Positions 1-64,000 of a DNA stretch of 64,000 nucleotides are shown here, piece after piece. Numbering within the stretch: position 1 is the stretch's first letter; each line of letters begins with the position of its first letter. Location: positions 2,604,001 through 2,668,000 of the forward strand of contig NZ_JACCFO010000001.1 in NCBI RefSeq assembly GCF_013410565.1, in the 5' to 3' direction. Source of the stretch: Streptomonospora nanhaiensis (lineage in GTDB: Bacteria > Actinomycetota > Actinomycetes > Streptosporangiales > Streptosporangiaceae). The notes under the pieces were generated by a model, which was given only the letters and a program-made list of their open reading frames with translations, did not search any database and was not told where the DNA came from. Both the position numbers and the translations under genes were made by a program.

Positions 1-548
1 TGGAGCCGCTGCCCTCGGGCTCGGGCCTGGAGTTCGTGGACCGGATCGTCGGCGGCGTGGTGCCCCGCCAGTTCATCCCGTCGGTCGAGAAGGGCGTCCG
101 CGCGCAGATGGAGAGCGGCGTGCGCACGGGCTACCCGCTGGTGGACATCCGGGTGACCCTCTACGACGGCAAGGCCCACTCTGTGGACTCCTCCGACATG
201 GCCTTCCAGAAGGCGGGCCGGCTGGCGCTCAAGGACGCCGCCGACAACTGCCGGATCGCGATGCTGGAGCCGGTGGACGAGCTGAGCGTGATCGTGGACG
301 AGGAGTACATGGGCGCGGTCATGAGCGACCTGTCGGCGCGGCGCGGCCGGGTGGTGGCCACCGAGATGGCCGGCGACGGCCGCACCCTGATCCGCGCGGA
401 GGTCCCGCAGCTGGAGATCACCCGCTACGCGATCGACCTGCGCTCCCTGGCCCACGGCACGGGCACCTTCAGCCGCTCCTACCTGCGGCACGAGCCGCTG
501 CCCGCCCACCTGGCCGAGCGCCACGGCGCGGTGCTGTCGGACGCCTGA
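1..548 (+). CDS. EF-G-like translational GTPase, C-terminal part (5' end outside window)
   Basis: The reading frame is open from base 3 and enters from outside the window, so only the last 181 residues are seen. They match domains IV and V of elongation factor G: a segment around FVDRIVGGVVPRQFIPSVEKG, then DSSDMAFQKAGRLALKDAA, then a domain V with EEYMGAVMSDLSARRGRV, where canonical EF-G has a similar 'GDVIGDLNSRRG'. The ending (FSRSYLRHEPLPAHLAERHG) resembles the EF-G-like paralogues of actinomycetes (often annotated FusA2 or EF-G2) more than the main fusA product. It is probably a paralogue and not the essential EF-G, because no rpsL, rpsG or tuf is adjacent. The GTPase domain cannot be judged here. 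Confidence 0.85.
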   Translation, partial: EPLPSGSGLEFVDRIVGGVVPRQFIPSVEKGVRAQMESGVRTGYPLVDIRVTLYDGKAHSVDSSDMAFQKAGRLALKDAADNCRIAMLEPVDELSVIVDEEYMGAVMSDLSARRGRVVATEMAGDGRTLIRAEVPQLEITRYAIDLRSLAHGTGTFSRSYLRHEPLPAHLAERHGAVLSDA

Positions 549-693
549 GCCCGCGCACGAGACCGGGCCCGGCGGGGCGCGCGTGGGCGCCCGGCCGGGC
601 CCGGCGGGGTCGTGTGGGAGCGAGGGCGGACGCCAGGGGCGCTCCGCCGGGTCCCGCGGGGGCACGCGGGGCCGTGCGACGCCTACAGGGGCC

Positions 694-1665
694 CTACAGG
701 GACTTGGTGAGGTCGGGGGCGAAGTTGCTGCCGGTGAGCACGGTGCCCACGCGGGTGCCGGGGATGTCGCGGTTGGCGATGGCGGCGATCCCCACGGCCG
801 CCGAGGGCTCCACGATGAGCCCGAGGCTGTCGCGCAGCAGGCGCAGCGCGGCGTAGATCTCGTCGTCGTCCACCAGGACCATGTCGTCCACGACGCCGCG
901 CATCCACTCCACCGCCTCGGGCACGGCCACGCGCACCGCCAGGCCGTCGGCGGCCGTGCGCGCCTCGGCGGTGGACACCGGGCGGCCCGTGCGCCAGCTG
1001 TGCGCCATGGCGGGCGCGCCGGCCGCGCACACCCCGATCACCCTGGTGCGGCGGGAGTACTCCTTGAGCCAGCGGCCGATGCCCGAGATCAGGGCGCCGT
1101 TGCCCACCGGCACGACGACGGTGTCCAGGTGCAGCGGCGCGAGTTCGACGCCGATGGTCCCGGCGCCCTCGGCGATGTGCGGCACGGCGCCGTCCTCGAC
1201 GAAGACGCAGTCCTGGCGGCCGGCGGCGTGGGCCACCGCGTCGTCCTTGGCGGCGTCGAAGTCGGCGCCGCCGACCACCACGCGGGCGCCCAGTTCGCGC
1301 ATGCGGGCGATCTTCTGCGGGTTGGCGTCGGCGGGGACGAAGACGTGCACCGGCAGCCCGCGGTGGCGGGCGGCATAGGCCATGGCCTGCCCGAAGTTTC
1401 CCGCCGAGGCGCACACGATCGCACGGTTCTCGCCGGTGTCGCGCAGCAGGAAATCCGCGCCCCGGCCTTTGAAGGAGCGGATCGGATTGAGGGTTTCGAT
1501 TTTCAGCAGGGTCTCGCGCTCCAGCAGGCGGGAGAAGGAGTCGTCGAAGATCTGCGGGGTGTCCCGGAAGATCGGGTCGATCAGGTGGGACGCCGTTTCG
1601 ATTCGTTCCAAACGAAGGGTATCGATCGACATGTGCGCATCGTAGAAGCGCCAGGTTGCGCTCAT
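694..1665 (-). CDS. PLP-dependent threonine/serine dehydratase
   Basis: Fold-type II PLP enzyme of 323 residues, predicted to deaminate threonine and/or serine to the 2-oxo acid. The PLP lysine lies in SFKGRG, the substrate loop is SAGNFGQA, and the phosphate-binding loop is PVGNGALISG. The length fits a catabolic-type or stand-alone catalytic domain; there is no C-terminal ACT regulatory domain, so it is unlikely to be the isoleucine-pathway IlvA. The start at 1665 is chosen because a GAGTAGGT Shine-Dalgarno-like stretch sits just upstream; an internal ATG at 1632 (MSIDTLRLE) is the alternative. It stands alone, convergent with the EF-G-like gene. Exact substrate is not decidable from sequence. 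Confidence 0.85.
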   Translation of the reverse strand: MSATWRFYDAHMSIDTLRLERIETASHLIDPIFRDTPQIFDDSFSRLLERETLLKIETLNPIRSFKGRGADFLLRDTGENRAIVCASAGNFGQAMAYAARHRGLPVHVFVPADANPQKIARMRELGARVVVGGADFDAAKDDAVAHAAGRQDCVFVEDGAVPHIAEGAGTIGVELAPLHLDTVVVPVGNGALISGIGRWLKEYSRRTRVIGVCAAGAPAMAHSWRTGRPVSTAEARTAADGLAVRVAVPEAVEWMRGVVDDMVLVDDDEIYAALRLLRDSLGLIVEPSAAVGIAAIANRDIPGTRVGTVLTGSNFAPDLTKSL

Positions 1666-1819
1666 GCGACCTACTCTCGCGAATGCCGCATAAAAGCACG
1701 TCGGATTCTGGTAGGCGTCCGTTTTCGGCCATTTCGGCGCCTCTCGGCCGCACATCCGGGTGTCCCGGTTGGGGCCGGCCGATCCGCCCGTCCGAAGCGC
1801 GCGGCGCCCGCCCCCGCCT

Positions 1820-2665
1820 TCAGATCAGGCGGCCCGGACGCGACCGGTCGGTCAGCGCCTGGAACCGCCACGTGTTGACGGGGTGGCTGGAGAGCAGGTT
1901 GACCAGCATCACGAACAGGCCCTGGTCGGTGTGGGCGCGCGCGGCGATCTCGGCGAAGTCGACCTCGCGGTAGAGGTACTTTCCGGCGGCCAGGACCCGC
2001 ATCCCCTCCTTGCCCTCGGGGCAGAACGCGTAGGCGTGGTTGTCGGCGGTGTACTCCTGGGCCCGGTTCAGGGTGGCGCCGATGCCGGGGATGATGTTGG
2101 CGACCGACACCCCGAACTGCCGCCAGAACGACGCGTGCCCGGCCGCGATGTGGCCGACCTCGTGGCCGATGACGAACCGCAGCGCGTCGGGGTCGCCCAG
2201 CCGGCCGCCCACCTCGAACAGGTCGCTGTGCACCGCCACGAACCGGCGGAACCCGTGGCCGGAGGCGAAGGCGTTGATCTGGCCGTTGCCCGGCACCACG
2301 TAGGCGTCGGGCACCCGCGGCAGGTCGAAGGCGCGGGCGGCGTCGACCACCATCCGGTGGGCCTCGGGGAACTGGGTCTCGGAGATCCGCACGCCGTTGA
2401 CCCGCTGGCGGGCGTAGAGCTGGCCGCGGGCGAAGAACACCAGCGCCGGGATGGTCAGCAGCACCAGCGGCTGCCCGGTGTCGCCGTCAAGCGCGCGGTT
2501 GACCGCGCCCACCACCGCCAGGGCGGTGATGGCCACGCAGACCGCCAGCGCGCCGTTCTCGCCGGGGTGGCGCAGGGCGCGCGCCCGCCGGGGATCGCCC
2601 CACCGGCCCAGCCACGGCCACCGCCCCCGAGGCCGACCCGTCCGCCTGTCCGGCGAGACATCCAT
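1820..2665 (-). CDS. M48-family membrane zinc metalloprotease
   Basis: Protein of 281 residues. Two hydrophobic segments (about 39-57 and 66-80) anchor it, followed by the zinc site HEVGH at residues 168-172 and the third ligand Glu in RAQEYTADNHA (about residue 204). These are the hallmarks of HtpX/Ste24-like peptidases, which degrade or process membrane proteins. The N-terminus is Arg/Gly/Pro-rich and probably disordered. It follows the M20 amidohydrolase gene on the same strand at a 48-nt gap, so co-transcription is possible. Substrate unknown. Confidence 0.85.
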   Translation of the reverse strand: MDVSPDRRTGRPRGRWPWLGRWGDPRRARALRHPGENGALAVCVAITALAVVGAVNRALDGDTGQPLVLLTIPALVFFARGQLYARQRVNGVRISETQFPEAHRMVVDAARAFDLPRVPDAYVVPGNGQINAFASGHGFRRFVAVHSDLFEVGGRLGDPDALRFVIGHEVGHIAAGHASFWRQFGVSVANIIPGIGATLNRAQEYTADNHAYAFCPEGKEGMRVLAAGKYLYREVDFAEIAARAHTDQGLFVMLVNLLSSHPVNTWRFQALTDRSRPGRLI

Positions 2666-2713
2666 ACGGCACCGCTCCGCCCCAGCCGCCGGCCCCGCTC
2701 CCGCGCGCCCGGC

Positions 2714-4708
2714 CTACAGCCGGTAGGGCGGGTCCTGCGGGGGTTCCTGTCCGGAATCGTAACGCGCGGGCGGGTCGTAGTAGGGCGGTTCGTCCCGGTC
2801 GCGGTCCCGGTCGCCGTCGCGGTCGGCACCCGGCGGGTAGGGTGCGGCGCCCGGCGGGGGCGGCGGTGCGGCCACCGGCGGGCCCTGCGGGGGCGGCGCC
2901 ATGATCGGGGGGCCCTGCGGCGGCGCAGCGGCCGGAGCGGGGGGCACCGGGGGCGGCGCGGGGTCGTCGTCGCCGAGGTGGTCGGCCATGTCGGTGGCGG
3001 CGGTGGGCTCGCCCTCGTCCTCGTCGTCGAGGCGGGCGTGGCCGCCGCGCGGCTCGGCCCCGACCGGCGGGCCCGAGGGCGGCGCGGCGGCGGGGGGCGG
3101 CGGCAGCGGGGCGCCCGGCGCGGGCAGCGGGTCGGGGTAGGCCGACGTGGGCGGCACCTGGCCCGGCGGCGTGGGGCCGCCCGGGAAGGGGTCGCCGTAG
3201 GGTGCCGCGGGCTCGCCGGGCCGCGCCATGGCGGGTTCGGCCGGGCCGCCGACCGGCGCGGGCGCCCCGCCGTGCGCCGGGGTGGCCGCGAAGGCGCCCT
3301 GGCCGCCCGCGGGCGCGAACGGCTCGGGCTCGGGCGGGGCCGGCGCGGCGGCGGGCTCGGCGGCGCCGAACGCGGCCTGCCCGCCGGTGGGCACCGGGTC
3401 CTCGGGCCGGCCCAGGTAGGCCAGGGCGCCCACGGCCATCGCGGCCAGCCCGGCGCGCAGCGTGGGCTCGCGGTCGGGGGCGAAGAACGGCGAGTGGTTG
3501 GCCGGGACCGCCTGGAGCTTCTCGTAGGGGGTCCGGCCCGGCGCGGACTCCCACACCTCGTGCGGGGTACTGCCCAGGAACCAGTAGACGTAGGGCACCG
3601 GCGCGGGGTCGCCGGGCAGGCCGAGCGCGCCGAAGTCCTCGCTGGCGGTGACCGGCTCGGGCAGTTCCACCACGTAGCCGTCGCCGAAGTAGGCGCGGTG
3701 GGCGGCCAGCACCTGCGCGGTGGCCTCGGGGCTGTTGGCGGTGATGTCGGTCTCGCGGACCACGGTGATCTCGGGCTCGCGGCGGGCGCCCGAGGCGGCG
3801 GCCTCGGCCCGCACGATCCGGTCGATGGCGGTGTGCAGGCGGTCGGTGACGGCGGGGTTCAAAGCACGGGTGTCGATCTCCAGCAGCGCCTCGTCGGGGA
3901 TGACGTTGGCCCGGGTGCCGGCGCTGATGCGGCCGACCGTCACCACCGCCATCTCGCTGGGGCTGATCTCGCGCGAGACGATGGTCTGCAGCCGCGTCAC
4001 GATGCTGGCGGCGATCACCACGGGGTCCACGGCGGCGTCGGGCCGCGCGGCGTGGCCGCCCGAGCCGAACACCCGCACCCGAAGCTGGGTGGAGGCCGCC
4101 ATCAGCGGGCCGCCCCGGTGGGCGACCATCCCGGCGGGCTGGGAGCCCAGGTGCTGGCCGAGCACGACGTCGGGGCGGCCGAAGCGGGTGTAGAGGCCGT
4201 CGCGCAGCATGGCCTCGGCGCCGTCCAGGGTTTCCTCGCCGGGCTGGGCCACCACCATCAGCGTGCCGCGCCAGTGGTCGCGGGCGCCGGCCAGCAGGTC
4301 GGCGGCGCCCACCAGGCAGGCGGTGTGGGCGTCGTGGCCGCAGGCGTGCATGATCGGCACGTCGCGGCCCTCCTCGTCCACGCCGCGCGCGGTGCTGGCG
4401 TAGGGCAGCCCGGTCTTCTCCTCGACCGGCAGCGCGTCCATGTCGCCGCGCAGCAGCACCGCGGGGCCCTCGCCGTTGCGCAGGACGCCGACGACACCGG
4501 TGCCGCCGACCCCGGTCGCGACCTCGAAGCCGGCGCGGGACAGCCACTCGGCCACGGCGCGCGCGGTGCGGTGCTCCTGGTGGGAGAGTTCGGGGTTCTT
4601 GTGCAGGTCGACGTAGAAGCCCTCGACCAGAGGGAAGATCTCGTCGACCAGCCGCATGACGGCACCGCCGTGCTGAGCGGCACGCTGGGGATCGAGCGCG
4701 TGCGGCAT
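2714..4708 (-). CDS. M20-family amidohydrolase with long Pro/Gly-rich C-terminal tail
   Basis: The first ~435 residues are a complete M20D amidohydrolase (family includes IAA-amino acid hydrolases, N-acyl-amino acid amidases and HipO). Visible metal-site motifs are LLRGDMDALPV, MHACGHDAHTA, QPGEE and the C-terminal ASEDFG. A dimerisation domain lies between them. The remaining ~225 residues are almost pure Pro/Gly/Ala with acidic patches and look disordered, which is unusual for the family (normally about 390-440 residues). Start chosen at 4708 because AAAGGCGGTGG, a near-perfect Shine-Dalgarno, precedes it; this drops 16 residues of a longer frame. No signal peptide is visible. Substrate unknown; adjacent to a membrane protease. 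Confidence 0.85.
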   Translation of the reverse strand: MPHALDPQRAAQHGGAVMRLVDEIFPLVEGFYVDLHKNPELSHQEHRTARAVAEWLSRAGFEVATGVGGTGVVGVLRNGEGPAVLLRGDMDALPVEEKTGLPYASTARGVDEEGRDVPIMHACGHDAHTACLVGAADLLAGARDHWRGTLMVVAQPGEETLDGAEAMLRDGLYTRFGRPDVVLGQHLGSQPAGMVAHRGGPLMAASTQLRVRVFGSGGHAARPDAAVDPVVIAASIVTRLQTIVSREISPSEMAVVTVGRISAGTRANVIPDEALLEIDTRALNPAVTDRLHTAIDRIVRAEAAASGARREPEITVVRETDITANSPEATAQVLAAHRAYFGDGYVVELPEPVTASEDFGALGLPGDPAPVPYVYWFLGSTPHEVWESAPGRTPYEKLQAVPANHSPFFAPDREPTLRAGLAAMAVGALAYLGRPEDPVPTGGQAAFGAAEPAAAPAPPEPEPFAPAGGQGAFAATPAHGGAPAPVGGPAEPAMARPGEPAAPYGDPFPGGPTPPGQVPPTSAYPDPLPAPGAPLPPPPAAAPPSGPPVGAEPRGGHARLDDEDEGEPTAATDMADHLGDDDPAPPPVPPAPAAAPPQGPPIMAPPPQGPPVAAPPPPPGAAPYPPGADRDGDRDRDRDEPPYYDPPARYDSGQEPPQDPPYRL

Positions 4709-5348
4709 GCGATTCCACCGCCTTTGTGTCCTGGATCGGGGAGCAGTGCCAACCACCCGGTCTGGCTACCGGCGGGCGACCGCAGCGCCGATTGTCCCGC
4801 TCGCGGTGGCGAATCTCAAACTTCCCCCCGCGCCCGACCCGGGTGCCGGACGCGCGCCGGGGCGCCGCCGCGCGGCCCGGCCGGTGCCGCGCAAAGGGCC
4901 GCGCCCCTGGTGGCGGCGCCGCGGGCCGGGGCCGCGAAGCCGTGCGGGGCGGGCTCTGGGCACCCCCGGGCGCGCGCCCCCGCCCGGCCGCCTCCGGCCG
5001 CCGGAGGCACCCCCGGTTCCCAGGTTCGCCCCCCGCGCGTGTTACCGTTTCGAGACAGAAGGGTGCCCGGCGCCCGCGCCGCACCCCAGCGGAACGGGGC
5101 GCCCACCTGGCGCGCATCACCCTGCACGACCGCTCCGCCACCCACCAGGATGACTGGAGCGCACCGCAGAGGGTAGGGTGTGCGCTCTCAGGATTCTCAG
5201 CGAATTCACAGGATCGAGCACGACGCGCGGGCCCGCGGCCCGTGACCGCCCGGCCCCGACCGCCGTGCCCCGGCGGAGCCCGCCCGCGCGTCCTGCTGGC
5301 AAGCGCACACGAGCGCGACACGCGCGCAACCGGCGACTCGGAGTCCAC
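4709..5348. other. 640-bp divergent intergenic region
   Basis: Separates the divergently transcribed amidohydrolase and acyltransferase genes. It is very GC-rich and Arg/Pro-coding in all frames, with no convincing small gene. A perfect 19-nt palindrome (9-bp arms, one central base) lies at 4990-5008 and could be a hairpin or an operator. I see no clear sigma-70 promoter. Confidence 0.4.
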
Positions 5349-6503
5349 GTGGCCTCAACCACCACACTGCCCCACGACCGACCTGACCGCGCCCCGCCCG
5401 GAGCGGCGCGGACCGACCGCTCCCGGCCCGGCGGCCCGACCGGCAAACGCCGCGACGCGCTGCTGGACAACGCGAAGTTCCTGCTGATCGTGCTGGTCGT
5501 CGTCGGCCACACCATCGAGCCGCTCACCGACACCCGGCTGGGCAACGCGGTCTACTACTGGATCTACCTGTTCCACATGCCCGCGTTCGTGCTGATCAGC
5601 GGGTACCTGTCGAAGTCCTTCGACGGCTCGCCGCGGCGCATCGACAAGCTGCTGACCACGATCGCCGCGCCCTACGTCATCTTCTGGGGCGTCTACGCGC
5701 TGGTGTCCCTGGCGGTGGGGCGCGACCTGCCCGGCGGGCCGCTCGACCCGCTGTGGCTGACCTGGTTCCTGGCCGCCCTGTTCGTGTGGCGGCTGACGGT
5801 CCCGGTGTGGCAGCGGCTGCGCTGGCCGTTCGCCGTGGCCGTGGGCGTCTCCCTGCTGGGCGGCCTGGTCGGCACCGGCGAGGTGCTGAGCGTGTCGCGG
5901 ATCATGAGCCTGCTGCCGTTCTTCGTGGCGGGCCTGCTCCTGGAGCCGCACCACTTCGCGTTCCTGCGCCAGACCTGGGTGCGGGTGTGGGCGGCGATCA
6001 CCATGGCCGCCACCGCCGTGGTCTGCTACGTCTACCTGGAGCAGCTCAGCCGCGAGTGGGTGTACTGGCGCGAGAGCCTGGCCGACCGCGACATGGACCT
6101 CCTGCCGGTCGGGATCCCCGGGCGGCTGCTGTTCCTGGTGCTGGCCTTCGCGCTGACCGCCGCCGTGCTGTCGCTCACCCCGGGCCGCACCACCCACTTC
6201 ACCCGGCTGGGCGCGCTGACCATGTACGTCTACCTGCTGCACGGCCTGTTCGTGCGCGGCGCCGACGCGCTGGGCTACTACGACGCCGTCGCCGGCCTGC
6301 TCGGCGACCACGGCGCGCTGGCGCTGACCGGTGTCCTGTCCGTGGGCCTGGCCTACCTGCTGTGCACGCCGTGGGTGCGCCGCGCCACCTCCTGGGCGGT
6401 GGAGCCCCGCGTGGACTGGCTGCTGCGCCGCGACCGCGGCTCGGCCCGGCGGGACGGGGCCGGCACCCCGGCGGCGGCCCCGGGCGAGCGCGCCGCCCGG
6501 TAG
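5349..6503 (+). CDS. Integral-membrane acyltransferase family 3 protein
   Basis: Polytopic membrane protein of 384 residues with about ten hydrophobic helices. It opens with a hydrophilic, Arg/Pro-rich leader and then DNAKFLLIVLVVVGHTIEP, where the conserved His of family 3 acyltransferases (OafA/NodX/YcfT-like) occupies the end of the first helix. The later FHMPAFVLISGYLSKSF motif is typical of the fucose 4-O-acetylase/YcfT branch. Such proteins O-acylate extracytoplasmic sugars. A GTG start at 5349 is chosen because GGAG lies 5 nt upstream; the frame is open further but Arg-rich and without a ribosome site. Substrate unknown. It converges on the phosphatidyltransferase gene through a palindromic terminator. 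Confidence 0.8.
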   Translation: MASTTTLPHDRPDRAPPGAARTDRSRPGGPTGKRRDALLDNAKFLLIVLVVVGHTIEPLTDTRLGNAVYYWIYLFHMPAFVLISGYLSKSFDGSPRRIDKLLTTIAAPYVIFWGVYALVSLAVGRDLPGGPLDPLWLTWFLAALFVWRLTVPVWQRLRWPFAVAVGVSLLGGLVGTGEVLSVSRIMSLLPFFVAGLLLEPHHFAFLRQTWVRVWAAITMAATAVVCYVYLEQLSREWVYWRESLADRDMDLLPVGIPGRLLFLVLAFALTAAVLSLTPGRTTHFTRLGALTMYVYLLHGLFVRGADALGYYDAVAGLLGDHGALALTGVLSVGLAYLLCTPWVRRATSWAVEPRVDWLLRRDRGSARRDGAGTPAAAPGERAAR

Positions 6504-6525
6504 GCGCACCCGCCCTCCCCCGCTC

Positions 6526-6565
6526 ACGGCGACGGCCACGAGGCATGCCTCGTGGCCGTCGCCGT
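6526..6565. terminator. Bidirectional terminator: 40-nt perfect palindrome
   Basis: A perfect 40-nt inverted repeat centred on CATG (between 6545 and 6546) sits in the 80-bp gap between two convergent genes ending at 6503 (+) and 6584 (-). It would form the same hairpin from either strand. There is no long T-tract, as is common for actinomycete terminators. Confidence 0.75.
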
Positions 6566-6583
6566 CTGCTCGCCCAACCGGGC

Positions 6584-9273
<2,690 letters not shown>

Positions 9274-9649
9274 CGGCGAGGGGCGGCCGGCGGGTCCGCC
9301 GGGGGGCGTGCCCGCCGCCCGGATCCGCCGGCCGCCCGAGGGACCGGAGCGCGCCCTGCCCGATCCCTCGACCTCACTGCCCGGCCGGCGCGGTCCCCGT
9401 AATGCGCCGCACCGGCCATGGGCACCACCCTAGGCGCGCGGCCGCCCGGCCATCATCGGCCCGCTGACGTATTCCGGCATCCGTCGAAGGGCGGTCGCAG
9501 GGTCCTCCTGTGGTCGTAGCCCGCGTCGCCCGGCGGGCCCGGTCCGAACACGCCGGACGGCGCGGGCGTCGGCCCCGGCGGGTGTCGGATAGCGTGGCGC
9601 CGAGGCCGCGCGCGGCGCGGCCGGGCCCCGTCGTGAGGTGGAGCGGACC
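9274..9649. other. 376-bp intergenic region
   Basis: Between guaB1 and a small membrane-protein gene on the same strand. A short CCGGCGG/CCGCCGG hairpin at 9287-9302 directly after guaB1 may terminate it. The rest is GC-rich with no recognisable gene or RNA. Confidence 0.35.
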
Positions 9650-10042
9650 GTGGCGTTGATCTACCCCCTGATCCCGATCGCCGCCGGGCTGGCGATGGTC
9701 GGCTACCTGCTGGCGCACCTGCGCCGCACGGCGTTCTTCCAGCGCCACGGCGCGCGGGTCGAGGGCGAGATCGTGGGCTACACCGAGACCCGCTCCAGCG
9801 CGGCGATGGTCGTAAGGTTCACCACGCCCGACGGCCGCGAGGTGCACGCCAGCCACGACAGCACCGGCTGGACCGCCTCGCGCAGCGGCGACACCGTGAC
9901 GGTCAGCTACGACCCCGCCAACCCCGAGCGCGCCCGGATCGTCAAGGCGCCGTGGCTGAGCGGTTTCGTGCCCGGCCTGGTGGGGGTGCTGGGCGTCCTG
10001 CTCGTGGCCATCGGCCTGGTGCTGGGCTACTTCGCCTGGTAG
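9650..10042 (+). CDS. DUF3592 small membrane protein
   Basis: 130 residues with one N-terminal helix (ALIYPLIPIAAGLAMVGYLL) and one C-terminal helix (GFVPGLVGVLGVLLVAIGLVLGY) flanking a beta-rich extracytoplasmic-type domain with EGEIVGYTETRSS and TVTVSYDPANPERARI. This two-helix layout is the DUF3592 pattern. GTG start at 9650 chosen because GAGGTGGAG lies 7 nt before it. Function of the family is unknown. It converges on the VanZ-RDD gene with a 19-nt gap. Confidence 0.75.
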   Translation: MALIYPLIPIAAGLAMVGYLLAHLRRTAFFQRHGARVEGEIVGYTETRSSAAMVVRFTTPDGREVHASHDSTGWTASRSGDTVTVSYDPANPERARIVKAPWLSGFVPGLVGVLGVLLVAIGLVLGYFAW

Positions 10043-10061
10043 GGGCCCGGGCCGAGCGGGC

Positions 10062-11159
10062 TCAGGTGGCGGCGGCCGCGGGCTGGGCGCGCCGGGTGTA
10101 GCGCATGAGCCGGTCGGGCAGGCCGCCCAGCACGGTGGCGCGGGTGACCGTGCGGGTGCCGGTCACCAGGTCGAACAGGCCCGCTGCGTCGCGGCGGACC
10201 ACCGCCGTGCTGCCGTGCAGCGCCGCCACCGCGAGGATCCACCAGGGCTGGCCGGCCACCAGCAGTCCGGCCACCGGGACCCACAGCAGTGCGGCGCGCG
10301 CCAGCACGCGCGGGCGCCGGGCCGCGAGCGGCGGCCCCGCCGCCTCGGCGAGCGCGAGGTGGAGGGCGGCCCGGCCCGGAGTGGCGCGGTCGCGCCGCAG
10401 CAGCGGCACCGCCAGCGCGAACACCGCCGCCAGCGCGGCGAACAGCGCGTCGCGCAGCGGGTCGGCGGCGGCGGGGGCGACGCGGCCCAGCGCGACCGGC
10501 AGCGCGGCGGCGGTGGTGGCGCCGCACCAGCACACCGCGAGGTCCAGCAGGTGGCCCAGCAGGCGGCGGCCCAGGGCGGGCGGCAGGACGTCGGCGAGCG
10601 CGCCCGGCCACGCGCGCGGCAGCAGCCGGGTGGCGGCCAGGCCCAGCAGCCAGCCGGCCAGGCCGCCGGCCGCGCCCAGCAGGACGTCGTCGGCGGCGGC
10701 CGTGCGGTAGGCGCAGGGGTAGGCGCCCAGCAGGGCGGTGTACTGCAACCCCTCGATCGCGGCGGCCGCGGCCGCGCACAGCAGGACGGCGGTGGGGGCC
10801 CCGCGCCGGTAGCGGTAGCGCAGCAGCAGGCCGAGCGGCACGAACGCCCCGGCGGCCAGCGCGGTGCGCTCCGGCGGGGCCGACGCGGCCAGGGACAGCG
10901 GGTCCGGGTGGGCGGGCGCGCCGCCGTGGGGCGCGCACAGGCCGTCGAGGCCCGTGGGCAGGGGCCACACCGCGAAGGCGGCCAGGCCGATCCCGGTGGC
11001 CAGCACGGCCGCGGTCACCTGCCCGGGCCAGCCGGCGAGCCGCCCGTAGCGGCGGTGCTGGCGGCGCAGGAAGCCGGCCGAGCACAGTGCGACGGCGAGC
11101 GCCGCACCCCCGAACGCGAGCTGCGCGGCGGCGGAGCCCCCCGTGAGATCCCCTCCCAT
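10062..11159 (-). CDS. VanZ-like / RDD-family fusion membrane protein
   Basis: 365 residues, strongly hydrophobic. The N-terminal half is VanZ-like: several helices, then the end of a VanZ domain with AYRTAAADDVLLGAAGGLAGW (the family's conserved D-x-x-x-N/G-x-x-G signature near the last helix). The C-terminal half begins with GRRLLGHLLDLAVCW, the Arg-Asp pattern of an RDD domain, and ends with the RRDAAGLFDLVTGTRTV motif that closes many RDD domains. VanZ relatives affect envelope-targeting antibiotic tolerance; RDD proteins are of varied, mostly unknown, transport function. The fusion is seen in some actinomycetes; its role is unknown. Confidence 0.75.
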   Translation of the reverse strand: MGGDLTGGSAAAQLAFGGAALAVALCSAGFLRRQHRRYGRLAGWPGQVTAAVLATGIGLAAFAVWPLPTGLDGLCAPHGGAPAHPDPLSLAASAPPERTALAAGAFVPLGLLLRYRYRRGAPTAVLLCAAAAAAIEGLQYTALLGAYPCAYRTAAADDVLLGAAGGLAGWLLGLAATRLLPRAWPGALADVLPPALGRRLLGHLLDLAVCWCGATTAAALPVALGRVAPAAADPLRDALFAALAAVFALAVPLLRRDRATPGRAALHLALAEAAGPPLAARRPRVLARAALLWVPVAGLLVAGQPWWILAVAALHGSTAVVRRDAAGLFDLVTGTRTVTRATVLGGLPDRLMRYTRRAQPAAAAT

Positions 11160-11293
11160 AGGTCCCAGAGGGTAACGACACGCCCACGCTCAGCGCAGGC
11201 GAACGGGGAGATTCGCGGCAGGCGGCCGAAAGGTGAAGACACCCGGCAGGAGGGGCACCCCGGGCACGGGGGGCGGGCGGGGGCCCGCGTGCG

Positions 11294-11322
11294 GGGCCCC
11301 GCCGCACCCGGCGGCGGGGCCC
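11294..11322 (-). terminator. Terminator downstream of the GMC oxidoreductase gene
   Basis: A 12-bp perfect G/C stem (11294-11305 with 11311-11322) and 5-nt loop lies 12 nt past the stop codon of the minus-strand GMC gene. Confidence 0.6.
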
Positions 11323-11334
11323 TTCAGCGGGCCG

Positions 11335-12906
11335 CTAGGCGCGCTCGGGCGTGCGGCCGGCGATCAGGTCGGCCGCGCGCTCGGCGATCATGATCGTCGG
11401 CGCGTTGGTGTTGCCGCGCACGGTGTTGGGCATCACCGAGGCGTCCACGACCCGCAGGCCCTCGACCCCCTGGACCCGCAGGTGGGAGTCCACCACCGAG
11501 CCGATGGCGCAGGTGCCCACCGGGTGGAAGATGCTCGACAGCACGTGGCGGGCGAAGCGCAGGATGGAGGCGTCGTCGTCGCCCTCGGGCGCGCTGATCG
11601 GCTCGCCGCGGTGAGCGGCCAGCGCGGGCTGGGCGGCGACCTCCAGCGAGGCGCGCACCGCCCGCACGACGGTCTCGCGGTCCTCGGCGGTGGTGAGGTA
11701 GTTGTGCAGGATCCGCGGCTTGGCGGCCGGGTTGGGCGAGCGCAGGAACACCCGGCCCCGGCTGGTGGGCCGCAGCAGGGTCGGCGCCACGGTGAACGCG
11801 TGGTGCACCGGGATGCCCAGGCCCTCCTCGACCAGCATGATCGGGCCGGCGTGGATTTGGATGTCGGGCGCCTCCAGGTCGGGCCGGGTGCGCACCAGGC
11901 CGGCGGCCTCGGCGATGTTGGAGGTGAGGGGGCCGCGCCCCTCGGTCATCAGCAGCGCCTGGTTCTCCGGCGTGGCCGCGGTGGACAGGCTCTCCACGTC
12001 GGTGCGGTAGACCAGCCCGAAGAACACGTGGTCCTGGAGGTTCTCGCCCACCGGGAGGTCGGCCACCGGCTCGATGCCGAAGGCCGCCAGCTCGGCGGCG
12101 CGCCCGATGCCCGAGAGCTGGAGCAGCTTGGGGCTGTTGTAGGCGCCGGCCGAGACGATGACCTCGCGCTCGGCGCGGACCGTGCGGACCTCGGCGCCCT
12201 GGACGAGTTCGACGCCGACCGCGCGCCCGTTCTCGACCACCACGCGGTTGACCTGGGTGTCGGTCATCACAGTGAGGTTGGGGCGCTCCTCGGCGGCGCG
12301 CAGGTAGGCGTCGGCGGCGCTGAAGCGCAGGCCGTTGCTCTGGGTGACCTGAAGCCAGCCGAAGCCGTCCTGGGAGGCCCCGTTGAAGTCGGGGTTGCGG
12401 ACGTGGCCGGCCTGCTCGCCGGCCTCGATGAACGCCTCCATGAGGGGGTGGCGGGTGCGCAGGTCGCCGACCTTGAGCGGGCCGCCCGCGCCGTGGTGGT
12501 CGTCGGCTCCGCGCTCGTTGTCCTCGGCGCGCTTGAAGTAGGGCAGGACGCCGTCCCAGTCCCAGCCCTCGGCCCCGGCCTTCTCCCAGTCGCGGTAGTC
12601 GGCGGGGTTGCCGCGCATGTAGATCATGGCGTTGATGGACGACGACCCGCCGAGGACCCGGCCGAGGGGCAGGTTGCGCCGCCGGCCGTCCAGCCCGGGC
12701 TCGGGCTCGGTGGCGTAGTCCCAGTCCAGCGGGGTCTTGAACAGGGTGGGCCAGGCCATGGGCACCCGCAGCTCGGGCGCGGTGTCGGCCGGTCCGGCCT
12801 CGATGAGCAGCACCCGGGTGCCGGGATCCGCCGAGAGCCGGGAGGCGAGCACGCAGCCCGCCGAGCCCGCTCCGACGATCACGAAGTCGTACAAGCGATT
12901 CTCCAT
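11335..12906 (-). CDS. GMC-family FAD-dependent oxidoreductase
   Basis: 523 residues. N-terminal Rossmann motif for FAD (DFVIVGAGSAGCVLASRL), the first GMC signature GRVLGGSSSINAMIYMRG, the second signature SAGAYNSPKLLQLSGIG, the catalytic His in FHPVGTCAIG and the C-terminal NTNAPTIMIAERAAD with the second active-site residue as Asn. The family includes choline dehydrogenase, alkanol and PEG dehydrogenases; the sequence is nearest the choline/alcohol dehydrogenase branch, but substrate is open. Start placed at 12906 (MENRLYDFV) because the fold begins there; no good ribosome site is visible. Divergent from the conservon. Confidence 0.88.
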   Translation of the reverse strand: MENRLYDFVIVGAGSAGCVLASRLSADPGTRVLLIEAGPADTAPELRVPMAWPTLFKTPLDWDYATEPEPGLDGRRRNLPLGRVLGGSSSINAMIYMRGNPADYRDWEKAGAEGWDWDGVLPYFKRAEDNERGADDHHGAGGPLKVGDLRTRHPLMEAFIEAGEQAGHVRNPDFNGASQDGFGWLQVTQSNGLRFSAADAYLRAAEERPNLTVMTDTQVNRVVVENGRAVGVELVQGAEVRTVRAEREVIVSAGAYNSPKLLQLSGIGRAAELAAFGIEPVADLPVGENLQDHVFFGLVYRTDVESLSTAATPENQALLMTEGRGPLTSNIAEAAGLVRTRPDLEAPDIQIHAGPIMLVEEGLGIPVHHAFTVAPTLLRPTSRGRVFLRSPNPAAKPRILHNYLTTAEDRETVVRAVRASLEVAAQPALAAHRGEPISAPEGDDDASILRFARHVLSSIFHPVGTCAIGSVVDSHLRVQGVEGLRVVDASVMPNTVRGNTNAPTIMIAERAADLIAGRTPERA

Positions 12907-12993
12907 TGTGGCGTTGAGGCGAGTACAGGAGCCCGCGGCCCTGGGGGCAATGAGGGCCCGCGGGCGTGTGAGCACCGCCAAATTAGCGGAGCA

Positions 12994-13021
12994 ACCCTAC
13001 AAACGGCCGGAAAACGCACAA
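12994..13021 (-). promoter_or_regulatory. Candidate promoter of the GMC gene
   Basis: Reading the minus strand, TTGTGC (13016-13021) and TAGGGT (12994-12999) are separated by 16 nt. The start codon lies about 80 nt downstream. Sequence fit only. The rest of the 516-bp intergenic region 12907-13422 holds no recognisable gene. Confidence 0.4.
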
Positions 13022-13422
13022 TAGGGCACACGGGCCTTCCTTCGCAGGTGAAAGCGGGATCCGAATGCCGGAAAACCGCGGGCGTCCCGCCCGCGGCCCG
13101 GCGGCGCCGGGCCGGGTCCCGCGCAGCGGAACACCGGTGCCGGGGATCGCCCTATGATCGTCCGACACGCTATCGTGTGCGGGCAATTACCGCTTTTCGC
13201 CAGTGAGTGCGCATAGCAGTACAGTGACCGCGTGCTGTGACCTACGGGGGCGCGGTCCGGCCTCACGTGAGCGAACCCGCCGGCCCGTGCCTGCCCCCCA
13301 CGGCCGTGCCGCCCCGCTCCCGGCGGAGCGCGGACGCCGTGGGATTGCGCCGCACCCCCGCACACCCGGCATCCGTGACGTCCGTTTCCGCTGCCCGCCC
13401 CCTGATGCGCCCGAGGAGTTCC

Positions 13423-16080
13423 GTGGAGTCAGCGAAGAGAAAGCGGAGGGCGAGTATCCGCCGCCGCTCGCGCAGGGCGGTCCTGCTGCCCGCGGCGGCG
13501 TTCGTCGCCCTCTGGCTCACCGTCAGCAGCTACCTGGTCCTCAACGCCTTCCAGATGGTGGGCGCCGCCCGGGCCCTGGACGAGCTGTCCACCCCGGCCG
13601 CGGTGTCGCTGGTGTCGGTCATGGACGAGCGCTCGCAGACGGTCGCCTACCTGGAGAACCCCGAGGAGTTCCGCGCCCAACTGGAGGAGACCCGGCGGGA
13701 GTCCGACAAGCTCACCCAGGAGGTCTTCGACCGGTTCGAGCCGTTCCGCGACCTCGCCTCCGACGCGATCCGGCAGCGCATCGCCGACTTCGAGAGCCAG
13801 TACCGCGGCATCGACGACATCCGCGCCGAGGTGGACGAGGGCACCGCCTCCCGCGAGGAGGTCCTGCGCGACTACAACCGCGTCATGACGGTGGCGGCCA
13901 ACCTGTTCGACGAGCAGTCGCGCGGCCACCCCGAGCCCACCGCGATCGGCCCGGGCCTGAGCGCCACCAACACCTTCCGCGTGGTCGACCTGCTCGCCCA
14001 GAGCGACGCCCAGCTCACCCGCAGCTTCGCCAACGGCAGCCTCACCCACGAGGACCAGCACGAGTTCACCCGGCTGAGCAGCTCCTACCACGCCATCCTC
14101 GACTCCATCCGGCCGTTCATGAGCGACGCCCAGACGGCCAAGCTGGAGACGCTGATGGAGAGCGAGGACTACCAGCGGCTGGTGGAGTACGAGCAGCGCA
14201 TCGTCGACCGCGAGATCGCGGTCTCCATCGACCCGGTCACCGGCGAGGAGACCCGCGACACCACGGTGCCCGTCAGCGAGCGGGAGTGGCGCGAGGTCTA
14301 CGTCCCGGTCAAGGACGCCCTGACCGACATCGGCGCCAGCGAGTCCTACCACGCCGCCGACCTGCAGACCCGGGCGGCCACGCTCGCGCTGTCCCTGGCG
14401 CTGGGCGGCACCCTGGGCGTGGCGCTCCTGGGCTTCGCGGCCATCTCCATCGCCGTGCGCACCACCAACAGCGTGGTCACCCGCCTGGGCCGGCTGCGCG
14501 ACGAGACCGACCAGCGCGCCAACGAGTTCCTGCCCGAGCTGGCCGAGCGGCTGCGCCGCAACGAGCCGGTCGACTCCACCGCGATCCCGCCGCTGACCGC
14601 CAGCGACGACGAGATCGGCGAGGTCGCCACCGCGTTCGACAAGGCCCAGCGCTTCGCCGTGGACGCCGCCGTGCGCCAGGCCGAACTGCTGCACGGCATC
14701 AACCGGGTGTTCCTCAACATCGCCCACCGCAGCCAGACGCTGATCCACCGCCAGCTCCGCCTGCTGGACCGCATGGAGCGCGAGCAGGAGGACCCCGAGC
14801 AGCTCACCGAGCTGTTCAAGCTGGACCACCTGGCCACCCGCTCCCGACGCAACGCCGAGAACCTGCTCATCCTCGGCGGCGAGAACCCGGGCCGCACCTG
14901 GCACCGGCCCATGCCGCTGGTGGACGTGCTGCGCGGCGCCATCTCCGAGTCGGGCGACTACACCCGGGTCGACCGCCAGCAGATCGCCCGCGTGTCCCTG
15001 AAGGGCCCGGCGGTCGCCGACGTCATCCACCTGGTGGCCGAGCTGGTCGACAACGCCACCACGTTCTCCCCGCCGCACAGCCAGGTCCGGCTCAGCAGCG
15101 AGCAGGTGCCCAACGGCGTGGTCGTGGAGATCGAGGACCGCGGCCTGGGCATGCAGGAGGACGAGTTCGAGGCGGCCAACGACATCCTGGCCAACCCGCC
15201 CGAGTTCGACGTCATGCGGCTCAACGAGAAGATGCGGCTGGGCCTGTTCGTGGTCTCGCGGCTGGCCAAGCGGCACGACATCAAGGTGCGGCTGCGCTCC
15301 TCGCCCTACGGCGGCGTGCAGGCCATCGTGCTGCTGCCCGCCGAGCTGATCGCGACCGAGCACGAGATCGCCGCCGCGGCCTCCTCCGACACCGGCGAGC
15401 GGGCCCTGCCCGGCGCCGGGGAGCGCGCCGAGGGTGCTGAGCACGCTGAGGGCACCGCCGAGTCGGGCGCCGCGCGCGCCGGCGCCGCCCCCCGCGAGGA
15501 CGCGCCCGCGGGCGACATGCTCGCCGGCCGCGGCGCCGCGCCGTCGGGCGCCGCCGAGGCCGCCGACCCGCCGACCACCGGTGCCCTGCGCCGGGGCGAC
15601 GGCCTGACCCCCGCCGAGGCCGGCCACACCGCCACCGGCCTGCCGCGCCGCGCGGCGCCGGGCGGCGAGGCCGGCGGCGGGGCCCGCGCCGACGTCCTGA
15701 GCGGGCCGGCCCCGGGCGGGCGCGGCGCCCACGCGCGGCGCACCGCGCCGGCTCCCGCCGCCAACGGCGCGCACACCGGCACCGGTACCGGGACCGGCAC
15801 CGCCGGACCGGCCGCCGGCGGGAACGGATCGGGCGGCGGCGCCCCCCGCGGCGACTCCCGCCCGCCGCTGCCCAAGCGCAATCCGCAGACGCACCTGGCC
15901 CCGCAACTGCACCAGACACCGCCGTCGGCGTACTCCACCCCCGCAGCCCCGGCGATGGAGGAGGAGGACCGCTCCGAGCGGCTGCGCCGCAACATGGCGG
16001 CGTTCCAGCAGGGAACGCGCCGCGGCCGTCTTGAGGGGCAACAGCGCCAGAACGATTCGGATAAGGACTCCCGACCGTGA
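13423..16080 (+). CDS. cvnA: Conservon sensor kinase CvnA
   Basis: 885 residues: basic N-terminus, first membrane helix at about 19-41, an extracytoplasmic all-helical NIT (nitrate/nitrite-sensing-like) domain to about residue 315, second helix (LALSLALGGTLGVALLGFAAI), a HAMP-like linker, a degenerate dimerisation segment (LLHGINRVFLNIAHRSQTLI) and a GHKL ATPase with the N-box ELVDNATTFSPP and G-box EDRGLGMQ. No canonical phospho-acceptor His box is obvious, as is usual for CvnA. The last ~240 residues are a Pro/Ala/Gly-rich disordered tail. GTG at 13423 chosen because of GAGGAG 4 nt upstream. First gene of a cvnABCD unit; its stop overlaps cvnB by 4 nt. Signal sensed is unknown. Confidence 0.9.
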   Translation: MESAKRKRRASIRRRSRRAVLLPAAAFVALWLTVSSYLVLNAFQMVGAARALDELSTPAAVSLVSVMDERSQTVAYLENPEEFRAQLEETRRESDKLTQEVFDRFEPFRDLASDAIRQRIADFESQYRGIDDIRAEVDEGTASREEVLRDYNRVMTVAANLFDEQSRGHPEPTAIGPGLSATNTFRVVDLLAQSDAQLTRSFANGSLTHEDQHEFTRLSSSYHAILDSIRPFMSDAQTAKLETLMESEDYQRLVEYEQRIVDREIAVSIDPVTGEETRDTTVPVSEREWREVYVPVKDALTDIGASESYHAADLQTRAATLALSLALGGTLGVALLGFAAISIAVRTTNSVVTRLGRLRDETDQRANEFLPELAERLRRNEPVDSTAIPPLTASDDEIGEVATAFDKAQRFAVDAAVRQAELLHGINRVFLNIAHRSQTLIHRQLRLLDRMEREQEDPEQLTELFKLDHLATRSRRNAENLLILGGENPGRTWHRPMPLVDVLRGAISESGDYTRVDRQQIARVSLKGPAVADVIHLVAELVDNATTFSPPHSQVRLSSEQVPNGVVVEIEDRGLGMQEDEFEAANDILANPPEFDVMRLNEKMRLGLFVVSRLAKRHDIKVRLRSSPYGGVQAIVLLPAELIATEHEIAAAASSDTGERALPGAGERAEGAEHAEGTAESGAARAGAAPREDAPAGDMLAGRGAAPSGAAEAADPPTTGALRRGDGLTPAEAGHTATGLPRRAAPGGEAGGGARADVLSGPAPGGRGAHARRTAPAPAANGAHTGTGTGTGTAGPAAGGNGSGGGAPRGDSRPPLPKRNPQTHLAPQLHQTPPSAYSTPAAPAMEEEDRSERLRRNMAAFQQGTRRGRLEGQQRQNDSDKDSRP

Positions 16081-16520
16081 CGAACAACGCCGCCAAGGAC
16101 CTGAACTGGCTGCTGGACGAGCTTGTGGAACGGGCCGTCGGCGCCAGGTACGCCATCGTCCTCTCCGCCGACGGCCTGCTGATCGGCCGCTGCAACTCCC
16201 TGGACACCGACGAGGCCGAGCACCTGTCGGCCGTGGCCTCGGCCTTCCAGAGCCTGGCGCGCGGCACCGGCCGCCAGTTCAACGGCGGCAAGGTGCTGCA
16301 GACCGTGGTGGAGATGGAGCACGCCTACCTCTTCGTCACCGGATCGGGCAGCGGCGCCTGCCTGGCGGTGATCGCCGAGGAGACCTCCGACGTCGGCCTC
16401 ATCGCCTACGAGATGAACGTCCTCGTGGAGCAGGTCGGCCGCTTCCTCGACGCGTCGCCCCGCCACCCGGGAGCCGCCGCCACCTCCACTGGGCCCGTGC
16501 CCGGAAGCTCCTCCCGATAA
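16077..16520 (+). CDS. cvnB: Conservon Roadblock/LC7 protein CvnB
   Basis: 147 residues of the Roadblock/LC7 fold: helix-strand start KDLNWLLDELVERAVGARYAIVLSADGLLIG, central VVEMEHAYLFVTGSGSGACLAVIA. Such proteins bind and regulate small Ras-like GTPases, here CvnD. Starts with GTG inside the cvnA stop (GTGA overlap), so it is translationally coupled. The C-terminal ~20 residues are low-complexity. Confidence 0.92.
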   Translation: MTNNAAKDLNWLLDELVERAVGARYAIVLSADGLLIGRCNSLDTDEAEHLSAVASAFQSLARGTGRQFNGGKVLQTVVEMEHAYLFVTGSGSGACLAVIAEETSDVGLIAYEMNVLVEQVGRFLDASPRHPGAAATSTGPVPGSSSR

Positions 16521-16532
16521 GGAGACGCGAGC

Positions 16533-16904
16533 ATGGCTGACCAGCACGAACCAGGGCTGGAGGAGGCCAACGACCCCCTGGTCCGGCCCTACGTCATCGC
16601 CCAGGGGCGCGAACGGGGCAACGCCGTCCAACTCGACATGATCAGCGTGGTCATCGCGGCGCGCGCCGACGTGGACGAGATGGCGCTGGAGCCCGAGCAG
16701 GTGCGGATCCTGGAACTGTGCCGCCGCCCCCAGTCGGTGGCGGAGATCTCGGCCCACCTGGACATCCCCGTCGCGGTCGTCAAGGTCCTGCTCGGCGACC
16801 TCATCAGCCGGGGCTACGCCCTGGCCCGCGCCCCCTACACCCAGCAGAGCCCGGTGAGCCGGGACATACTCCAGGCGGTACTCGATGGAATCCAACGTCT
16901 CTGA
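16533..16904 (+). CDS. cvnC: Conservon DUF742 protein CvnC
   Basis: 123 residues. DUF742 winged-helix-like domain: NDPLVRPYVIAQGR at the start, the QVRILELCRRPQSVAEISAHLDIPVAVVKVLLGDLISRG helix-turn-helix-like middle and DILQAVLDGIQRL at the end. AAGGAG ribosome site 8-9 nt before ATG. Its 3' end overlaps cvnD by 20 nt. It is assumed to work with CvnA, CvnB and CvnD as a membrane-associated, G-protein-like signalling complex, as described for Streptomyces conservons. Confidence 0.92.
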   Translation: MADQHEPGLEEANDPLVRPYVIAQGRERGNAVQLDMISVVIAARADVDEMALEPEQVRILELCRRPQSVAEISAHLDIPVAVVKVLLGDLISRGYALARAPYTQQSPVSRDILQAVLDGIQRL

Positions 16905-17472
16905 GCACGGCGGGCAGCGCATCCCCTCGGCGATCAAGATCCTCATCGCCGGCGGGTTCGGGGCCGGCAAGACCACCCTCGTCGGCTCGGTCAGCGAGAT
17001 CGCGCCGCTGAGCACCGAGGAGGTCATGACCGAGGCCAGCATGGGCGTCGACGACCTCGACGGGGTCGAGGCGAAGACCACCACCACGGTGGCGCTGGAC
17101 TTCGGCCGCATCACGATCAACGACGACCTGGTGCTGTACCTGTTCGGCACCCCGGGCCAGAAGCGGTTCTGGTTCATGTGGGAGGAGCTGGCCCTGGGCG
17201 CCCTGGGCGCGGTGGTGCTGGCCGACACCCGCCGCCTGGACACCTGCTTCCCGGCGGTGGACTTCTTCGAGCGGCACCAGCTGCCGTTCGTGGTGGCGGT
17301 CAACTGCTTCGACGGCGCCGACCGCTACACCGAGGACGAGGTCCAGCAGGCCCTGAGCCTGGGCGCCGACGTGCCGGTGCTGCTGTGCGACGCACGCGTG
17401 CGCCAGTCGGGCAAGACCGTGCTGGAGGCCCTGGTCCGGCACGTCGCCGACCGCATGGCCACCCCGGTCTAG
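16885..17472 (+). CDS. cvnD: Conservon Ras-like GTPase CvnD
   Basis: 195 residues. P-loop GGFGAGKTT, switch-region TEASMGVDDLDGVEAKTTTTVALDFG, the G3-like LFGTPGQKRF (in place of DTAGQ), and NCFDG in the position of the NKxD guanine-specificity motif, here altered as is typical for MglA/CvnD relatives. Last gene of the conservon. No cytochrome P450 or other effector gene follows in the same direction; the next gene converges 31 nt away. Confidence 0.92.
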   Translation: MESNVSEHGGQRIPSAIKILIAGGFGAGKTTLVGSVSEIAPLSTEEVMTEASMGVDDLDGVEAKTTTTVALDFGRITINDDLVLYLFGTPGQKRFWFMWEELALGALGAVVLADTRRLDTCFPAVDFFERHQLPFVVAVNCFDGADRYTEDEVQQALSLGADVPVLLCDARVRQSGKTVLEALVRHVADRMATPV

Positions 17473-17503
17473 CCCGCGGTCCCGGCGGCCGCGGGCCGGC
17501 CCC

Positions 17504-18274
17504 TCAGCGGGGCAGCCGGCGCCACAGCGGGCGGGGCAGCAGCCGCATCCCGGCGAACACCAGGCGCAGCACCCGGGGCACCCACACCACGTGGGCGCCG
17601 GTGCGCAGGCCGTCGGCGACCGCGTCGGCGACCTGGCCGGGCGTCGCCGGGAACGGCGCGGCCGAAACGTGGGCCGACATCCGGGTGGCCACGTAGCCAG
17701 GGCGCACGATCATGACGCGGGCGCCGCTGCCGTGCAGGGAGTCGGCCAGGCCCTGGGCGAAGCCGTCGAGCCCGGCCTTGGCCGACCCGTAGACGAAGTT
17801 GGCGCGGCGCACCCGCACGCCCGCCACCGAGGACACCACCACGAGGGTGCCGTGGCCCTGCTCGCGCAGCCGGGCGGCCACGGCCAGGCCCGCCGACACG
17901 TGGCCGGTGTAGGTGGCGGTGGCGGCCTCGGCGGCGGCGGCCGGGTCGGCGTCGAACTCCGCCTGCTCGCCGAGCACGCCGAAGGCGTCGACCACGACGT
18001 CGAGGTCGCCGGCCAGCGCCACGGCCGCCGCCACCACTCCGGCGTGGGTGTCGGGCCGGGCGGCGTCGAAGTCGACGGGGTGGACCTCGCGGGCACCGGC
18101 CGCGCGCAGCCGCTCGGCGACGGCGGCCACCTCGGTGGAGTCGGCGGCCTCGCGGGCGGCCAGCACGACCCGGCGGGCGCCGTCGCGCACCAGCCGCTCG
18201 GCCACCGCCGCGCCGATCTCGCTGCGTCCGCCCAGCAGCAGCACGGTGCCGACCGCGCCGACGGCGTTGCGCAT
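17504..18274 (-). CDS. dprE2: DprE2: decaprenylphosphoryl-2-keto-ribose reductase
   Basis: Short-chain dehydrogenase of 256 residues: NAD(P)-binding LLLGGRSEIG, catalytic Ser in VVVSSVAGV, catalytic YGSAK. The GGRSEIG variant and the position next to dprE1 identify it as DprE2, which reduces decaprenylphosphoryl-2-keto-erythro-pentose with NADH to decaprenylphosphoryl-D-arabinose, the donor for arabinan synthesis. Start at 18274, with AGGAGG 6 nt upstream; the frame continues upstream but lacks a ribosome site. Last gene of the DUF3068-ubiA-dprE1-dprE2 operon, separated from dprE1 by 124 nt. Confidence 0.9.
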   Translation of the reverse strand: MRNAVGAVGTVLLLGGRSEIGAAVAERLVRDGARRVVLAAREAADSTEVAAVAERLRAAGAREVHPVDFDAARPDTHAGVVAAAVALAGDLDVVVDAFGVLGEQAEFDADPAAAAEAATATYTGHVSAGLAVAARLREQGHGTLVVVSSVAGVRVRRANFVYGSAKAGLDGFAQGLADSLHGSGARVMIVRPGYVATRMSAHVSAAPFPATPGQVADAVADGLRTGAHVVWVPRVLRLVFAGMRLLPRPLWRRLPR

Positions 18275-18398
18275 GAATCCTCCTGTGTCGCTCGGGTGCC
18301 CGGCCGGCGCGCCGCCGGTCCGGGCCTGGTGTCGGGGCGGCCGCCCCGCTCGGCGCCCTCTCACCGCCCCCGCACGCGCGCCGCCCTCATCGCAGCGC

Positions 18399-19796
18399 TC
18401 ACAGCTCCAGGCGGCGGGCGAGGTCGGAGGTGAGCACGCCCCGGGGGTCGACCCGCGCGCGCACCGCGCGCCACGCGGCCAGCCCGGGGTACATGGCGTG
18501 CACCGTCTCGGGGTCGGCCCGGCTGTCCTTGGCCAGGTAGATCCGCCCTCCGGCGGCCAGCACCCGCTCGTCGAGCCGCCGCAGCAGCCGGGCCAGGCCG
18601 GGGAACTCGGCGGGCAGGTCCAGCGCCAGCGTCCACCCGGGCACGGGGAAGGACAGCGGCGCCGGGGTGCCCGGGCCGAACCGCTTGAGCACGGTGAGGA
18701 ACGAGGGCGCGCCCGCCGCCGCGAGGGCGGCCACGACCCGGCGCAGCTCGTCCTCGGCGCCGAAGGGCACGGCGAACTGGTACTGCACCAGCCCGCGCGG
18801 GCCGTAGAGCCGGTTCCAGCCGCGCACGGCGTCCAGCGGGTGGAAGAACCCGGTCAGGGGCCGCACGCGGCCGCGCTCGCGCCGGGGCGCGCGGGCGTAG
18901 TAGGCGGTGTTGAAGGCGCGCACGCTCAGCGGGTTGAGCAGTCCGGGCGGCACCAGGGGCGGCGCGGCGGCCAGCGCGTGCGGCGCGTAGGCCAGGGGCG
19001 CGCGCCGCCGGGCGGGCGGCAGCTCGTCGGCGCGGGCGTGGTGGGCGCGGGTGAGCACGCCCCGGCCCAGGGCCGCGCCGCGCGCCAGCAGGTCGATCCA
19101 GCACACGGTGTAGCGGTAGCGGTCGTCGGTGGCGCTCATGGCGGCCAGCGCGGAGTCCAGGTCGGGCACGCGGTCGGTGTCGACCCGCATGGCCGAGGTC
19201 TCCACCGGCAGGACGCCGAAGGTGGCCTCGGTGACGACCCCGGTCAGGCCCATGCCGCCGACCGTGGCCCAGAACAGGTCGGGGTCCTCGGCGGGCGAGA
19301 CGGCGCGCTCGGCGCCGTCGGGGGTGACGAGGCGCAGGGAGCGCACGTGGGCGCCGAAGGAGGAGTCGGCGTGGTGGTTCTTGCCGTGGATGTCGGCGGC
19401 GATCGCGCCGCCCACGGTGACGTTCCGGGTGCCGGGCACCACCGGCGGGAAGTACCCGTGCGGCAGCAGGGCGGCGATGAGGTCGGCGAGGCTGGTGCCG
19501 GCCGAGGCGGTGACGGTGCCGGCGGCGGGGTCGAGCCGGTGGCCGGGCGCCAGGTGGGCGCAGTCCAGCACCACTCCCCCGGCGCACTGGGCGGCGTCGC
19601 CGTAGGAGCGGCCCAGGCCGCGCGCCACGACGCCGCGGCGGCGCTCGGCCGGCCGGGCCGCGGCCGCCTCCAGCGCCGCGGCGACCTCGGCGGCCGTGCG
19701 CGGGCGCACCACGGTGGCCGCGCTGGGCGCGGTGCGCCCCCATCCGGTGAGCAGCGCGGGCGTGCCCGCGCGCGCGGCGGGCGGCGGCTGGGCCAT
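18399..19796 (-). CDS. dprE1: DprE1: decaprenylphosphoryl-beta-D-ribose oxidase
   Basis: FAD-dependent oxidase of the VAO fold, 465 residues (the mycobacterial enzyme has 461). FAD-binding segments are GLGRSYGDAAQ and GGAIAADIHGKNHH; the C-terminal domain carries LKRFGPGTPAPLSF, the Lys of LAKDSR and ends in LARRLEL as in mycobacteria. It oxidises the 2'-OH of decaprenylphosphoryl-ribose for DprE2 to reduce. The residue that aligns with the benzothiazinone-targeted Cys387 of M. tuberculosis is Ala391 (codon GCG, 18624-18626). ATG at 19796 has GAGGAGG 6 nt upstream; a longer open frame above it is the antisense shadow of ubiA. Confidence 0.93.
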   Translation of the reverse strand: MAQPPPAARAGTPALLTGWGRTAPSAATVVRPRTAAEVAAALEAAAARPAERRRGVVARGLGRSYGDAAQCAGGVVLDCAHLAPGHRLDPAAGTVTASAGTSLADLIAALLPHGYFPPVVPGTRNVTVGGAIAADIHGKNHHADSSFGAHVRSLRLVTPDGAERAVSPAEDPDLFWATVGGMGLTGVVTEATFGVLPVETSAMRVDTDRVPDLDSALAAMSATDDRYRYTVCWIDLLARGAALGRGVLTRAHHARADELPPARRRAPLAYAPHALAAAPPLVPPGLLNPLSVRAFNTAYYARAPRRERGRVRPLTGFFHPLDAVRGWNRLYGPRGLVQYQFAVPFGAEDELRRVVAALAAAGAPSFLTVLKRFGPGTPAPLSFPVPGWTLALDLPAEFPGLARLLRRLDERVLAAGGRIYLAKDSRADPETVHAMYPGLAAWRAVRARVDPRGVLTSDLARRLEL

Positions 19797-19843
19797 GCGG
19801 TCCTCCTCGGGCGGCTCGGTGGGGGTGCGGTGGCGGCGCGGTG

Positions 19844-20824
19844 TCAGCCCCAGTAGACGCCGAGCGCGATCAGCGCCAGCAGCGCCGCCGCGCAGAGCTG
19901 GAGCGGGCGGTCGCGCAGCGCGATCTCCTCGGGCTCCTCGCCGACCCCGCGGTCCACCAGCAGGTGGTAGCGCAGCACCACCGCGATGAACGGCACGATG
20001 CTCAGGCCGTGGACCACGCGGTGCGCGGTCTCGGTGGGGGTCTCCAGCGCCCACAGGCAGTAGGTGACGATCATGGCGGCCGAGGCCATGGTGCGCACCT
20101 GCGCCAGGTAGCTCAGACTGTAGCGGGCCAGGGTGTCGCGCGTGCGGGCCCCGCCGGGGGTGCGCAGCTCGGCCTCGCGCTTGCCGGTGACCACCAGCAG
20201 CGCGCCCAGGGACACCACGATGAGGAACCAGCTCGTCAGCGGCGCGCCGATGGCGGCGCCGCCGGCGACGGCGCGCAGCACGTGGCAGCCGGCCACCGCG
20301 ACCAGGTCCACCACGGTGACGTTCTTCAGCCCCAGCGTGTAGGCGCCGGTCAGCAGCAGGTAGCCGGTGAGCACGGCCAGCAGCGGCCAGTTGCCGGTGG
20401 CCAGGACCGCCGCCGGGACCGCCGCCACCAGCACCGCGCCCGCGGCGACGGCGGTGCGCACCGAGACCTCGCCGGCGGCCACGGGGCGGCGGCGCTTGTG
20501 CTCGTGCAGCCGGTCGCGCTCGGCGTCGCGGGCGTCGTTGAGCAGGTAGGTGCCGCTGGAGGCCGCGCAGAACAGGACGAACGCCGCACCGCTCCAGGCC
20601 AGCGCGCCGGGGTCGGTGAGCAGTCCCGCGGTGCCCGGCGCCGCGAAGACCAGCAGGTTCTTCAGCCACTGGCGGGGCCGGGCCGCGCGCAGCAGCGCGG
20701 GGGCGCGGCGCCCCGAGCGGGGCCGCGGGGCCGGGGCCAAAGCGGGCGCCGGCCCGGCCGCCGCGGCGGCCGGGTCCTGCGGCGCGGTGCGCTCCGCCTC
20801 GCCCATGCGGCCGGGGTCGGTCAC
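19844..20824 (-). CDS. ubiA: Decaprenyl-phosphate phosphoribosyltransferase (UbiA family)
   Basis: 326 residues with an Ala/Pro-rich N-terminus of ~40 residues and about nine membrane helices. The UbiA signature NDARDAERD followed by HEHKRRRPVAAG, and RPRQWLKNLLVFAAP at the start of the core, match 5-phospho-alpha-D-ribose 1-diphosphate:decaprenyl-phosphate phosphoribosyltransferase (Rv3806c type), not menaquinone or heme UbiA enzymes. It transfers phosphoribose from PRPP to decaprenyl phosphate, the first committed step to DPA. The DPPR phosphatase of the pathway is not adjacent. Four nt separate it from the upstream DUF3068 gene. Confidence 0.9.
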   Translation of the reverse strand: MTDPGRMGEAERTAPQDPAAAAAGPAPALAPAPRPRSGRRAPALLRAARPRQWLKNLLVFAAPGTAGLLTDPGALAWSGAAFVLFCAASSGTYLLNDARDAERDRLHEHKRRRPVAAGEVSVRTAVAAGAVLVAAVPAAVLATGNWPLLAVLTGYLLLTGAYTLGLKNVTVVDLVAVAGCHVLRAVAGGAAIGAPLTSWFLIVVSLGALLVVTGKREAELRTPGGARTRDTLARYSLSYLAQVRTMASAAMIVTYCLWALETPTETAHRVVHGLSIVPFIAVVLRYHLLVDRGVGEEPEEIALRDRPLQLCAAALLALIALGVYWG

Positions 20825-20828
20825 CCGG

Positions 20829-21752
20829 TCAGTACCGCTCGCGCCGGTCGCCGGTGCCGATCATCAGCACGCCGCCCAGCGCGACCAGGGCCACACCGGC
20901 GACGAGCAGCACGATGGGCAGGGTGGTGCGCAGCAGCGGCAGGACGGTCATGCCCTGGCGGGCGTTCTCGATGTTGTTCTCGATGGTCTGCTCATCCCAG
21001 ACCATCTCGCCGTCGAAGAGCACCAGCCGCTCCTCGCCGTCGACCACGACCGCGCGGTGCTGGTCCTCGCTGAGTCCGATGGGGGCGCCGGTGGTGGGCT
21101 CGATCCAGTAGGTGCGGGTGATGCTGTACATCTCGTCGCCGGTGACGTCGCCCTCCTGGTCCATGCCGAGCAGGTCGGCCGGCAGGGTGCGCTCGCCGAT
21201 CTTGACGTCCTCGATGACCTGCTCGAACCGGTAGGTCTCGACCCCGTTGACCTCCTCGACCCCCTCGAAGGTGATGGGGCGGGTCAGCCGGCTGGTGGTG
21301 TCGAAGAACTCGTAGTCGCGCTGCTCGGTGAGGAAGGGGAACTTGTAGATCTGGCCGCTCTGCTCGACCGCGTCGTCGTTGACCGAGGCGTCGCAGCAGT
21401 CCACGCCCTCGCCGGTGACCCGGTCGTGGCCGGCGCGGCGGTAGGTGGACTGGAAAGCGAAGTCGCGCTCGATGTCCTCGACCCAGGTGAACTGGTCCCA
21501 CACCGCGATGTCGTCGGAGCTGGCCGCCACGTCGCCGCGCACCGTGGTATAGGCCTCCACGGTGGCGTTCTCGATGGACTCCATCTCCTCGGCGTTGAAA
21601 TAGGTGACGCCCTCGCCGTGGTTCACGGTCCGGCTGTACTGGTCGAGCGGTGCCCGCATGAGGGATTCGGCCATCCAGTACCGCAGCATGGGGGCCAGGG
21701 CCAGGCAGAAGACCCCCAGTGCGATGCAGACGACCGCTACGGTACGGCGCAT
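20829..21752 (-). CDS. DUF3068 membrane-anchored protein (paralogue 1)
   Basis: 307 residues: N-terminal helix (VAVVCIALGVFCLALAPML), a large extracytoplasmic beta-rich domain with conserved GVDCCDASVNDD, RTYWIEPTTGAPIG and LVLFDGEMVWDEQTI, then a C-terminal helix (TTLPIVLLVAGVALVALGGVLMI). This two-anchor layout is DUF3068, which includes corynebacterial PorA-like annotations but has no settled function. First gene of the operon making the arabinose donor, so a role in envelope arabinan is a contextual inference. ATG at 21752 with AGGAGGG 4 nt upstream. A second paralogue lies at 28483-29604; both keep the adjacent Cys-Cys pair. Confidence 0.85.
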   Translation of the reverse strand: MRRTVAVVCIALGVFCLALAPMLRYWMAESLMRAPLDQYSRTVNHGEGVTYFNAEEMESIENATVEAYTTVRGDVAASSDDIAVWDQFTWVEDIERDFAFQSTYRRAGHDRVTGEGVDCCDASVNDDAVEQSGQIYKFPFLTEQRDYEFFDTTSRLTRPITFEGVEEVNGVETYRFEQVIEDVKIGERTLPADLLGMDQEGDVTGDEMYSITRTYWIEPTTGAPIGLSEDQHRAVVVDGEERLVLFDGEMVWDEQTIENNIENARQGMTVLPLLRTTLPIVLLVAGVALVALGGVLMIGTGDRRERY

Positions 21753-21793
21753 TAGCCCTCCTGGGCGACATGGGCGGAGCTGGATTTTCGGGT

Positions 21794-21823
21794 AGAGTAC
21801 CGCCCCATACTGGACAGAGTCAC
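21794..21823 (-). promoter_or_regulatory. Candidate promoter of the DPA operon
   Basis: On the minus strand GTGACT (21818-21823), an 18-nt spacer and TACTCT (21794-21799) resemble a sigma-70 promoter. The first gene starts about 42 nt downstream of the -10 box. An AT-rich tract (GAATATTTATAAC) lies just beyond, unusual for this genome. Confidence 0.45.
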
Positions 21824-22013
21824 CACGGCGTGGCTGAATATTTATAACCGGTTCTAGTCCGCACTCGCGGCCCGATACAGCGGCTCGGCAGTTTGAACCG
21901 GCACCCCCGAGAAGAACCCGTTGCACCGAACGGCCGTCGTCCCCTTCCCCTGCGCCCGCCCGCGGCCGCGGCCGGGCCGGGACCGCGGCACACCACACGG
22001 GAGGAGGCCGCCG

Positions 22014-23972
22014 GTGAGCGCGTCGCCCCAGGATCCACCCGCGCCCGCGGGCGCCGGCGGCGGCGCCGAGGGCGGTCGGCGCGCCCCCCGGGCCCCCCGG
22101 GTGCTGGACGGCGCCGACCCCGCCGCCGCGCAGGACCGCGCACCGGGGCCCCTCGCCGGCGCCGGCACCGGACTCCCCCAGGTACGCGGCCACATCGAGG
22201 CGCTGGACGGCGTACGGGCGCTGGCCGCGCTGATGGTGCTGGTCTTCCACGTGGCCATCGAGACCGGTGCCGCGCTGGCCCCCGGGGTGCTGGGCGCCCT
22301 GCTGGCCACCGGCGAACTGGGGGTGCCGCTGTTCTTCGCGCTGTCGGGGCTGCTGCTGTACCGCCCCTGGGCGCGCGCGGCGTTCGGCGACACCCCCGGC
22401 CCCCGGGTGCGCCCCTACCTGTGGCGGCGGGCGCTGCGCGTGCTGCCGGCCTACTGGCTGGTGGCGGTGGCCGCGCTGCTGCTGTGGTCGCGCGACCACC
22501 TCGACTCCGCCGCGGTGTGGGCGCAGGTCATGACCCTGACCTACGTCTTCGACACCGACCCCTGGTACGTGGGCACCGGCCCTTACGGGCTGGGGCAGAC
22601 CTGGAGCCTGTCGGTCGAGGTGACGTTCTACGCCCTGCTGCCGCTCATCGCCCTGCTGCTGACCCGCGCGGCGGTGCGCGGGCGGCCCGGCCCGGCCGTG
22701 CGCGGGCGGCGGCTGCTGGTGGGACTGGCGCTGCTCACCGCCGTGGCCGTGCTGGCGCTGCTGCCGCAGTACTATCCCGAGCCGCGCCCCTACATGTACG
22801 CCTGGCTGCCCCGCTGCCTGGGCATGTTCGCGGTGGGGATGGCGCTGGCGGTACTGGGCGAGTGGGCCTGGCGGGAGGGCGGCCGAGCGAGCGGAGCCAC
22901 CGGTGCCGACCGCACAGCCGACCCGAACCGGCGGCGCAGCGAGCAAGGCCGCCCCACCGCCGAAAACAGCACACGGGAGGGCGGCCGAGCGAGCGGAGCC
23001 ACCGGTGCCGACCGCACAGCCGACCCGAACCGGCGGCGCAGCGAGCAAGACCGCCCCACCGCCGAAAACAGCACACGGGAGGGCGGCCGAGCGAGCGGAG
23101 CCACCGGTGCCGACCGCACAGCCGACCCGAACCGGCGGCGCAGCGAGCAAGACCGCCCCACCGCCGAAAACCACACGCGGGAGGGCGGCCGAGCGAGCGG
23201 AGCCGCCGGTGCCGACCGCACAGCCGACCCGAACCGGCGGCGCAGCGAGCAAGACCGCCCCACCGCCGAAAACCACACGCGGGAGGGCGGCCGAGCGAGC
23301 GGAGCCGCCGGTGCCGACCGCACAGCCGACCCGAACCGGCGGCGCAGCGAGCAAGACCGCCCCACCGCCGAAAACCACACGCGGGAGGGCGGCCGAGCGA
23401 GCGGAGCCGCCGGTGCCGACCCCTCGGCCGACGGCCCCGTGCGGCAACTGTGCCGGACCCTGCCGCGCGCGGCCACCCTGTGCTGGCTGCTGGCCGGCGC
23501 CATGTACCTGCTCGCCGCCACGCCCGCCGCCGGGCCCCGGTTCGTCGGTGTCGACGGTTTCTGGATCTCCCTGGTGAGCATGGCGACGTCGATGGGGTTC
23601 GCGTTCTTCGTCATCGCGCCGGTGGCCCTGCGCCCGGCCCGGTCCGGGGGCCCGCCGCCGGTGCGGGCGGGCGGCGGCGCCTGGCTGGAGGTCCTGCTCG
23701 GCCACCGGGTGATGCGGTACCTGGGGCGGATCTCCTACGGGATCTTCCTGTGGCAGTTCGTCGTGCTCTACCTGTGGCGCGACTTCACCGGCCAGGAGAT
23801 CTTCACCGGGTCGTTCTGGCTGGACCTGGTGCCGGTGGCGGCGGGCACGGTGCTGCTGGCCGACCTCACCTACCGGTTCGTGGAGCGGCCGGCCCGGCGC
23901 TGGTACGGCGCGGCGGACGGGCGGCGCCGGGAGCGGTCGGCCGCCCGCCGCGCCCGGACCCCGGTCAACTGA
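22014..23972 (+). CDS. OafA-like membrane acyltransferase with internal 34-residue repeats
   Basis: 652 residues. After an ~60-residue Pro/Ala/Gly-rich N-terminus the family 3 acyltransferase core begins with IEALDGVRALAALMVLVFHV, containing the catalytic-type Arg and His; GVPLFFALSGLLLYRPW and the later RYLGRISYGIFLWQF are also diagnostic. Such proteins move acyl groups to extracytoplasmic glycans or lipids. Between two helices, residues 287-469 are five identical-length 34-residue repeats (R-E-G-G-R-A-S-G start) plus a partial sixth, highly charged and disordered; ordinary relatives lack this. GTG at 22014 preceded by GGAGGAGG, 6 nt. Neighbouring arabinan genes suggest, but do not prove, that the glycan modified is arabinan. 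Confidence 0.82.
   Translation: MSASPQDPPAPAGAGGGAEGGRRAPRAPRVLDGADPAAAQDRAPGPLAGAGTGLPQVRGHIEALDGVRALAALMVLVFHVAIETGAALAPGVLGALLATGELGVPLFFALSGLLLYRPWARAAFGDTPGPRVRPYLWRRALRVLPAYWLVAVAALLLWSRDHLDSAAVWAQVMTLTYVFDTDPWYVGTGPYGLGQTWSLSVEVTFYALLPLIALLLTRAAVRGRPGPAVRGRRLLVGLALLTAVAVLALLPQYYPEPRPYMYAWLPRCLGMFAVGMALAVLGEWAWREGGRASGATGADRTADPNRRRSEQGRPTAENSTREGGRASGATGADRTADPNRRRSEQDRPTAENSTREGGRASGATGADRTADPNRRRSEQDRPTAENHTREGGRASGAAGADRTADPNRRRSEQDRPTAENHTREGGRASGAAGADRTADPNRRRSEQDRPTAENHTREGGRASGAAGADPSADGPVRQLCRTLPRAATLCWLLAGAMYLLAATPAAGPRFVGVDGFWISLVSMATSMGFAFFVIAPVALRPARSGGPPPVRAGGGAWLEVLLGHRVMRYLGRISYGIFLWQFVVLYLWRDFTGQEIFTGSFWLDLVPVAAGTVLLADLTYRFVERPARRWYGAADGRRRERSAARRARTPVN
22872..23420 (+). 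repeat. 102-bp in-frame tandem repeat, 5.4 copies
   Basis: Units begin at 22872, 22974, 23076, 23178 and 23280; a 39-nt partial unit follows at 23382-23420. Each full unit is exactly 102 nt (34 codons). Copies 1-3 encode GATGAD and copies 4-6 GAAGAD; copies 1-2 end ENST and copies 3-5 ENHT; only copy 1 has EQGRP where the rest have EQDRP. The unit contains no stop in any forward frame. The gradient of differences along the array fits unequal crossing-over or slippage. Confidence 0.97.
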
Positions 23973-23989
23973 GGCGGGGCGGTCCGAAG

Positions 23990-26188
23990 TCAGCGGCCGC
24001 CCTCGCCGCCGTCTCCCCCGCGCCCTTCACCGCTGCCGTCCCCGCGGCCGCCGCCGTCGCCTTCGCCGTCGCGCTCGTCCTGCCGCGCCTCCTCCTGCGC
24101 GTCCTCCGACCAGGGGTCGCCCTCGGTGACCGGCTGCAGCTCACCGAAGGTCACCCACCGCATGCACAGCTCCTCCTCGTCGGTGTGCAGCACCAACTGG
24201 TCGCCCGCGCCGTCCAGCGGCAGGTACCAGACCCCGCCGTCGGGCGCGGCCGGCAGCCGCGTGGTCTCCCACCGGTCGCCCAGCACGGCGCCCACCTCGG
24301 TGGCCCGCTCGGAGGTGTAGGCGATGGACAGCACCAGCGTGGGGCCGCCCAGGGACTCCACCGGCCACATCACCTGGCCGCCGAAGGTGAGAACGCACTC
24401 CTCGTCCTCGGGCGGCCCGAAGAACGCGCTGCCCTCGACCGGCTCGCCCGGCACCAGGTAGCCGGCGTCGTTGAACACCAGCGCGGCGTTGGCGGCCTCG
24501 GGCTCGCGGATGCGCTCGGCCACCCCCGGCTCGGCCAGCGGGCTGAGCAGGTGGGAGGTGAGCCGGCGCGGCCCGTTCCACGGCAGCACGATGTCCTCGG
24601 GCACCGGGCGCGGGTAGATCCCGGCCTGGGCGGGGACGTCGCGGACCGACTGGCGGACGGTGTCGAGGTACCAGCGCACCCGGTCGCCCGACAGCGTGTC
24701 GGTGAAGGCGTGGGTGGAGTAGGCCCCGGCCGCCGTCATCGCCGCCGTGACCGCCACCGCCACCGCGCGGGCGGCGCGCCGGGGCGGGACCCACCGGCGC
24801 ACCGGCTCGGCCTCGTCGCGCGTGGGCAGGAACGCGAACGCCAGGCACAGGACGAACACGAGCGCGGCGTCGGCGACGTAGCGGGGGTCGTAGCCCACCA
24901 GCGACTCGTAGCGGCCGCGCGCGATGGCGGTGGGGATAAGGTCGACCACCACCAGGTACCCGGCCAGCAGCGCCCACGCCCGCCAGGCCCGGCGCCGGGT
25001 CAGCAGGCCGGCCGCCGCGACGAGCAGCAGCACCGCCCAGGCCGCCGCCACCGCCCACGCCGGGGGGTCGAGCAGCCCGCCGGCGGGGGTCACCGGCCCC
25101 CACTGGCCGGGGCCGCCCACCGCGCCGACCGGGAAGGTCTCGCCCAGCAGGCCGCGCGCCATGTCGGCGACCGCCTCGGCGCGCGGCACGCCCGCGCCCT
25201 CCCCCTCGGCGGTGTCCTGGCGCGACAGGTAGACCAGGCCGTAGCCCGCCGACAGCAGCGCCATGCCCACCCAGAACGGCAGGTCGCGGTCGGCGGTGCG
25301 CCACAGCACGCGCGGCAGCCGGCCGGGCACCAGGAACGCGGCGGCGAACGCGAACAGCAGCGGCGGGAGGAACACCGCCTTGACCGAGAACGCCATGCCC
25401 AGCAGCACCGCGCCGGCGGTCAGCCAGCCGTAGCGGACCTCGCCGGTGCGCAGGTAGCGCACCAGCCACAGCAGGGCCAGGGCGATGGCCAGCTGGAACG
25501 GCACGGCGTTGAGCGCGGCCGACCACCACGCCAGCACGGGCACGGTCAGCGGCGCGAAGCAGTAGAGCGCCAGGGGCGCGACGATCGCCCAGCGCCGCCC
25601 GAACACCACCCACAGCAGGCGGAACACGGCCACGGCCGCGCCCGCCTGGCACGCCAGCATCACGCCGGAGGCGCCGGCCCAGCTGTAGGGTGCGATCGCG
25701 GCCTGGATGTAGGCCAGCAGCATCGCACCGGGCATGAGGTGGCCCTTGTGCAGGTCGGTGAGGTAGTCGACGGTGAGGTCGGTGGCGGCGGCGTTGCCGA
25801 TGAAGAGGAAGTCGTCCTCGATGAAGTAGGCGGCGCCCAGCACGTGGATCTTCAGCGCGACCGAGCCGAGGATCAGCGCGGCGCCGACCAGGACGACCGG
25901 GTCGCGCAGGCCCCGGTTGAGCAGGGCGGCCCAGGCGGCGGCGCGGCCCGGCCGCCCGGTGTCCCGCGGCTCGGGCTCGGCGGGGTCGGCGGGCTCCGCG
26001 GTGCCGTTTGGGGCGGTGCCCCCGGCGGGGCCGCCGCCCGCCTCGGCCTGCGCGCGCCCGGGGTCGGGGAGGGAACCGGGGGCGGAGTCGGGGCCGGTGC
26101 CGGGCGAGGTGGTCTCAGCGGGGCGCCCCGCGGGGTCCTCGGCCGGGTCCGTGCGCGGACTCCCGGCGGGGGTGTCGGCGTCGTGCAT
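23990..26188 (-). CDS. Large polytopic membrane protein, GT-C-like
   Basis: 732 residues: ~85-residue disordered N-terminus, then 10-12 membrane helices with an acidic first loop (YFIEDDFLFIGN), and a soluble C-terminal domain of ~210 residues ending in a Gly/Asp/Glu/Arg low-complexity tail. An acidic pair in the first extracytoplasmic loop and this topology resemble GT-C glycosyltransferases using polyprenyl-phosphate sugars, but no family motif is decisive. ATG at 26188 with GGAG upstream. It converges on the acyltransferase with a 17-nt gap and diverges from the methyltransferase pair. Could equally be an unknown membrane protein. Confidence 0.6.
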   Translation of the reverse strand: MHDADTPAGSPRTDPAEDPAGRPAETTSPGTGPDSAPGSLPDPGRAQAEAGGGPAGGTAPNGTAEPADPAEPEPRDTGRPGRAAAWAALLNRGLRDPVVLVGAALILGSVALKIHVLGAAYFIEDDFLFIGNAAATDLTVDYLTDLHKGHLMPGAMLLAYIQAAIAPYSWAGASGVMLACQAGAAVAVFRLLWVVFGRRWAIVAPLALYCFAPLTVPVLAWWSAALNAVPFQLAIALALLWLVRYLRTGEVRYGWLTAGAVLLGMAFSVKAVFLPPLLFAFAAAFLVPGRLPRVLWRTADRDLPFWVGMALLSAGYGLVYLSRQDTAEGEGAGVPRAEAVADMARGLLGETFPVGAVGGPGQWGPVTPAGGLLDPPAWAVAAAWAVLLLVAAAGLLTRRRAWRAWALLAGYLVVVDLIPTAIARGRYESLVGYDPRYVADAALVFVLCLAFAFLPTRDEAEPVRRWVPPRRAARAVAVAVTAAMTAAGAYSTHAFTDTLSGDRVRWYLDTVRQSVRDVPAQAGIYPRPVPEDIVLPWNGPRRLTSHLLSPLAEPGVAERIREPEAANAALVFNDAGYLVPGEPVEGSAFFGPPEDEECVLTFGGQVMWPVESLGGPTLVLSIAYTSERATEVGAVLGDRWETTRLPAAPDGGVWYLPLDGAGDQLVLHTDEEELCMRWVTFGELQPVTEGDPWSEDAQEEARQDERDGEGDGGGRGDGSGEGRGGDGGEGGR

Positions 26189-26221
26189 ACCGCTCCATTC
26201 CCAGGTGTGGTATCCGGCCGG

Positions 26222-26252
26222 TTGACGCCCCCCTGTACGCGGGTGTCAGAAT
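26222..26252 (+). promoter_or_regulatory. Candidate promoter for the methyltransferase pair
   Basis: TTGACG (26222-26227), a 19-nt spacer and CAGAAT (26247-26252) lie about 115 nt before the first methyltransferase start, in the 177-bp divergent intergenic region. Spacing is long; fit by eye only. Confidence 0.35.
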
Positions 26253-26365
26253 ACAACACGTTCCACATCATCCGGGGTGCGCTGCCGCAATGCCATTACA
26301 GCAGCGTGACCGTCAACGAGAACCCGGTTCAGTCCGGTTCTCCCGCACCGCCGAGGAGACACGGT

Positions 26366-27109
26366 TTGGGGCTGGATGAGGTCCGCGCCGACTGGACCCG
26401 CCTGGGGGCGGCCGAACCGCTGTGGGCGGTGTGCGTCGACCCCGCCAAGCGCGGCGGCGGGTGGGACGACGACGAGTTCCTGGCCTCGGGCCGGCGCGAG
26501 ATCGACGCCGCGCTGGGGCGGCTGGCCGACCTCGGCCTGCGGCCGGGCACCGGGCGCGCGCTCGACTTCGGCTGCGGCGCGGGCCGGCTGTCCAACGCGC
26601 TGGCCGCGCACTTCGACGCGGTGGTGGGGGTGGACATCTCACCGCCCATGCTGGCCGAGGCCCGGCGGCTGGACCGCAGCGGGGGCCGGATCGAGTTCCG
26701 GCTCAACGACCGCCCCGACCTGGCCGGCCTCCCCGACGCCTCCTTCGACCTCGTCTACACCGACCTGGTCCTGCAGCACCTGCCGCCGCCCCTGGCCGAG
26801 GGCTACCTGCGCGAGTTCACCCGGGTGGTGCGGCCCGGCGGGGCCATGGTGATCGGCGTGCCCGACCGCGAGCGCCCCACGTTCAAGGGCCTGGTGTTCC
26901 GCCACGCCCCCTGGCCGCTGATCCGGCTGGCCCAGCGCGTGCTGCTGGGCTACCCGGCGCCGATGCGGATGCACCCGGTGCCCGCCGCGCGCCTGGCCGC
27001 GGTCCTGGCCGAGGGCGGCGCCCGGGTGGCCGCCAGCGAGGAGTACTGGGGCGGCGACCACTGGCACCACCTGCGCCACTACGTCGCGGTGCCCGAGGAG
27101 GCCCGGTGA
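26366..27109 (+). CDS. Class I SAM-dependent methyltransferase
   Basis: 247 residues. Motif I ALDFGCGAGRLSNAL, acidic loop VVGVDISPPML, motif post-I FDLVYTDLVLQHLP and motif III VVRPGGAMVIGVPD. The fold is a Methyltransf_11/25 type; the acceptor is unknown. The start is probably TTG at 26366: GAGGAG lies 7 nt before it, whereas the in-frame GTG at 26306 has no ribosome site. Its TGA overlaps the next start (GTGA), so the two methyltransferases are translationally coupled and may act on the same product. Confidence 0.82.
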   Translation: MGLDEVRADWTRLGAAEPLWAVCVDPAKRGGGWDDDEFLASGRREIDAALGRLADLGLRPGTGRALDFGCGAGRLSNALAAHFDAVVGVDISPPMLAEARRLDRSGGRIEFRLNDRPDLAGLPDASFDLVYTDLVLQHLPPPLAEGYLREFTRVVRPGGAMVIGVPDRERPTFKGLVFRHAPWPLIRLAQRVLLGYPAPMRMHPVPAARLAAVLAEGGARVAASEEYWGGDHWHHLRHYVAVPEEAR

Positions 27110-27897
27110 CCGGCGGCGCGCCCGAGCGGGCGCGGGAGGCCGGCGGCGCCGGGGCGCCCGCGCCCTTCCGCGCGACGCTGGGCCGGTCGGTGGCGCTGTT
27201 CTCGGCGTTCCGCAAGGAGCAGACCGACCCCGACCACTTCTACGGCACGCTGGCCCGCGACACCGTGGCCCAACTGCGCTCCTACACCCCGCTGGAGGGC
27301 GCGGTGGTGGTGGACGTGGGCGGGGGCCCCGGCTACTTCGCCGACGAGCTGCGCGCGGCGGGCGCCCGGTGCGTGTGCGTGGACGCCGACCCCACCGAGC
27401 TGCGGCTGCGCGACGGCGAACTGCCCGACACCGCCGTGCTGGGCAGCGCCCTGGCGCTGCCGGTGCGCACCGGGTCGGTGGACGTCTGCTTCTCCTCCAA
27501 CGTCCTGGAGCACGTGCCCGACCCGCCCGCCATGGCCGCCGAGATGGTGCGCGCCACCCGCCCCGGCGGGCTGGTGTACCTGTCCTACACCCTGTGGCTG
27601 TCGCCGTGGGGCGGCCATGAGACCTCGCCGTGGCACTACCTGGGCGGCCGCTACGCGGCGCGGCGGTTCGCCCGCCGCACCGGGCGGCGGCCCAAGAACG
27701 ACTTCGGGCGCACCATGTTCGCGGTGTCGGCGGCGGAGATGATCGCCTGGACCCGCCGGCGCGCCGACGTCGAGGTGGTGGACATCGTGCCGCGCTACCT
27801 GCCCCGGTGGGCCCACCCGGTGGTGCGCGTGCCGGTGCTCCGCGAGTTCGTCACCTGGAACCTGCTGCTGGTGCTGCGCAAGCGCCCGGCCGGCTGA
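27106..27897 (+). CDS. Class I SAM-dependent methyltransferase, second of a coupled pair
   Basis: 263 residues. Motif I VVVDVGGGPGYFADEL, VCVDADPTELRLRDG, CFSSNVLEHVPDPPAMAAEMVRATRPGG; the segment GGHETSPWHYLGGRYA is typical of a group of actinobacterial methyltransferases near cell-wall glycan loci. GTG start in a 4-nt overlap with the upstream gene. Substrate unknown; adjacency to arabinan genes hints at sugar or lipid-linked sugar methylation, as inference only. Confidence 0.85.
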   Translation: MTGGAPERAREAGGAGAPAPFRATLGRSVALFSAFRKEQTDPDHFYGTLARDTVAQLRSYTPLEGAVVVDVGGGPGYFADELRAAGARCVCVDADPTELRLRDGELPDTAVLGSALALPVRTGSVDVCFSSNVLEHVPDPPAMAAEMVRATRPGGLVYLSYTLWLSPWGGHETSPWHYLGGRYAARRFARRTGRRPKNDFGRTMFAVSAAEMIAWTRRRADVEVVDIVPRYLPRWAHPVVRVPVLREFVTWNLLLVLRKRPAG

Positions 27898-27937
27898 GCC
27901 GGGCGGCACCCCCGCCCGCTCCGGTGCCGACGCCGGC

Positions 27938-28360
27938 TCACCCGGCGGCGCGCGTGCCGTCGGGGCGGTCGGGGTCGACGTTCCAACTGGCCACCGTGCG
28001 CGGGTGGATGCGGATGACCTCGCGGGCGAAGGACTCCGGCCGCAGCGGCGGCTCGTCCAGGGTGAGCGTCTCGGCCCGGCCGCGCACCTCCACCCTTCGG
28101 CCCCGGCCCCGGGCCGGGCGCGGCGCGCCGGAGGCGGGCGCGGTGTCGTCCACCACCAGCGCCACCTCGCGGTCGGGCCGCTCGCGCACGTTGCGGTACT
28201 CCGCGCCGGCCGTGATGTCGGGGCCGCCGATGTCGATGGTGCCGTCCTCGTTGAGCCGGAACGCCACCGGGCGGACCTGCGCGCCGCGCCGGCCGACGGT
28301 GGCCAGGCGGCCCACGAGCTGGGTGGCCAGGTAGTCGATCTCGGGTTCGGTGAAGCACAC
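27938..28360 (-). CDS. PPOX-class flavin/F420-dependent oxidoreductase family protein
   Basis: 140 residues of the split-barrel fold: FTEPEIDYLATQLVGRLATVGRRGAQVRPVAFRLNEDGTIDIGG, then YRNVRERPDREVALVVDD and a C-terminal RIHPRTVASWNVDP. The ITAGAEYRNVRERP cluster is characteristic of actinobacterial PPOX-class F420-dependent enzymes. GTG at 28360 has AGGAGGT 8 nt upstream. It sits between the methyltransferase pair (convergent) and the DUF3068 gene upstream on the same strand, 122 nt away. Substrate unknown. Confidence 0.8.
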   Translation of the reverse strand: MCFTEPEIDYLATQLVGRLATVGRRGAQVRPVAFRLNEDGTIDIGGPDITAGAEYRNVRERPDREVALVVDDTAPASGAPRPARGRGRRVEVRGRAETLTLDEPPLRPESFAREVIRIHPRTVASWNVDPDRPDGTRAAG

Positions 28361-28482
28361 GGCGCGGACCTCCTCGCGGTCAACGGCCCGACGCGGGCCG
28401 GGAGGCATACCGTAGGAACTCAACCGCACTTGAGGTCAACCGCAGGGCCGCGCACCGCCCCCGCCCGCCACCGCCCCGCCGG

Positions 28483-29604
28483 TCACCTGCGGACCGCGGA
28501 GTCCCCGGCCCCCTCCCCGGCGGCCGCCGCCGCGTCGGTGTCCGCGCCGCCGCCGGCCCCGGCGCGGGGCCGCAGCACCCGCCAGGCCGCCGCCGGCAGC
28601 AGCAGCACGCCCGCCGCGCCCAGCCCTGCGGGCAGCCACGCGCGCGCCGCCCGCAGCAGGGCCCGCCGCTCCGCCGCCTGCCGGACGTGGGCGTCGACCA
28701 CCTCCTGGGGCATCGTGAACCGCGCGTCCAGCAGCGTCCGCTCACCGCCGCCGCCCGCGGCGGGCCGCAGGGTCTCGTGCCGCTCCTCGGCGATGTCGAC
28801 CACCCGGCCGGTCACCGGCTCCACCCAGTAGACGCGCTCCAGCTCCAGCCACCGGTTGGCCTCGACCACTCCCCCGCGCTCCAGGCCCAGCGCGCTCGCG
28901 GGCACCGGCCGGGCGGAGTCGGGGATCTGGGTGGGCTCGACCCGCTGGACGTAGCGCCGCACAGCCAGGCCGCCGACCTCGTCGGGGCCCTCGTCGACCA
29001 TGCGCGGGGCGGCGCGCAGGTCGGCGTCGTAGAAGGGGTACTCCGGCCACCGCGCGCCGGCCGGCCACTGGAACACCAGCCCGGCCTGGCGCACGGCGCG
29101 GTCGCCGTCCACGTGCTCGCCGCAGCAGTTGACCGCCATGCCGGTGGCGCGGTCCACGATCACCCGGCGGTCCAGGTGGGACACCATGTCCTGCCCGGCG
29201 GCGACGTCCACCGACATCTGCCAGGTGCTCCAGCCGGAGTTGCCGGGGCTGGGCGTGCCGCGGATGTCGGTGCGCAGCTCGACCTCGGTGTCGGCCACCG
29301 TGCGCCAGGTGCCGGTGTCGAGGTAGGTGCCCGACTCGTCCACCAGCCGGACCCGCTGGTCGACCTCCGCCGGCAGCAGCGCCAGCTGGCCGGCGACGTA
29401 GAAGCGCAGCAGCAGCGCGGAGGTCACCAGGAAGGCGCCCAGGACCAGGCCGAGCAGGGCGGCGTTGCGGCGCAGCGGCTCGGGCAGGCGGCGCGGCGGG
29501 CGCTCCTGCCGCGGCCGCGCGGAGCCGGGGGCGCGGCCCTGTTCGTCCGCCCCGGCGGGTGCGGTGCCGCCGCGCGCGGCGGCCGGCTCGGCGCGGGCGC
29601 TCAC
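28483..29604 (-). CDS. DUF3068 membrane-anchored protein (paralogue 2)
   Basis: 373 residues: disordered N-terminal ~45 residues, first helix (AALLGLVLGAFLVTSALLL), extracytoplasmic domain with AVNCCGEHVDGDRAV, RVYWVEPVTGRVVDIAEE and LLDARFTMPQEVVDAHV, second helix (AWLPAGLGAAGVLLLPAA) and an acidic/Ala tail. It shares the Cys-Cys pair, the WVEP/WIEP motif and topology with the protein at 20829-21752. GTG start overlaps the aftD stop (GTGA), so its synthesis is coupled to AftD. That coupling is the best clue that DUF3068 proteins partner arabinosyltransferases; function otherwise unknown. Confidence 0.83.
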   Translation of the reverse strand: MSARAEPAAARGGTAPAGADEQGRAPGSARPRQERPPRRLPEPLRRNAALLGLVLGAFLVTSALLLRFYVAGQLALLPAEVDQRVRLVDESGTYLDTGTWRTVADTEVELRTDIRGTPSPGNSGWSTWQMSVDVAAGQDMVSHLDRRVIVDRATGMAVNCCGEHVDGDRAVRQAGLVFQWPAGARWPEYPFYDADLRAAPRMVDEGPDEVGGLAVRRYVQRVEPTQIPDSARPVPASALGLERGGVVEANRWLELERVYWVEPVTGRVVDIAEERHETLRPAAGGGGERTLLDARFTMPQEVVDAHVRQAAERRALLRAARAWLPAGLGAAGVLLLPAAAWRVLRPRAGAGGGADTDAAAAAGEGAGDSAVRR

Positions 29605-32600
29605 GCGCGCACCTCCTCGGCGGGGCCGCCGGCGGCGTGTCCGGCCGCCTTCCCCACCGGCCGCGGGGCCCCGTTGGCGGCCCGCTCCCCCGGCCCGCCG
29701 CCGGGCACGGTGAAGGCGGGGCCGCCCCCGGGCGGCGCGGCGGCGGGCGAGCCCACCGGCTCGCCCAGCGCCACCACGAGCCGGGCCAGCGCGGGCAGGC
29801 AGCACGCCTGGGCGACCCACTCGCGCAGCGGCCCGCTGAGCAGCTCGCTGATGTCGTGGAAGGGGTAGTACAGCGCGAGGTAGGTGCCGGCGCCCAGGGA
29901 GAGCCCGGCGCAGCCCAGGGCGAGCGCGACCGCCCAGGGGCCGGCGAGCACGCCCAGCAGCCGCCCGCCGAGCGCGGGCCGCCCCGGTCTGGCGTGCCGC
30001 AGGGAGCGCGACGGCGCGCGGCCCAGCCACCACACGAGCAGCAGCGCCCCGGCCGTCACGGCGGCGCCGGCCGCGCCGCCCACCCACACGCCGTAGGCCA
30101 CGCCCAGGGGCGCCAGCAGGGGGCGCGGAAGGCGGGCGGGTCCGGCGGCGGGCAGCAGCGCGGCGCGCTCGCGGCGCGCGCGCCGCGCGGCGGGCGCGGT
30201 CGGGCGGCGCGCCGGGCGCACCGGGCGCGCCGACACCGCGGCCAGCACCGCCACCGCCAGCGCGAACACCGCACCCACCCCCAGCGCCGCGTGGTAGGCG
30301 GTGTCGGGGGTGTAGGTGAGCGTCACCTGGCCCGACGCGCCGGCGGGCAGCCGCCACGCCTGCTTCCAGCCGTCCAGCCGCACGGGCTCCAGCGGCTCGT
30401 CGGCGCCCTCCAGGGTGGCCCGCCAGCCGTCGTTGAAGTTCTCGTTGACCACCAGGAAGCTGGCCTCGTCCACCGAGACGTCGAACCGGCGCTCGCTGCG
30501 GCCCCAGCCGCCCATGGCGTCCACGGGGGCCGTGCGCACCGCGCCGCCGGCCTCCTCGCCGCCGTCGCCGTCGGCTCCGGCGCGGGCCAGGGCGGAGTCG
30601 GCACCGGCCAGCACGGCCGAGCGCACCTGGTACTGGTTGCCGGGGTCGACGGTGAGGCGGTTGGCGCCCTCGGCGAGGGGCACCGGCGAGCAGCTGGCGA
30701 AGTCCAGCGGCTCGCCGCGCAGCCGGTCCTCCAGGGTGCCCGACACGATGCGGGTCTCGACCCGCTCGCCGTTGACCCGCAGCACCGGTCCCAGGCCGCA
30801 GGCGGTGGCGGCGTCGCCGCCCGCCACGGGCGGCAGCGGGTCGGTGCCGGGCAGGGTGATGCCGCGGACCTCCAGCGGCTGGCCCTCGGGCGGGTCGAAG
30901 GTGATGGTCAGCTCGCGCGCGGTCAGCGGGGCGAACCCGACCCAGCCGGTGCCGTCCAGCCAGCCCTCGCGCACGGTGCCGCCGGACTCCACGGTGACCT
31001 TGACCGGCCGGGTGACGCTGTCGGCGCGCGGGAACTCCACGCGCAGCCCGTCCAGTTCGGTGGCGCGGGGCAGGCCGACCTCCAGCCAGGGCCGCCGCTC
31101 GTCGGGGTCGGGGTACCACACGGTGGCCGGGTCGTCGTCCAGGGCGTTGCGGCCCATGGCGGCGGGGTGCTCCACCGAGGTGGAGGACGAGGTGACCGTG
31201 GGCTCGTCTTGGCCGGCGGCGCGGTTGGCGGCGTTCTCCGCGTCGTGGGGGTCGGTGAGCACGGCCTGCCCGGTGATGGTGTGGGCGCCGTCGGCGGCGT
31301 CGGCGCTCACCGCGAAGGAGCGGTCGAAGGTGTGGGCGTCCTCGCCCTGCACGGCCAGCCCGGGGTTGCACACCCACACCCGCGAGCCCTCCATGCACCC
31401 GGGCACGGTGCCCACCGAGCCGGTGAACAGGTGGGCGCCGGCGTCGGCGGGCCCGGGGACGCGCAGGGTGCGCTCGGGCTGGAGGCCGGGCAGGGTGATA
31501 CCGGTGATGCCCACGCGGGTGCCGAACCGGTACTCCGGCTCCCAGGCCAGCTCGTCCACGCGGACGCGCAGGCGGGTGGTGGTCCCGGCGGGCGCGGTGA
31601 ACTCCTGGGGGTCCTCGGTGGCGGCGACCGGCGCGGTGGTGCGGTCGTCGTCGGTGATGAGGCTGATGCGGGCGGGCGGCGGCTCGCCGGGGATCTGCTC
31701 GAAGGCGATGGTGAGGTCGCCGACCTCGCGCGGCTCGCTGAACTCGACCTCCAGCCACTGGCCCACGGCGCCGGTGAACCCGCTGGAGCGCCACGAGGTG
31801 TCGGCGGCGTCGTCCAGCGCGGCGAACGGCATCCGGCCGGGGTCGCGGGTGGTGGGCCCGGCGTTGGCGCCGGACTCGGTGGAGGACGCCCTGACCTGGG
31901 CGATCCCGGTGTGCTCGGCGACGGCGGTGTAGTCGGCCCAGGCGGGGTCGGTGATGTCGGGCGCGGGGGCGTCGCGCTCCAGCTCCTCCTCGGCGGTGAG
32001 TGTGTTGCTGACGTTGCGGCGGACGTCGGAGTAGACGATCTCGCGGCGGCGCGCGGTGTCGGTCACGACGGTGTCCTCGGGCGCGACCTCCTCGGCGCCG
32101 GGGTCGTCACCGATGATGACGGGCCGGTCGTCGGTGAGCAGGCCCTGCTCGGCGAGGCTGAGCAGGGCCTCGGGGCCGCCGGTGACGCGCAGGGCGTCCT
32201 CGGCGGGCACGGTGCCCACGCGGGGCGCGGCGCCGTCGACGGTGTAGACGTCGAGGGCGCGGTAGGGCTGGTCGTACCAGTCGGCGGCGCGCTGGACGTC
32301 GAGGGAGCCGACGTCGGGCCCGAAGGACACCGCGTGGGAGATCCCGGGCGAGGAGTTCAGCGCCTGGTGCACGCGGGCCGGCCAGCCGCCGTTGATGGTG
32401 TCGCGCTGGAGGTCGTTGCGGACCAGCAGGTGGGTGACGCCCATGCGGGCGAGGGTGTCGGCCAGACCGGCGGAGCCCCGGCCCGAGGAGATGCGCTGGT
32501 CGATCTCGTGGTTGAGGCGGGAGACCCCGGCCGATCCCCAGGGGATGATCTGGTGGTTGGTCCAGGCGCTCTCCATGAGCGGCTGCATGGGCTCGTCCAT

Positions 32601-34319
32601 GGGGCGGCCCCACTCGTACTCGCCGCGCGCCGAGCCGGGCACCGCCATGGTGGTGCCCGAGCCGCTGTGCCGGTCGAGCCACTGGGCGGCCTCGTACCAG
32701 TAGCCGGGGATCCGCTCGAACCCGCCCGGGGTGGACACCCCCACGGTGGCGAGCGGGGTCAGCGTGGCGAGCACGGCCAGGACGCAGGCCGCGGCGGCGA
32801 CCCGGTGCGGCGCGGCCAGGCGGCGGGCGGAGGGCGCCGGGGGCGGGCCGGCGGCATGCGGCGTGGGCGCGGCGGCGGGGGCCGCGGCGGCCCGGCGGGT
32901 GCGCAGGGCGCGGCGGTCGGCGGCGTCGCGGGCCACGGCCACCGGCAGCGCGGCCAGGCCCAGCACCACCGGGAGCCGGATCAGCGCGTCGAACTTGTGG
33001 ATGTTGCGGAACGGGCTGAGCGCGCCGTCCAGGAGGCCCCGCATGGTCTCGGCGAAGGGGCCGGTGAGCGCGCCGGTGTAGCCCGCGACCACGATCGCGG
33101 TCCCCGTCAGCAGGGTCGTGACGAGGAAGGTCCGCTCGGGGGTGCGCCGGTTGACGAGCCCGGCGATCCCCAGCCCGGCGACCAGGGCGGTGACCGCGAC
33201 CAGCCACGGCTCGGTGGACAGTTCGGCGCCGGCGGGCAGGGCGGGCTGGCCGTGGCCGGGCACGTAGCCCATCCAGTTGGAGGCGCCGCGCAGCGCGTTG
33301 GTGAGGGTGGTGACGCTGGTGGTGGTCGCGGCGTCCTCGGTGTAGGGCATGAACGAGAACACGTAGCGGCCCATGAGCAGCAGCGGGACCAGCCACCAGA
33401 AGGACACCAGGAACAGCGCGGTCAGCCACCAGCCCAGCAGCCGCCACGTGCGCGGTCCGCCCGCACGGCTGAGCAGGTAGATCAGCGGGACGACCAGGAC
33501 CGCGAGTTCGGAGGCGGCGTTGGTGCCGCCGCACAGCAGGAACGCCAGGGCCGAGAGCGCGGCGGCGCGCAGCGGAGGGCGGCCGCGGCGGGTGCCGTGG
33601 ACCAGCGGGAGCACGATCCAGGGCAGCAGCATCATCGGCTGCAGCTCGGCGGAGTTGTAGGAGAGCAGCGTGAGCACGCGCGGGGAGAGCGCGTAGGCCA
33701 CGCCCGCGAGGATGCGGGTGTGCTCGGAGCCGATGCCCAGCGCCTCGGCGAGCTTGACGGTGCCCAGGAAGGCGGCGCACAGCAGCACGGCCATCCACAC
33801 GCGCTGGACGAGCCACTCGGGCATGTCCAGGCCGATGAGCAGGGCGTGGAAGGGGCCGTTGGGAAAGAAGTAGCCGTAGGCCTGGTTCTGCAGCTGGCCG
33901 AAGTAGGCGGGGTCCCAGAGGTAGAGCGCGCGGTAGAGGAACCCGAAGGGGTTGACCGTGAGGTCGATCTTGGTGTCGCCGACGATCATCGGCGGGTTGA
34001 GGCTGAGCGCCATGGCCCACAGCAGCAGGCAGACGCCGAAGAGCTTGAGCCTGCGCAGCAGGCGGGCGTCGGTGGCGGGGGCCGGGCGGGAGTCGGGCGC
34101 GGTGGGCGCGGCGGGGCCGGTGGTCACGGGATCGGCGGTCGCGGTCGTCGTGGCGGAGGAGGGCGGCGCGGGCGCGGGGGCGGCCGGGGTGCCGGTGGCG
34201 GCGTTTGGACCGGAGGCCTCCTCCGCGCCGCCGGCGGGCGCGCGGGACCGCCCGGCGGCGTCGTCGCCGCCGCCGTCCTGCTGTCCTTCGCGCCTGTCCC
34301 CGGCCTCGGGGTGGGTCAC
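29601..34319 (-). CDS. aftD: AftD: alpha-(1->3)-arabinofuranosyltransferase
   Basis: 1572 residues, slightly longer than the ~1400-residue mycobacterial AftD. After a disordered ~75-residue N-terminus come about 11 membrane helices of the GT-C domain, with the conserved first-loop motif GDTKIDLTVNP followed by FGQLQNQAYGYFFPNGPFHAL, a near-exact family signature. Then follows a large extracytoplasmic region with at least two discoidin-like carbohydrate-binding modules (for example DTSWRSSGFTG; DPATVWYPDPDERRPWLEV) and C-terminal helices. It transfers arabinofuranose from DPA onto envelope arabinan outside the membrane. GTG start overlaps the glycosyltransferase stop; its own stop overlaps the DUF3068 start. 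Confidence 0.93.
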   Translation of the reverse strand: MTHPEAGDRREGQQDGGGDDAAGRSRAPAGGAEEASGPNAATGTPAAPAPAPPSSATTTATADPVTTGPAAPTAPDSRPAPATDARLLRRLKLFGVCLLLWAMALSLNPPMIVGDTKIDLTVNPFGFLYRALYLWDPAYFGQLQNQAYGYFFPNGPFHALLIGLDMPEWLVQRVWMAVLLCAAFLGTVKLAEALGIGSEHTRILAGVAYALSPRVLTLLSYNSAELQPMMLLPWIVLPLVHGTRRGRPPLRAAALSALAFLLCGGTNAASELAVLVVPLIYLLSRAGGPRTWRLLGWWLTALFLVSFWWLVPLLLMGRYVFSFMPYTEDAATTTSVTTLTNALRGASNWMGYVPGHGQPALPAGAELSTEPWLVAVTALVAGLGIAGLVNRRTPERTFLVTTLLTGTAIVVAGYTGALTGPFAETMRGLLDGALSPFRNIHKFDALIRLPVVLGLAALPVAVARDAADRRALRTRRAAAAPAAAPTPHAAGPPPAPSARRLAAPHRVAAAACVLAVLATLTPLATVGVSTPGGFERIPGYWYEAAQWLDRHSGSGTTMAVPGSARGEYEWGRPMDEPMQPLMESAWTNHQIIPWGSAGVSRLNHEIDQRISSGRGSAGLADTLARMGVTHLLVRNDLQRDTINGGWPARVHQALNSSPGISHAVSFGPDVGSLDVQRAADWYDQPYRALDVYTVDGAAPRVGTVPAEDALRVTGGPEALLSLAEQGLLTDDRPVIIGDDPGAEEVAPEDTVVTDTARRREIVYSDVRRNVSNTLTAEEELERDAPAPDITDPAWADYTAVAEHTGIAQVRASSTESGANAGPTTRDPGRMPFAALDDAADTSWRSSGFTGAVGQWLEVEFSEPREVGDLTIAFEQIPGEPPPARISLITDDDRTTAPVAATEDPQEFTAPAGTTTRLRVRVDELAWEPEYRFGTRVGITGITLPGLQPERTLRVPGPADAGAHLFTGSVGTVPGCMEGSRVWVCNPGLAVQGEDAHTFDRSFAVSADAADGAHTITGQAVLTDPHDAENAANRAAGQDEPTVTSSSTSVEHPAAMGRNALDDDPATVWYPDPDERRPWLEVGLPRATELDGLRVEFPRADSVTRPVKVTVESGGTVREGWLDGTGWVGFAPLTARELTITFDPPEGQPLEVRGITLPGTDPLPPVAGGDAATACGLGPVLRVNGERVETRIVSGTLEDRLRGEPLDFASCSPVPLAEGANRLTVDPGNQYQVRSAVLAGADSALARAGADGDGGEEAGGAVRTAPVDAMGGWGRSERRFDVSVDEASFLVVNENFNDGWRATLEGADEPLEPVRLDGWKQAWRLPAGASGQVTLTYTPDTAYHAALGVGAVFALAVAVLAAVSARPVRPARRPTAPAARRARRERAALLPAAGPARLPRPLLAPLGVAYGVWVGGAAGAAVTAGALLLVWWLGRAPSRSLRHARPGRPALGGRLLGVLAGPWAVALALGCAGLSLGAGTYLALYYPFHDISELLSGPLREWVAQACCLPALARLVVALGEPVGSPAAAPPGGGPAFTVPGGGPGERAANGAPRPVGKAAGHAAGGPAEEVRA

Positions 34320-35842
34320 GGGGCCGCCTTGGCGCGCACCGCGCGGATGCTCGGGTCGGCGGTGCGGGCCGGGGCCGGCGCGGGGGCGCCGGCGTCGGCC
34401 GGGCGCACCACTCCGTCGGCGGGCGCGGCGGTCCGGGGGCGCCGCCGCGGGCGCACGGGGGCGGCGGCGGACGGCTCGGCGGCGGGGGCGGCCTCGACCG
34501 CGGCGGCGGGCACCGGCCGACCCGCGGCCGCGGCCACCAGCCGGGTCATGGCCGCGCCGCTGCGCTCCCAGGTGAAGCGCGCGGCCCACGCGCGGCAGGC
34601 GCGGCGGATCTGCGCGGCGCGGACGGGGTCGCTGAGTTCCGCCAGAGCCGCGGCGACGACGTCGGTCAGTTCCTCGCCCTCCCGTACCAGCCAGCCGGTC
34701 TCTCCGTGGCGCACCGAATCGCGGAGGCCGTCGACATCGTAGGCGACGGTGGGCACCCCCAGGCCCGCCGCCTCGATGACGGTCAGGCCCCAGCCCTCGA
34801 ACTCCGAGGCGGTGACGTGCAGGAGGGAGCTGGCCAGGACGGCGTTCTTGTCGGCCTCGGGCAGGAACCCGTGCAGGCGGACGTGGTCGGCGATCCCGTC
34901 GCGGCGGATCTGCTCGGTGAGGGTGGCGCTCTCGGGGCCGCGCCCGACGACGTGCACCCGCAGGTCGGGGTAGTCGGCGCGCAGGTCGCGGGCGAGGTCG
35001 ACGATGCGCGAGACGCGCTTTTGGACCACCAGGCGGCCGAGGCTGACGATCGCGGGCGAGCCCATCTCGGCCTCGCTGAGGCAGCGGTCGGGGGCGATGG
35101 GCTGGGCGGGCGGGCTGCCGTTGTGGATGACGGTGATGGGGGCGCGCCAGCGCAGCTTCTCGCGCATGGCGCGCCGGGAGGACTCCGACACCGTCACGGT
35201 GGGGCAGGAGCGGTAGACGCGGCTGGCGACGGCGCTCTCGATGAACCGGCCCAGCCAGGCCAGGGGGCGGTTGAAGTAGGCGTTGAACTGGAGGTCGTGC
35301 ACATGGTGCACGACGCTGACGACCCCGGTGCGGCGCGGCAGCACCAGGCGGGAGAAGAACGGGATGCCGTTCATGCAGTCCAGGGCGGCGTGGAACTCCC
35401 GGCGCCACAGCAGGAGCCAGAGCATGACCAGCGGGTAGACGGTGAACCTGCCGCCCATGCGGCGGATGACGATCCCGTCGCGGGTCTCGACGCGGGCCTG
35501 GCCGGGCTCGCGGCTGGTGAGGAAGGTGACCACGGCACCCTGGCGGGCGAGGTGGCGGCTCATGCGCCAGGCGTACTCCTCGGCGCCGCCGGCGGCGGCC
35601 TGCCAGGGGTCGCGCCAGTTGATCATGACGACGCGCAGGCCGTCGAGCCGGGGCTGGGCGGGGTCGCCCGTGTCGGCGGGGGCCGGGCGGCCGGTGTCGG
35701 CGCCGGCGTCCGGGCCGCCGGGGAGCCCGGAGCCGGGGGTGGAGCCGTGCGCGGCGGGGCGGGGGCAGGCGGCGCCGGGGCCGCCGGTGAGCCCCGGGAA
35801 CTCCGGGAACTCGGGGAAAAGGGGTATTTGCTGGTAGGCCAC
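34316..35842 (-). CDS. GT4-family glycosyltransferase
   Basis: 508 residues. GT-B fold: N-terminal domain with GLRVVMINWRDPWQAAAGGAEEYAWRMSRHLA, C-terminal GT4 domain with SLGRLVVQKRVSRIVDLA, GRGPESATL and the nucleotide-sugar E-x7-E region SEFEGWGLTVIEAAGLGVP. It presumably adds a sugar on the cytoplasmic face to a lipid-linked glycan. N-terminal ~75 and C-terminal ~75 residues are Pro/Ala-rich. GTG at 35842 chosen because AGGAG lies 5 nt upstream; an ATG at 35863 is the alternative. Coupled to aftD by a 4-nt overlap. Confidence 0.85.
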   Translation of the reverse strand: MAYQQIPLFPEFPEFPGLTGGPGAACPRPAAHGSTPGSGLPGGPDAGADTGRPAPADTGDPAQPRLDGLRVVMINWRDPWQAAAGGAEEYAWRMSRHLARQGAVVTFLTSREPGQARVETRDGIVIRRMGGRFTVYPLVMLWLLLWRREFHAALDCMNGIPFFSRLVLPRRTGVVSVVHHVHDLQFNAYFNRPLAWLGRFIESAVASRVYRSCPTVTVSESSRRAMREKLRWRAPITVIHNGSPPAQPIAPDRCLSEAEMGSPAIVSLGRLVVQKRVSRIVDLARDLRADYPDLRVHVVGRGPESATLTEQIRRDGIADHVRLHGFLPEADKNAVLASSLLHVTASEFEGWGLTVIEAAGLGVPTVAYDVDGLRDSVRHGETGWLVREGEELTDVVAAALAELSDPVRAAQIRRACRAWAARFTWERSGAAMTRLVAAAAGRPVPAAAVEAAPAAEPSAAAPVRPRRRPRTAAPADGVVRPADAGAPAPAPARTADPSIRAVRAKAAP

Positions 35843-36114
35843 ATGCACTCCTGTTCCGCCCATTCCGCCTTGTCGCCCGGCGGCGGCTGCGTGCCCGCCG
35901 GGTGGGGCGCCCGGACGGTGGAACCGGAGCGGCGCACGGCCGGGGTCGTTGGGAGAGCGCACCGGGGGTGCGCGATGGGCGACCGTCGCGCGGGGCGGGC
36001 CGGGGCAGGGGGCCCGCCGCAGGGGGCGCGAGGGGGTGGGCGCCGAGCGCGGGACGGCCCCGCCGCGGCCGCCGAAACGCGCCGGGTCGGGTCAGGGCCG
36101 TGGGCGCGGCGGGG

Positions 36115-36255
36115 TCAGCGGTCGCCGTAGTTGTAGAGGGACTGGTTCACCGGTTCGGTCGACGACGAACTCTGGGTGGCGAACGTGGTTCCCACCAGCG
36201 CCAGCCCGCCCGCCAGTGCCGCGCCGATGACGCAGGCGGCGACGATTTTGATCAC
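36115..36255 (-). CDS. DUF2613 small single-helix protein
   Basis: 46 residues: an N-terminal hydrophobic helix (VIKIVAACVIGAALAGGLALVG) and a short polar tail (TQSSSSTEPVNQSLYNYGDR). Small secreted or anchored proteins of this form (DUF2613) sit beside aftD in mycobacteria (Rv0236A next to Rv0236c), which supports both calls. GTG start overlaps the stop of the upstream membrane-protein gene (GTGA), with AAGGAG 8 nt upstream. Role unknown; probably an accessory subunit. The 272-bp stretch from here to the glycosyltransferase start holds nothing recognisable. Confidence 0.82.
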   Translation of the reverse strand: MIKIVAACVIGAALAGGLALVGTTFATQSSSSTEPVNQSLYNYGDR

Positions 36256-38459
36256 GTGGAGTGCTCCTTCCGCGATTCCGCACCGGGGGTCGGGGCGGGA
36301 CGCCTGGAAACGAGACTAGAACCTGATACAGCAATCGACCAGAGGATTGCCCCAACTGTAACGAACCAGGCCGATGCTTCCAACCCCGACAGAGCGTCGC
36401 TCGTCGGAACGACATGCTGATCCGGAAGCTCAAGCAGGGTGAGCTGGGCTCCGTCGTGCACGGTGGCCAGACCGGCGGCGGCAAGTGAGAACCTGTTCTC
36501 GCCAGCGAGGGGGCCCAGCGCGGCGGCGGCTTGGGCAGCGCCGCCGGCCGGGTCGGCGCCGCTGCCGGCGGCCGGGAACGCGCCGGGTCCGGGGGCACCG
36601 GGGAGCGCGGACCGCTCCACCAGGACGTAGCGGATGCCGAGGCCGGCCAGGGCGGCGGCGTAGGCGCGCGGACCGGGGTCGGCGGCGTGCAGCAGGTCGA
36701 CGCGCCGCGCCAGCGGGTCCTCGCCCTCGACCACGCGCACCGCGCCGCCGGTCTCGACGCGCAGGTCGTCGTTCCACACCGCGCGCCGGTCGAAGAGCTT
36801 GGTGGCGGGGTCGAGTACGACGACTCTATGCCCGTCGCCGCGCCAGTCAAGGCCCCGGTAGGCGCTCCAGGGGAGCACGAGCACGCGGCCGGGGCGGTCG
36901 TCGGCGTTGACGACGGCCTGCACGTGCCGCCACTCGTCGGGGTAGGCGGCGGGCGCCAGCCGCCCGGCGGCCCCCCACGCCAGCCCGGGCAGCGCGGCCA
37001 CCGGCGCCAGGGCGAGCACCGCGGCCGCGGCCGCCCCGAGGACGCGGGCGCCGGAGCGGGAGGCGAATCGGGAGCGCGGCCGACCGGGCGGGCGCGGCCC
37101 CGCGCCCGGGGACCGGCGGCCGGGTGCCGGGGCGCGGAGGCTGGGGCCGGCGGGGGCGGGTCCGGCGGGGGCGGGGCCGCCGCCGTCGCCGGTCGTCCAC
37201 AGGCGGGCGAACCCGTGTGGCGCCGCCCCGGGCCGGTCGGCTTCACTTGAGATAAGGGGTTCCCCCGGGGCCCGCGCTTCGTCGTGCCCCGCGCCCTCCG
37301 CCCTCGCGGCGCGGCGCAGCCACATCAGCGCCCCGGCCATGCCTGCGGCCTGCAGCAGGGCCAGCGGCGCCACGTACAGGTGGCCGTCGCGCAGCGGGCC
37401 GAACCCCGGCCACAGCCCGATCAAGGTTGCCACCGCCGCGCGGCCCGGCTCGGTCACGCCCGCCAGCGCCACCAGCAGCCCCGCCACCGCCGCCGCCGTC
37501 ACCCCCGCCCCGAACCCCGGAGCCCCGCCGCGCCGCAGCAGCCACACCCACCCCGCCACGGCCGCCGCCGACAGCACCAGCCGGACGGCCGCGAGCACCG
37601 GCAGCCCGTACCACTCGGGCACCGCCTGCACGTTCCAGATCCCGCCCAGCGACACCAGCGACCCCACCGCGCCGAACGGGGTGTCGGCGCGCGCGGCGAA
37701 CAGGTCCACGGCCGCCGGGTCGGTGCGCGCGCCGCTGCCCAGCGCCGGCACCAGCCACGGCAGGCTGAGCAGGACCAGCGCACCGGCCACCGCCCCGGCC
37801 CGCCGCAGCGCCCGCCCGGCTCCCCCGCCGGCCAGCAGCGCGGTGGCCAGCCCGACCAGCGCCGACAGCACCATGGACGAGAACCCGCCGACCGCCGCCG
37901 GCAGCAGCGCGACGACCAGCGGCGCCGGCCACCGCGCGCGCCCGCGCCACCGGCCCGCCGTGCCTCCCGTGCCGCCGGCGCCCCGGCCGCGGGCCGCCCG
38001 GGCGGCCCGCGCCACCGCCGCCGCCACCCACGGCAGTCCGGCGTAGCCCAGCAGCACCGCCCACTGCCCCAGCAGCAGCCGCTCGGCGACGAACGGGTTC
38101 CACACGTAGAACAGCGCCGCCGCCACCCGCGCGCCCGTGTGCGCCCTCGGCACCAGGTGCCCGGCACCCGCCCCCGCCAGCGTGAACACCGCCATCAGCA
38201 GCAGCGCCTGCGCGGCGTCGCCCGGCAGCACCAGCCCCAGCGCGCCCAGCACCGCGTCGCTGGGGACGGCGCGCGGGAACCCGCCCCCGCCGCCCAGGGT
38301 CACCTGCGACAGCGGCGGCTCGGGCACGGCGACCATGTCGTAGCGCAGGACGTAGCCCGGCCCGAGCGCGGGGCCCAGCGCGAGCGCGCCCGCCGCCGCG
38401 CCCACCGCCCACGGCAGCAGCCGCCCGAGCGCCCCGCGCCCCGCCCGCCGGGGCGTCAT
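36252..38459 (-). CDS. GT-C-like polytopic membrane protein of the arabinan operon
   Basis: 735 residues with about 12 hydrophobic helices, a first loop GYVLRYDMVAVPEPPLSQVTLGG bearing an Asp where GT-C enzymes place the catalytic acid, FYVWNPFVAERLLLGQWAVLLGY, and a soluble extracytoplasmic part (VVVLDPATKLFDRRAVWNDD). Topology and operon position between the SGNH hydrolase and DUF2613 genes point to a polyprenyl-sugar-dependent glycosyltransferase, but I recognise no named family. ATG start overlaps the SGNH stop (ATGA); the stop overlaps the DUF2613 start. A Pro/Gly/Arg-rich loop occupies roughly residues 405-470. Confidence 0.65.
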   Translation of the reverse strand: MTPRRAGRGALGRLLPWAVGAAAGALALGPALGPGYVLRYDMVAVPEPPLSQVTLGGGGGFPRAVPSDAVLGALGLVLPGDAAQALLLMAVFTLAGAGAGHLVPRAHTGARVAAALFYVWNPFVAERLLLGQWAVLLGYAGLPWVAAAVARAARAARGRGAGGTGGTAGRWRGRARWPAPLVVALLPAAVGGFSSMVLSALVGLATALLAGGGAGRALRRAGAVAGALVLLSLPWLVPALGSGARTDPAAVDLFAARADTPFGAVGSLVSLGGIWNVQAVPEWYGLPVLAAVRLVLSAAAVAGWVWLLRRGGAPGFGAGVTAAAVAGLLVALAGVTEPGRAAVATLIGLWPGFGPLRDGHLYVAPLALLQAAGMAGALMWLRRAARAEGAGHDEARAPGEPLISSEADRPGAAPHGFARLWTTGDGGGPAPAGPAPAGPSLRAPAPGRRSPGAGPRPPGRPRSRFASRSGARVLGAAAAAVLALAPVAALPGLAWGAAGRLAPAAYPDEWRHVQAVVNADDRPGRVLVLPWSAYRGLDWRGDGHRVVVLDPATKLFDRRAVWNDDLRVETGGAVRVVEGEDPLARRVDLLHAADPGPRAYAAALAGLGIRYVLVERSALPGAPGPGAFPAAGSGADPAGGAAQAAAALGPLAGENRFSLAAAGLATVHDGAQLTLLELPDQHVVPTSDALSGLEASAWFVTVGAILWSIAVSGSSLVSRRPAPTPGAESRKEHST

Positions 38460-40252
38460 CCCGGCACCTCGTAGACGACGGTGGCGGAGTACGCGCCGGG
38501 CACGAAGTCGCGGTGGGCGCGCACCGCCAGCTCCCATCCGGGCGCGCCGTCGGCGGCGACGGTCCAGCGCCGGTCGCCGCTGACCACGGCCGCGCTCTGC
38601 CAGCCCTCGCCCCGGCCCGGGCCAAGGTCGTTGCGCGGCCGGCAGTCGGGGCGCTGCGCGCCGTCCCCGCCCGGGGGCGAGGGGTCCGCACTGGGCGCCG
38701 CGCACACGAGCGGGCGCCGCCACACCTCGAAGTGCGTGGCGTCGGGCACCTGCGCCCACACCAGCGTGCGGCGGTCCTCGGCCAGCCGCACCCACTCCGG
38801 CGCGGGCGGGGGGTCGTCGCCGGCGGTGATCTCGACGGGGTCGGAGCGCGCGCCGCCGTTGTCGCCCTTGAACGGCTGCACCACGAACTCGTAGGTGGCC
38901 CCGGCGAGCAGCCGGTCGATGGTCGCCGAGGGGGTGTCGCCGGTGTCGGCCGCCGCGACCTCCATCGGCAGCCGCACGAGTTCGTCCGGGTCGGGTCGCA
39001 CCCGCCGCTGGAACACGTGGTAGCGGGTGGCACCGGGCACGGGGTCCCAGGTCAGGCGGACGTCGCGGGCCACGGCCTCGGCCGTGACCTCGGGTGCGCG
39101 GCGCGGACCCGTGCGGACGTCGGGCAGCGGGCGCGGGTAGGGCTCGCCCAGGTGCAGCGTGGCGGCCAGGGCGTCGGCGAAGGCGGCGGCGATCTTCAGC
39201 TCGCCGCGCGCGTTGGGGTGGGTGCCGTCCCAGGTGTCCTCGGCCGGGGCGTAGCCCCGCGCGGTGCGCGCGACGGTGACCGGGGAGTCCGCGCCGCTGA
39301 TCTCGGCGGCCAGGCCGGGCAGCGCGGCGTTGAACTCCGCGATCCGGGCGTTCATCGGGTCGCTCCCGGTGCCGCCCCGCACCGGGGTGAGCTCGCCGAT
39401 CACGATCTGGATGTCGCCCCGGGCGACACGGGCGGTGCTCACGGCGTCGCGGATCTCGCCGAGCGCGGACTGCGCGCTGCCCCCGGCGACGAAGTCGTTG
39501 ACCCCCGCCATCAGCAACAGGTAGTGGGGGTCGTACTCGGCGACGTGCTCGCCGACGGAGTCGGCGAGGTCGGCGGCGGTGCTGCCCCACAGCGCCGCGT
39601 GGTCGGTGTCGAAGTCGGGGTCGGCGTAGCGGGAGTCGCCCTGCTCGCCGGCGACCACGTCCAGCAGGGTGGTGTGCGGGCCCACGAAGTCGACGTCGAG
39701 TCCGGCCCTGTGGCGCAGGTGCCGCCAGAGGCGGTAGCGCCAGGTGAAGTCGCCGCTGCTGCCCTGGGCGATGGAGTCGCCGGCGACCATGATCCGCGCG
39801 GTGCCCTCGGGGGGTGTGGCGGCGTCCTCGGGCGCGGTGCCGGGGTCGGCGCCGGCCTGGGGGTCCTCGACCCGGAAGGGGCCGGAGACGAGCTGGATCA
39901 CCAGGAGCGTGGCGAACATGGCGGCGGCGGCGATCCCGAACAGCCCCAGCGGGGACGGCTGGAACCGGGCCCGCCGCCGGGCGGCGGGGTTGGCGCCGGG
40001 GGAGGCGCCGGGGCCGCCGGGGGCCGGGGTGCCGGCACCCGCCGTGGCCGCCGCGCCGGCACCGTCCGCGCCCCCGGGGCCGGCGGGGGTTTCGAAAGCC
40101 GCGGCCGGAGCGCCCGGCCCCGGTTCGGCCGGCTCGCCGGAGGCGTTCCCGGCGCCGCCGCGCCGCCGGAACGGCAGCGCCGCGCCGAGCCGCCGCACGA
40201 CGCCGCGCGGCCAGGCCCCGCCCGGCGGGCGCCGACCGCCGCCGCTCACCAC
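38456..40252 (-). CDS. Membrane-anchored SGNH hydrolase with fibronectin-III-like modules
   Basis: 598 residues. A long Gly/Ala/Pro-rich cytoplasmic N-terminus, one helix (about 101-123), then an extracytoplasmic SGNH esterase: block I VAGDSIAQ (Ser160), block III GVND (Asn252), block V DGTHPN (Asp342, His345). Two beta-sandwich modules of fibronectin-III type follow (VRLTWDPVPGATRYHVFQRR; TLVWAQVPDATHFEVWRRP). The anchor and position suggest an esterase acting on acyl groups of the envelope glycan made by this operon; substrate is inference. Double GTG at its start with only a weak ribosome site. First gene of the operon running to 28483. Confidence 0.83.
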   Translation of the reverse strand: MVSGGGRRPPGGAWPRGVVRRLGAALPFRRRGGAGNASGEPAEPGPGAPAAAFETPAGPGGADGAGAAATAGAGTPAPGGPGASPGANPAARRRARFQPSPLGLFGIAAAAMFATLLVIQLVSGPFRVEDPQAGADPGTAPEDAATPPEGTARIMVAGDSIAQGSSGDFTWRYRLWRHLRHRAGLDVDFVGPHTTLLDVVAGEQGDSRYADPDFDTDHAALWGSTAADLADSVGEHVAEYDPHYLLLMAGVNDFVAGGSAQSALGEIRDAVSTARVARGDIQIVIGELTPVRGGTGSDPMNARIAEFNAALPGLAAEISGADSPVTVARTARGYAPAEDTWDGTHPNARGELKIAAAFADALAATLHLGEPYPRPLPDVRTGPRRAPEVTAEAVARDVRLTWDPVPGATRYHVFQRRVRPDPDELVRLPMEVAAADTGDTPSATIDRLLAGATYEFVVQPFKGDNGGARSDPVEITAGDDPPPAPEWVRLAEDRRTLVWAQVPDATHFEVWRRPLVCAAPSADPSPPGGDGAQRPDCRPRNDLGPGRGEGWQSAAVVSGDRRWTVAADGAPGWELAVRAHRDFVPGAYSATVVYEVPG

Positions 40253-40520
40253 GGCCGCCCCCGCCCCGCAGGGGACCGCCGCAGGTCACGGCGGCCCCGC
40301 ACCCCCCACGCGCGCGGCCGCCCGCCGGGGGCCGCCCCCGCCCGTCCGCCGCACCGCCTCCGTGTGTGCATGCCTCGATTGAACTCCACGGGGAGATCCG
40401 GCGCACATCGTCGTCCACACCCCGGACCGGGCACGGCAGCCGAGCGGCCCGCCCGGACGGCCGTGCGTGCCGCACCGCCCGGACGGGCCGCGAAGGGCGC
40501 CGGCGTCAGCCAGTCAGCGT
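40253..40520. other. 268-bp leader region before the SGNH-aftD operon
   Basis: GC-rich, no recognised gene. It would be the 5' untranslated or promoter region of the SGNH operon, directly downstream of the Gly-rich micropeptide ORF on the same strand, so the two could share a transcript. Confidence 0.35.
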
Positions 40521-40586
40521 TTACTCCCAGATGACGCCGCCGGACTCCCCGCCGCCGCCACCACCGCCGTATGTGCGCTTGTCCAC
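40521..40586 (-). CDS. Gly-rich micropeptide ORF (21 codons)
   Basis: GTG start with GAGGAG 7 nt upstream. It encodes MDKRTY, then seven glycines, then ESGGVIWE and a TAA stop; TAA is rare in this genome. A longer in-frame version of 33 codons is possible from a GTG 36 nt upstream, but that start lacks a ribosome site. I do not recognise the peptide. The strong ribosome site, the non-random charged and aromatic ends and the stop argue for translation. A TATAGC at 40663-40668 (minus) could be its -10 box. It might be a leader or a secreted or processed peptide; no modification enzymes are adjacent. Confidence 0.5.
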   Translation of the reverse strand: MDKRTYGGGGGGGESGGVIWE

Positions 40587-40959
40587 TGTCGTTCTCCTCG
40601 TCGTCGTGCTGTCCGTTCGCACTCATCGTGCGCCACGAGGCTGTCAGGCACCCGCGACGCGCGCTATACAACGGTGCATCCCAACGCGGCGGCTGTCTCC
40701 CCCTCCCGCGCCGGGCACCGCGCGCGGTGGCGCCGCGACCGTGTGCCACCGGCCCGCCGGCCTGCGCTTTGCGGCTCGCGCGGCCGGTTTCGGCCCCGCG
40801 GGGAACGCGCGGCGTGCTCGGGATCACAGCGAGGCCCCGAGCGGCGGGCGGCGCGGCGCCCTCCCGCGGGCGGCGCGCCCGCCGTCCGCGGGGCGGACGA
40901 CCGGGTCTTCCCGGCCGGTTCCCGCGTCGTTCGGCGCAGAAGCCCCTCAGCGCGATGTT

Positions 40960-41179
40960 CAGGGATGATCGCCGGCAGCCGCCGCTCGCCGAAGTGCCGG
41001 ACGGCCTCCTCGCACCCGTCTCCGGTCACGTCCGGCGCGCCGCCCTGGCGGCAGGTGGCCGCCTCGGTCAGCGCGAGCGCCGGGCGCTCGGCGCCGGTGA
41101 AGAACGGCGCCTTCCGCCGCGCCGCCACGGTCCGCGGGCGCCCCTCGGTCTCCCCCTGCTTCATCGGCCGCCCGCACAC
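40960..41179 (-). pseudogene. Decayed AhpD/carboxymuconolactone decarboxylase-like gene
   Basis: One minus-strand frame encodes APFFTGAERPALALTEAAT, a linker, then GCEEAVRHFGERRLPAII. This matches the middle and late part of AhpD-like (CMD domain) proteins, where the usual text is 'pFFtdaERaALaLtEavT ... vyeeaRrhFdereLaal'. The Cys-x-x-Cys-x-x-x-His N-terminal half and the terminal 'INAWNR' region are missing, and the frame runs on into Arg/Pro-rich sequence. I read it as an eroded fragment. The surrounding DNA (40587-40959 and 41180-41262) shows nothing else. Confidence 0.5.
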
Positions 41180-41262
41180 ACCTCTAAACTAGAACGTGTT
41201 ACAGACGCGCGGTCGGCGAGGACCGGGCGCCCCTGCTACTCGACCGAAAGGCGGCGCACCCC

Positions 41263-42198
41263 GTGACAGGCCTGCTCGCCGCGCTGCTGTCCGCGGCGGT
41301 GTACTCCGTCGGGCTCACCGTGGAGCAGCGCGCGCTGCACCGGGCGCCCGCCATCGGGGTGCACCGGCCGCTGCACCTGGCGCGCGTCCTGCTGGGCACC
41401 CCCCGCTGGCTCGCCGGGTGCGCCCTGGCCGCCCTGGGCAGCGTGGGGCTGATCGTCTCGCTGGGGCTGGCGCCGGTGTCCGTGGTGCAGCCCGCCTTCG
41501 CCGGGGGCATCTCCACGATGCTGCTGGTCATGGCGCTGGTCCTCGGCGAGCCCATCACCCGGGGCGAGCGCGTGGCCCTCGGGCTGATGCCCGTCGCGCT
41601 GCTCCTGCTCAGCCTCTCCCTCGACTCCGGCGGGCGCACCGGCACCACCCCGCACCTGCCGCTGCTGCTGGGCGTCAGCGCGGCCACCGTCGTGGGCTGC
41701 GTGGCCGCCATGGCCGCCGCCGGGCGCGCCGGGCGCTACGTCTCCGCGGCGGCCATGGGCGCCGCCGCCGGGCTCGCCCAGGGGGTCGCCGGCCTCCAGG
41801 GCAAGGCGGTGGGCGGCCTGCTCGCCGAGGAGGGCCTCTTCGCGGCGGTCCCCGCCGCCCTCGCCTCGCCCTACCCCTACCTCTACGCCGTGGGCTGGGC
41901 CGTGGGGATCGTGCTCTTCCAGACCTCGCTGCAGCGCTCCCGCGCCGCCGTCACCGCGCCCGTGGCCAACGTGGTGGGCAACGTGTTCATGGTGGTCCTG
42001 GGCACGGTGGTGTTCGCCGAGGAGCTGCCCGACGACCCCGCCGCGCTCGCGCTGCGCGTGGCCGGGTTCTGCCTGACGCTGGTGGTGGTCGTGCTCATCC
42101 GCGGCAACGTCGCCCGCGCCGAGGCCGACACCGCCCGCAGCCGCGCCGAGGCCGGCGGCGCGGCGCGGGCGGAGCGCCCGGCCGCGCCCGAGCGCTGA
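41263..42198 (+). CDS. DMT/EamA-like multi-helix membrane protein
   Basis: 311 residues with nine to ten hydrophobic helices. The first pair (LLAALLSAAVYSVGLTVEQRAL) and SLGLAPVSVVQPAFAGGISTMLLVMALVLGEPITRGER are the drug/metabolite transporter pattern, close to the NIPA-like or DUF803 subgroup; the internal repeat returns as SRAAVTAPVANVVGNVFMVVLGTVVFAEELP. Substrate unknown. GTG start with AAAGGCGG 10 nt upstream. Its stop codon abuts, without a single base between, the stop codon of the convergent FMN reductase gene. Confidence 0.78.
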   Translation: MTGLLAALLSAAVYSVGLTVEQRALHRAPAIGVHRPLHLARVLLGTPRWLAGCALAALGSVGLIVSLGLAPVSVVQPAFAGGISTMLLVMALVLGEPITRGERVALGLMPVALLLLSLSLDSGGRTGTTPHLPLLLGVSAATVVGCVAAMAAAGRAGRYVSAAAMGAAAGLAQGVAGLQGKAVGGLLAEEGLFAAVPAALASPYPYLYAVGWAVGIVLFQTSLQRSRAAVTAPVANVVGNVFMVVLGTVVFAEELPDDPAALALRVAGFCLTLVVVVLIRGNVARAEADTARSRAEAGGAARAERPAAPER

Positions 42199-42807
42199 CT
42201 ACACCCGGACCGCGAGCGCCTGCGCCAGCGCCGGAGCCGCGACATGCGCCCACGCCGGCACGACACCCAGCGGGCGCTCCAGTTCGCGGCGGCTGATGAG
42301 CAGCCCCGGCTCGACCACCCACGCGCCGAGGTCGGCCAGCAGCACCCGCAAATCGTCCTCGATGGTGCGGCCGTTGCGCAGGTCCTCGACCACCGCCACG
42401 GGGACGGCCACCCCGTGGCCCAGCCCCAGTTCGGGCAGCCGGTCCAGGAACACCTTCAGCAGGCCGGTGTAGCTGCCGTGCGCCTGCGGCGAGGCCACCA
42501 GCAGGACGTCGCTGCGGCGCACCGCCTCCAGCGCGTCGAGGACGTCGCGGCCGGGGCGGGCCGCCAGCAGCGCGGGCCCGAGTTCGGCGAGGTCGACGAC
42601 CCGCGTGGGCTCCGCCCGGACGGCCGCCGGCGCGGCGGACGCGGCTTCGGGACGAGCGGGGGCGGCGGCCGCCCCCGGGGTGCCGGCGGGCGCCTGCGGC
42701 GCGCGGCTGTCGACGAGGGCGGCGACGGTGTCGGCCGCGAGGACGGCGGCGCCGCGCACCGCGGAGCGGGGCTCGGGAGCGGCGACGAGCACGGTGAAAC
42801 GTGTCAT
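42199..42807 (-). CDS. NAD(P)H-dependent FMN reductase-like flavoprotein
   Basis: 202 residues. N-terminal FTVLVAAPEPRS replaces the usual 'G-S-x-R-x-x-S' FMN loop; the second FMN-binding motif VASPQAHGSYTGLLKVFLDRLPELGL is intact and typical of SsuE/MsuE-type reductases that feed reduced FMN to sulfonate monooxygenases. A Pro/Ala-rich insert follows the first ~30 residues. ATG with AGGAG 7 nt upstream. A cysteine-type leader peptide ORF lies 326 nt upstream on the same strand, which supports a sulfur-assimilation role. No ssuD or transporter genes are adjacent. Confidence 0.72.
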   Translation of the reverse strand: MTRFTVLVAAPEPRSAVRGAAVLAADTVAALVDSRAPQAPAGTPGAAAAPARPEAASAAPAAVRAEPTRVVDLAELGPALLAARPGRDVLDALEAVRRSDVLLVASPQAHGSYTGLLKVFLDRLPELGLGHGVAVPVAVVEDLRNGRTIEDDLRVLLADLGAWVVEPGLLISRRELERPLGVVPAWAHVAAPALAQALAVRV

Positions 42808-43068
42808 AGGGGTTCTCCTGGTCGGTTACGGCCGGGCAGGACCACACTGCGCCGGGAGTTCGGCGCTGCGGAGGGAGCGGGAGGCGGCGGGCGGCGCTCG
42901 ACGGCGGCGGGCCGGGTGGGCCGCGGGTCTCCGCGGCGTCGCGGAGCACCCGCTCCAAGAGGCGAGAGGAAGACGGCGACAGGCGGTCGGGGGCGGCCGG
43001 TCACCGGGTACCACCGGCTGGTCAGGGCCGTGACGACGGTGTCCGCGGTCCGGGCGCGCCTGTGCGGC

Positions 43069-43094
43069 GGGCGGCTTAAGGGAAAGCGCCGCCC
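43069..43094 (-). promoter_or_regulatory. Possible attenuator hairpin after the cysteine leader
   Basis: A 7-bp stem (43069-43075 with 43088-43094) with a 12-nt loop lies 39 nt past the leader stop codon, before the FMN reductase. No U-tract follows, so a translational or Rho-linked mechanism is more likely than intrinsic termination, if it is regulatory at all. The rest of the 666-bp interval 42808-43473 holds no other gene. Confidence 0.35.
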
Positions 43095-43133
43095 TCCGGT
43101 GCCGGGGTCGGGCGGGGCGGTGCCCCGCGGGCG

Positions 43134-43211
43134 CTATCTACAACAGAGCGCGCTGGCCTGCTGGCGCAGGTCGACGTGCAGGCGCTGGACGAGCAGCTCA
43201 CCGGCGGACAT
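43134..43211 (-). CDS. Cysteine-type leader peptide (25 aa)
   Basis: Encodes MSAGELLVQRL then HVDLRQQASALCCR and a stop. The VDL-x-R-x-x-SA-x-C ending is the pattern of short actinobacterial leader peptides with terminal cysteines; in mycobacteria such ORFs mediate cysteine-responsive attenuation of downstream sulfur genes. Here two adjacent Cys codons precede the last Arg. The ATG lies 7 nt after a good -10 box, so it is probably translated from a leaderless transcript. The downstream gene is an SsuE-like FMN reductase. Confidence 0.75.
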   Translation of the reverse strand: MSAGELLVQRLHVDLRQQASALCCR

Positions 43212-43218
43212 GTTCTCC

Positions 43219-43247
43219 ATAATGATCGGGGCGGCGGCTATCGTCAA
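43219..43247 (-). promoter_or_regulatory. Promoter of the cysteine leader / FMN reductase transcript
   Basis: Minus strand: TTGACG (43242-43247), 17-nt spacer, CATTAT (43219-43224), then 7 nt to the ATG of the leader. This is the strongest sigma-70-like match I found by eye, and its geometry puts the transcript start at or next to the ATG. Confidence 0.65.
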
Positions 43248-43473
43248 TGCGTGGCGGAGGGGATCGCCGGTGCCCCGCGGGCGCCGCTTCCCGCCCGCCT
43301 CGGCGCCGGACTCCGGCACCCGGCGCCGCGGTGCCCGCCCGCGCCATGGGCGGGGCCCTTCGGGCGCTGGTGCGGTCTTCGCGTGCCCGCCACCGGCGCG
43401 CCCGGCGGCGTCCGGCGGGCATCCGGGAGCATGGTGTAGGCATTGTGTTATCGGGCACAGGAGGACGCGCGAC

Positions 43474-44628
43474 ATGGGCCAGGGGCCGACCGGCACCACA
43501 CTGACCAACGCCCGGCTGCTCACCCCCCACGGGGTCAGGGCCGGGTGGCTCCGGGCCGAGGACGGCCGCATCAACGCGCTCGGCACGGGCGAGGCGCCCT
43601 CGGGCGGGCCCCCCGAACTCGACCTCGGCGGCCAGTGGGTGATGCCCGGCTGCGTCGACATCCACATCCACGGCGGCGCCGGCGCGGCCTTCACCGACGC
43701 CGACCCCGAGCGCGCCCTGGAGATCGTCCGCTTCAACCGCGGGCACGGCGTCACCACGGTGGTGGGCGGCCTGGTGGCGGCGGCGCCCCGCGACACCCTC
43801 GACCAGATCGCGGCCCTGGCCGAGGTCGCCGACGCCGGCGAGCTCGCCGGGATCTACCTTGAGGGCCCCTACATCGCCAAGAGCAAGTGCGGCGCGCACG
43901 ACCCCGCCCTGCTGCGCGAGCCCGACCTCGCGGAGTTCGCGGCCATGCTGAAGGCGGGCCGGGGCCACATCCGCATGATCACCGTCGCCCCCGAACTGCC
44001 CGGCGCGCTGGAGCTGATCCGCGCCGCCGCCTCCGAGGGCGTGGTCGCGGCGGTCGGCCACACCGAGGCCACCTACGACCAGACCCGCGCCGCCTTCGAC
44101 GCCGGCGCCACCGTGGCCACCCACATCTACAACCAGATGCGCCCGCTGCACCACCGCGAACCCGGGCCGATCGCCGCCGCGCTCAACGACGAGCGCGTCA
44201 CCGTGGAGCTGATCAACGACGGCGTCCACGTCCACCCGGGCGCCGCCGCGCTGGTCTTCGCCAGCGCCGGGGCCGAGCGGGTGGCGCTGGTCACCGACGC
44301 CATGGCCGCCACCGGGCTGGGCGACGGCGAGTACACCCTGGGCCGGCTGCGGGTGCGGGTCGTCGACGGCCAGGCCCGCATCCCCGAGACCGGGCAGATC
44401 GCCAGCAGCACGATCGTGCTGCCCGACGCGGTCCGCCGCGCGGTGCACGCCGTGGGGGTGCGCCTGGAGACAGCGGCGCACGCGGCCACGGCGGTGCCCG
44501 CGCGGGCGCTGAACCTGCCGCACGTGGGGTCGCTGACCGCCGGCAACCGCGCCGACCTGGTGGTCCTCGACGACAAGCTGGAGGTCACGGCCGTGATGCA
44601 CCGGGGCGCCTGGATCCGCGAGCCCTGA
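43474..44628 (+). CDS. nagA: N-acetylglucosamine-6-phosphate deacetylase
   Basis: 384 residues of the amidohydrolase superfamily. GCVDIHIHGGAG carries the first metal-site histidines, LEGPYI the metal-bridging Glu, AAVGHTEATY and THIYNQMRPLHHREPG the next His pair, NDGVHVHP and the catalytic Asp in LVTDAMAATG. It hydrolyses GlcNAc-6-phosphate to GlcN-6-phosphate and acetate in chitin and peptidoglycan-sugar catabolism. ATG with AGGAGG 10 nt upstream. No nagB or PTS gene adjoins; I did not find a convincing DasR-type operator upstream. Confidence 0.93.
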   Translation: MGQGPTGTTLTNARLLTPHGVRAGWLRAEDGRINALGTGEAPSGGPPELDLGGQWVMPGCVDIHIHGGAGAAFTDADPERALEIVRFNRGHGVTTVVGGLVAAAPRDTLDQIAALAEVADAGELAGIYLEGPYIAKSKCGAHDPALLREPDLAEFAAMLKAGRGHIRMITVAPELPGALELIRAAASEGVVAAVGHTEATYDQTRAAFDAGATVATHIYNQMRPLHHREPGPIAAALNDERVTVELINDGVHVHPGAAALVFASAGAERVALVTDAMAATGLGDGEYTLGRLRVRVVDGQARIPETGQIASSTIVLPDAVRRAVHAVGVRLETAAHAATAVPARALNLPHVGSLTAGNRADLVVLDDKLEVTAVMHRGAWIREP

Positions 44629-44676
44629 CCCGCGGGGGAGGTGCGGCCCGGCCCCGCGCCGCCCCGCCGCCCGGCC

Positions 44677-45354
44677 CTACCGGCCCGCTCCCCCCCGCCC
44701 GGTCCGGACCGTGCCGTCCCAGCGCCACGACCCCGGGCGCGGGCGCCCGGGAAGGTCCGCGCGCCCCGTGGCCCACAGCAGCGCGGGCCAGGGCCGCGCG
44801 TCGCCGGGGGCGTGCGGGAACAGCCGGGCGAGCGCACGGGCGCACAGGTCGGCGGGCGGCTCCCAGGCGAGCCCGAGCCCCTGGGCCATGTCGTGGGTGT
44901 GGACGGCGGTCTCGACGACCCCCATCGCGGCGAACCCCTCGGCGTCGGACACGCCGAAGACGTGGTGCGCGCGGGCGTGCGGCGGCGCGGTCCGCACCAC
45001 GGCGGCCAGCATCCCCCCGCAGGCCTCCAGCACCTCCAGCAGCCCCTCCGGCCCCGCCGCCCGGTCCGCGTGCACGGTGTTCGCCGGGCCGCCGGGGCGG
45101 CGGACGCTTACGGCGAACGGCACCTCGCGGTTCCGCGGCGGCCGGCGGAGGCCCAGTTGGGCGGCGTAGGCGAACAGGTCGTCGGCCAGGTGCTCGGCCG
45201 TCTCCCAGCAGGTCCACTCCAGCGAGCCCGCGCGGGCGTCCCAGGCGGCCGGGGGCGCCTGCCGGAGGAGGTCCGCGGCGAGCCACACGGCCCGCTCGAC
45301 GTCGTCGGCGGTCACCCGCGCGCGGGGCGGCGGGGAGGCGGTGGTGTCGGGCAT
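44677..45354 (-). CDS. DinB/maleylpyruvate-isomerase-like domain protein
   Basis: 225 residues of the DinB-like four-helix fold: VTADDVERAVWLAADLL, WTCWETAEHLADDLFAYAAQLG with the family's His, and VVETAVHTHDMAQGLGLAWEPP with the C-terminal metal-ligand pair H-T-H-D. Members include mycothiol-dependent enzymes; the substrate here is unknown. It converges on nagA (48-nt gap). Confidence 0.75.
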   Translation of the reverse strand: MPDTTASPPPRARVTADDVERAVWLAADLLRQAPPAAWDARAGSLEWTCWETAEHLADDLFAYAAQLGLRRPPRNREVPFAVSVRRPGGPANTVHADRAAGPEGLLEVLEACGGMLAAVVRTAPPHARAHHVFGVSDAEGFAAMGVVETAVHTHDMAQGLGLAWEPPADLCARALARLFPHAPGDARPWPALLWATGRADLPGRPRPGSWRWDGTVRTGRGGAGR

Positions 45355-45727
45355 GGCCCGACGCTACCCCCGCGCCGCATCCGGTCGCCTGCCCTGTCGG
45401 CGATCACCGGGCGGACCGGGGCAACCGCCGGCGGTGCCTCGGCGTCCTTCACCACGGGGGACCACCGGGGACGCGACGCGCCTGACACCCGCGCCTGACA
45501 CCCGCGCCCGGCGGGGACCCGGGCGGCGGCTCCACCGGCGCTTTCGCGCGGCGGGCGGCGCGGCAAAGGCGCGCGGCCGGCCTGGACGGACCTGGTGACC
45601 CGGATCGCCTGTCGCAGCCGTAGGCGCGCTCGCGTGCCGCTACCCTCAGCCAGAGCAGAACTGCGCATCGTGACGACCGCCCCCCCACCGACCCACGCAA
45701 AGCGCGCAATCACCCAGGGGGAACTGT
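45355..45727. other. 373-bp divergent intergenic region
   Basis: Lies between the DinB-like and GT2 genes. A perfect tandem of the 13-mer CTGACACCCGCGC occurs at about 45481-45507. Nothing else recognised. Confidence 0.35.
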
Positions 45728-47842
45728 ATGGACATCGCCGTGTCAGTGGTCGTGCCGGCCTACAACACCGCAGCCGGCATCGTGCGCGGCATCGACTCTC
45801 TCCGGGCGCAGTCGCTGCCGCGCGACCGCTTCGAGGTGATCTACGTCGACGACGGCTCCACCGACGGCACCGGCGACCTCCTCGACTCCGAACTCGCCGG
45901 CGAACCCAACTTCACCGTCGTGCACATCGCCAACTCCGGCTGGCCGGGCCGCCCCCGCAACGTCGGCGTCGACCACGCGCGCGGCGAGTACGTGTTCTTC
46001 ATGGACGACGACGACCGCTTCGCGCCCGAGGCGCTCGAACGCATGCTGCGCGCCGCCGAGCGCGACAGCGCCGACATCGTCATCGGCCGTGTCGCCGGGT
46101 TCGGCCGCACCGCCCCGCGCGAGGTCTTCCAGCAGCCGATGTCCAACGGCTCGCTGCGCACCCACCCCATCCTCCTCAGCACCCTCACCGTGCAGAAGCT
46201 GTTCCGCCGGCGCTTCCTGCTCGACAACGGGCTGCGCTTCGCCGAGGGCCGGGTGCGCCTTGAGGACCACATGTTCATGCTGCGCGCCTACCTGGCCACC
46301 GAGCGCGTCTCGGTCGTGCACGACTACACCTGCTACCACTGGATCCGCAACCAGGGATTCGGCAACATCTCCTTCGCGCCCAAGGAGCCCGCCGACTTCC
46401 TCGGCAGCGTCGAGCGCCTCTTCGACATCATCGACGACCACGTCGAGCCCGGCGCCTTCCGCGACCGGCTCATCGCCCACTGGTACCGCTCCAAGCTGCT
46501 GGGCCTCTTCCAGGGCCGCAAGTTCCTGCGCCAGGACCACGGCCGCATCGCCGAGATGCAGGAGGTCGCCGCCGACCTCGTCCGGCGCCGCGTGCCCGCC
46601 TCCGCCGCCCGCCGGGTGAACGCCATCACCCGGCTGCGCGCCGCCGCCCTGCTGCACGGCGACCCCGGCATGCTCCGCGCCGTCGCCGAGTTCGAGTCCG
46701 ACATCGCCCACCGCACCCGCATCACCGGGTTCAGGTGGACCGGCCCCGAACTCGGCGTCGACGTGGAGTCCACCGTCGTCCGCTCCTCCACCGGCCGCCC
46801 CCTGGAGTTCCTGCGCGAGGGCGACCGCACCTACTGGGACCTGCCCGCCGACCTCCTCGCCGTGCCCGAGATCAAGGCCGCCGCCGAGGTCGGCCGCGAA
46901 CTCCCCCGGATCAGCCTGCGCGCCTTCGCCACCCGCTCCGGCGACCCCGCCGTGCTGCGGCTGCCGCTGGAGCCCCAGGTGCACGAGGACCCCTCCGGCG
47001 ACGGCCGCTTCCACGTGCGGCTGACCGGAACCGTCCGCGTGGACACCGCCCGCGCCAACCACGGCCGGCCCTTCACCGGCACGTGGTGCTTCCACACCCG
47101 GATCGACGTCGGCGGCGCCGCCCACAACGACCCGCTGGCCGAGCACACCCCCGAGGCCGAGGCCGTCCGCGCGCCCGCGTTCGTGCACTCCGACCTCGGC
47201 AGCCGCTTCCTCAACCCCTACTGGAACAACGACGGCCGGCTCGCGCTGTCGGACAAGGGCAGCTGGCGGCCGCTGCGGCGCGCGCTGCGCACCGGCGTGC
47301 CCGCCACCGTCACCCGCACCCCCGGCGGCCTGCGGCTGGAGATCCCGCTGGCGGTGCAGCCCGCCGACACCGCCGTGCCGCTGACCCTGCGCTGCGTCCG
47401 CGAGGGCCGCGACCCGATCACGGTGGTGGGCCGGGTCGCCGCGCCGGAGCGCCGCGCGGAGCCGCCGCGGGCCCACGGCACGGAGCTGCCCATGGCGGTG
47501 CTCACGGCCACCGTTCCCACGCCCCCGGCCCGGCTGGGCACCTGGCGCGTCGAGGTCGGCGACGCCGGGCGGGTGACCGAACTCGGCCCCGTGCTGGCGT
47601 GGGGCCCATGGGGCTGGCGCCTCTCGTCCGGTCCGGGCCTGCGGTCGCTGGCGCGCGGTGCCCGGCGCCACGCGCGCGGGCTGCTCGGTGGCGCCCGCGC
47701 CCGGCTGCGCGGCGGTACCCGGTCGGCCGGGGGCACCTCGGGCGCGGCGGCGGGCGCCGTGCCCCCGCCGCGCCCGCGCACCGAGGGCCCCGCGCCCGCC
47801 GCGGACACCGCGCCCGCTCCGGTGGCCTCACACGAGCGGTAG
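45728..47842 (+). CDS. GT2-family glycosyltransferase with C-terminal extension
   Basis: 704 residues. N-terminal GT-A domain: VSVVVPAYNTAAGI, the nucleotide-binding VIYVDDGSTDGTG, the DxD-like FFMDDDDRFAPEAL, and LEDHMFMLRAYL with the catalytic-base ED. This arrangement is close to the wall-teichoic-acid TarP/TarS-like and related GT2 enzymes. A beta-rich region of ~300 residues follows and then an Arg/Pro-rich tail. No signal peptide, so it should act in the cytoplasm on a polymer or lipid-linked acceptor. ATG with GGGGGAAC upstream. Stand-alone; acceptor unknown. Confidence 0.83.
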   Translation: MDIAVSVVVPAYNTAAGIVRGIDSLRAQSLPRDRFEVIYVDDGSTDGTGDLLDSELAGEPNFTVVHIANSGWPGRPRNVGVDHARGEYVFFMDDDDRFAPEALERMLRAAERDSADIVIGRVAGFGRTAPREVFQQPMSNGSLRTHPILLSTLTVQKLFRRRFLLDNGLRFAEGRVRLEDHMFMLRAYLATERVSVVHDYTCYHWIRNQGFGNISFAPKEPADFLGSVERLFDIIDDHVEPGAFRDRLIAHWYRSKLLGLFQGRKFLRQDHGRIAEMQEVAADLVRRRVPASAARRVNAITRLRAAALLHGDPGMLRAVAEFESDIAHRTRITGFRWTGPELGVDVESTVVRSSTGRPLEFLREGDRTYWDLPADLLAVPEIKAAAEVGRELPRISLRAFATRSGDPAVLRLPLEPQVHEDPSGDGRFHVRLTGTVRVDTARANHGRPFTGTWCFHTRIDVGGAAHNDPLAEHTPEAEAVRAPAFVHSDLGSRFLNPYWNNDGRLALSDKGSWRPLRRALRTGVPATVTRTPGGLRLEIPLAVQPADTAVPLTLRCVREGRDPITVVGRVAAPERRAEPPRAHGTELPMAVLTATVPTPPARLGTWRVEVGDAGRVTELGPVLAWGPWGWRLSSGPGLRSLARGARRHARGLLGGARARLRGGTRSAGGTSGAAAGAVPPPRPRTEGPAPAADTAPAPVASHER

Positions 47843-47905
47843 CCGGGACGGCGGGCGGCTCCCGTTGGCGGCCGCCCGCCCCCGGCGGTCCGCCCGGTAT
47901 TGCGG

Positions 47906-47934
47906 GTGACGGGTGCGGCCGTGTCGGGTAGGGT
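47906..47934 (+). promoter_or_regulatory. Promoter for the leaderless exporter leader peptide
   Basis: GTGACG (47906-47911), 17-nt spacer, TAGGGT (47929-47934), then 7 nt to GTG at 47942. Spacing implies that transcription begins at the leader's start codon. Confidence 0.55.
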
Positions 47935-47941
47935 GCGGGGC

Positions 47942-48007
47942 GTGTCGAGTCCAGAGGCGTCCAAGGTGGGGGCTTTCGGTCACCCCGTCAGCCCCCTGAA
48001 CCCCTGA
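47942..48007 (+). CDS. Leader peptide before the chloramphenicol-type exporter (21 aa)
   Basis: Encodes MSSPEASKV then GAFGHPVSPLNP and a TGA stop; no ribosome site, but the GTG is 7 nt after a -10 box, so leaderless translation is likely. It lies 114 nt upstream of the exporter gene, with a perfect 18-nt palindrome (48024-48041) and a GTGACC/GGTCAC inverted repeat at about 48077-48100 in between. Exporter genes of the cmlA/cmx group are known to be controlled by ribosome stalling on such leaders; that this one works the same way is inference. Confidence 0.6.
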   Translation: MSSPEASKVGAFGHPVSPLNP

Positions 48008-48121
48008 TTCCCCGGCCCTGAGCGCCGCCGCGCGCGGCGGCCCGCTGCGGGCGTCGGGGCGGCAACGGCTGCGCGGTGACCAGACGAGTCGTCCGGTCAC
48101 TCACCACCTCGGAGCCACTCG

Positions 48122-49300
48122 ATGCCGCTTCCGCTCTACCTGCTCGCCCTGGCCGTGTTCGCCATGGGCACCTCGGAGTTCATGCTCGCCGGCCTGCTGC
48201 CGGACATCGCCACCGACCTCGGTGTCCCGGTGGCCACGGCGGGCCTGCTGACCTCGGCCTTCGCCGTCGGCATGGTCGCGGGCGCCCCGCTCATGGCGGC
48301 GCTGTCGCGCACCTGGCCCCGGCGGACCGCGCTGCTGTGCTTCCTCGGCCTGTTCCTGGGCGCCCACGTCGCGGGCGCCCTCACCGGCGCCTTCGCGGTG
48401 CTGTTCGCGACCCGCGTGGTCGCGGCGCTGGCCAACGCCGGGTTCCTGGCGGTCGCGATGACCACCGCCGCCGCACTCGTTCCGCCCGACCGCACGGGGC
48501 GCGCGCTGGCGGTCCTGCTGGGGGGCACCACGCTCGCGACCATCGCCGGGGTGCCCGGCGGCGCGCTGCTGGGCGCCCTGCTCGACTGGCGCGCGACGTT
48601 CTGGGCGGTCGCGCTGCTGTGCGTGCCCGCGGCGCTGGGCGTGCTGCGCGGGATCCCCGCGGGCCCCGCGGCCGACCGCGGCGCGCCCGCTCCGGCCCTG
48701 CGCCGCGAACTGGCCCGACTGCGGAGCCCGCGCCTGCTCCTGGTCATGGCACTGGGCGCGCTGGTCAACGCGGCGACCTTCGGCACCTTCACCTTCCTCG
48801 CCACCATCGCCACCGGCACCGCCGGCCTGGACGAACTGTGGGTGCCCGCGGTGCTGGTGCTGTTCGGCCTGGGCTCCTTCGCCGGCGTCACCGCCGCCGG
48901 ACGGCTGTCGGACCGCCGTCCCGGGCTCGTGGTCGCGGTCACCGGGCCGCTGCTGCTCGTCGGCTGGATCGCGCTCGGGTTGAGCGCCGCCCACCCGGCG
49001 GCGCTGCCGGCACTGGTGTTCGCGCAGGGCGCGCTCTCCTTCGCCCTCGGCGGCACGCTGATCGCGCGGGTGCTCTACGCGGCCGCGGGCGCGCCCACCA
49101 TGGCGGGCTCCTACGCCACCGCCGCCCTCAACGTGGGCGCCGCGGCCGGCCCCGCCGTCGCCGCGGCGGCGCTGGGCACGGCTGCGGCCGGCCTCGGCCC
49201 GGTGTGGGCCAGCGCCGCCCTGGTGGCGGCCGCGCTCCTGGTGGCGGCGCCGTTCCCACGCGCCCTGGCGGGCGCCGCGCGCCCGGCGGAGCGGGTCTAG
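48122..49300 (+). CDS. Cmx/CmlR-type MFS chloramphenicol exporter
   Basis: 392 residues, the same length as I recall for Streptomyces CmlR, with twelve helices. The N-terminus PLPLYLLALAVFAMGTSEFMLAGLLPDIATDLGV and the segments NAGFLAVAMTTAAALVPPDRTGRALAVLLGG, GVPGGALLGALLDWRATFWA and GAPTMAGSYATAALNVGAAAGP closely follow the Cmx/CmlR chloramphenicol exporters of actinomycetes. It would use the proton gradient to expel chloramphenicol or a related phenicol. ATG at 48122 follows a weak ribosome site (GGAG at 48112-48115). Probably inducible through the upstream leader. Confidence 0.85.
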   Translation: MPLPLYLLALAVFAMGTSEFMLAGLLPDIATDLGVPVATAGLLTSAFAVGMVAGAPLMAALSRTWPRRTALLCFLGLFLGAHVAGALTGAFAVLFATRVVAALANAGFLAVAMTTAAALVPPDRTGRALAVLLGGTTLATIAGVPGGALLGALLDWRATFWAVALLCVPAALGVLRGIPAGPAADRGAPAPALRRELARLRSPRLLLVMALGALVNAATFGTFTFLATIATGTAGLDELWVPAVLVLFGLGSFAGVTAAGRLSDRRPGLVVAVTGPLLLVGWIALGLSAAHPAALPALVFAQGALSFALGGTLIARVLYAAAGAPTMAGSYATAALNVGAAAGPAVAAAALGTAAAGLGPVWASAALVAAALLVAAPFPRALAGAARPAERV

Positions 49301-49316
49301 CGCTCCCCCGCAGCGG

Positions 49317-49346
49317 CCCGGCGGGGGTGTCGCCGCCCCCGCCGGG
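49317..49346 (+). terminator. Terminator after the exporter gene
   Basis: An 11-bp perfect G/C stem (49317-49327 with 49336-49346) and 8-nt loop begins 17 nt after the exporter stop codon. No T-tract. Confidence 0.6.
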
Positions 49347-49450
49347 TATCGGCGTGTCACGGCGGGGTTGCGGAGCGGTTCGGCCACGCAGGGTGACAAT
49401 GGCCAGACAGCAGGGTCCCGCACCTCACCCGCATCAGCAAGGAGGCCCCC

Positions 49451-49765
49451 GTGGTCGAGTACCGTTCCGCCCAGTCCCGGCCCGCACCGCCCACGCTGCC
49501 CCGCTCCGCCGAACGCGGGCACCTCTCGCGCCTGGCCACCGCCCTCACCCGCTACGGCGTGTGGGCCCGGGTCATCGACGACGCCGCCCCCTACCTGCGC
49601 GTGAGCAACCCCGAGTCCGACTACGCGGTCGAGGACGTGCTGTGCGAGCGCCGCGCCCACGACCACGCGTTCCTGGCGTCCTTCGGGGTCTACCTGGGCA
49701 GCAGCGACAGCCTCGACCTGACCGCGCGCAAGGTCGCCTGGCTCGTCGGCGCCATCAAGGAGTAG
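49451..49765 (+). CDS. Conserved-looking hypothetical protein (104 aa)
   Basis: GTG start with CAAGGAGG 5 nt upstream. Soluble, mixed alpha/beta composition, one Cys (DVLCERRAHDH), no helix-turn-helix, signal or membrane segment. The core ALTRYGVWARVIDDAAPYLRVSNPESDYAVEDVLCER looks folded and the reading frame has normal codon bias. I do not recognise the family. The radical SAM gene follows 132 nt downstream in the same direction; whether they work together is unknown. Confidence 0.7.
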   Translation: MVEYRSAQSRPAPPTLPRSAERGHLSRLATALTRYGVWARVIDDAAPYLRVSNPESDYAVEDVLCERRAHDHAFLASFGVYLGSSDSLDLTARKVAWLVGAIKE

Positions 49766-49897
49766 CCGCGCCCGCCCGGCCTTCGGGGCGCCGCCCGCCT
49801 CGGCGGTGCGCACCCCTGTTGCTCACGGCGTCCGGTGAGTAGCATCCCCGTCTGTGCGCCGTGACCGTCCAGGGGAGCGCGCAGGGAGGAGCCGGTC

Positions 49898-50821
49898 ATT
49901 CTCAGCCTCGATGAACTGCCGATCGTGCACCTGGTCCTCAACACCGACTGCAACGCCTGGGACCGCCCCAACGCCCCGGGATCGCCGGGGGTCTGCCGGT
50001 TCTGCTACCGCGAACGCAACCGCGTCTCCACCGACCCCGACACCGTGCGCCGCGTCATCGACCTGGTCCGGGCCGAGTCCGCCGCCCGGCGGATCGTGTT
50101 TACCGGCGGGGATCCGGTCATGCCCTACGACAACCACCTCGAAGTCGCCCTGGCCCACGCCGCCGGCCTCGGCTTCGAGACCAACCTGCACACCAACGGG
50201 CTGCTGCTCGCCGACCGGTACCCGGGCCTGCGCGACCACGTGACGCTGTACTCCCTGGCCGTGGACGGCCCCGACGCCGCCACGGCCGACTGGTTCCGCG
50301 GCAGCGGCTACTTCGACCGCTTCACGGCCAACGTCGACATGCTCGTCGCCGACGGACGGCGTCTGGCGTTCAACACCTTCACGACCGGCGAAAGCGTGCG
50401 GCGGCTGCCGGAACTCGCCGAGCTGATCCGCGGCGTCGCCGCCCGCACCGAGGTGGAGTACTGGCTCATCTCGCAGTACCGGCCGATCGGGCGCGCCAAC
50501 CCCCGCAAGGCCGAGATCTACGGCTACGAACCGGCGGCGTTCACGGCGGCCGTGGACGCCGTCCGCGACACGGTCCCCGGTGTCGCGGTGTTCGCCCAGC
50601 CCACCCGGGCCCACGACGACCCCTACCCGTTCCGCGCGTGGATCCTGGCCGACGGCACGGTCACCGCCGACCTCGGCAGTGTGGCCGCCCCGCGCAACGC
50701 CGTGCTGGGCAGCATGCTCTCCGAGGGGCTGGAGCCGCTGATCCGCCGCGCGTTCGCGCTGCGCGACGCCCCGGACGAGGCGGCCCCGCCCGACCCGGGC
50801 CGGGCGCCCGCGCCGAGCTGA
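49898..50821 (+). CDS. Radical SAM enzyme with CX14CX2C cluster motif
   Basis: About 307 residues. Strand-1 region VHLVLNTDCNAWDRPN is followed by GVCRFCYRERN; the three cysteines are spaced C-x14-C-x2-C, not the usual C-x3-C-x2-C. The SAM-binding GGE-like motif is FTGGDPVMP and the barrel continues with FETNLHTNGLLLAD. A C-x14-C-x2-C spacing is known from some QueE enzymes, but length and context do not fit QueE. No SPASM domain is seen. Start: the only ribosome site (GGGAGGAG, 6-7 nt) precedes an ATT at 49898; the first in-frame GTG (49925) would begin inside strand 1. Product unknown. Confidence 0.75.
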   Translation: MLSLDELPIVHLVLNTDCNAWDRPNAPGSPGVCRFCYRERNRVSTDPDTVRRVIDLVRAESAARRIVFTGGDPVMPYDNHLEVALAHAAGLGFETNLHTNGLLLADRYPGLRDHVTLYSLAVDGPDAATADWFRGSGYFDRFTANVDMLVADGRRLAFNTFTTGESVRRLPELAELIRGVAARTEVEYWLISQYRPIGRANPRKAEIYGYEPAAFTAAVDAVRDTVPGVAVFAQPTRAHDDPYPFRAWILADGTVTADLGSVAAPRNAVLGSMLSEGLEPLIRRAFALRDAPDEAAPPDPGRAPAPS

Positions 50822-50848
50822 CCGGCGGGCGCCCGGGGGCCGCCGAGG

Positions 50849-51856
50849 CTAGAGCGCCGCGGCCGGCTCCCGCGGCGCCGCCGACGGGAACGCCTTGCGG
50901 TAGTCGCTGGGCGAGACCCCGACCTGCTTGAGGAAGTGGTGCCGCAGGTTGTTGGCGGTGCCCAGCCCGCTCAGCTCGGCGACCTTCTCCACCGACAGGC
51001 CGGTGGACTCCAGCAGGGTCTGCGCCCGGGCCAGCCGCTCGTTGAGGAGCCACTGGAGCGGCGTGGTGCCGGTGGTCTCCTGGAGCCGCCGGTAGAACGT
51101 GCGCGGGCTCATGGCCGCCCGCCGCGCGAGGTCCTCGACCGTGATCGGCCGGTCCAGGTTGGCCCGCGCCCAGTCCAGGACGGGGGTCAGGCCCTGGGTG
51201 TCGGCGGCGGGCACCGACAGGTCGATGAACTGCGCCTGGCCGCCGGGCCGGTGCGCGGGCACGACCATGCGGCGCGCGAGCTGGTTGGCGACGTGCGCGC
51301 CGAGGTCGCGGCGGACCAGGTGCAGGCACAGGTCGAGCCCGGCGGACATCCCGGCGCTGGTCAGGACGTTGCCGTCGTCGGTGTAGAGGACGGAGTCGTC
51401 CACCCGCACAGCCGGGTAGCGCGCGGCGAGCTGGGCGGTGTGCATCCAGTGCGCGGTGGCGCGGCGGCCGTCGAGCAGGCCGGCCTCGGCCAGCGCGAAG
51501 GCGCCGGTGCACAGCGACACCATCCGGGCGCCCGCGTCGTGGGCGGCGCGCAGCGCCTCGGTCAGCTCCGGCGGCACGGGCGCGTCGGCGTCGACGCAGA
51601 CGTCGGGCACCGAGGCCACGATGACCGTGTCGGCGCGGACGAGATCGGCCAACCCGTGGGTGGTCCGCAGGGAGAAGCCCGGACCCGCGCCCGAGGAGCG
51701 GTGGGCGGTACCGCACAGCCACAGCTCGTACCAGGGGTCGGCGAGGTCCGGTTGCGGCTTGCCGAACACGGTGGCGGGGATGCTCAGCTCGTAGAGGTCC
51801 CAGGAGGGGATGCCGATCTCCTCGGGCACGACCAGGGCGACGGTTCCAGGGGTCAC
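50849..51856 (-). CDS. GlxA-family (DJ-1/PfpI + AraC) transcriptional regulator
   Basis: 335 residues. N-terminal DJ-1/PfpI-like domain (about 1-190) with the elbow ARMVSLCTGAFALAEAGLLDGRRATAHW, and C-terminal AraC-type double helix-turn-helix (ITVEDLARRAAMSPRTFYRRLQETTGTTPLQWLLNERLARAQTLL; AELSGLGTANNLRHHFLKQVGVSPSDYRK). Such proteins usually activate metabolic or detoxification genes; the ligand is unknown. Divergent from the PPOX-like remnant, which may once have been its target. GTG start at 51856. Confidence 0.9.
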   Translation of the reverse strand: MTPGTVALVVPEEIGIPSWDLYELSIPATVFGKPQPDLADPWYELWLCGTAHRSSGAGPGFSLRTTHGLADLVRADTVIVASVPDVCVDADAPVPPELTEALRAAHDAGARMVSLCTGAFALAEAGLLDGRRATAHWMHTAQLAARYPAVRVDDSVLYTDDGNVLTSAGMSAGLDLCLHLVRRDLGAHVANQLARRMVVPAHRPGGQAQFIDLSVPAADTQGLTPVLDWARANLDRPITVEDLARRAAMSPRTFYRRLQETTGTTPLQWLLNERLARAQTLLESTGLSVEKVAELSGLGTANNLRHHFLKQVGVSPSDYRKAFPSAAPREPAAAL

Positions 51857-51932
51857 CGCTCCATCCTAGAGCAGGCGTGGCAGGAAATTGGTGGAGGGCG
51901 TCACCGCTGCCACTGGCGGGCGCGGGAGGGCG

Positions 51933-52177
51933 CTGCGAGCCTGGGGAGCCCGGAGACCGACCGCCTGGTGGCGGACATCCCCATCCCTTGGAGCACGACA
52001 TGAATGCTGCTGGACCACACACCCACGGCCCCGCTCGGAGCCGGGTACCCGCTGGGCAACTTCTGGACCTCGCCCGAGGACCCGAAGCTGCACGTGCTCC
52101 GGCTGACGCCCTGGCGCGTCCAGGTCGTCCGCGGCCGGGACCTGCGCAGCCGGATCTGGCGCGCCGAGGAGCCGTAG
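51933..52177 (+). pseudogene. Remnant of a PPOX-family gene (internal deletion plus stop)
   Basis: One frame reads SLGSPETDRLVADIPIP, like the start of actinobacterial pyridoxamine-phosphate-oxidase-fold proteins, meets TGA at 52001-52003, then resumes at the adjacent ATG as LLDHTPTAPLGAGYPLGNFW...RLTPWRVQVVRGRDLRSRIW, like the C-terminal end of the same family. The central flavin-binding ~100 residues are missing. The downstream part alone is a 57-codon ORF (52004-52177) without a ribosome site. I read the locus as a deleted gene; the family assignment of both ends is from memory. Confidence 0.45.
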
Positions 52178-52199
52178 GCCGCCCGCGGAGAGGGCGGGA

Positions 52200-52243
52200 G
52201 GGCGGTCCTGCCCGGTGGCCGGCCCCACCGGGCAGGACCGCCC
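52200..52243. terminator. 19-bp perfect hairpin (H1)
   Basis: Arms 52200-52218 and 52225-52243 pair perfectly around a 6-nt loop. It lies just after the PPOX remnant on the plus strand and is the outermost of three stacked hairpins behind ssrA. Confidence 0.7.
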
Positions 52244-52256
52244 CCGGGAACACAAA

Positions 52257-52300
52257 AGGACCACCCCGCCAGGCGGCTCGCCGCCGAACAGGGTGGTCCT
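52257..52300 (-). terminator. Branched intrinsic terminator behind ssrA (H2)
   Basis: Outer 10-bp stem (52257-52266 with 52291-52300) enclosing a GGCGGC/GCCGCC inner hairpin. On the minus strand the stem is followed by a TTTTGTG tract. Same architecture and partly the same sequence as H3. Confidence 0.75.
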
Positions 52301-52335
52301 CCCCGGGGGGCCGCGGGATCGCCCCCGAAAAGACG

Positions 52336-52383
52336 AAGGGACGACCCCGCGAGGCGGTACACCGCCGAGCAGGGTCGCCCCTT
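52336..52383 (-). terminator. Intrinsic terminator of ssrA (H3)
   Basis: Outer 12-bp stem with one G-U or mismatch position (52336-52347 with 52372-52383), inner GGCGGT/ACCGCC hairpin, and TTTT a few nt beyond on the minus strand. It begins 4 nt after the tmRNA 3' end. Confidence 0.8.
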
Positions 52384-52387
52384 CCAA

Positions 52388-52758
52388 GGTGGAGGTGGCG
52401 GGAATCGAACCCGCGTCCTTCGATGACGCATCAGGGCTTCTCCGAGCGCAGTTCGTGCTGCCGTTCTCCTCGGCTCCAGCGCTCCCACGAACAGGTCGCT
52501 GACGAGCCCAGCCACGAAAGTGTCCCGCTCAGGCCCCGTGGCCTGATCTGAGCGGTAAGTCCCCTGAACGATGCCGGACACCGGGTCGAGGACGTACCCG
52601 GGCCGACAGAGTCGCTATCGCTTAGGCAGCGAGAGCGAACTCAGTGCGCTTGGAATTGGCACTTGTTGGTTTGCGAAAGCAGGATTAACGAGGTTACCTT
52701 CGCGATCCTCGGCTCGCTTCCCCCAATACGGCGACCGAAGTCGAAACCGATCACCCCC
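52388..52758 (-). ncRNA. ssrA: tmRNA
   Basis: Mature ends form the tRNA-Ala-like domain: 5' GGGGGTG pairs with 3' CACCTCC (52391-52397), preceded by the T-arm GGTTCGATTCC. The 3' ACC is encoded and the final A must be added. The tag reading frame (52622-52660 on the minus strand) encodes ANSKRTEFALAA and ends in TAA; the LAA end is the usual ClpXP degron. With SmpB it rescues stalled ribosomes. I recall the same tag in Thermobifida-type actinomycetes. smpB lies 2.5 kb upstream on the same strand. Total about 371 nt. Confidence 0.97.
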
Positions 52759-52820
52759 TGTGCAGTTTTCAACGGGCCGCGGCCCGCGCGAGGAACCCCG
52801 AGGAGTCCCCGTGTGGTCCC

Positions 52821-52850
52821 ACGTTACCGGTACAACGCGGGGACAGCCAA
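52821..52850 (-). promoter_or_regulatory. Promoter of ssrA
   Basis: Minus strand TTGGCT (52845-52850), 18-nt spacer, TAACGT (52821-52826). Transcription would start ~55 nt before the mature 5' end, leaving a leader for RNase P to remove. Confidence 0.55.
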
Positions 52851-52958
52851 GCCGATTCCCGCCGCCGAGGCCCGATCGGGATCTTTCGGCCGCCGGTCGG
52901 GGCGGTCACGCTCCGCGCGCCCCGGCGGGCCACCGCGCGCCCCCCGGACACGAAGAAT

Positions 52959-53002
52959 CCCTCGCGGGCGCGGACGGGAACCATCGACGCTGCCCGCGAG
53001 GG
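52959..53002 (-). terminator. Hairpin terminator at the end of the ftsEX-smpB-PBP transcript
   Basis: Perfect 11-bp stem (52959-52969 with 52992-53002), 22-nt loop, and ATTCTTCGT directly after it on the minus strand. A second 7-bp hairpin at 53004-53025 is followed by TTTCTCTT on the plus strand. Confidence 0.55.
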
Positions 53003-53035
53003 CGGCCGGCAGGGTCGGGCCGGCCTTTCTCTTCG

Positions 53036-53160
53036 GCAGGGCCTCCCCCGAGACGAGGTCCTGCTTACTCAGACTGGTTCCGCAACCCCCTTTGCGGTTC
53101 CAGTCACCCGGAAAGACGCAGCCCGGACGCCCGAAGGTTGCCTCTCCGCCCGATTTTTTT
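53036..53160 (+). ncRNA. 6C-like small RNA candidate
   Basis: Two hairpins with C-rich loops in tandem. First: 9-bp stem 53036-53044 with 53056-53064, loop starting CCCCC. Second: 53072-53105, two 6-bp stems split by a symmetric TT/TT internal loop, loop CCCCCT. A linker and then seven Ts (53154-53160) follow. GC content is visibly lower than in flanking DNA. Paired stem-loops each bearing a run of cytosines are the definition of the actinobacterial 6C RNA; here the runs are five C, one short of the name. The 3' T-run is not preceded by a clear terminator stem. No covariance-model search was possible. Confidence 0.55.
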
Positions 53161-53211
53161 CGCGGGCGCCCCGACCGGCCGCGGGCGGCCGGGGGGAGGC
53201 GACGCGAACCC

Positions 53212-55245
53212 CTATTCCGGCAGGACCTCCGCGCCGGTCGCGGGGGCCGACGGCGTGCCCCCGGCCTGCTCCTGCCCGGCGGCGTCGCCCTGCGGCGCGG
53301 TGTCGGCGACGTCCGGCGCGCTCCCGCCGTCCTGGGCGAGGCTTTCGGCGTACCCGGCCGGCAGCGTCTGCAGGAAGGACCCGGCGGCGGTCACCGCGTA
53401 CTGCTCCCACAACTGGATGGAGGGGTCCACCTCGGCCACCACCGCGAACGCCAGCGGCCCCTGGTAGCCCACGAACCACTGCACCGCCGTGTTCTGGCCC
53501 CGTACCTTCTGCTGGGTGTTGGCGACCTGGCCGTGCACCGGCAGCGTGGTGCCCACGTTGGCGGCGGTGGCGCTCTGCTCCACCACCGCGCGCATCATGT
53601 CCTGGACCTGGCCCACCGCCTGCGGGTCGAGTTCGTGGGACTCCCCGCCCTGCACGTTGGCGGCGTCGTCGTCGGCCACCAGGCGCGGCGCGTGCCAGGT
53701 GCCGTCGGCCACGGCCCCGGCCACCATCGCCATCGACAGGGGGCTCACCCGGACCTGGTCGACGCCGGCCATGGCGGCGGCGGTCTCGGCCTGGTTCTGC
53801 GGCGGGGAGAAGTTGCCGTTGTAGGTGGGGACCGACAGCCGCCAGTCGCCGCCGATGCCGAACCGGCTCGCCGCCGACTCCAGGGCCTCGGCGCCCACCT
53901 GCTCGCCCATCCGCGCGAAGGCGGTGGTGCAGGCGTAGGTGAAGTTGGTGGTGAGGTCGGGCAGTCCCGACAGCCCGGTGTTGTTGGGCGTGCGGAAGGT
54001 GCGGTCGCCCACGCGGGTCTGGTTCTCGCAGGCCATGGTGTCGGCGGGCCGCATGCCGCTCTCCAGCGCGGCGGTGGCCGACACGATGCTGAACGCCTCG
54101 CCCGGGCGGTACTCGGCGGTGAGCGCGCCGGTGTCGTCGGTGCCGCCCTGGTTGCCCACCGCCGCCAGGATCTCGCCGGTGCGGGCGTCGAGCGCCACCA
54201 GGTAGCCCCGGCCGGGCAGGGCCGCCAGCGCGGACTCCCCCGCCTCCTGGGCGCGCAGGTCCAGGGTGGTGGTCAGCGACCCGCTCTCCATGCCCGGCCA
54301 CGAGTGCAGGGTTCCGGTCTCCTGGCCCTCGGCGTCGACGGTGACCACCGCCGTGGTGGCGGTGCCCGCCAGCCGCTGCTGGAAGACGTTCTGCAGGCCG
54401 GTCAGGCCCACGGTGTCGCCGGCCTGGTAGGTGCCCGCCACGCGGGAGGACACGTTGTGCTCGGCGGTTCCGGCCACCTGGCCGATGACCGCCTCGGCGG
54501 CGCGGGGGTTGAGCCGCATCTCCAGCTTCTCGGTCCGCACGCCCGGGATCTCCTTGGCGCGCCGCTCGACGTCGGCCCGGACGTCGCCCTGGCGCATCAG
54601 CACCAGCGGCTGGAACTCCTGCGGCGGGGCCGAGCGCACCCGGTCCAGCAGCGGGTCGGAGTCCTCGCCCAGCAGTTCGGCGAGGTCGGCCACACCGCGC
54701 TCCATGTCGCGCATCTCGGCGGGGACCACGCCGAAGGCGGTGACCGCGTCGGTGCCCACCAGCGGCTCGTCGTTGCGGTCGAGGATCTGGCCGCGGTCGG
54801 GGACGTCGTAGCTGACGGCGATGCGCTCGTTTGCGCCCAGTTCGGGGTGGATGACCGACGGCGACCAGTCGATGGCCCAGCCCTGCGCTCCGCGCTGCAG
54901 GTTCATGGAGCCGTCGAAGTTCCACACCGGGTCGCCGATACCGAGGTCGGCCTGCCCCTCGAACGCGGCGGTGGCGGTGTCGCCGTCCTGCTGGATCTTG
55001 CCCAGCGAGAACCGCAGTCCGGCGAGGTCGAGCTGGCGGTGGGTGTCCTCCAGCGCCTCGGCGACCTCGTCGGGGTCCCCGTTGGTCTGCTGGGCGGCGG
55101 CGGCGTACTCACCGGCCTGCCAGTTCAGCAGGAACGTGCGGACCGCGACCTCGGGGCTGGGCTGGGTGGTGCAGCCGGTGACGACGGCCGCGGTGGCCAG
55201 CCCGGTGCCCGCTGCGAGGAGTCGGCGGAGGTGACGGGGGGACAC
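53212..55245 (-). CDS. Lipoprotein penicillin-binding-protein homologue, catalytically degenerate
   Basis: 677 residues. Signal peptide with lipobox VVTGC (Cys25), an NTF2-like MecA-type N-domain (about 28-130), a dimerisation domain starting VPDRGQILDRNDEPL, and a transpeptidase fold (345-640). All three active-site motifs are lost: S-x-x-K is EAFS (Glu383, Ser386), S-x-N is ACT (438-440), and K-T-G is QVA (573-575), while surrounding family sequence (YRPGEAFSIVSATAALESG; TTAFARMGEQVG; AVQWFVGYQGPLAFAV) is preserved. It should not bind beta-lactams or cross-link peptidoglycan. Follows smpB by 23 nt and so is probably in the ftsEX-smpB transcript. A scaffold or regulator role is inference. 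Confidence 0.88.
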   Translation of the reverse strand: MSPRHLRRLLAAGTGLATAAVVTGCTTQPSPEVAVRTFLLNWQAGEYAAAAQQTNGDPDEVAEALEDTHRQLDLAGLRFSLGKIQQDGDTATAAFEGQADLGIGDPVWNFDGSMNLQRGAQGWAIDWSPSVIHPELGANERIAVSYDVPDRGQILDRNDEPLVGTDAVTAFGVVPAEMRDMERGVADLAELLGEDSDPLLDRVRSAPPQEFQPLVLMRQGDVRADVERRAKEIPGVRTEKLEMRLNPRAAEAVIGQVAGTAEHNVSSRVAGTYQAGDTVGLTGLQNVFQQRLAGTATTAVVTVDAEGQETGTLHSWPGMESGSLTTTLDLRAQEAGESALAALPGRGYLVALDARTGEILAAVGNQGGTDDTGALTAEYRPGEAFSIVSATAALESGMRPADTMACENQTRVGDRTFRTPNNTGLSGLPDLTTNFTYACTTAFARMGEQVGAEALESAASRFGIGGDWRLSVPTYNGNFSPPQNQAETAAAMAGVDQVRVSPLSMAMVAGAVADGTWHAPRLVADDDAANVQGGESHELDPQAVGQVQDMMRAVVEQSATAANVGTTLPVHGQVANTQQKVRGQNTAVQWFVGYQGPLAFAVVAEVDPSIQLWEQYAVTAAGSFLQTLPAGYAESLAQDGGSAPDVADTAPQGDAAGQEQAGGTPSAPATGAEVLPE

Positions 55246-55268
55246 CCTGGTGTTCCTTTCACACTGCC

Positions 55269-55733
55269 TCAGCGGCGGCGCCGGAGCGCGCGCTCGATGT
55301 CGCGTTTGGCCTCGCGCTCGGCGATGTCTTGGCGTTTGTCGTAGGTGCGCTTACCGCGGGCCAGCGCGATCTCGACCTTGGCCCGGCCCTCGCTGAAGTA
55401 CAGCGAGAGCGGGACCAGCGTGCGGCCGGGCTCCTGGGTCTTGCCGATGAGCCGGGAGATCTCCTCGCGGTGCAGCAGCAGTTTACGCGGTCGGCGCGCG
55501 GCGTGGTTCGTCCACGTCCCGTGGGCGTACTCGGGGATGTGGACGTTCTCCAGCCACACCTCGCCGTCCTTGACCTGGGCGAACCCGTCGACAAGGGAGG
55601 CGCGCCCGGCCCGCAGCGACTTGACCTCGGTGCCGGTCAGGACGATGCCCGCCTCGTAGGTGTCGTCGATGTGGTAGTCGTGCCGGGCCCGCCGGTTCTG
55701 CGCGATGAGCTTGCGCCCCTTTTCCCGTGCCAC
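55269..55733 (-). CDS. smpB: SmpB, tmRNA-binding protein
   Basis: 154 residues, normal length. [47 protein letters not shown] at the N-terminus, the tmRNA-binding barrel, then [31 protein letters not shown], the basic tail that enters the mRNA channel. It delivers tmRNA to stalled ribosomes. GTG start. 55 nt downstream of ftsX; ssrA follows 2.5 kb further on. Confidence 0.97.
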
Positions 55734-55788
55734 AGGAGTTCCCTTTCTCAGCCGCTTCCTCGGCCGGACGGCGTGTGCGCGCCCGGGG

Positions 55789-56697
55789 TCAGACCCGCAG
55801 GTAGCGCCGCAGCGTCAGGAACGACGCGACGGTGCACAGCAGCACACCGAGGATCAGCGAGACGCCGATCACCGACAGCAGGGAGCCGGTCGAGAGGGTG
55901 ACGTCGAACTGGAACCACTCCTGGATCCGGCTCAGCAGCAGGAACCGCGCCGCCACGATGAACCCGGAGGCGATGATGCCGCCGATGAGGCCGGCGATCG
56001 CGCCTTCGAGGAGGAACGGCAGCTGGATGTAGAAGTTGGACGCACCGACCAGGCGCATGATGCCGGTCTCCTTGCGGCGGCTGTAGGCCGCGAGGCGGAC
56101 GGTGTTGCCGATGAGCAGGGCCGCGGCGGCCAGCTGCACGAACGCGACGGTGAGCGCGGCGGCGGTCAGGCCGTCGAGAAGGCCGAAGAACTGCTCCAGG
56201 ACGGCCTGGTCGTCGTAGATCGAGTCGATGCCGGGGCTGCCCTCGATGTTGCTCGACACGGCCTCGTACTGGCTCGGGTCGACCAGCTGGACCCGGAAGT
56301 TGTCGGGGATGTCACCCTCGCGGACGGCCTCGACCATCGCCTCGTTGTTGGCGAAGCGCTCCTGGAAGTCCTTGAAGGCGTCCTCGGCGCTGATGTACTC
56401 GACGCTGCTGACCTCGTCCATGCTTTCCAAAGCGTTCTGGACGTCCTGGCGCTGCTGGTCGGTGGCCGCACCGTTCTCCTGGCACGCGTTGGACGTGGAG
56501 ATGTCCGTGCACATGTAGACGGTGAGGGTCACGCGCTCGTCCCAGTACTGGCGCATCTGCGTCACCTGCTGGTTGATCAGCAGACCGCCGCCGAACAGGG
56601 CGAGCGAGATGGCCACCGTGACGATGACCGCGACGGTCATCGTCAGGTTGCGACGCAGACCGATCCAGATCTCGGAAAGAACGAATTGAGCTCGCAT
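55789..56697 (-). CDS. ftsX: FtsX, cell-division ABC-type permease subunit
   Basis: 302 residues, four helices: one near the N-terminus ([22 protein letters not shown]), a large extracytoplasmic domain of ~145 residues (includes a Cys pair, MCTDIS...ACQENG), then three C-terminal helices. With FtsE it transmits ATPase cycles across the membrane to activate peptidoglycan hydrolases (RipC in mycobacteria). ATG at 56697 ([20 protein letters not shown]) is preferred; a 14-residue longer frame has no family support. 75 nt downstream of ftsE. Confidence 0.95.
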
Positions 56698-56772
56698 GAG
56701 AGTTAAGGGTCCATCCTCGTGGGCTTCGCCGCGCTGCACTGACCAACGCAGGAGCGCTGGCAGGCCCGTGCG

Positions 56773-57462
56773 TCAGTACGCCTGGCCGTAGACGCCGCGG
56801 GACTGGTCCCGCACGACCTCGCCCTCTTCGAGCTCGATCACGCGCTTGCGCATCGAGTCGACGATGGCGGCGTCGTGAGTCGCCATGACAACGGTCGTCC
56901 CGGTCCGGTTGATTCGGTCCAGCACCTTCATGATGCCGATCGATGTGGCGGGGTCGATGTTTCCGGTCGGCTCGTCGGCCAGCAGGATCTGCGGCCGGTT
57001 CACGAACGCGCGCGCGATGGCGACCCGCTGCTGCTCACCACCCGACAGCTCGTCGGGCATGCGGTCGGCCTTGCCTTCGAGGCCGACGAGTTCGACGACC
57101 TCCGGGACGACCTTGCGGATGAACCGCCGGGGCTTGCCGATGACCTCCAGGGCGAACGCGACGTTCTCGAAGACGTTCTTGTTCGGCAGCAGCCGGAAGT
57201 CCTGGAAGACGCAGCCGATACGCCGCCGCAGGTGCGGCACCTTCCAGTTGGACAGGCGCGCGAGGTCCTTGCCGGCGACGTGCACGCGGCCCTTCGTCGG
57301 CTTCTCCTCCTTGAGGACAAGCCGCAGGAAGGTCGACTTGCCCGACCCCGAGGGGCCGACGAGGAAGACGAACTCCCCCTTGTCGACGTCGATCGTAACG
57401 TCCTCCAACGCAGGGCGCTTCTGGGTCGGATAGACCTTGGTGACGTTCTCAAAGTGGATCAC
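56773..57462 (-). CDS. ftsE: FtsE, cell-division ABC-type ATPase
   Basis: 229 residues. Walker [11 protein letters not shown]-loop [17 protein letters not shown], signature LSGGEQQR, Walker [14 protein letters not shown]-loop ATHDAAIVD. The [18 protein letters not shown] text is characteristic of FtsE. First gene of the ftsE-ftsX-smpB-PBP run. Confidence 0.97.
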
Positions 57463-57786
57463 AGCGGCATCACAAGGTTCTCAGAGGTTGGGGCGCCCCA
57501 GCGGATGTCGGGATCCGCAGAAGGCAGTACCGGCCACACGGCCAATCGTCAGTGTAGAGGTGATCGCAACCTGGAATGTCCCATTTCGACCCGCAACCTC
57601 AATGGAGGTGCCCCGGACGCGGGCGGAATGCTCGGGTAACGCGATCCGACACAGCCGATCGGCCTGGGGTCGTCCCAGCGGACAACCGACACGAGCATAT
57701 CGGAACTGTCAACCGGCGGTAACGCTCACATATACCGCGTAACGGACGCACCGCTGATTTGGTACCGCGGGCCGCCCCGCCCGCCG
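57463..57786. promoter_or_regulatory. 324-bp region between prfB and ftsE
   Basis: Less GC-rich than its surroundings. On the minus strand TTGACA (57707-57712) and TATGCT (57694-57699) are both present but only 7 nt apart, so they do not form one promoter; TTACCG upstream with TATGCT at 17 nt is another option. It probably holds the ftsE promoter; I cannot fix it. No gene seen. Confidence 0.3.
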
Positions 57787-58902
57787 CTACTTCTCGGCCG
57801 CCTCCTGGCTGCGCATCCAGCGGATCTCGGCGTCGATGAAGGTGTCGATCTCGCCGTCCAGGATCGCGCCGGGGTTGCCGCTCTCGACACCGGTGCGGAC
57901 GTCCTTGACGCTCTGGTAGGGGTGCAGCACGTAGTTGCGCATCTGGGTGCCCCAGCTGCTGACGCTCTCGCCGCGGAGTTCGTCGAGTTCGGCGCGCTCC
58001 TCGCGGCGCTTGCGCTCCAGCAGCTTGGCCTGGAGCATCGACATGGCCGTGGCGCGGTTCTGGATCTGGGAGCGCTCGTTCTGGCAGGAGGTCACGATCC
58101 CGGTGGGCAGGTGGGTGATGCGCACCGCGGAGTCGGTGGTGTTGACGCCCTGGCCGCCGGGGCCGCTGGAGCGGTAGACGTCGATGCGGAGTTCGCTCTC
58201 GTCGATGTCGATGTGGTCGCTCTGCTCCACGACGGGCACGACGTCGACGCCCGCGAACGAGGTCTGCCGGCGGTTCTGGTTGTCGAACGGCGAGATGCGC
58301 ACCAGGCGGTGGGTGCCGTGCTCGCCGCGCAGCGTGCCGTAGGCGAAGGGCGCCTTGACGACGAAGCTGGTGGACTTGATGCCGGCTTCCTCGGCGTAGG
58401 AGGTCTCGTAGACCTCGGTGGGGTAGCCGTGGCGCTCGGCCCAGCGCAGGTACATGCGCTGGAGCATCTGCGCCCAGTCGGCGGCGTCGACCCCGCCGGC
58501 CTGGGAGTTGATGGTGACCAGCGCCTCGCGCTCGTCGTAGGGGCCGTTGAGCAGGGTGCGGACCTCCAGCTCGCCGATGTCGCCGCGCAGGGAGTCCAGC
58601 TCGGAGTCGGCCTCGGCCAGGGTGTCGGCGTCGTCCTCGGAGGCGGCGAGTTCGTAGAGCACGCTGAGGTCGTCCAGGCGACGCCGGATGTTGCCGACCT
58701 TGCTCACCGTGGATTCGAGGTTGGCGAGCCTGCGGGTGACCTTCTGCGCCTCACCGGGATCGTTCCACAGCTCGGGGTCGGCGGACTGCTCGCGCAGCTC
58801 CTCGATCTCGCGCTGCTTGGCGTCGAGGTCGAGCACGGCCTCGACGCTCGCCAGGGTCGACGAGAGTTCCTTGATCTTTTCCGCGGGGTCTAGGTCTGCC
58901 AC
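57787..58902 (-). CDS. prfB: Peptide chain release factor 2
   Basis: 371 residues. The stop-codon-reading motif SPF is present ([15 protein letters not shown]) and the catalytic GGQ is in [12 protein letters not shown]. It releases peptides at UGA and UAA. The frame is continuous from ATG with no internal TGA, so the programmed frameshift found in many bacteria is absent, as expected in actinobacteria. Lies between gdh and ftsE on the same strand. Confidence 0.97.
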
Positions 58903-58975
58903 AGCCCTAAGTCTAGGGTCTGCGCGTGCGGTTTCCGGACGGCGGCCGCGGGCTGTGGACGACCGCCCGCGGCAG

Positions 58976-59013
58976 GGCGGGCCGGGCGGGGGCGCGCCCC
59001 CGCCCGGCCCGCC
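58976..59013. terminator. 38-nt perfect palindrome after gdh
   Basis: Perfect, all-G/C inverted repeat centred at 58994/58995, beginning 7 nt past the gdh stop codon and before prfB. It would fold into a long hairpin from either strand. Confidence 0.7.
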
Positions 59014-59020
59014 GCGGCGG

Positions 59021-62000
59021 CTAGTCGGCCGAGAGCAGCGAGCGCACCGACCGCAGCGCCACCGAGAGGGTGGCGAGGTCCCACTGGTCGGCCTCGCGGA
59101 TCTCGGTGAGCGTCTGCTCGGAGCGGCCCACCGCCACGGCGTTGCGCTCCAGCCAGCGCTCGCGCAGCGTGTCGGGGTGCTCGCCGGCCTCGCCGCACAG
59201 CAGGACCTCGCGGGTCAGCTCGGAGTGGGCGGCGTAGAGGTCGTCGCGCAGCGCGGCGCGGGCCATGGTCAGCCAGCGGTCCGTGCGCGGCAGCGCGATG
59301 ACGCGCTCGCGCAGGGTGCCGATCTGCAGGCTCTCGGCGAGGTCGAAGTAGACCTCGGCGACGTCCAGCAGGGAGCGCCCGGTGCGCTGGGCCACCGTGA
59401 TCACGTCGAACGTGGAGTAGGCCGGCACCATGGCGGCCACGCGCTCGGCCAGCTCCGCGGGCACGCCCTCCTTGGTGAAGCGGTCGCGCCGGTCGGCGAA
59501 GGAGCGGCGGTCGCGGCCGTTGACCAGCTTGGGCAGCTGCGGCACCAGCTCGGCCACGCCCTCGGCGAACGCGGAGATCTCCGAGCCGAGGTCGAAGGGC
59601 GACTTGCGGTTGCGCAGCAGCCACCGGGCGCCGCGCTCGATGAGCTTGCGCGCCTCCAGCAGCATGGCCAGCTGCACGCCGGCGTCGACCCAGTGGTCCA
59701 GGCCCTCCACGGCGCGCCAGAAGTCGTCCAGCCCGAACACCTCGCGCACCACGAGGTAGGCGCGGGCGATGTCGGCGGGCGCCGCGCCCAACTCCTCGTT
59801 GATGCGGAAGGCGAAGGTGGTGCCGCCCCGGTTGACCATGTCGTTGACGACCTGGTTGGTGATGATCTCGCGGCACAGCGGGTGCCCGGGCATGGCGTCG
59901 GCGAACCGCTCCCGCAGCGCGGTGGGGAAGTAGTCCACCAGGGTGCGCCGCAGGTAGGGGTCGGACGCCAGGTCGGAGGCGGCGATCTCGTCCTTGAGGG
60001 TGTTCTTGGTGTAGGCGAGGACGGTGCCGAACTCCGGTCCGGTCAGGCCCTGGCCCGCGGCCCGGCGGGCGGCGATCTCCTTGTCGTCGGGCAGGGTCTC
60101 CAGCTTGCGCTTGAGCCGGCCGTCGCGTTCGAGCTTGCGCAGGTAGCGGGCGTGGACGTGCATCATGGCGCCGGCCTGGCGGCGGGCGGCGGCCAGCACG
60201 ACGTTCTGCGCGTAGTTGTTGTCCAGGACCAGGTCGGCGACCTCGTCGGTCATGCTCAGGAACAGCTCGTCGCGCTCGGCCTTGGTGAGCCGGCCCTCGC
60301 GGACCTCGCGGTCGAGCATGATCTTGATGTTGACCTCGTGGTCGGAGGTGTCCACGCCGGCGGAGTTGTCGATGAAGTCGGAGTTGACCCGGCCGCCGGC
60401 CTTGGCGAACTCGATGCGCCCGGCCTGGGTGAGGCCGAGGTTGCCGCCCTCGCCGACGACCTTGCAGCGCAGTTCGGCGCCGTTGACCCGGACGGGGTCG
60501 TTGGCCTTGTCTCCGACGTCGGCGTTGGACTCCGTGGCGGCCTTGACGTAGGTGCCGATGCCGCCGTTCCACAGCAGGTCCACCGGCGCGGTGAGGATGT
60601 GCCGGATCAGCTCGAAGGGCGCCAGCGCGGTGACGCCGTCGTCGATGCCCAGGGCCTCGCGGACCTGCGGGGTGATCGGGATGGACTTGGCGGTGCGCGG
60701 GTGCACTCCGCCGCCCGCCGAGATCAGCGAGGTGTCGTAGTCGGCCCAGCTGCTGCGCGGGAGGTCGAACAGGCGCTGCCGCTCGGCGAAGGACCGCTCC
60801 GGGTCGGGGTCGGGGTCGAGGAAGACGTGCCGGTGGTCGAACGCCGCGACGAGCCGGGTGTGGCGCGACAGCAGCATGCCGTTGCCGAACACGTCGCCGG
60901 ACATGTCGCCGATGCCCACGGCGGTGAAGTCCTCGTTCTGGATGTCCACCCCCATCTCGCGGAAGTGGTACTTCACCGACTCCCAGGCGCCGCGGGCCGT
61001 GATGCCCATGGCCTTGTGGTCGTAGCCGACCGAGCCGCCCGAGGCGAACGCGTCGCCCAGCCAGAAGTCGCGCTCCACCGAGATGCCGTTGGCGATGTCG
61101 GAGAAGGTGGCGGTGCCCTTGTCGGCGGCGACGACGAGGTAGGAGTCGTCGGCGTCGTAGCGCACGACGTCGTCGGGGTGCTGGACCTCGCCGCCGACGA
61201 GGTTGTCGGTGACGTCGAGCAGGCCGCTGATGAACTGCTTGTAGCAGGCCACGACCTCGGCCATGACCGCGTCGCGGTCGCCGCCGGCCGGCAGCCGCTT
61301 GCAGACGAACCCGCCCTTGGCGCCGCTGGGCACGATGACGGAGTTCTTCACCATCTGGGCCTTGACCAGGCCCAGGATCTCGGTGCGGAAGTCCTCGAAG
61401 CGGTCGGACCAGCGCAGGCCGCCGCGCGCCACCGCGCCGAAGCGCAGGTGCACGCCCTCGAAGCGCGGCGAGTAGACGTACATCTCGAACCGGGGGCGGG
61501 GCGCCGGGAGGTCGGGGATGCGCTGGGGGTCGAGCTTGTAGACCAGGTAGGGCTTGGACCCGTCGGCGCGGCCCTGGTAGTAGTTCGTGCGCAGCGTGGC
61601 CTCGATGGCGGCGAGGAACCAGCGCAGGATCCGGTCCTGGTCGAGGCTGGCCACCTGGTCCAGCTCGCCGCGGATCTCCTCGGTGATGGCCTCGGTGCGC
61701 TCGTCGCGGTTGGTGCCGTGCTCGGGGTCGAACCGGGACTCGAACAGCCGCACCAGCAGGTTGGCCACGTGCACGTTGGCCACGAGCACGTCGGCGATGT
61801 AGGCGGGGCTGAACGTGCTGCCGGTCTGGCGCAGGTACTTGGCGTAGGCGCGCAGGATGGTGAGCTGGCGCCAGTCGAGGCCGCCGCGCACCACCAGGGC
61901 GTTGAACCGGTCGGACTCGCCGCGGCCGTGCCACAGCGCGGTGAACGCCTCCTCGAAGAGGTGCTTGAGGCGGTTGGCCGGGAGTTCGACGGCGTCGGTG

Positions 62001-63919
62001 AGGGGCGCCAGGCCGAAGTCGTAGATCCAGGCCCGCCCGGTGCGGGGGCCGGCGACCCCGTAGGGGCGTTCGTCGTTGACCTCGACGCCCATGTGCTCCA
62101 GCAGCGGCAGCACGCGCGACAGCGAGATGGGATCGCCCTTGCGGTAGACCTTGAGCCGCCACTCGCCGGGTTCGGCGGCGGCCGGCCGGTACAGGTTGAC
62201 GGCGAGTTCGTCGTCGCCGAGCTGGTCGAGGCGGTGGATGTCGTCGACGGCGGTGGCCGCGGGGGTGTCGACCTTGTAGCCCTCGGGCAGGGACGCGCCG
62301 TAGGTGTCCAGCAGCTCGGCGGCGCGGGCGGCGCCGAAGCGGGCGCGCAGTTCGTCGGCGAGGTCGTCGGCCCAGGAGCGGGTGGCGGCCACGACCTCGG
62401 CCTCCAGGGCGGCGTGGTCGTACTCGGCCAGCAGCCGGCCGCGTTCGGCGCGCACCACCAGGTAGAGCTGGGCGAAGGGCGCGGAGCCGACCATGACGCT
62501 GTGGTCCATGGTGGCGCCCTCGAACGCGCGGGCGAGCACGCGCTGGATGTCGAGGCGGACGTCGGTGTTGTAGCGGTCGCGCGGCATGTAGACCAGGCAC
62601 GACATGTAGCGGCCGTAGGGGTCGCGGCGCAGGAACAGCCGGGTGCCGCGCTTCTCGCGCAGCCGCAGCACGTTCAAGACGATGTCGTGGAGCTGGTCGA
62701 CGGGGGTCTGCAGCAGCTCCTCGCGGGGGAAGCCCTCAAGGATCTCGGTGAGGTCCTTGCCGTCGTAGCTCTCGGGGTCGAACCCGGCGATCCGCAGGAT
62801 CTCGGCGTGCTTGCGGGCCAGGATCGGGATCTCGGTGATGCTCATGGTGACCGCCTCGTGGGTGTAGAGACCCAGGAAGCGGTACTCGCCGACGACGCGG
62901 CCGCGGTCGTCGAACCGCTTGACGCCGAGGTAGTCGAGGTACTTGCGGCGGTGCACGGTGGCGCGGGAGTTGGCCTTGGTCAGCACCAGCACGTGCGGTT
63001 CGCGGGCCTTGGCGCGGGCCTCGGGCGGCAGCAGCGCGAAGCTCTCGGAGACCGCGGAGTCGCCGCGCAGCAGGCCCAGGCCGGTGCCGGTGCGCGGGCT
63101 GAGGCCGAGTTCGGCGGAGTCGGCGGAGTCGGCGGGCTCGCCGGACCGGGTGACCAGGCTGTACTCGCGGTAGCCCATGAAGTGGAAGTGGCGGTCGGCC
63201 GCCCAGCGCAGGAAGGCCACGCTCTCGCGGATCTCGGCGGGGTCGACCCCGCCGGCGGCGATGGAGTCGGCCGTGCGCTCCAGCTCGTCGGCCAGGAGGC
63301 GGGCCTGGCGGCGCATGCGGTCGGTGTCCTCGTCGACGTTGTGGACGTCGGCCAGCACGCGTTCGAGGTCGGCCGCCAGCTCCTTCTGCGCGGTGGGGTC
63401 GGGGCGGCGGTCGATCTCCAGGTGCATCCACGACTCCTGGAGGGGCACCAGGCCGTCGGGGTCGAAGTCGGGGCCGGGCTCGATCTCGCGCAGGTGGCCG
63501 GCGACGTCGCGGGCCACGCGCAGCTGCGGGTGGATGACCACGGCGTAGCCGATGCCGCGGCGGTCCAGCTCCATGGTGACGGAGTCGACCAGGAAGGGGG
63601 CGTCGTCGGTGACGATCTCGACGACCGTGTGGCCGTTGTCCCAGCCGTCGTGCTCACGGGTGGGGGTGTAGACGCGCACCTTGGCCCGGCCCTGCGGCCG
63701 GTGCCGGGCGAAGGCCAGGTGAGCGGCCGCGGGGCCGCAGACCTCGGCCGGCTCGCGCTCCCTCAGCTCCTCGACGGCGACGTGGCGGTAGTAGAACCCG
63801 AGGAACCGGCGGGTGCCGTCGGGGCCGCCGGGGGCGTCGGCGAGAAGAGGCCAGTCGGAGCACTGCGCGACGGAGTCGCGCAGAAGTTGGTCCATGACAT
63901 CGTCGTGCTGCCCGGACAT
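59021..63919 (-). CDS. gdh: Large NAD-specific glutamate dehydrogenase (GDH-180 type)
   Basis: 1632 residues, the normal size for the ~180 kDa class. N-terminal ACT-like regulatory region (about 80-500: [35 protein letters not shown]), then the catalytic domain with [27 protein letters not shown], the GAKGGFVCK lysine region, and NAD-binding domain segments [31 protein letters not shown] and [12 protein letters not shown], followed by a helical C-terminal ~350 residues. It deaminates glutamate to 2-oxoglutarate. ATG at 63919; GGGAG is present but 14 nt upstream, so MDQLL (8 codons later) is an alternative. Stand-alone gene; its promoter lies at or beyond the window end. Confidence 0.96.
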
Positions 63920-64000
63920 GGTGCGATCTCACTCCCTTGTGAGTCGTTGGGGGACCGGCTCGTGGCCGGTGGGCCCGGAAACGGGTCGTATGACAGCTAT

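Follow-up and report, generated by a model that had tools for sequence, protein, structure and literature searches.

The window analysed here, a stretch of 64,000 nucleotides from Streptomonospora nanhaiensis, carries on one strand the genes ftsE, ftsX, smpB and a penicillin-binding protein (PBP)-like lipoprotein gene, with prfB upstream and the tmRNA gene ssrA as the next gene downstream (Table 1). The gaps between consecutive genes, from ftsE through ftsX and smpB to the PBP-like gene, are 33, 55 and 23 nt, and an AAGGA-like ribosome-binding sequence lies 5' of the last of these; this spacing suggests that the gene may be part of a shared ftsE-ftsX-smpB transcript. The RNA downstream had originally been described as 6C-like but is actually tmRNA, with the tag ANSKRTEFALAA according to ARAGORN. 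The 6C family gave no match at positions 52300-53260 even at E up to 1, and among RNA matches between the PBP-like gene and the tmRNA only the tmRNA itself exceeded its gathering score, the rest being sub-threshold. Searched for phage origin, the locus had no PHROGs matches at E 0.001, and 107 records of a plasmid collection matched, all below 60% identity, the best being a Nonomuraea record of 11.85 Mb that is filed as a plasmid.

Table 1 Features of the locus, with positions in the window
Feature	Positions	Strand	Details and basis
MecA-type pseudo-transpeptidase lipoprotein gene	53212..55245	-	677 codons, GTG start, TAG stop; open reading frame
Presumed lipobox cysteine (VTGC), codon 25	55171..55173	-	Conserved in alignments
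MecA_N (NTF2-like), residues 31-139	54829..55155	-	Pfam PF05223, 45.6 bits
PBP_dimer (pedestal), residues 148-312	54310..54804	-	Pfam PF03717, 73.2 bits
Transpeptidase-fold domain, residues 347-595, without catalytic motifs	53461..54207	-	Pfam PF00905, 98.9 bits
EAFS replacing S-x-x-K, codons 383-386	54088..54099	-	Alignment with relatives
Codon 406, a Cys shared by all motif-intact and pseudo forms compared	54028..54030	-	Column conservation
ACT replacing S-x-N, codons 438-440, Cys invariant	53926..53934	-	Alignment with relatives
QVA replacing K-T-G, codons 573-575	53521..53529	-	Alignment with relatives
smpB, immediately upstream of the pseudo-PBP gene	55269..55733	-	Pfam PF01668
ftsX	55789..56739	-	Pfam FtsX_ECD and FtsX
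ftsE	56773..57462	-	Pfam ABC_tran; named from its position beside ftsX
prfB, release factor 2	57787..58902	-	Pfam PCRF and RF-1; RF2 by gene order
ssrA (tmRNA), next gene downstream	52387..52758	-	Rfam RF00023, 159.8 bits

Acyl-serine chemistry is the hallmark of penicillin-binding proteins. The domain order of the window protein, MecA_N, PBP_dimer and Transpeptidase, is that of a MecA-type class B PBP, with each domain scoring above its Pfam cut-off, and its NCBIfam MECA_PBP2A score of 56.1 bits falls far short of the 750-bit cut-off. The N-terminus consists of a signal-like sequence and VTG-C25, which we take to be a lipobox by the lipobox rule; the cysteine is invariant in a first alignment of 36 rows (A1, from 36 of 50 loci) and conserved in at least 90% of a second (A2, 55 rows). 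The protein is predicted to be lipid-anchored and extracytoplasmic. Alignment with relatives bears out the original prediction that EAFS, ACT and QVA stand where S-x-x-K, S-x-N and K-T-G would be expected, with the flanking fold residues G382, F385, C439, T441 and W590 in place. No displaced S-x-x-K, S-x-N or K-T-G is found in the transpeptidase domain. The sole other S-x-x-K and S-x-N in the whole protein, SLGK at 80-83 and SMN at 113-115, are both in the MecA_N domain, and K-T-G occurs nowhere in the 677 amino acids.

Motif loss across the sampled Streptosporangiales and its probable origin

Streptosporangiales are soil-dwelling, mostly filamentous actinobacteria. We searched the window protein in 150 genomes of its GTDB family, all of which gave matches. 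The family set comprises 151 stretches, made up of loci from 145 of these genomes and 5 more, with one genome in two pieces. Three further stretches (L079, L376 and L377) were also read, with TAFS/GCV/VAA, TTFS/GCV/VVS and TVFT/GCG/QVS at the three motifs, bringing the genomes readable at S-x-x-K to 148 of 150 in total. S-x-x-K is intact in none of the 150 readable family stretches: its lysine position holds Ser in 82, Thr in 47, Gly in 20 and Ala in 1, and its serine is still Ser in 12. The lysine of K-T-G is kept in 0 of 149 readable stretches (Gln 64, Val 61, Ile 21 and Leu 3). An intact S-x-N survives in a single stretch of 150, and its middle cysteine in all 150. A named set, the best 80 loci from a contig scan, partly overlaps the family genomes and hence is not independent; here the counts are 0 of 80 for S-x-x-K, 0 of 78 for the lysine of K-T-G and 6 of 80 for an intact S-x-N. 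The claim that all three motifs are replaced thus applies to most members of the group and not to every one, given the retained serines and the few intact S-x-N motifs.

Genera represented among the named loci include Streptomonospora, Nocardiopsis, Thermobifida, Actinomadura, Actinoallomurus, Microbispora, Planotetraspora, Nonomuraea and Sphaerisporangium. NCBI taxonomy divides Streptosporangiales into Streptosporangiaceae, Thermomonosporaceae, Nocardiopsidaceae and Treboniaceae and places Actinomadura and Actinoallomurus within Thermomonosporaceae; the family placement of the remaining named genera is our assumption, and Treboniaceae is absent from the 80 named loci. Aligned orthologues show the loss of the motifs to be fixed well beyond one genus and across the sampled clade, although the replacing residues differ between its members.

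The gene is present in 149 of the 150 family genomes. Absence from G056 was considered and rejected, as the contig ends inside the gene, directly after smpB, with the gene start present; in G105, smpB was not found in the assembly of 460 contigs. In 149 of the 151 family stretches the gene directly preceding the pseudo gene, in the same orientation, is smpB, and the other two are cut by contig ends; in 21 of these 149 the stop-to-stop frame of the pseudo gene overlaps the end of smpB. On the same strand, ssrA follows within 1.5 kb in 135 of 151 stretches (8 cut, 8 not found). For the named loci, smpB is upstream in 79 of 80 (1 cut) and a tmRNA lies within 1.5 kb in 74 of 80 (4 cut, 1 with none found, and L180 with its tmRNA 4.3 kb away). 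The predicted linkage to ftsE-ftsX is real and conserved: all 12 named loci that were laid out carry ftsE, ftsX, smpB and the pseudo gene in this order on one strand, and all 12 have prfB upstream of ftsE, in L184 on the opposite strand. An S41 peptidase gene is located between ftsX and smpB in L184 and in the relative L375 from outside the family, and the ftsX-smpB gap in L179 and L198 is similar to that in L184. The link of the pseudo-PBP to FtsEX rests on gene order, and smpB and ssrA, which have no evident link to wall synthesis, are equally close.

Outside the GTDB family, 40 stretches from 37 of 265 genomes were chosen as the best-matching, so that a pseudo form elsewhere in the class is possible, and some of them lack a match over the MecA_N part. 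All three motifs are kept in 38 of these 40 relatives; L097 and L100 have TAFK/SCN/TTG. Because S-x-x-K is intact in 0 of 150 family stretches whereas 38 of 40 outside relatives are motif-intact, the motif loss in the window protein is far beyond chance. Three of the 40 lie near smpB and 34 lie elsewhere, while the remaining 3 allowed no judgement on this neighbourhood. One relative (L092/L375) is found in the order ftsE-ftsX-S41 peptidase-smpB-motif-intact PBP-ssrA and another (L093) in the order ftsE-ftsX-smpB-motif-intact PBP, and in L111 the tmRNA lies between smpB and the motif-intact PBP. The first two, from other Actinomycetes lineages, are like the pseudo-PBP in lying downstream of ftsE-ftsX-smpB, with ssrA next in L375, but unlike it in having STFK, SCN and KTG intact.

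After removal of the motif columns, a 79-row tree, made by a quick search with SH-aLRT as sole support and rooted on two long rows that the program flagged, places the 36 pseudo rows in one clade (SH-aLRT 100), the 40 outside relatives on the other side (SH-aLRT 90) and the MecA-type paralogue from the same genome outside both groups (SH-aLRT 82). Since 38 of 40 relatives are motif-intact and two of them sit in the ftsE-ftsX-smpB neighbourhood, it is most likely that the locus originally encoded an active enzyme and that catalysis was lost a single time, before the sampled Streptosporangiales families diverged.

Maintenance, predicted fold and reversed constraint

Full-length open frames, defined as covering at least 560 of 641 model columns, occur in 148 of the 151 family stretches, with the other 3 truncated at contig ends, and in 76 of the 80 named loci (3 cut by contig ends and 1 with a split frame). 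Nei-Gojobori omega is below 1 for both parts of the protein in 20 of 20 chosen pairs, ranging from 0.07 to 0.52 in the N-terminal part and from 0.13 to 0.74 in the transpeptidase part, NG86 and dS being crude at GC3 above 0.9. Because omega of the transpeptidase part rises to 0.74 in distant pairs, part of this domain may be only loosely constrained. These raised values in several pairs, together with the one split frame (L182, Nocardiopsis sp. CNR-923, cut in two by mutation or assembly error), are what could be expected of a slowly decaying relic held by its linkage to smpB and ssrA. Such a relic is hardly conceivable in view of the full-length frames, omega below 1 in both parts, the near-universal presence in the family and a MecA_N domain that is better conserved than that of the paralogue (see below). 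Open frames, omega and the predicted intact fold all agree with the original view that this is not a decaying gene.

An AlphaFold2 model from 55 sequences reached a pLDDT of 88.1 and a pTM of 0.83. Its best Foldseek matches by E-value, at about 1e-37, are PBP2a (5m18), Bacillus subtilis PBP3 (7bn9) and Enterococcus faecium PBP5 (6mka), and a second structural aligner gave Z of 35.4-39.4 for the 50 PBP-type entries listed, mostly over residues 139-638. The fold is hence predicted to be PBP2a-like and intact. Comparison of column conservation between 74 pseudo and 36 motif-intact representatives shows that the catalytic residues lose conservation in the pseudo forms, while G382, F385, C406, C439, G463, G494, S501-P502 and W590 stay conserved. 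C406, a possible disulphide partner of C439, is kept in every one of the 36 motif-intact and 74 pseudo representatives. Judged by sequence, the protein qualifies as a pseudoenzyme, with its catalytic residues gone and both the predicted fold and the gene kept across orthologues under purifying selection.

The kept fold, the many kept residues surrounding the cleft and the invariant C439 could in principle serve a new enzymatic activity that uses different residues in the old cleft. We consider this very unlikely, given that 12 residue types occur within the family at the former nucleophile position and that the transpeptidase domain is the less constrained part of the protein. Moreover, motif-intact relatives conserve the S-x-N cysteine, C406 and other fold residues just as strongly, so these residues give no pointer to a new function.

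The window genome has ten PF00905 matches. Besides the pseudo gene (L008), these are three class B-type proteins whose motifs are intact (L001, L002 and L003), a MecA-type paralogue with SIFK/SCN/KSG (L004), three proteins with transglycosylase domains (L005, L006 and L007), a further protein with intact motifs (L010) and a lipoprotein with an STFK motif (L009), which presumably resembles a class D beta-lactamase. A motif-intact MecA-type paralogue is thus at hand in the same genome, and because this and other motif-intact PBPs are encoded elsewhere, the cell probably does not depend on the pseudo-PBP for transpeptidation. The paralogue was matched away from the pseudo gene in 45 of 46 family genomes searched (query genome included), and all 30 copies retrieved from these 45 keep SxxK/SCN/K[TS]G.

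Between the two proteins the pattern of conservation is inverted, with the NTF2-like domain conserved and the transpeptidase domain relaxed in the pseudo-PBP. Across 28 genomes (378 pairs, with domain borders set by hand), mean identities for MecA_N, pedestal and transpeptidase domain are 0.556, 0.443 and 0.438 in the pseudo form, compared with 0.433, 0.497 and 0.577 in the paralogue. In 375 of 378 pairs of the pseudo form the transpeptidase domain has a lower identity than MecA_N, as against 2 of 378 pairs of the paralogue. Within the clade, MecA_N is the best conserved part of the pseudo-PBP, and in 366 of 378 pairs its identity exceeds that of the paralogue's MecA_N; the pedestal, which differs in length between the two, is no better conserved in the pseudo form.

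The regular co-occurrence of a pseudo form and a motif-intact paralogue, both with a MecA_N domain, raises the alternative that the pseudo-PBP is a pseudo-subunit, a dead partner that allosterically controls or positions the live one. A related E. faecium protein was crystallised in a dimeric form, going by the title of entry 5dvy, which would be in line with such pairing. Nevertheless, we regard this as unlikely. MecA_N occurs in 101 of 101 genomes searched, but in two of them (G024 and G078) the pseudo gene is the single MecA_N protein, and in G024 nothing matches the paralogue better than the pseudo gene; the motif-intact paralogue is hence not an obligatory partner. The two genes are also unlinked in genome G000 (at about 0.35 Mb and 2.66 Mb), and the PBP_dimer match of the paralogue is confined to a short stretch.

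Proposed role and relation to known systems

Staphylococcus aureus PBP2a, E. faecium PBP5 and B. subtilis PBP3 share the architecture of MecA_N, pedestal and transpeptidase domain with the window protein, which differs from them by the loss of all three catalytic motifs. By architecture and predicted fold the pseudo-PBP is one of the MecA-type proteins, yet it lacks the three motifs by which these are defined as enzymes. PBP2a has a low affinity for beta-lactams. A low affinity is also described for PBP5 (PMC12717099) and PBP3 (PMC5656894), and these close structural matches give some reason to think of a non-covalent beta-lactam sink or sensor. This is extremely unlikely, as the known acyl-serine chemistry requires S-x-x-K and no regulator or sensor-partner gene directly adjoins the pseudo gene, its neighbours being smpB and ssrA.

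Class B PBPs with a job apart from catalysis have precedents. In B. subtilis, the serine-mutated PBP2B S309A supports division structurally while PBP3 supplies the activity (PMC5656894), and in Clostridioides difficile the catalytic activity of SpoVD is needed only in part for asymmetric division (PMC12713402). PBP2B S309A is similar to the pseudo-PBP as a class B protein with a catalysis-independent structural role, but it is a laboratory point mutant of an active enzyme, whereas the loss described here arose in nature and is fixed in the order as sampled. According to PMC6273383, some class A PBPs of Streptomyces also lack the SxxK residues and are thus likewise actinobacterial proteins with part of the active site missing; they belong to a different class, comprise 13 listed proteins and mostly keep the other motifs, and in the author's view they are able to work as PBPs. 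Searches of an open-access library gave no account of a class B pseudo-PBP spanning an order.

Our preferred reading, to which we assign a probability of roughly 0.55, is that the gene encodes an ancient, maintained pseudo-transpeptidase that acts as a non-catalytic lipoprotein, linked to FtsEX, which binds peptidoglycan or serves as a scaffold. On this reading, the protein derives from a MecA-type class B PBP downstream of ftsE-ftsX-smpB that lost S-x-x-K, K-T-G and mostly S-x-N, most likely once at the base of the sampled Streptosporangiales, and it has been retained ever since. The motif loss, the synteny and the constraint are observed; its inactivity would follow from the motif loss. Anchored by its lipid on the outer face of the membrane, the protein might use the unreactive transpeptidase-fold domain and the rim of its cleft to hold or sense nascent peptidoglycan without acylation, while the NTF2-like and pedestal domains might contact and regulate a partner in an FtsEX-linked division or wall-remodelling machinery. 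The functional face under the strongest constraint would thereby have shifted from the catalytic to the N-terminal domain. A shape kept without its catalytic residues suggests wall binding or sensing instead of cross-linking and, by analogy, a dead relative of wall-binding PBPs could still bind the wall. Like the original prediction, we infer a division partner and a structural or sensing role. A bolder and rather doubtful version, which we put forward tentatively, makes this class B pseudo-PBP a dedicated, probably essential regulatory subunit of an FtsEX-linked wall machinery in the whole order, with the dead transpeptidase domain reading nascent peptidoglycan and the NTF2-like domain signalling to hydrolases or to a live transpeptidase.

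For annotation, counting the pseudo gene as a transpeptidase or as a resistance PBP is probably wrong. For the biology of class B PBPs, the pseudo-PBP separates the structural from the catalytic job, a question that has so far been approached with engineered serine mutants. Here, a motif-less and a motif-intact MecA-type protein form a natural matched pair in one cell, with the constraint on their two halves reversed.

Gene neighbourhood and tmRNA

In some lineages a gene for an S41 peptidase of the C-terminal processing type is located between ftsX and smpB, and it neighbours both motif-intact and pseudo-PBP genes (table).

Coordinates of genes at PBP loci of other genomes and in the window
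Feature	Location	Strand	Remark
S41 (C-terminal processing type) peptidase gene	L184:4255-5457		between ftsX and smpB; locus with the pseudo-PBP gene
S41 (C-terminal processing type) peptidase gene	L375:4385-5551		between ftsX and smpB; relative outside the family with a motif-intact PBP
Cysteine-cluster protein of radical-SAM-like look, adjoining an AraC/DJ-1-type regulator-like gene	window 49925-50821 and 50849-51856	(+) and (-)	named by eye only

The tmRNA gene of Allonocardiopsis opalescens (L180) lies 4.3 kb downstream of the pseudo-PBP gene and does not adjoin it. The window's relatives have the tmRNA tag ANSKRTEFALAA, which is shorter than the tag peptides found in part of the family (loci L047-L049, L052, L053, L057 and L058), for example ANKKSTEVSQASLALAA.

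Irregular copies and records

The pseudo-PBP of Nocardiopsis sp. CNR-923 (L182) is spread over two overlapping frames, reflecting either mutation or an assembly error. Because the locus in a record titled Glycomyces fuscus (L167) is Nocardiopsis-like, with approximately 50% identity to the window gene and the same gene order, that record may be mislabelled.

Motif-bearing and partly degenerate relatives

The query genome also encodes, at approximately 4.09 Mb of its contig C1 (L009), a lipoprotein that bears an STFK motif and WKSGW and resembles a class D beta-lactamase. In another family of the class, two genomes each possess an additional MecA-type relative (L097 and L100) whose motifs read TAFK, SCN and TTG; this partial loss may represent an independent step toward a pseudo-enzyme.
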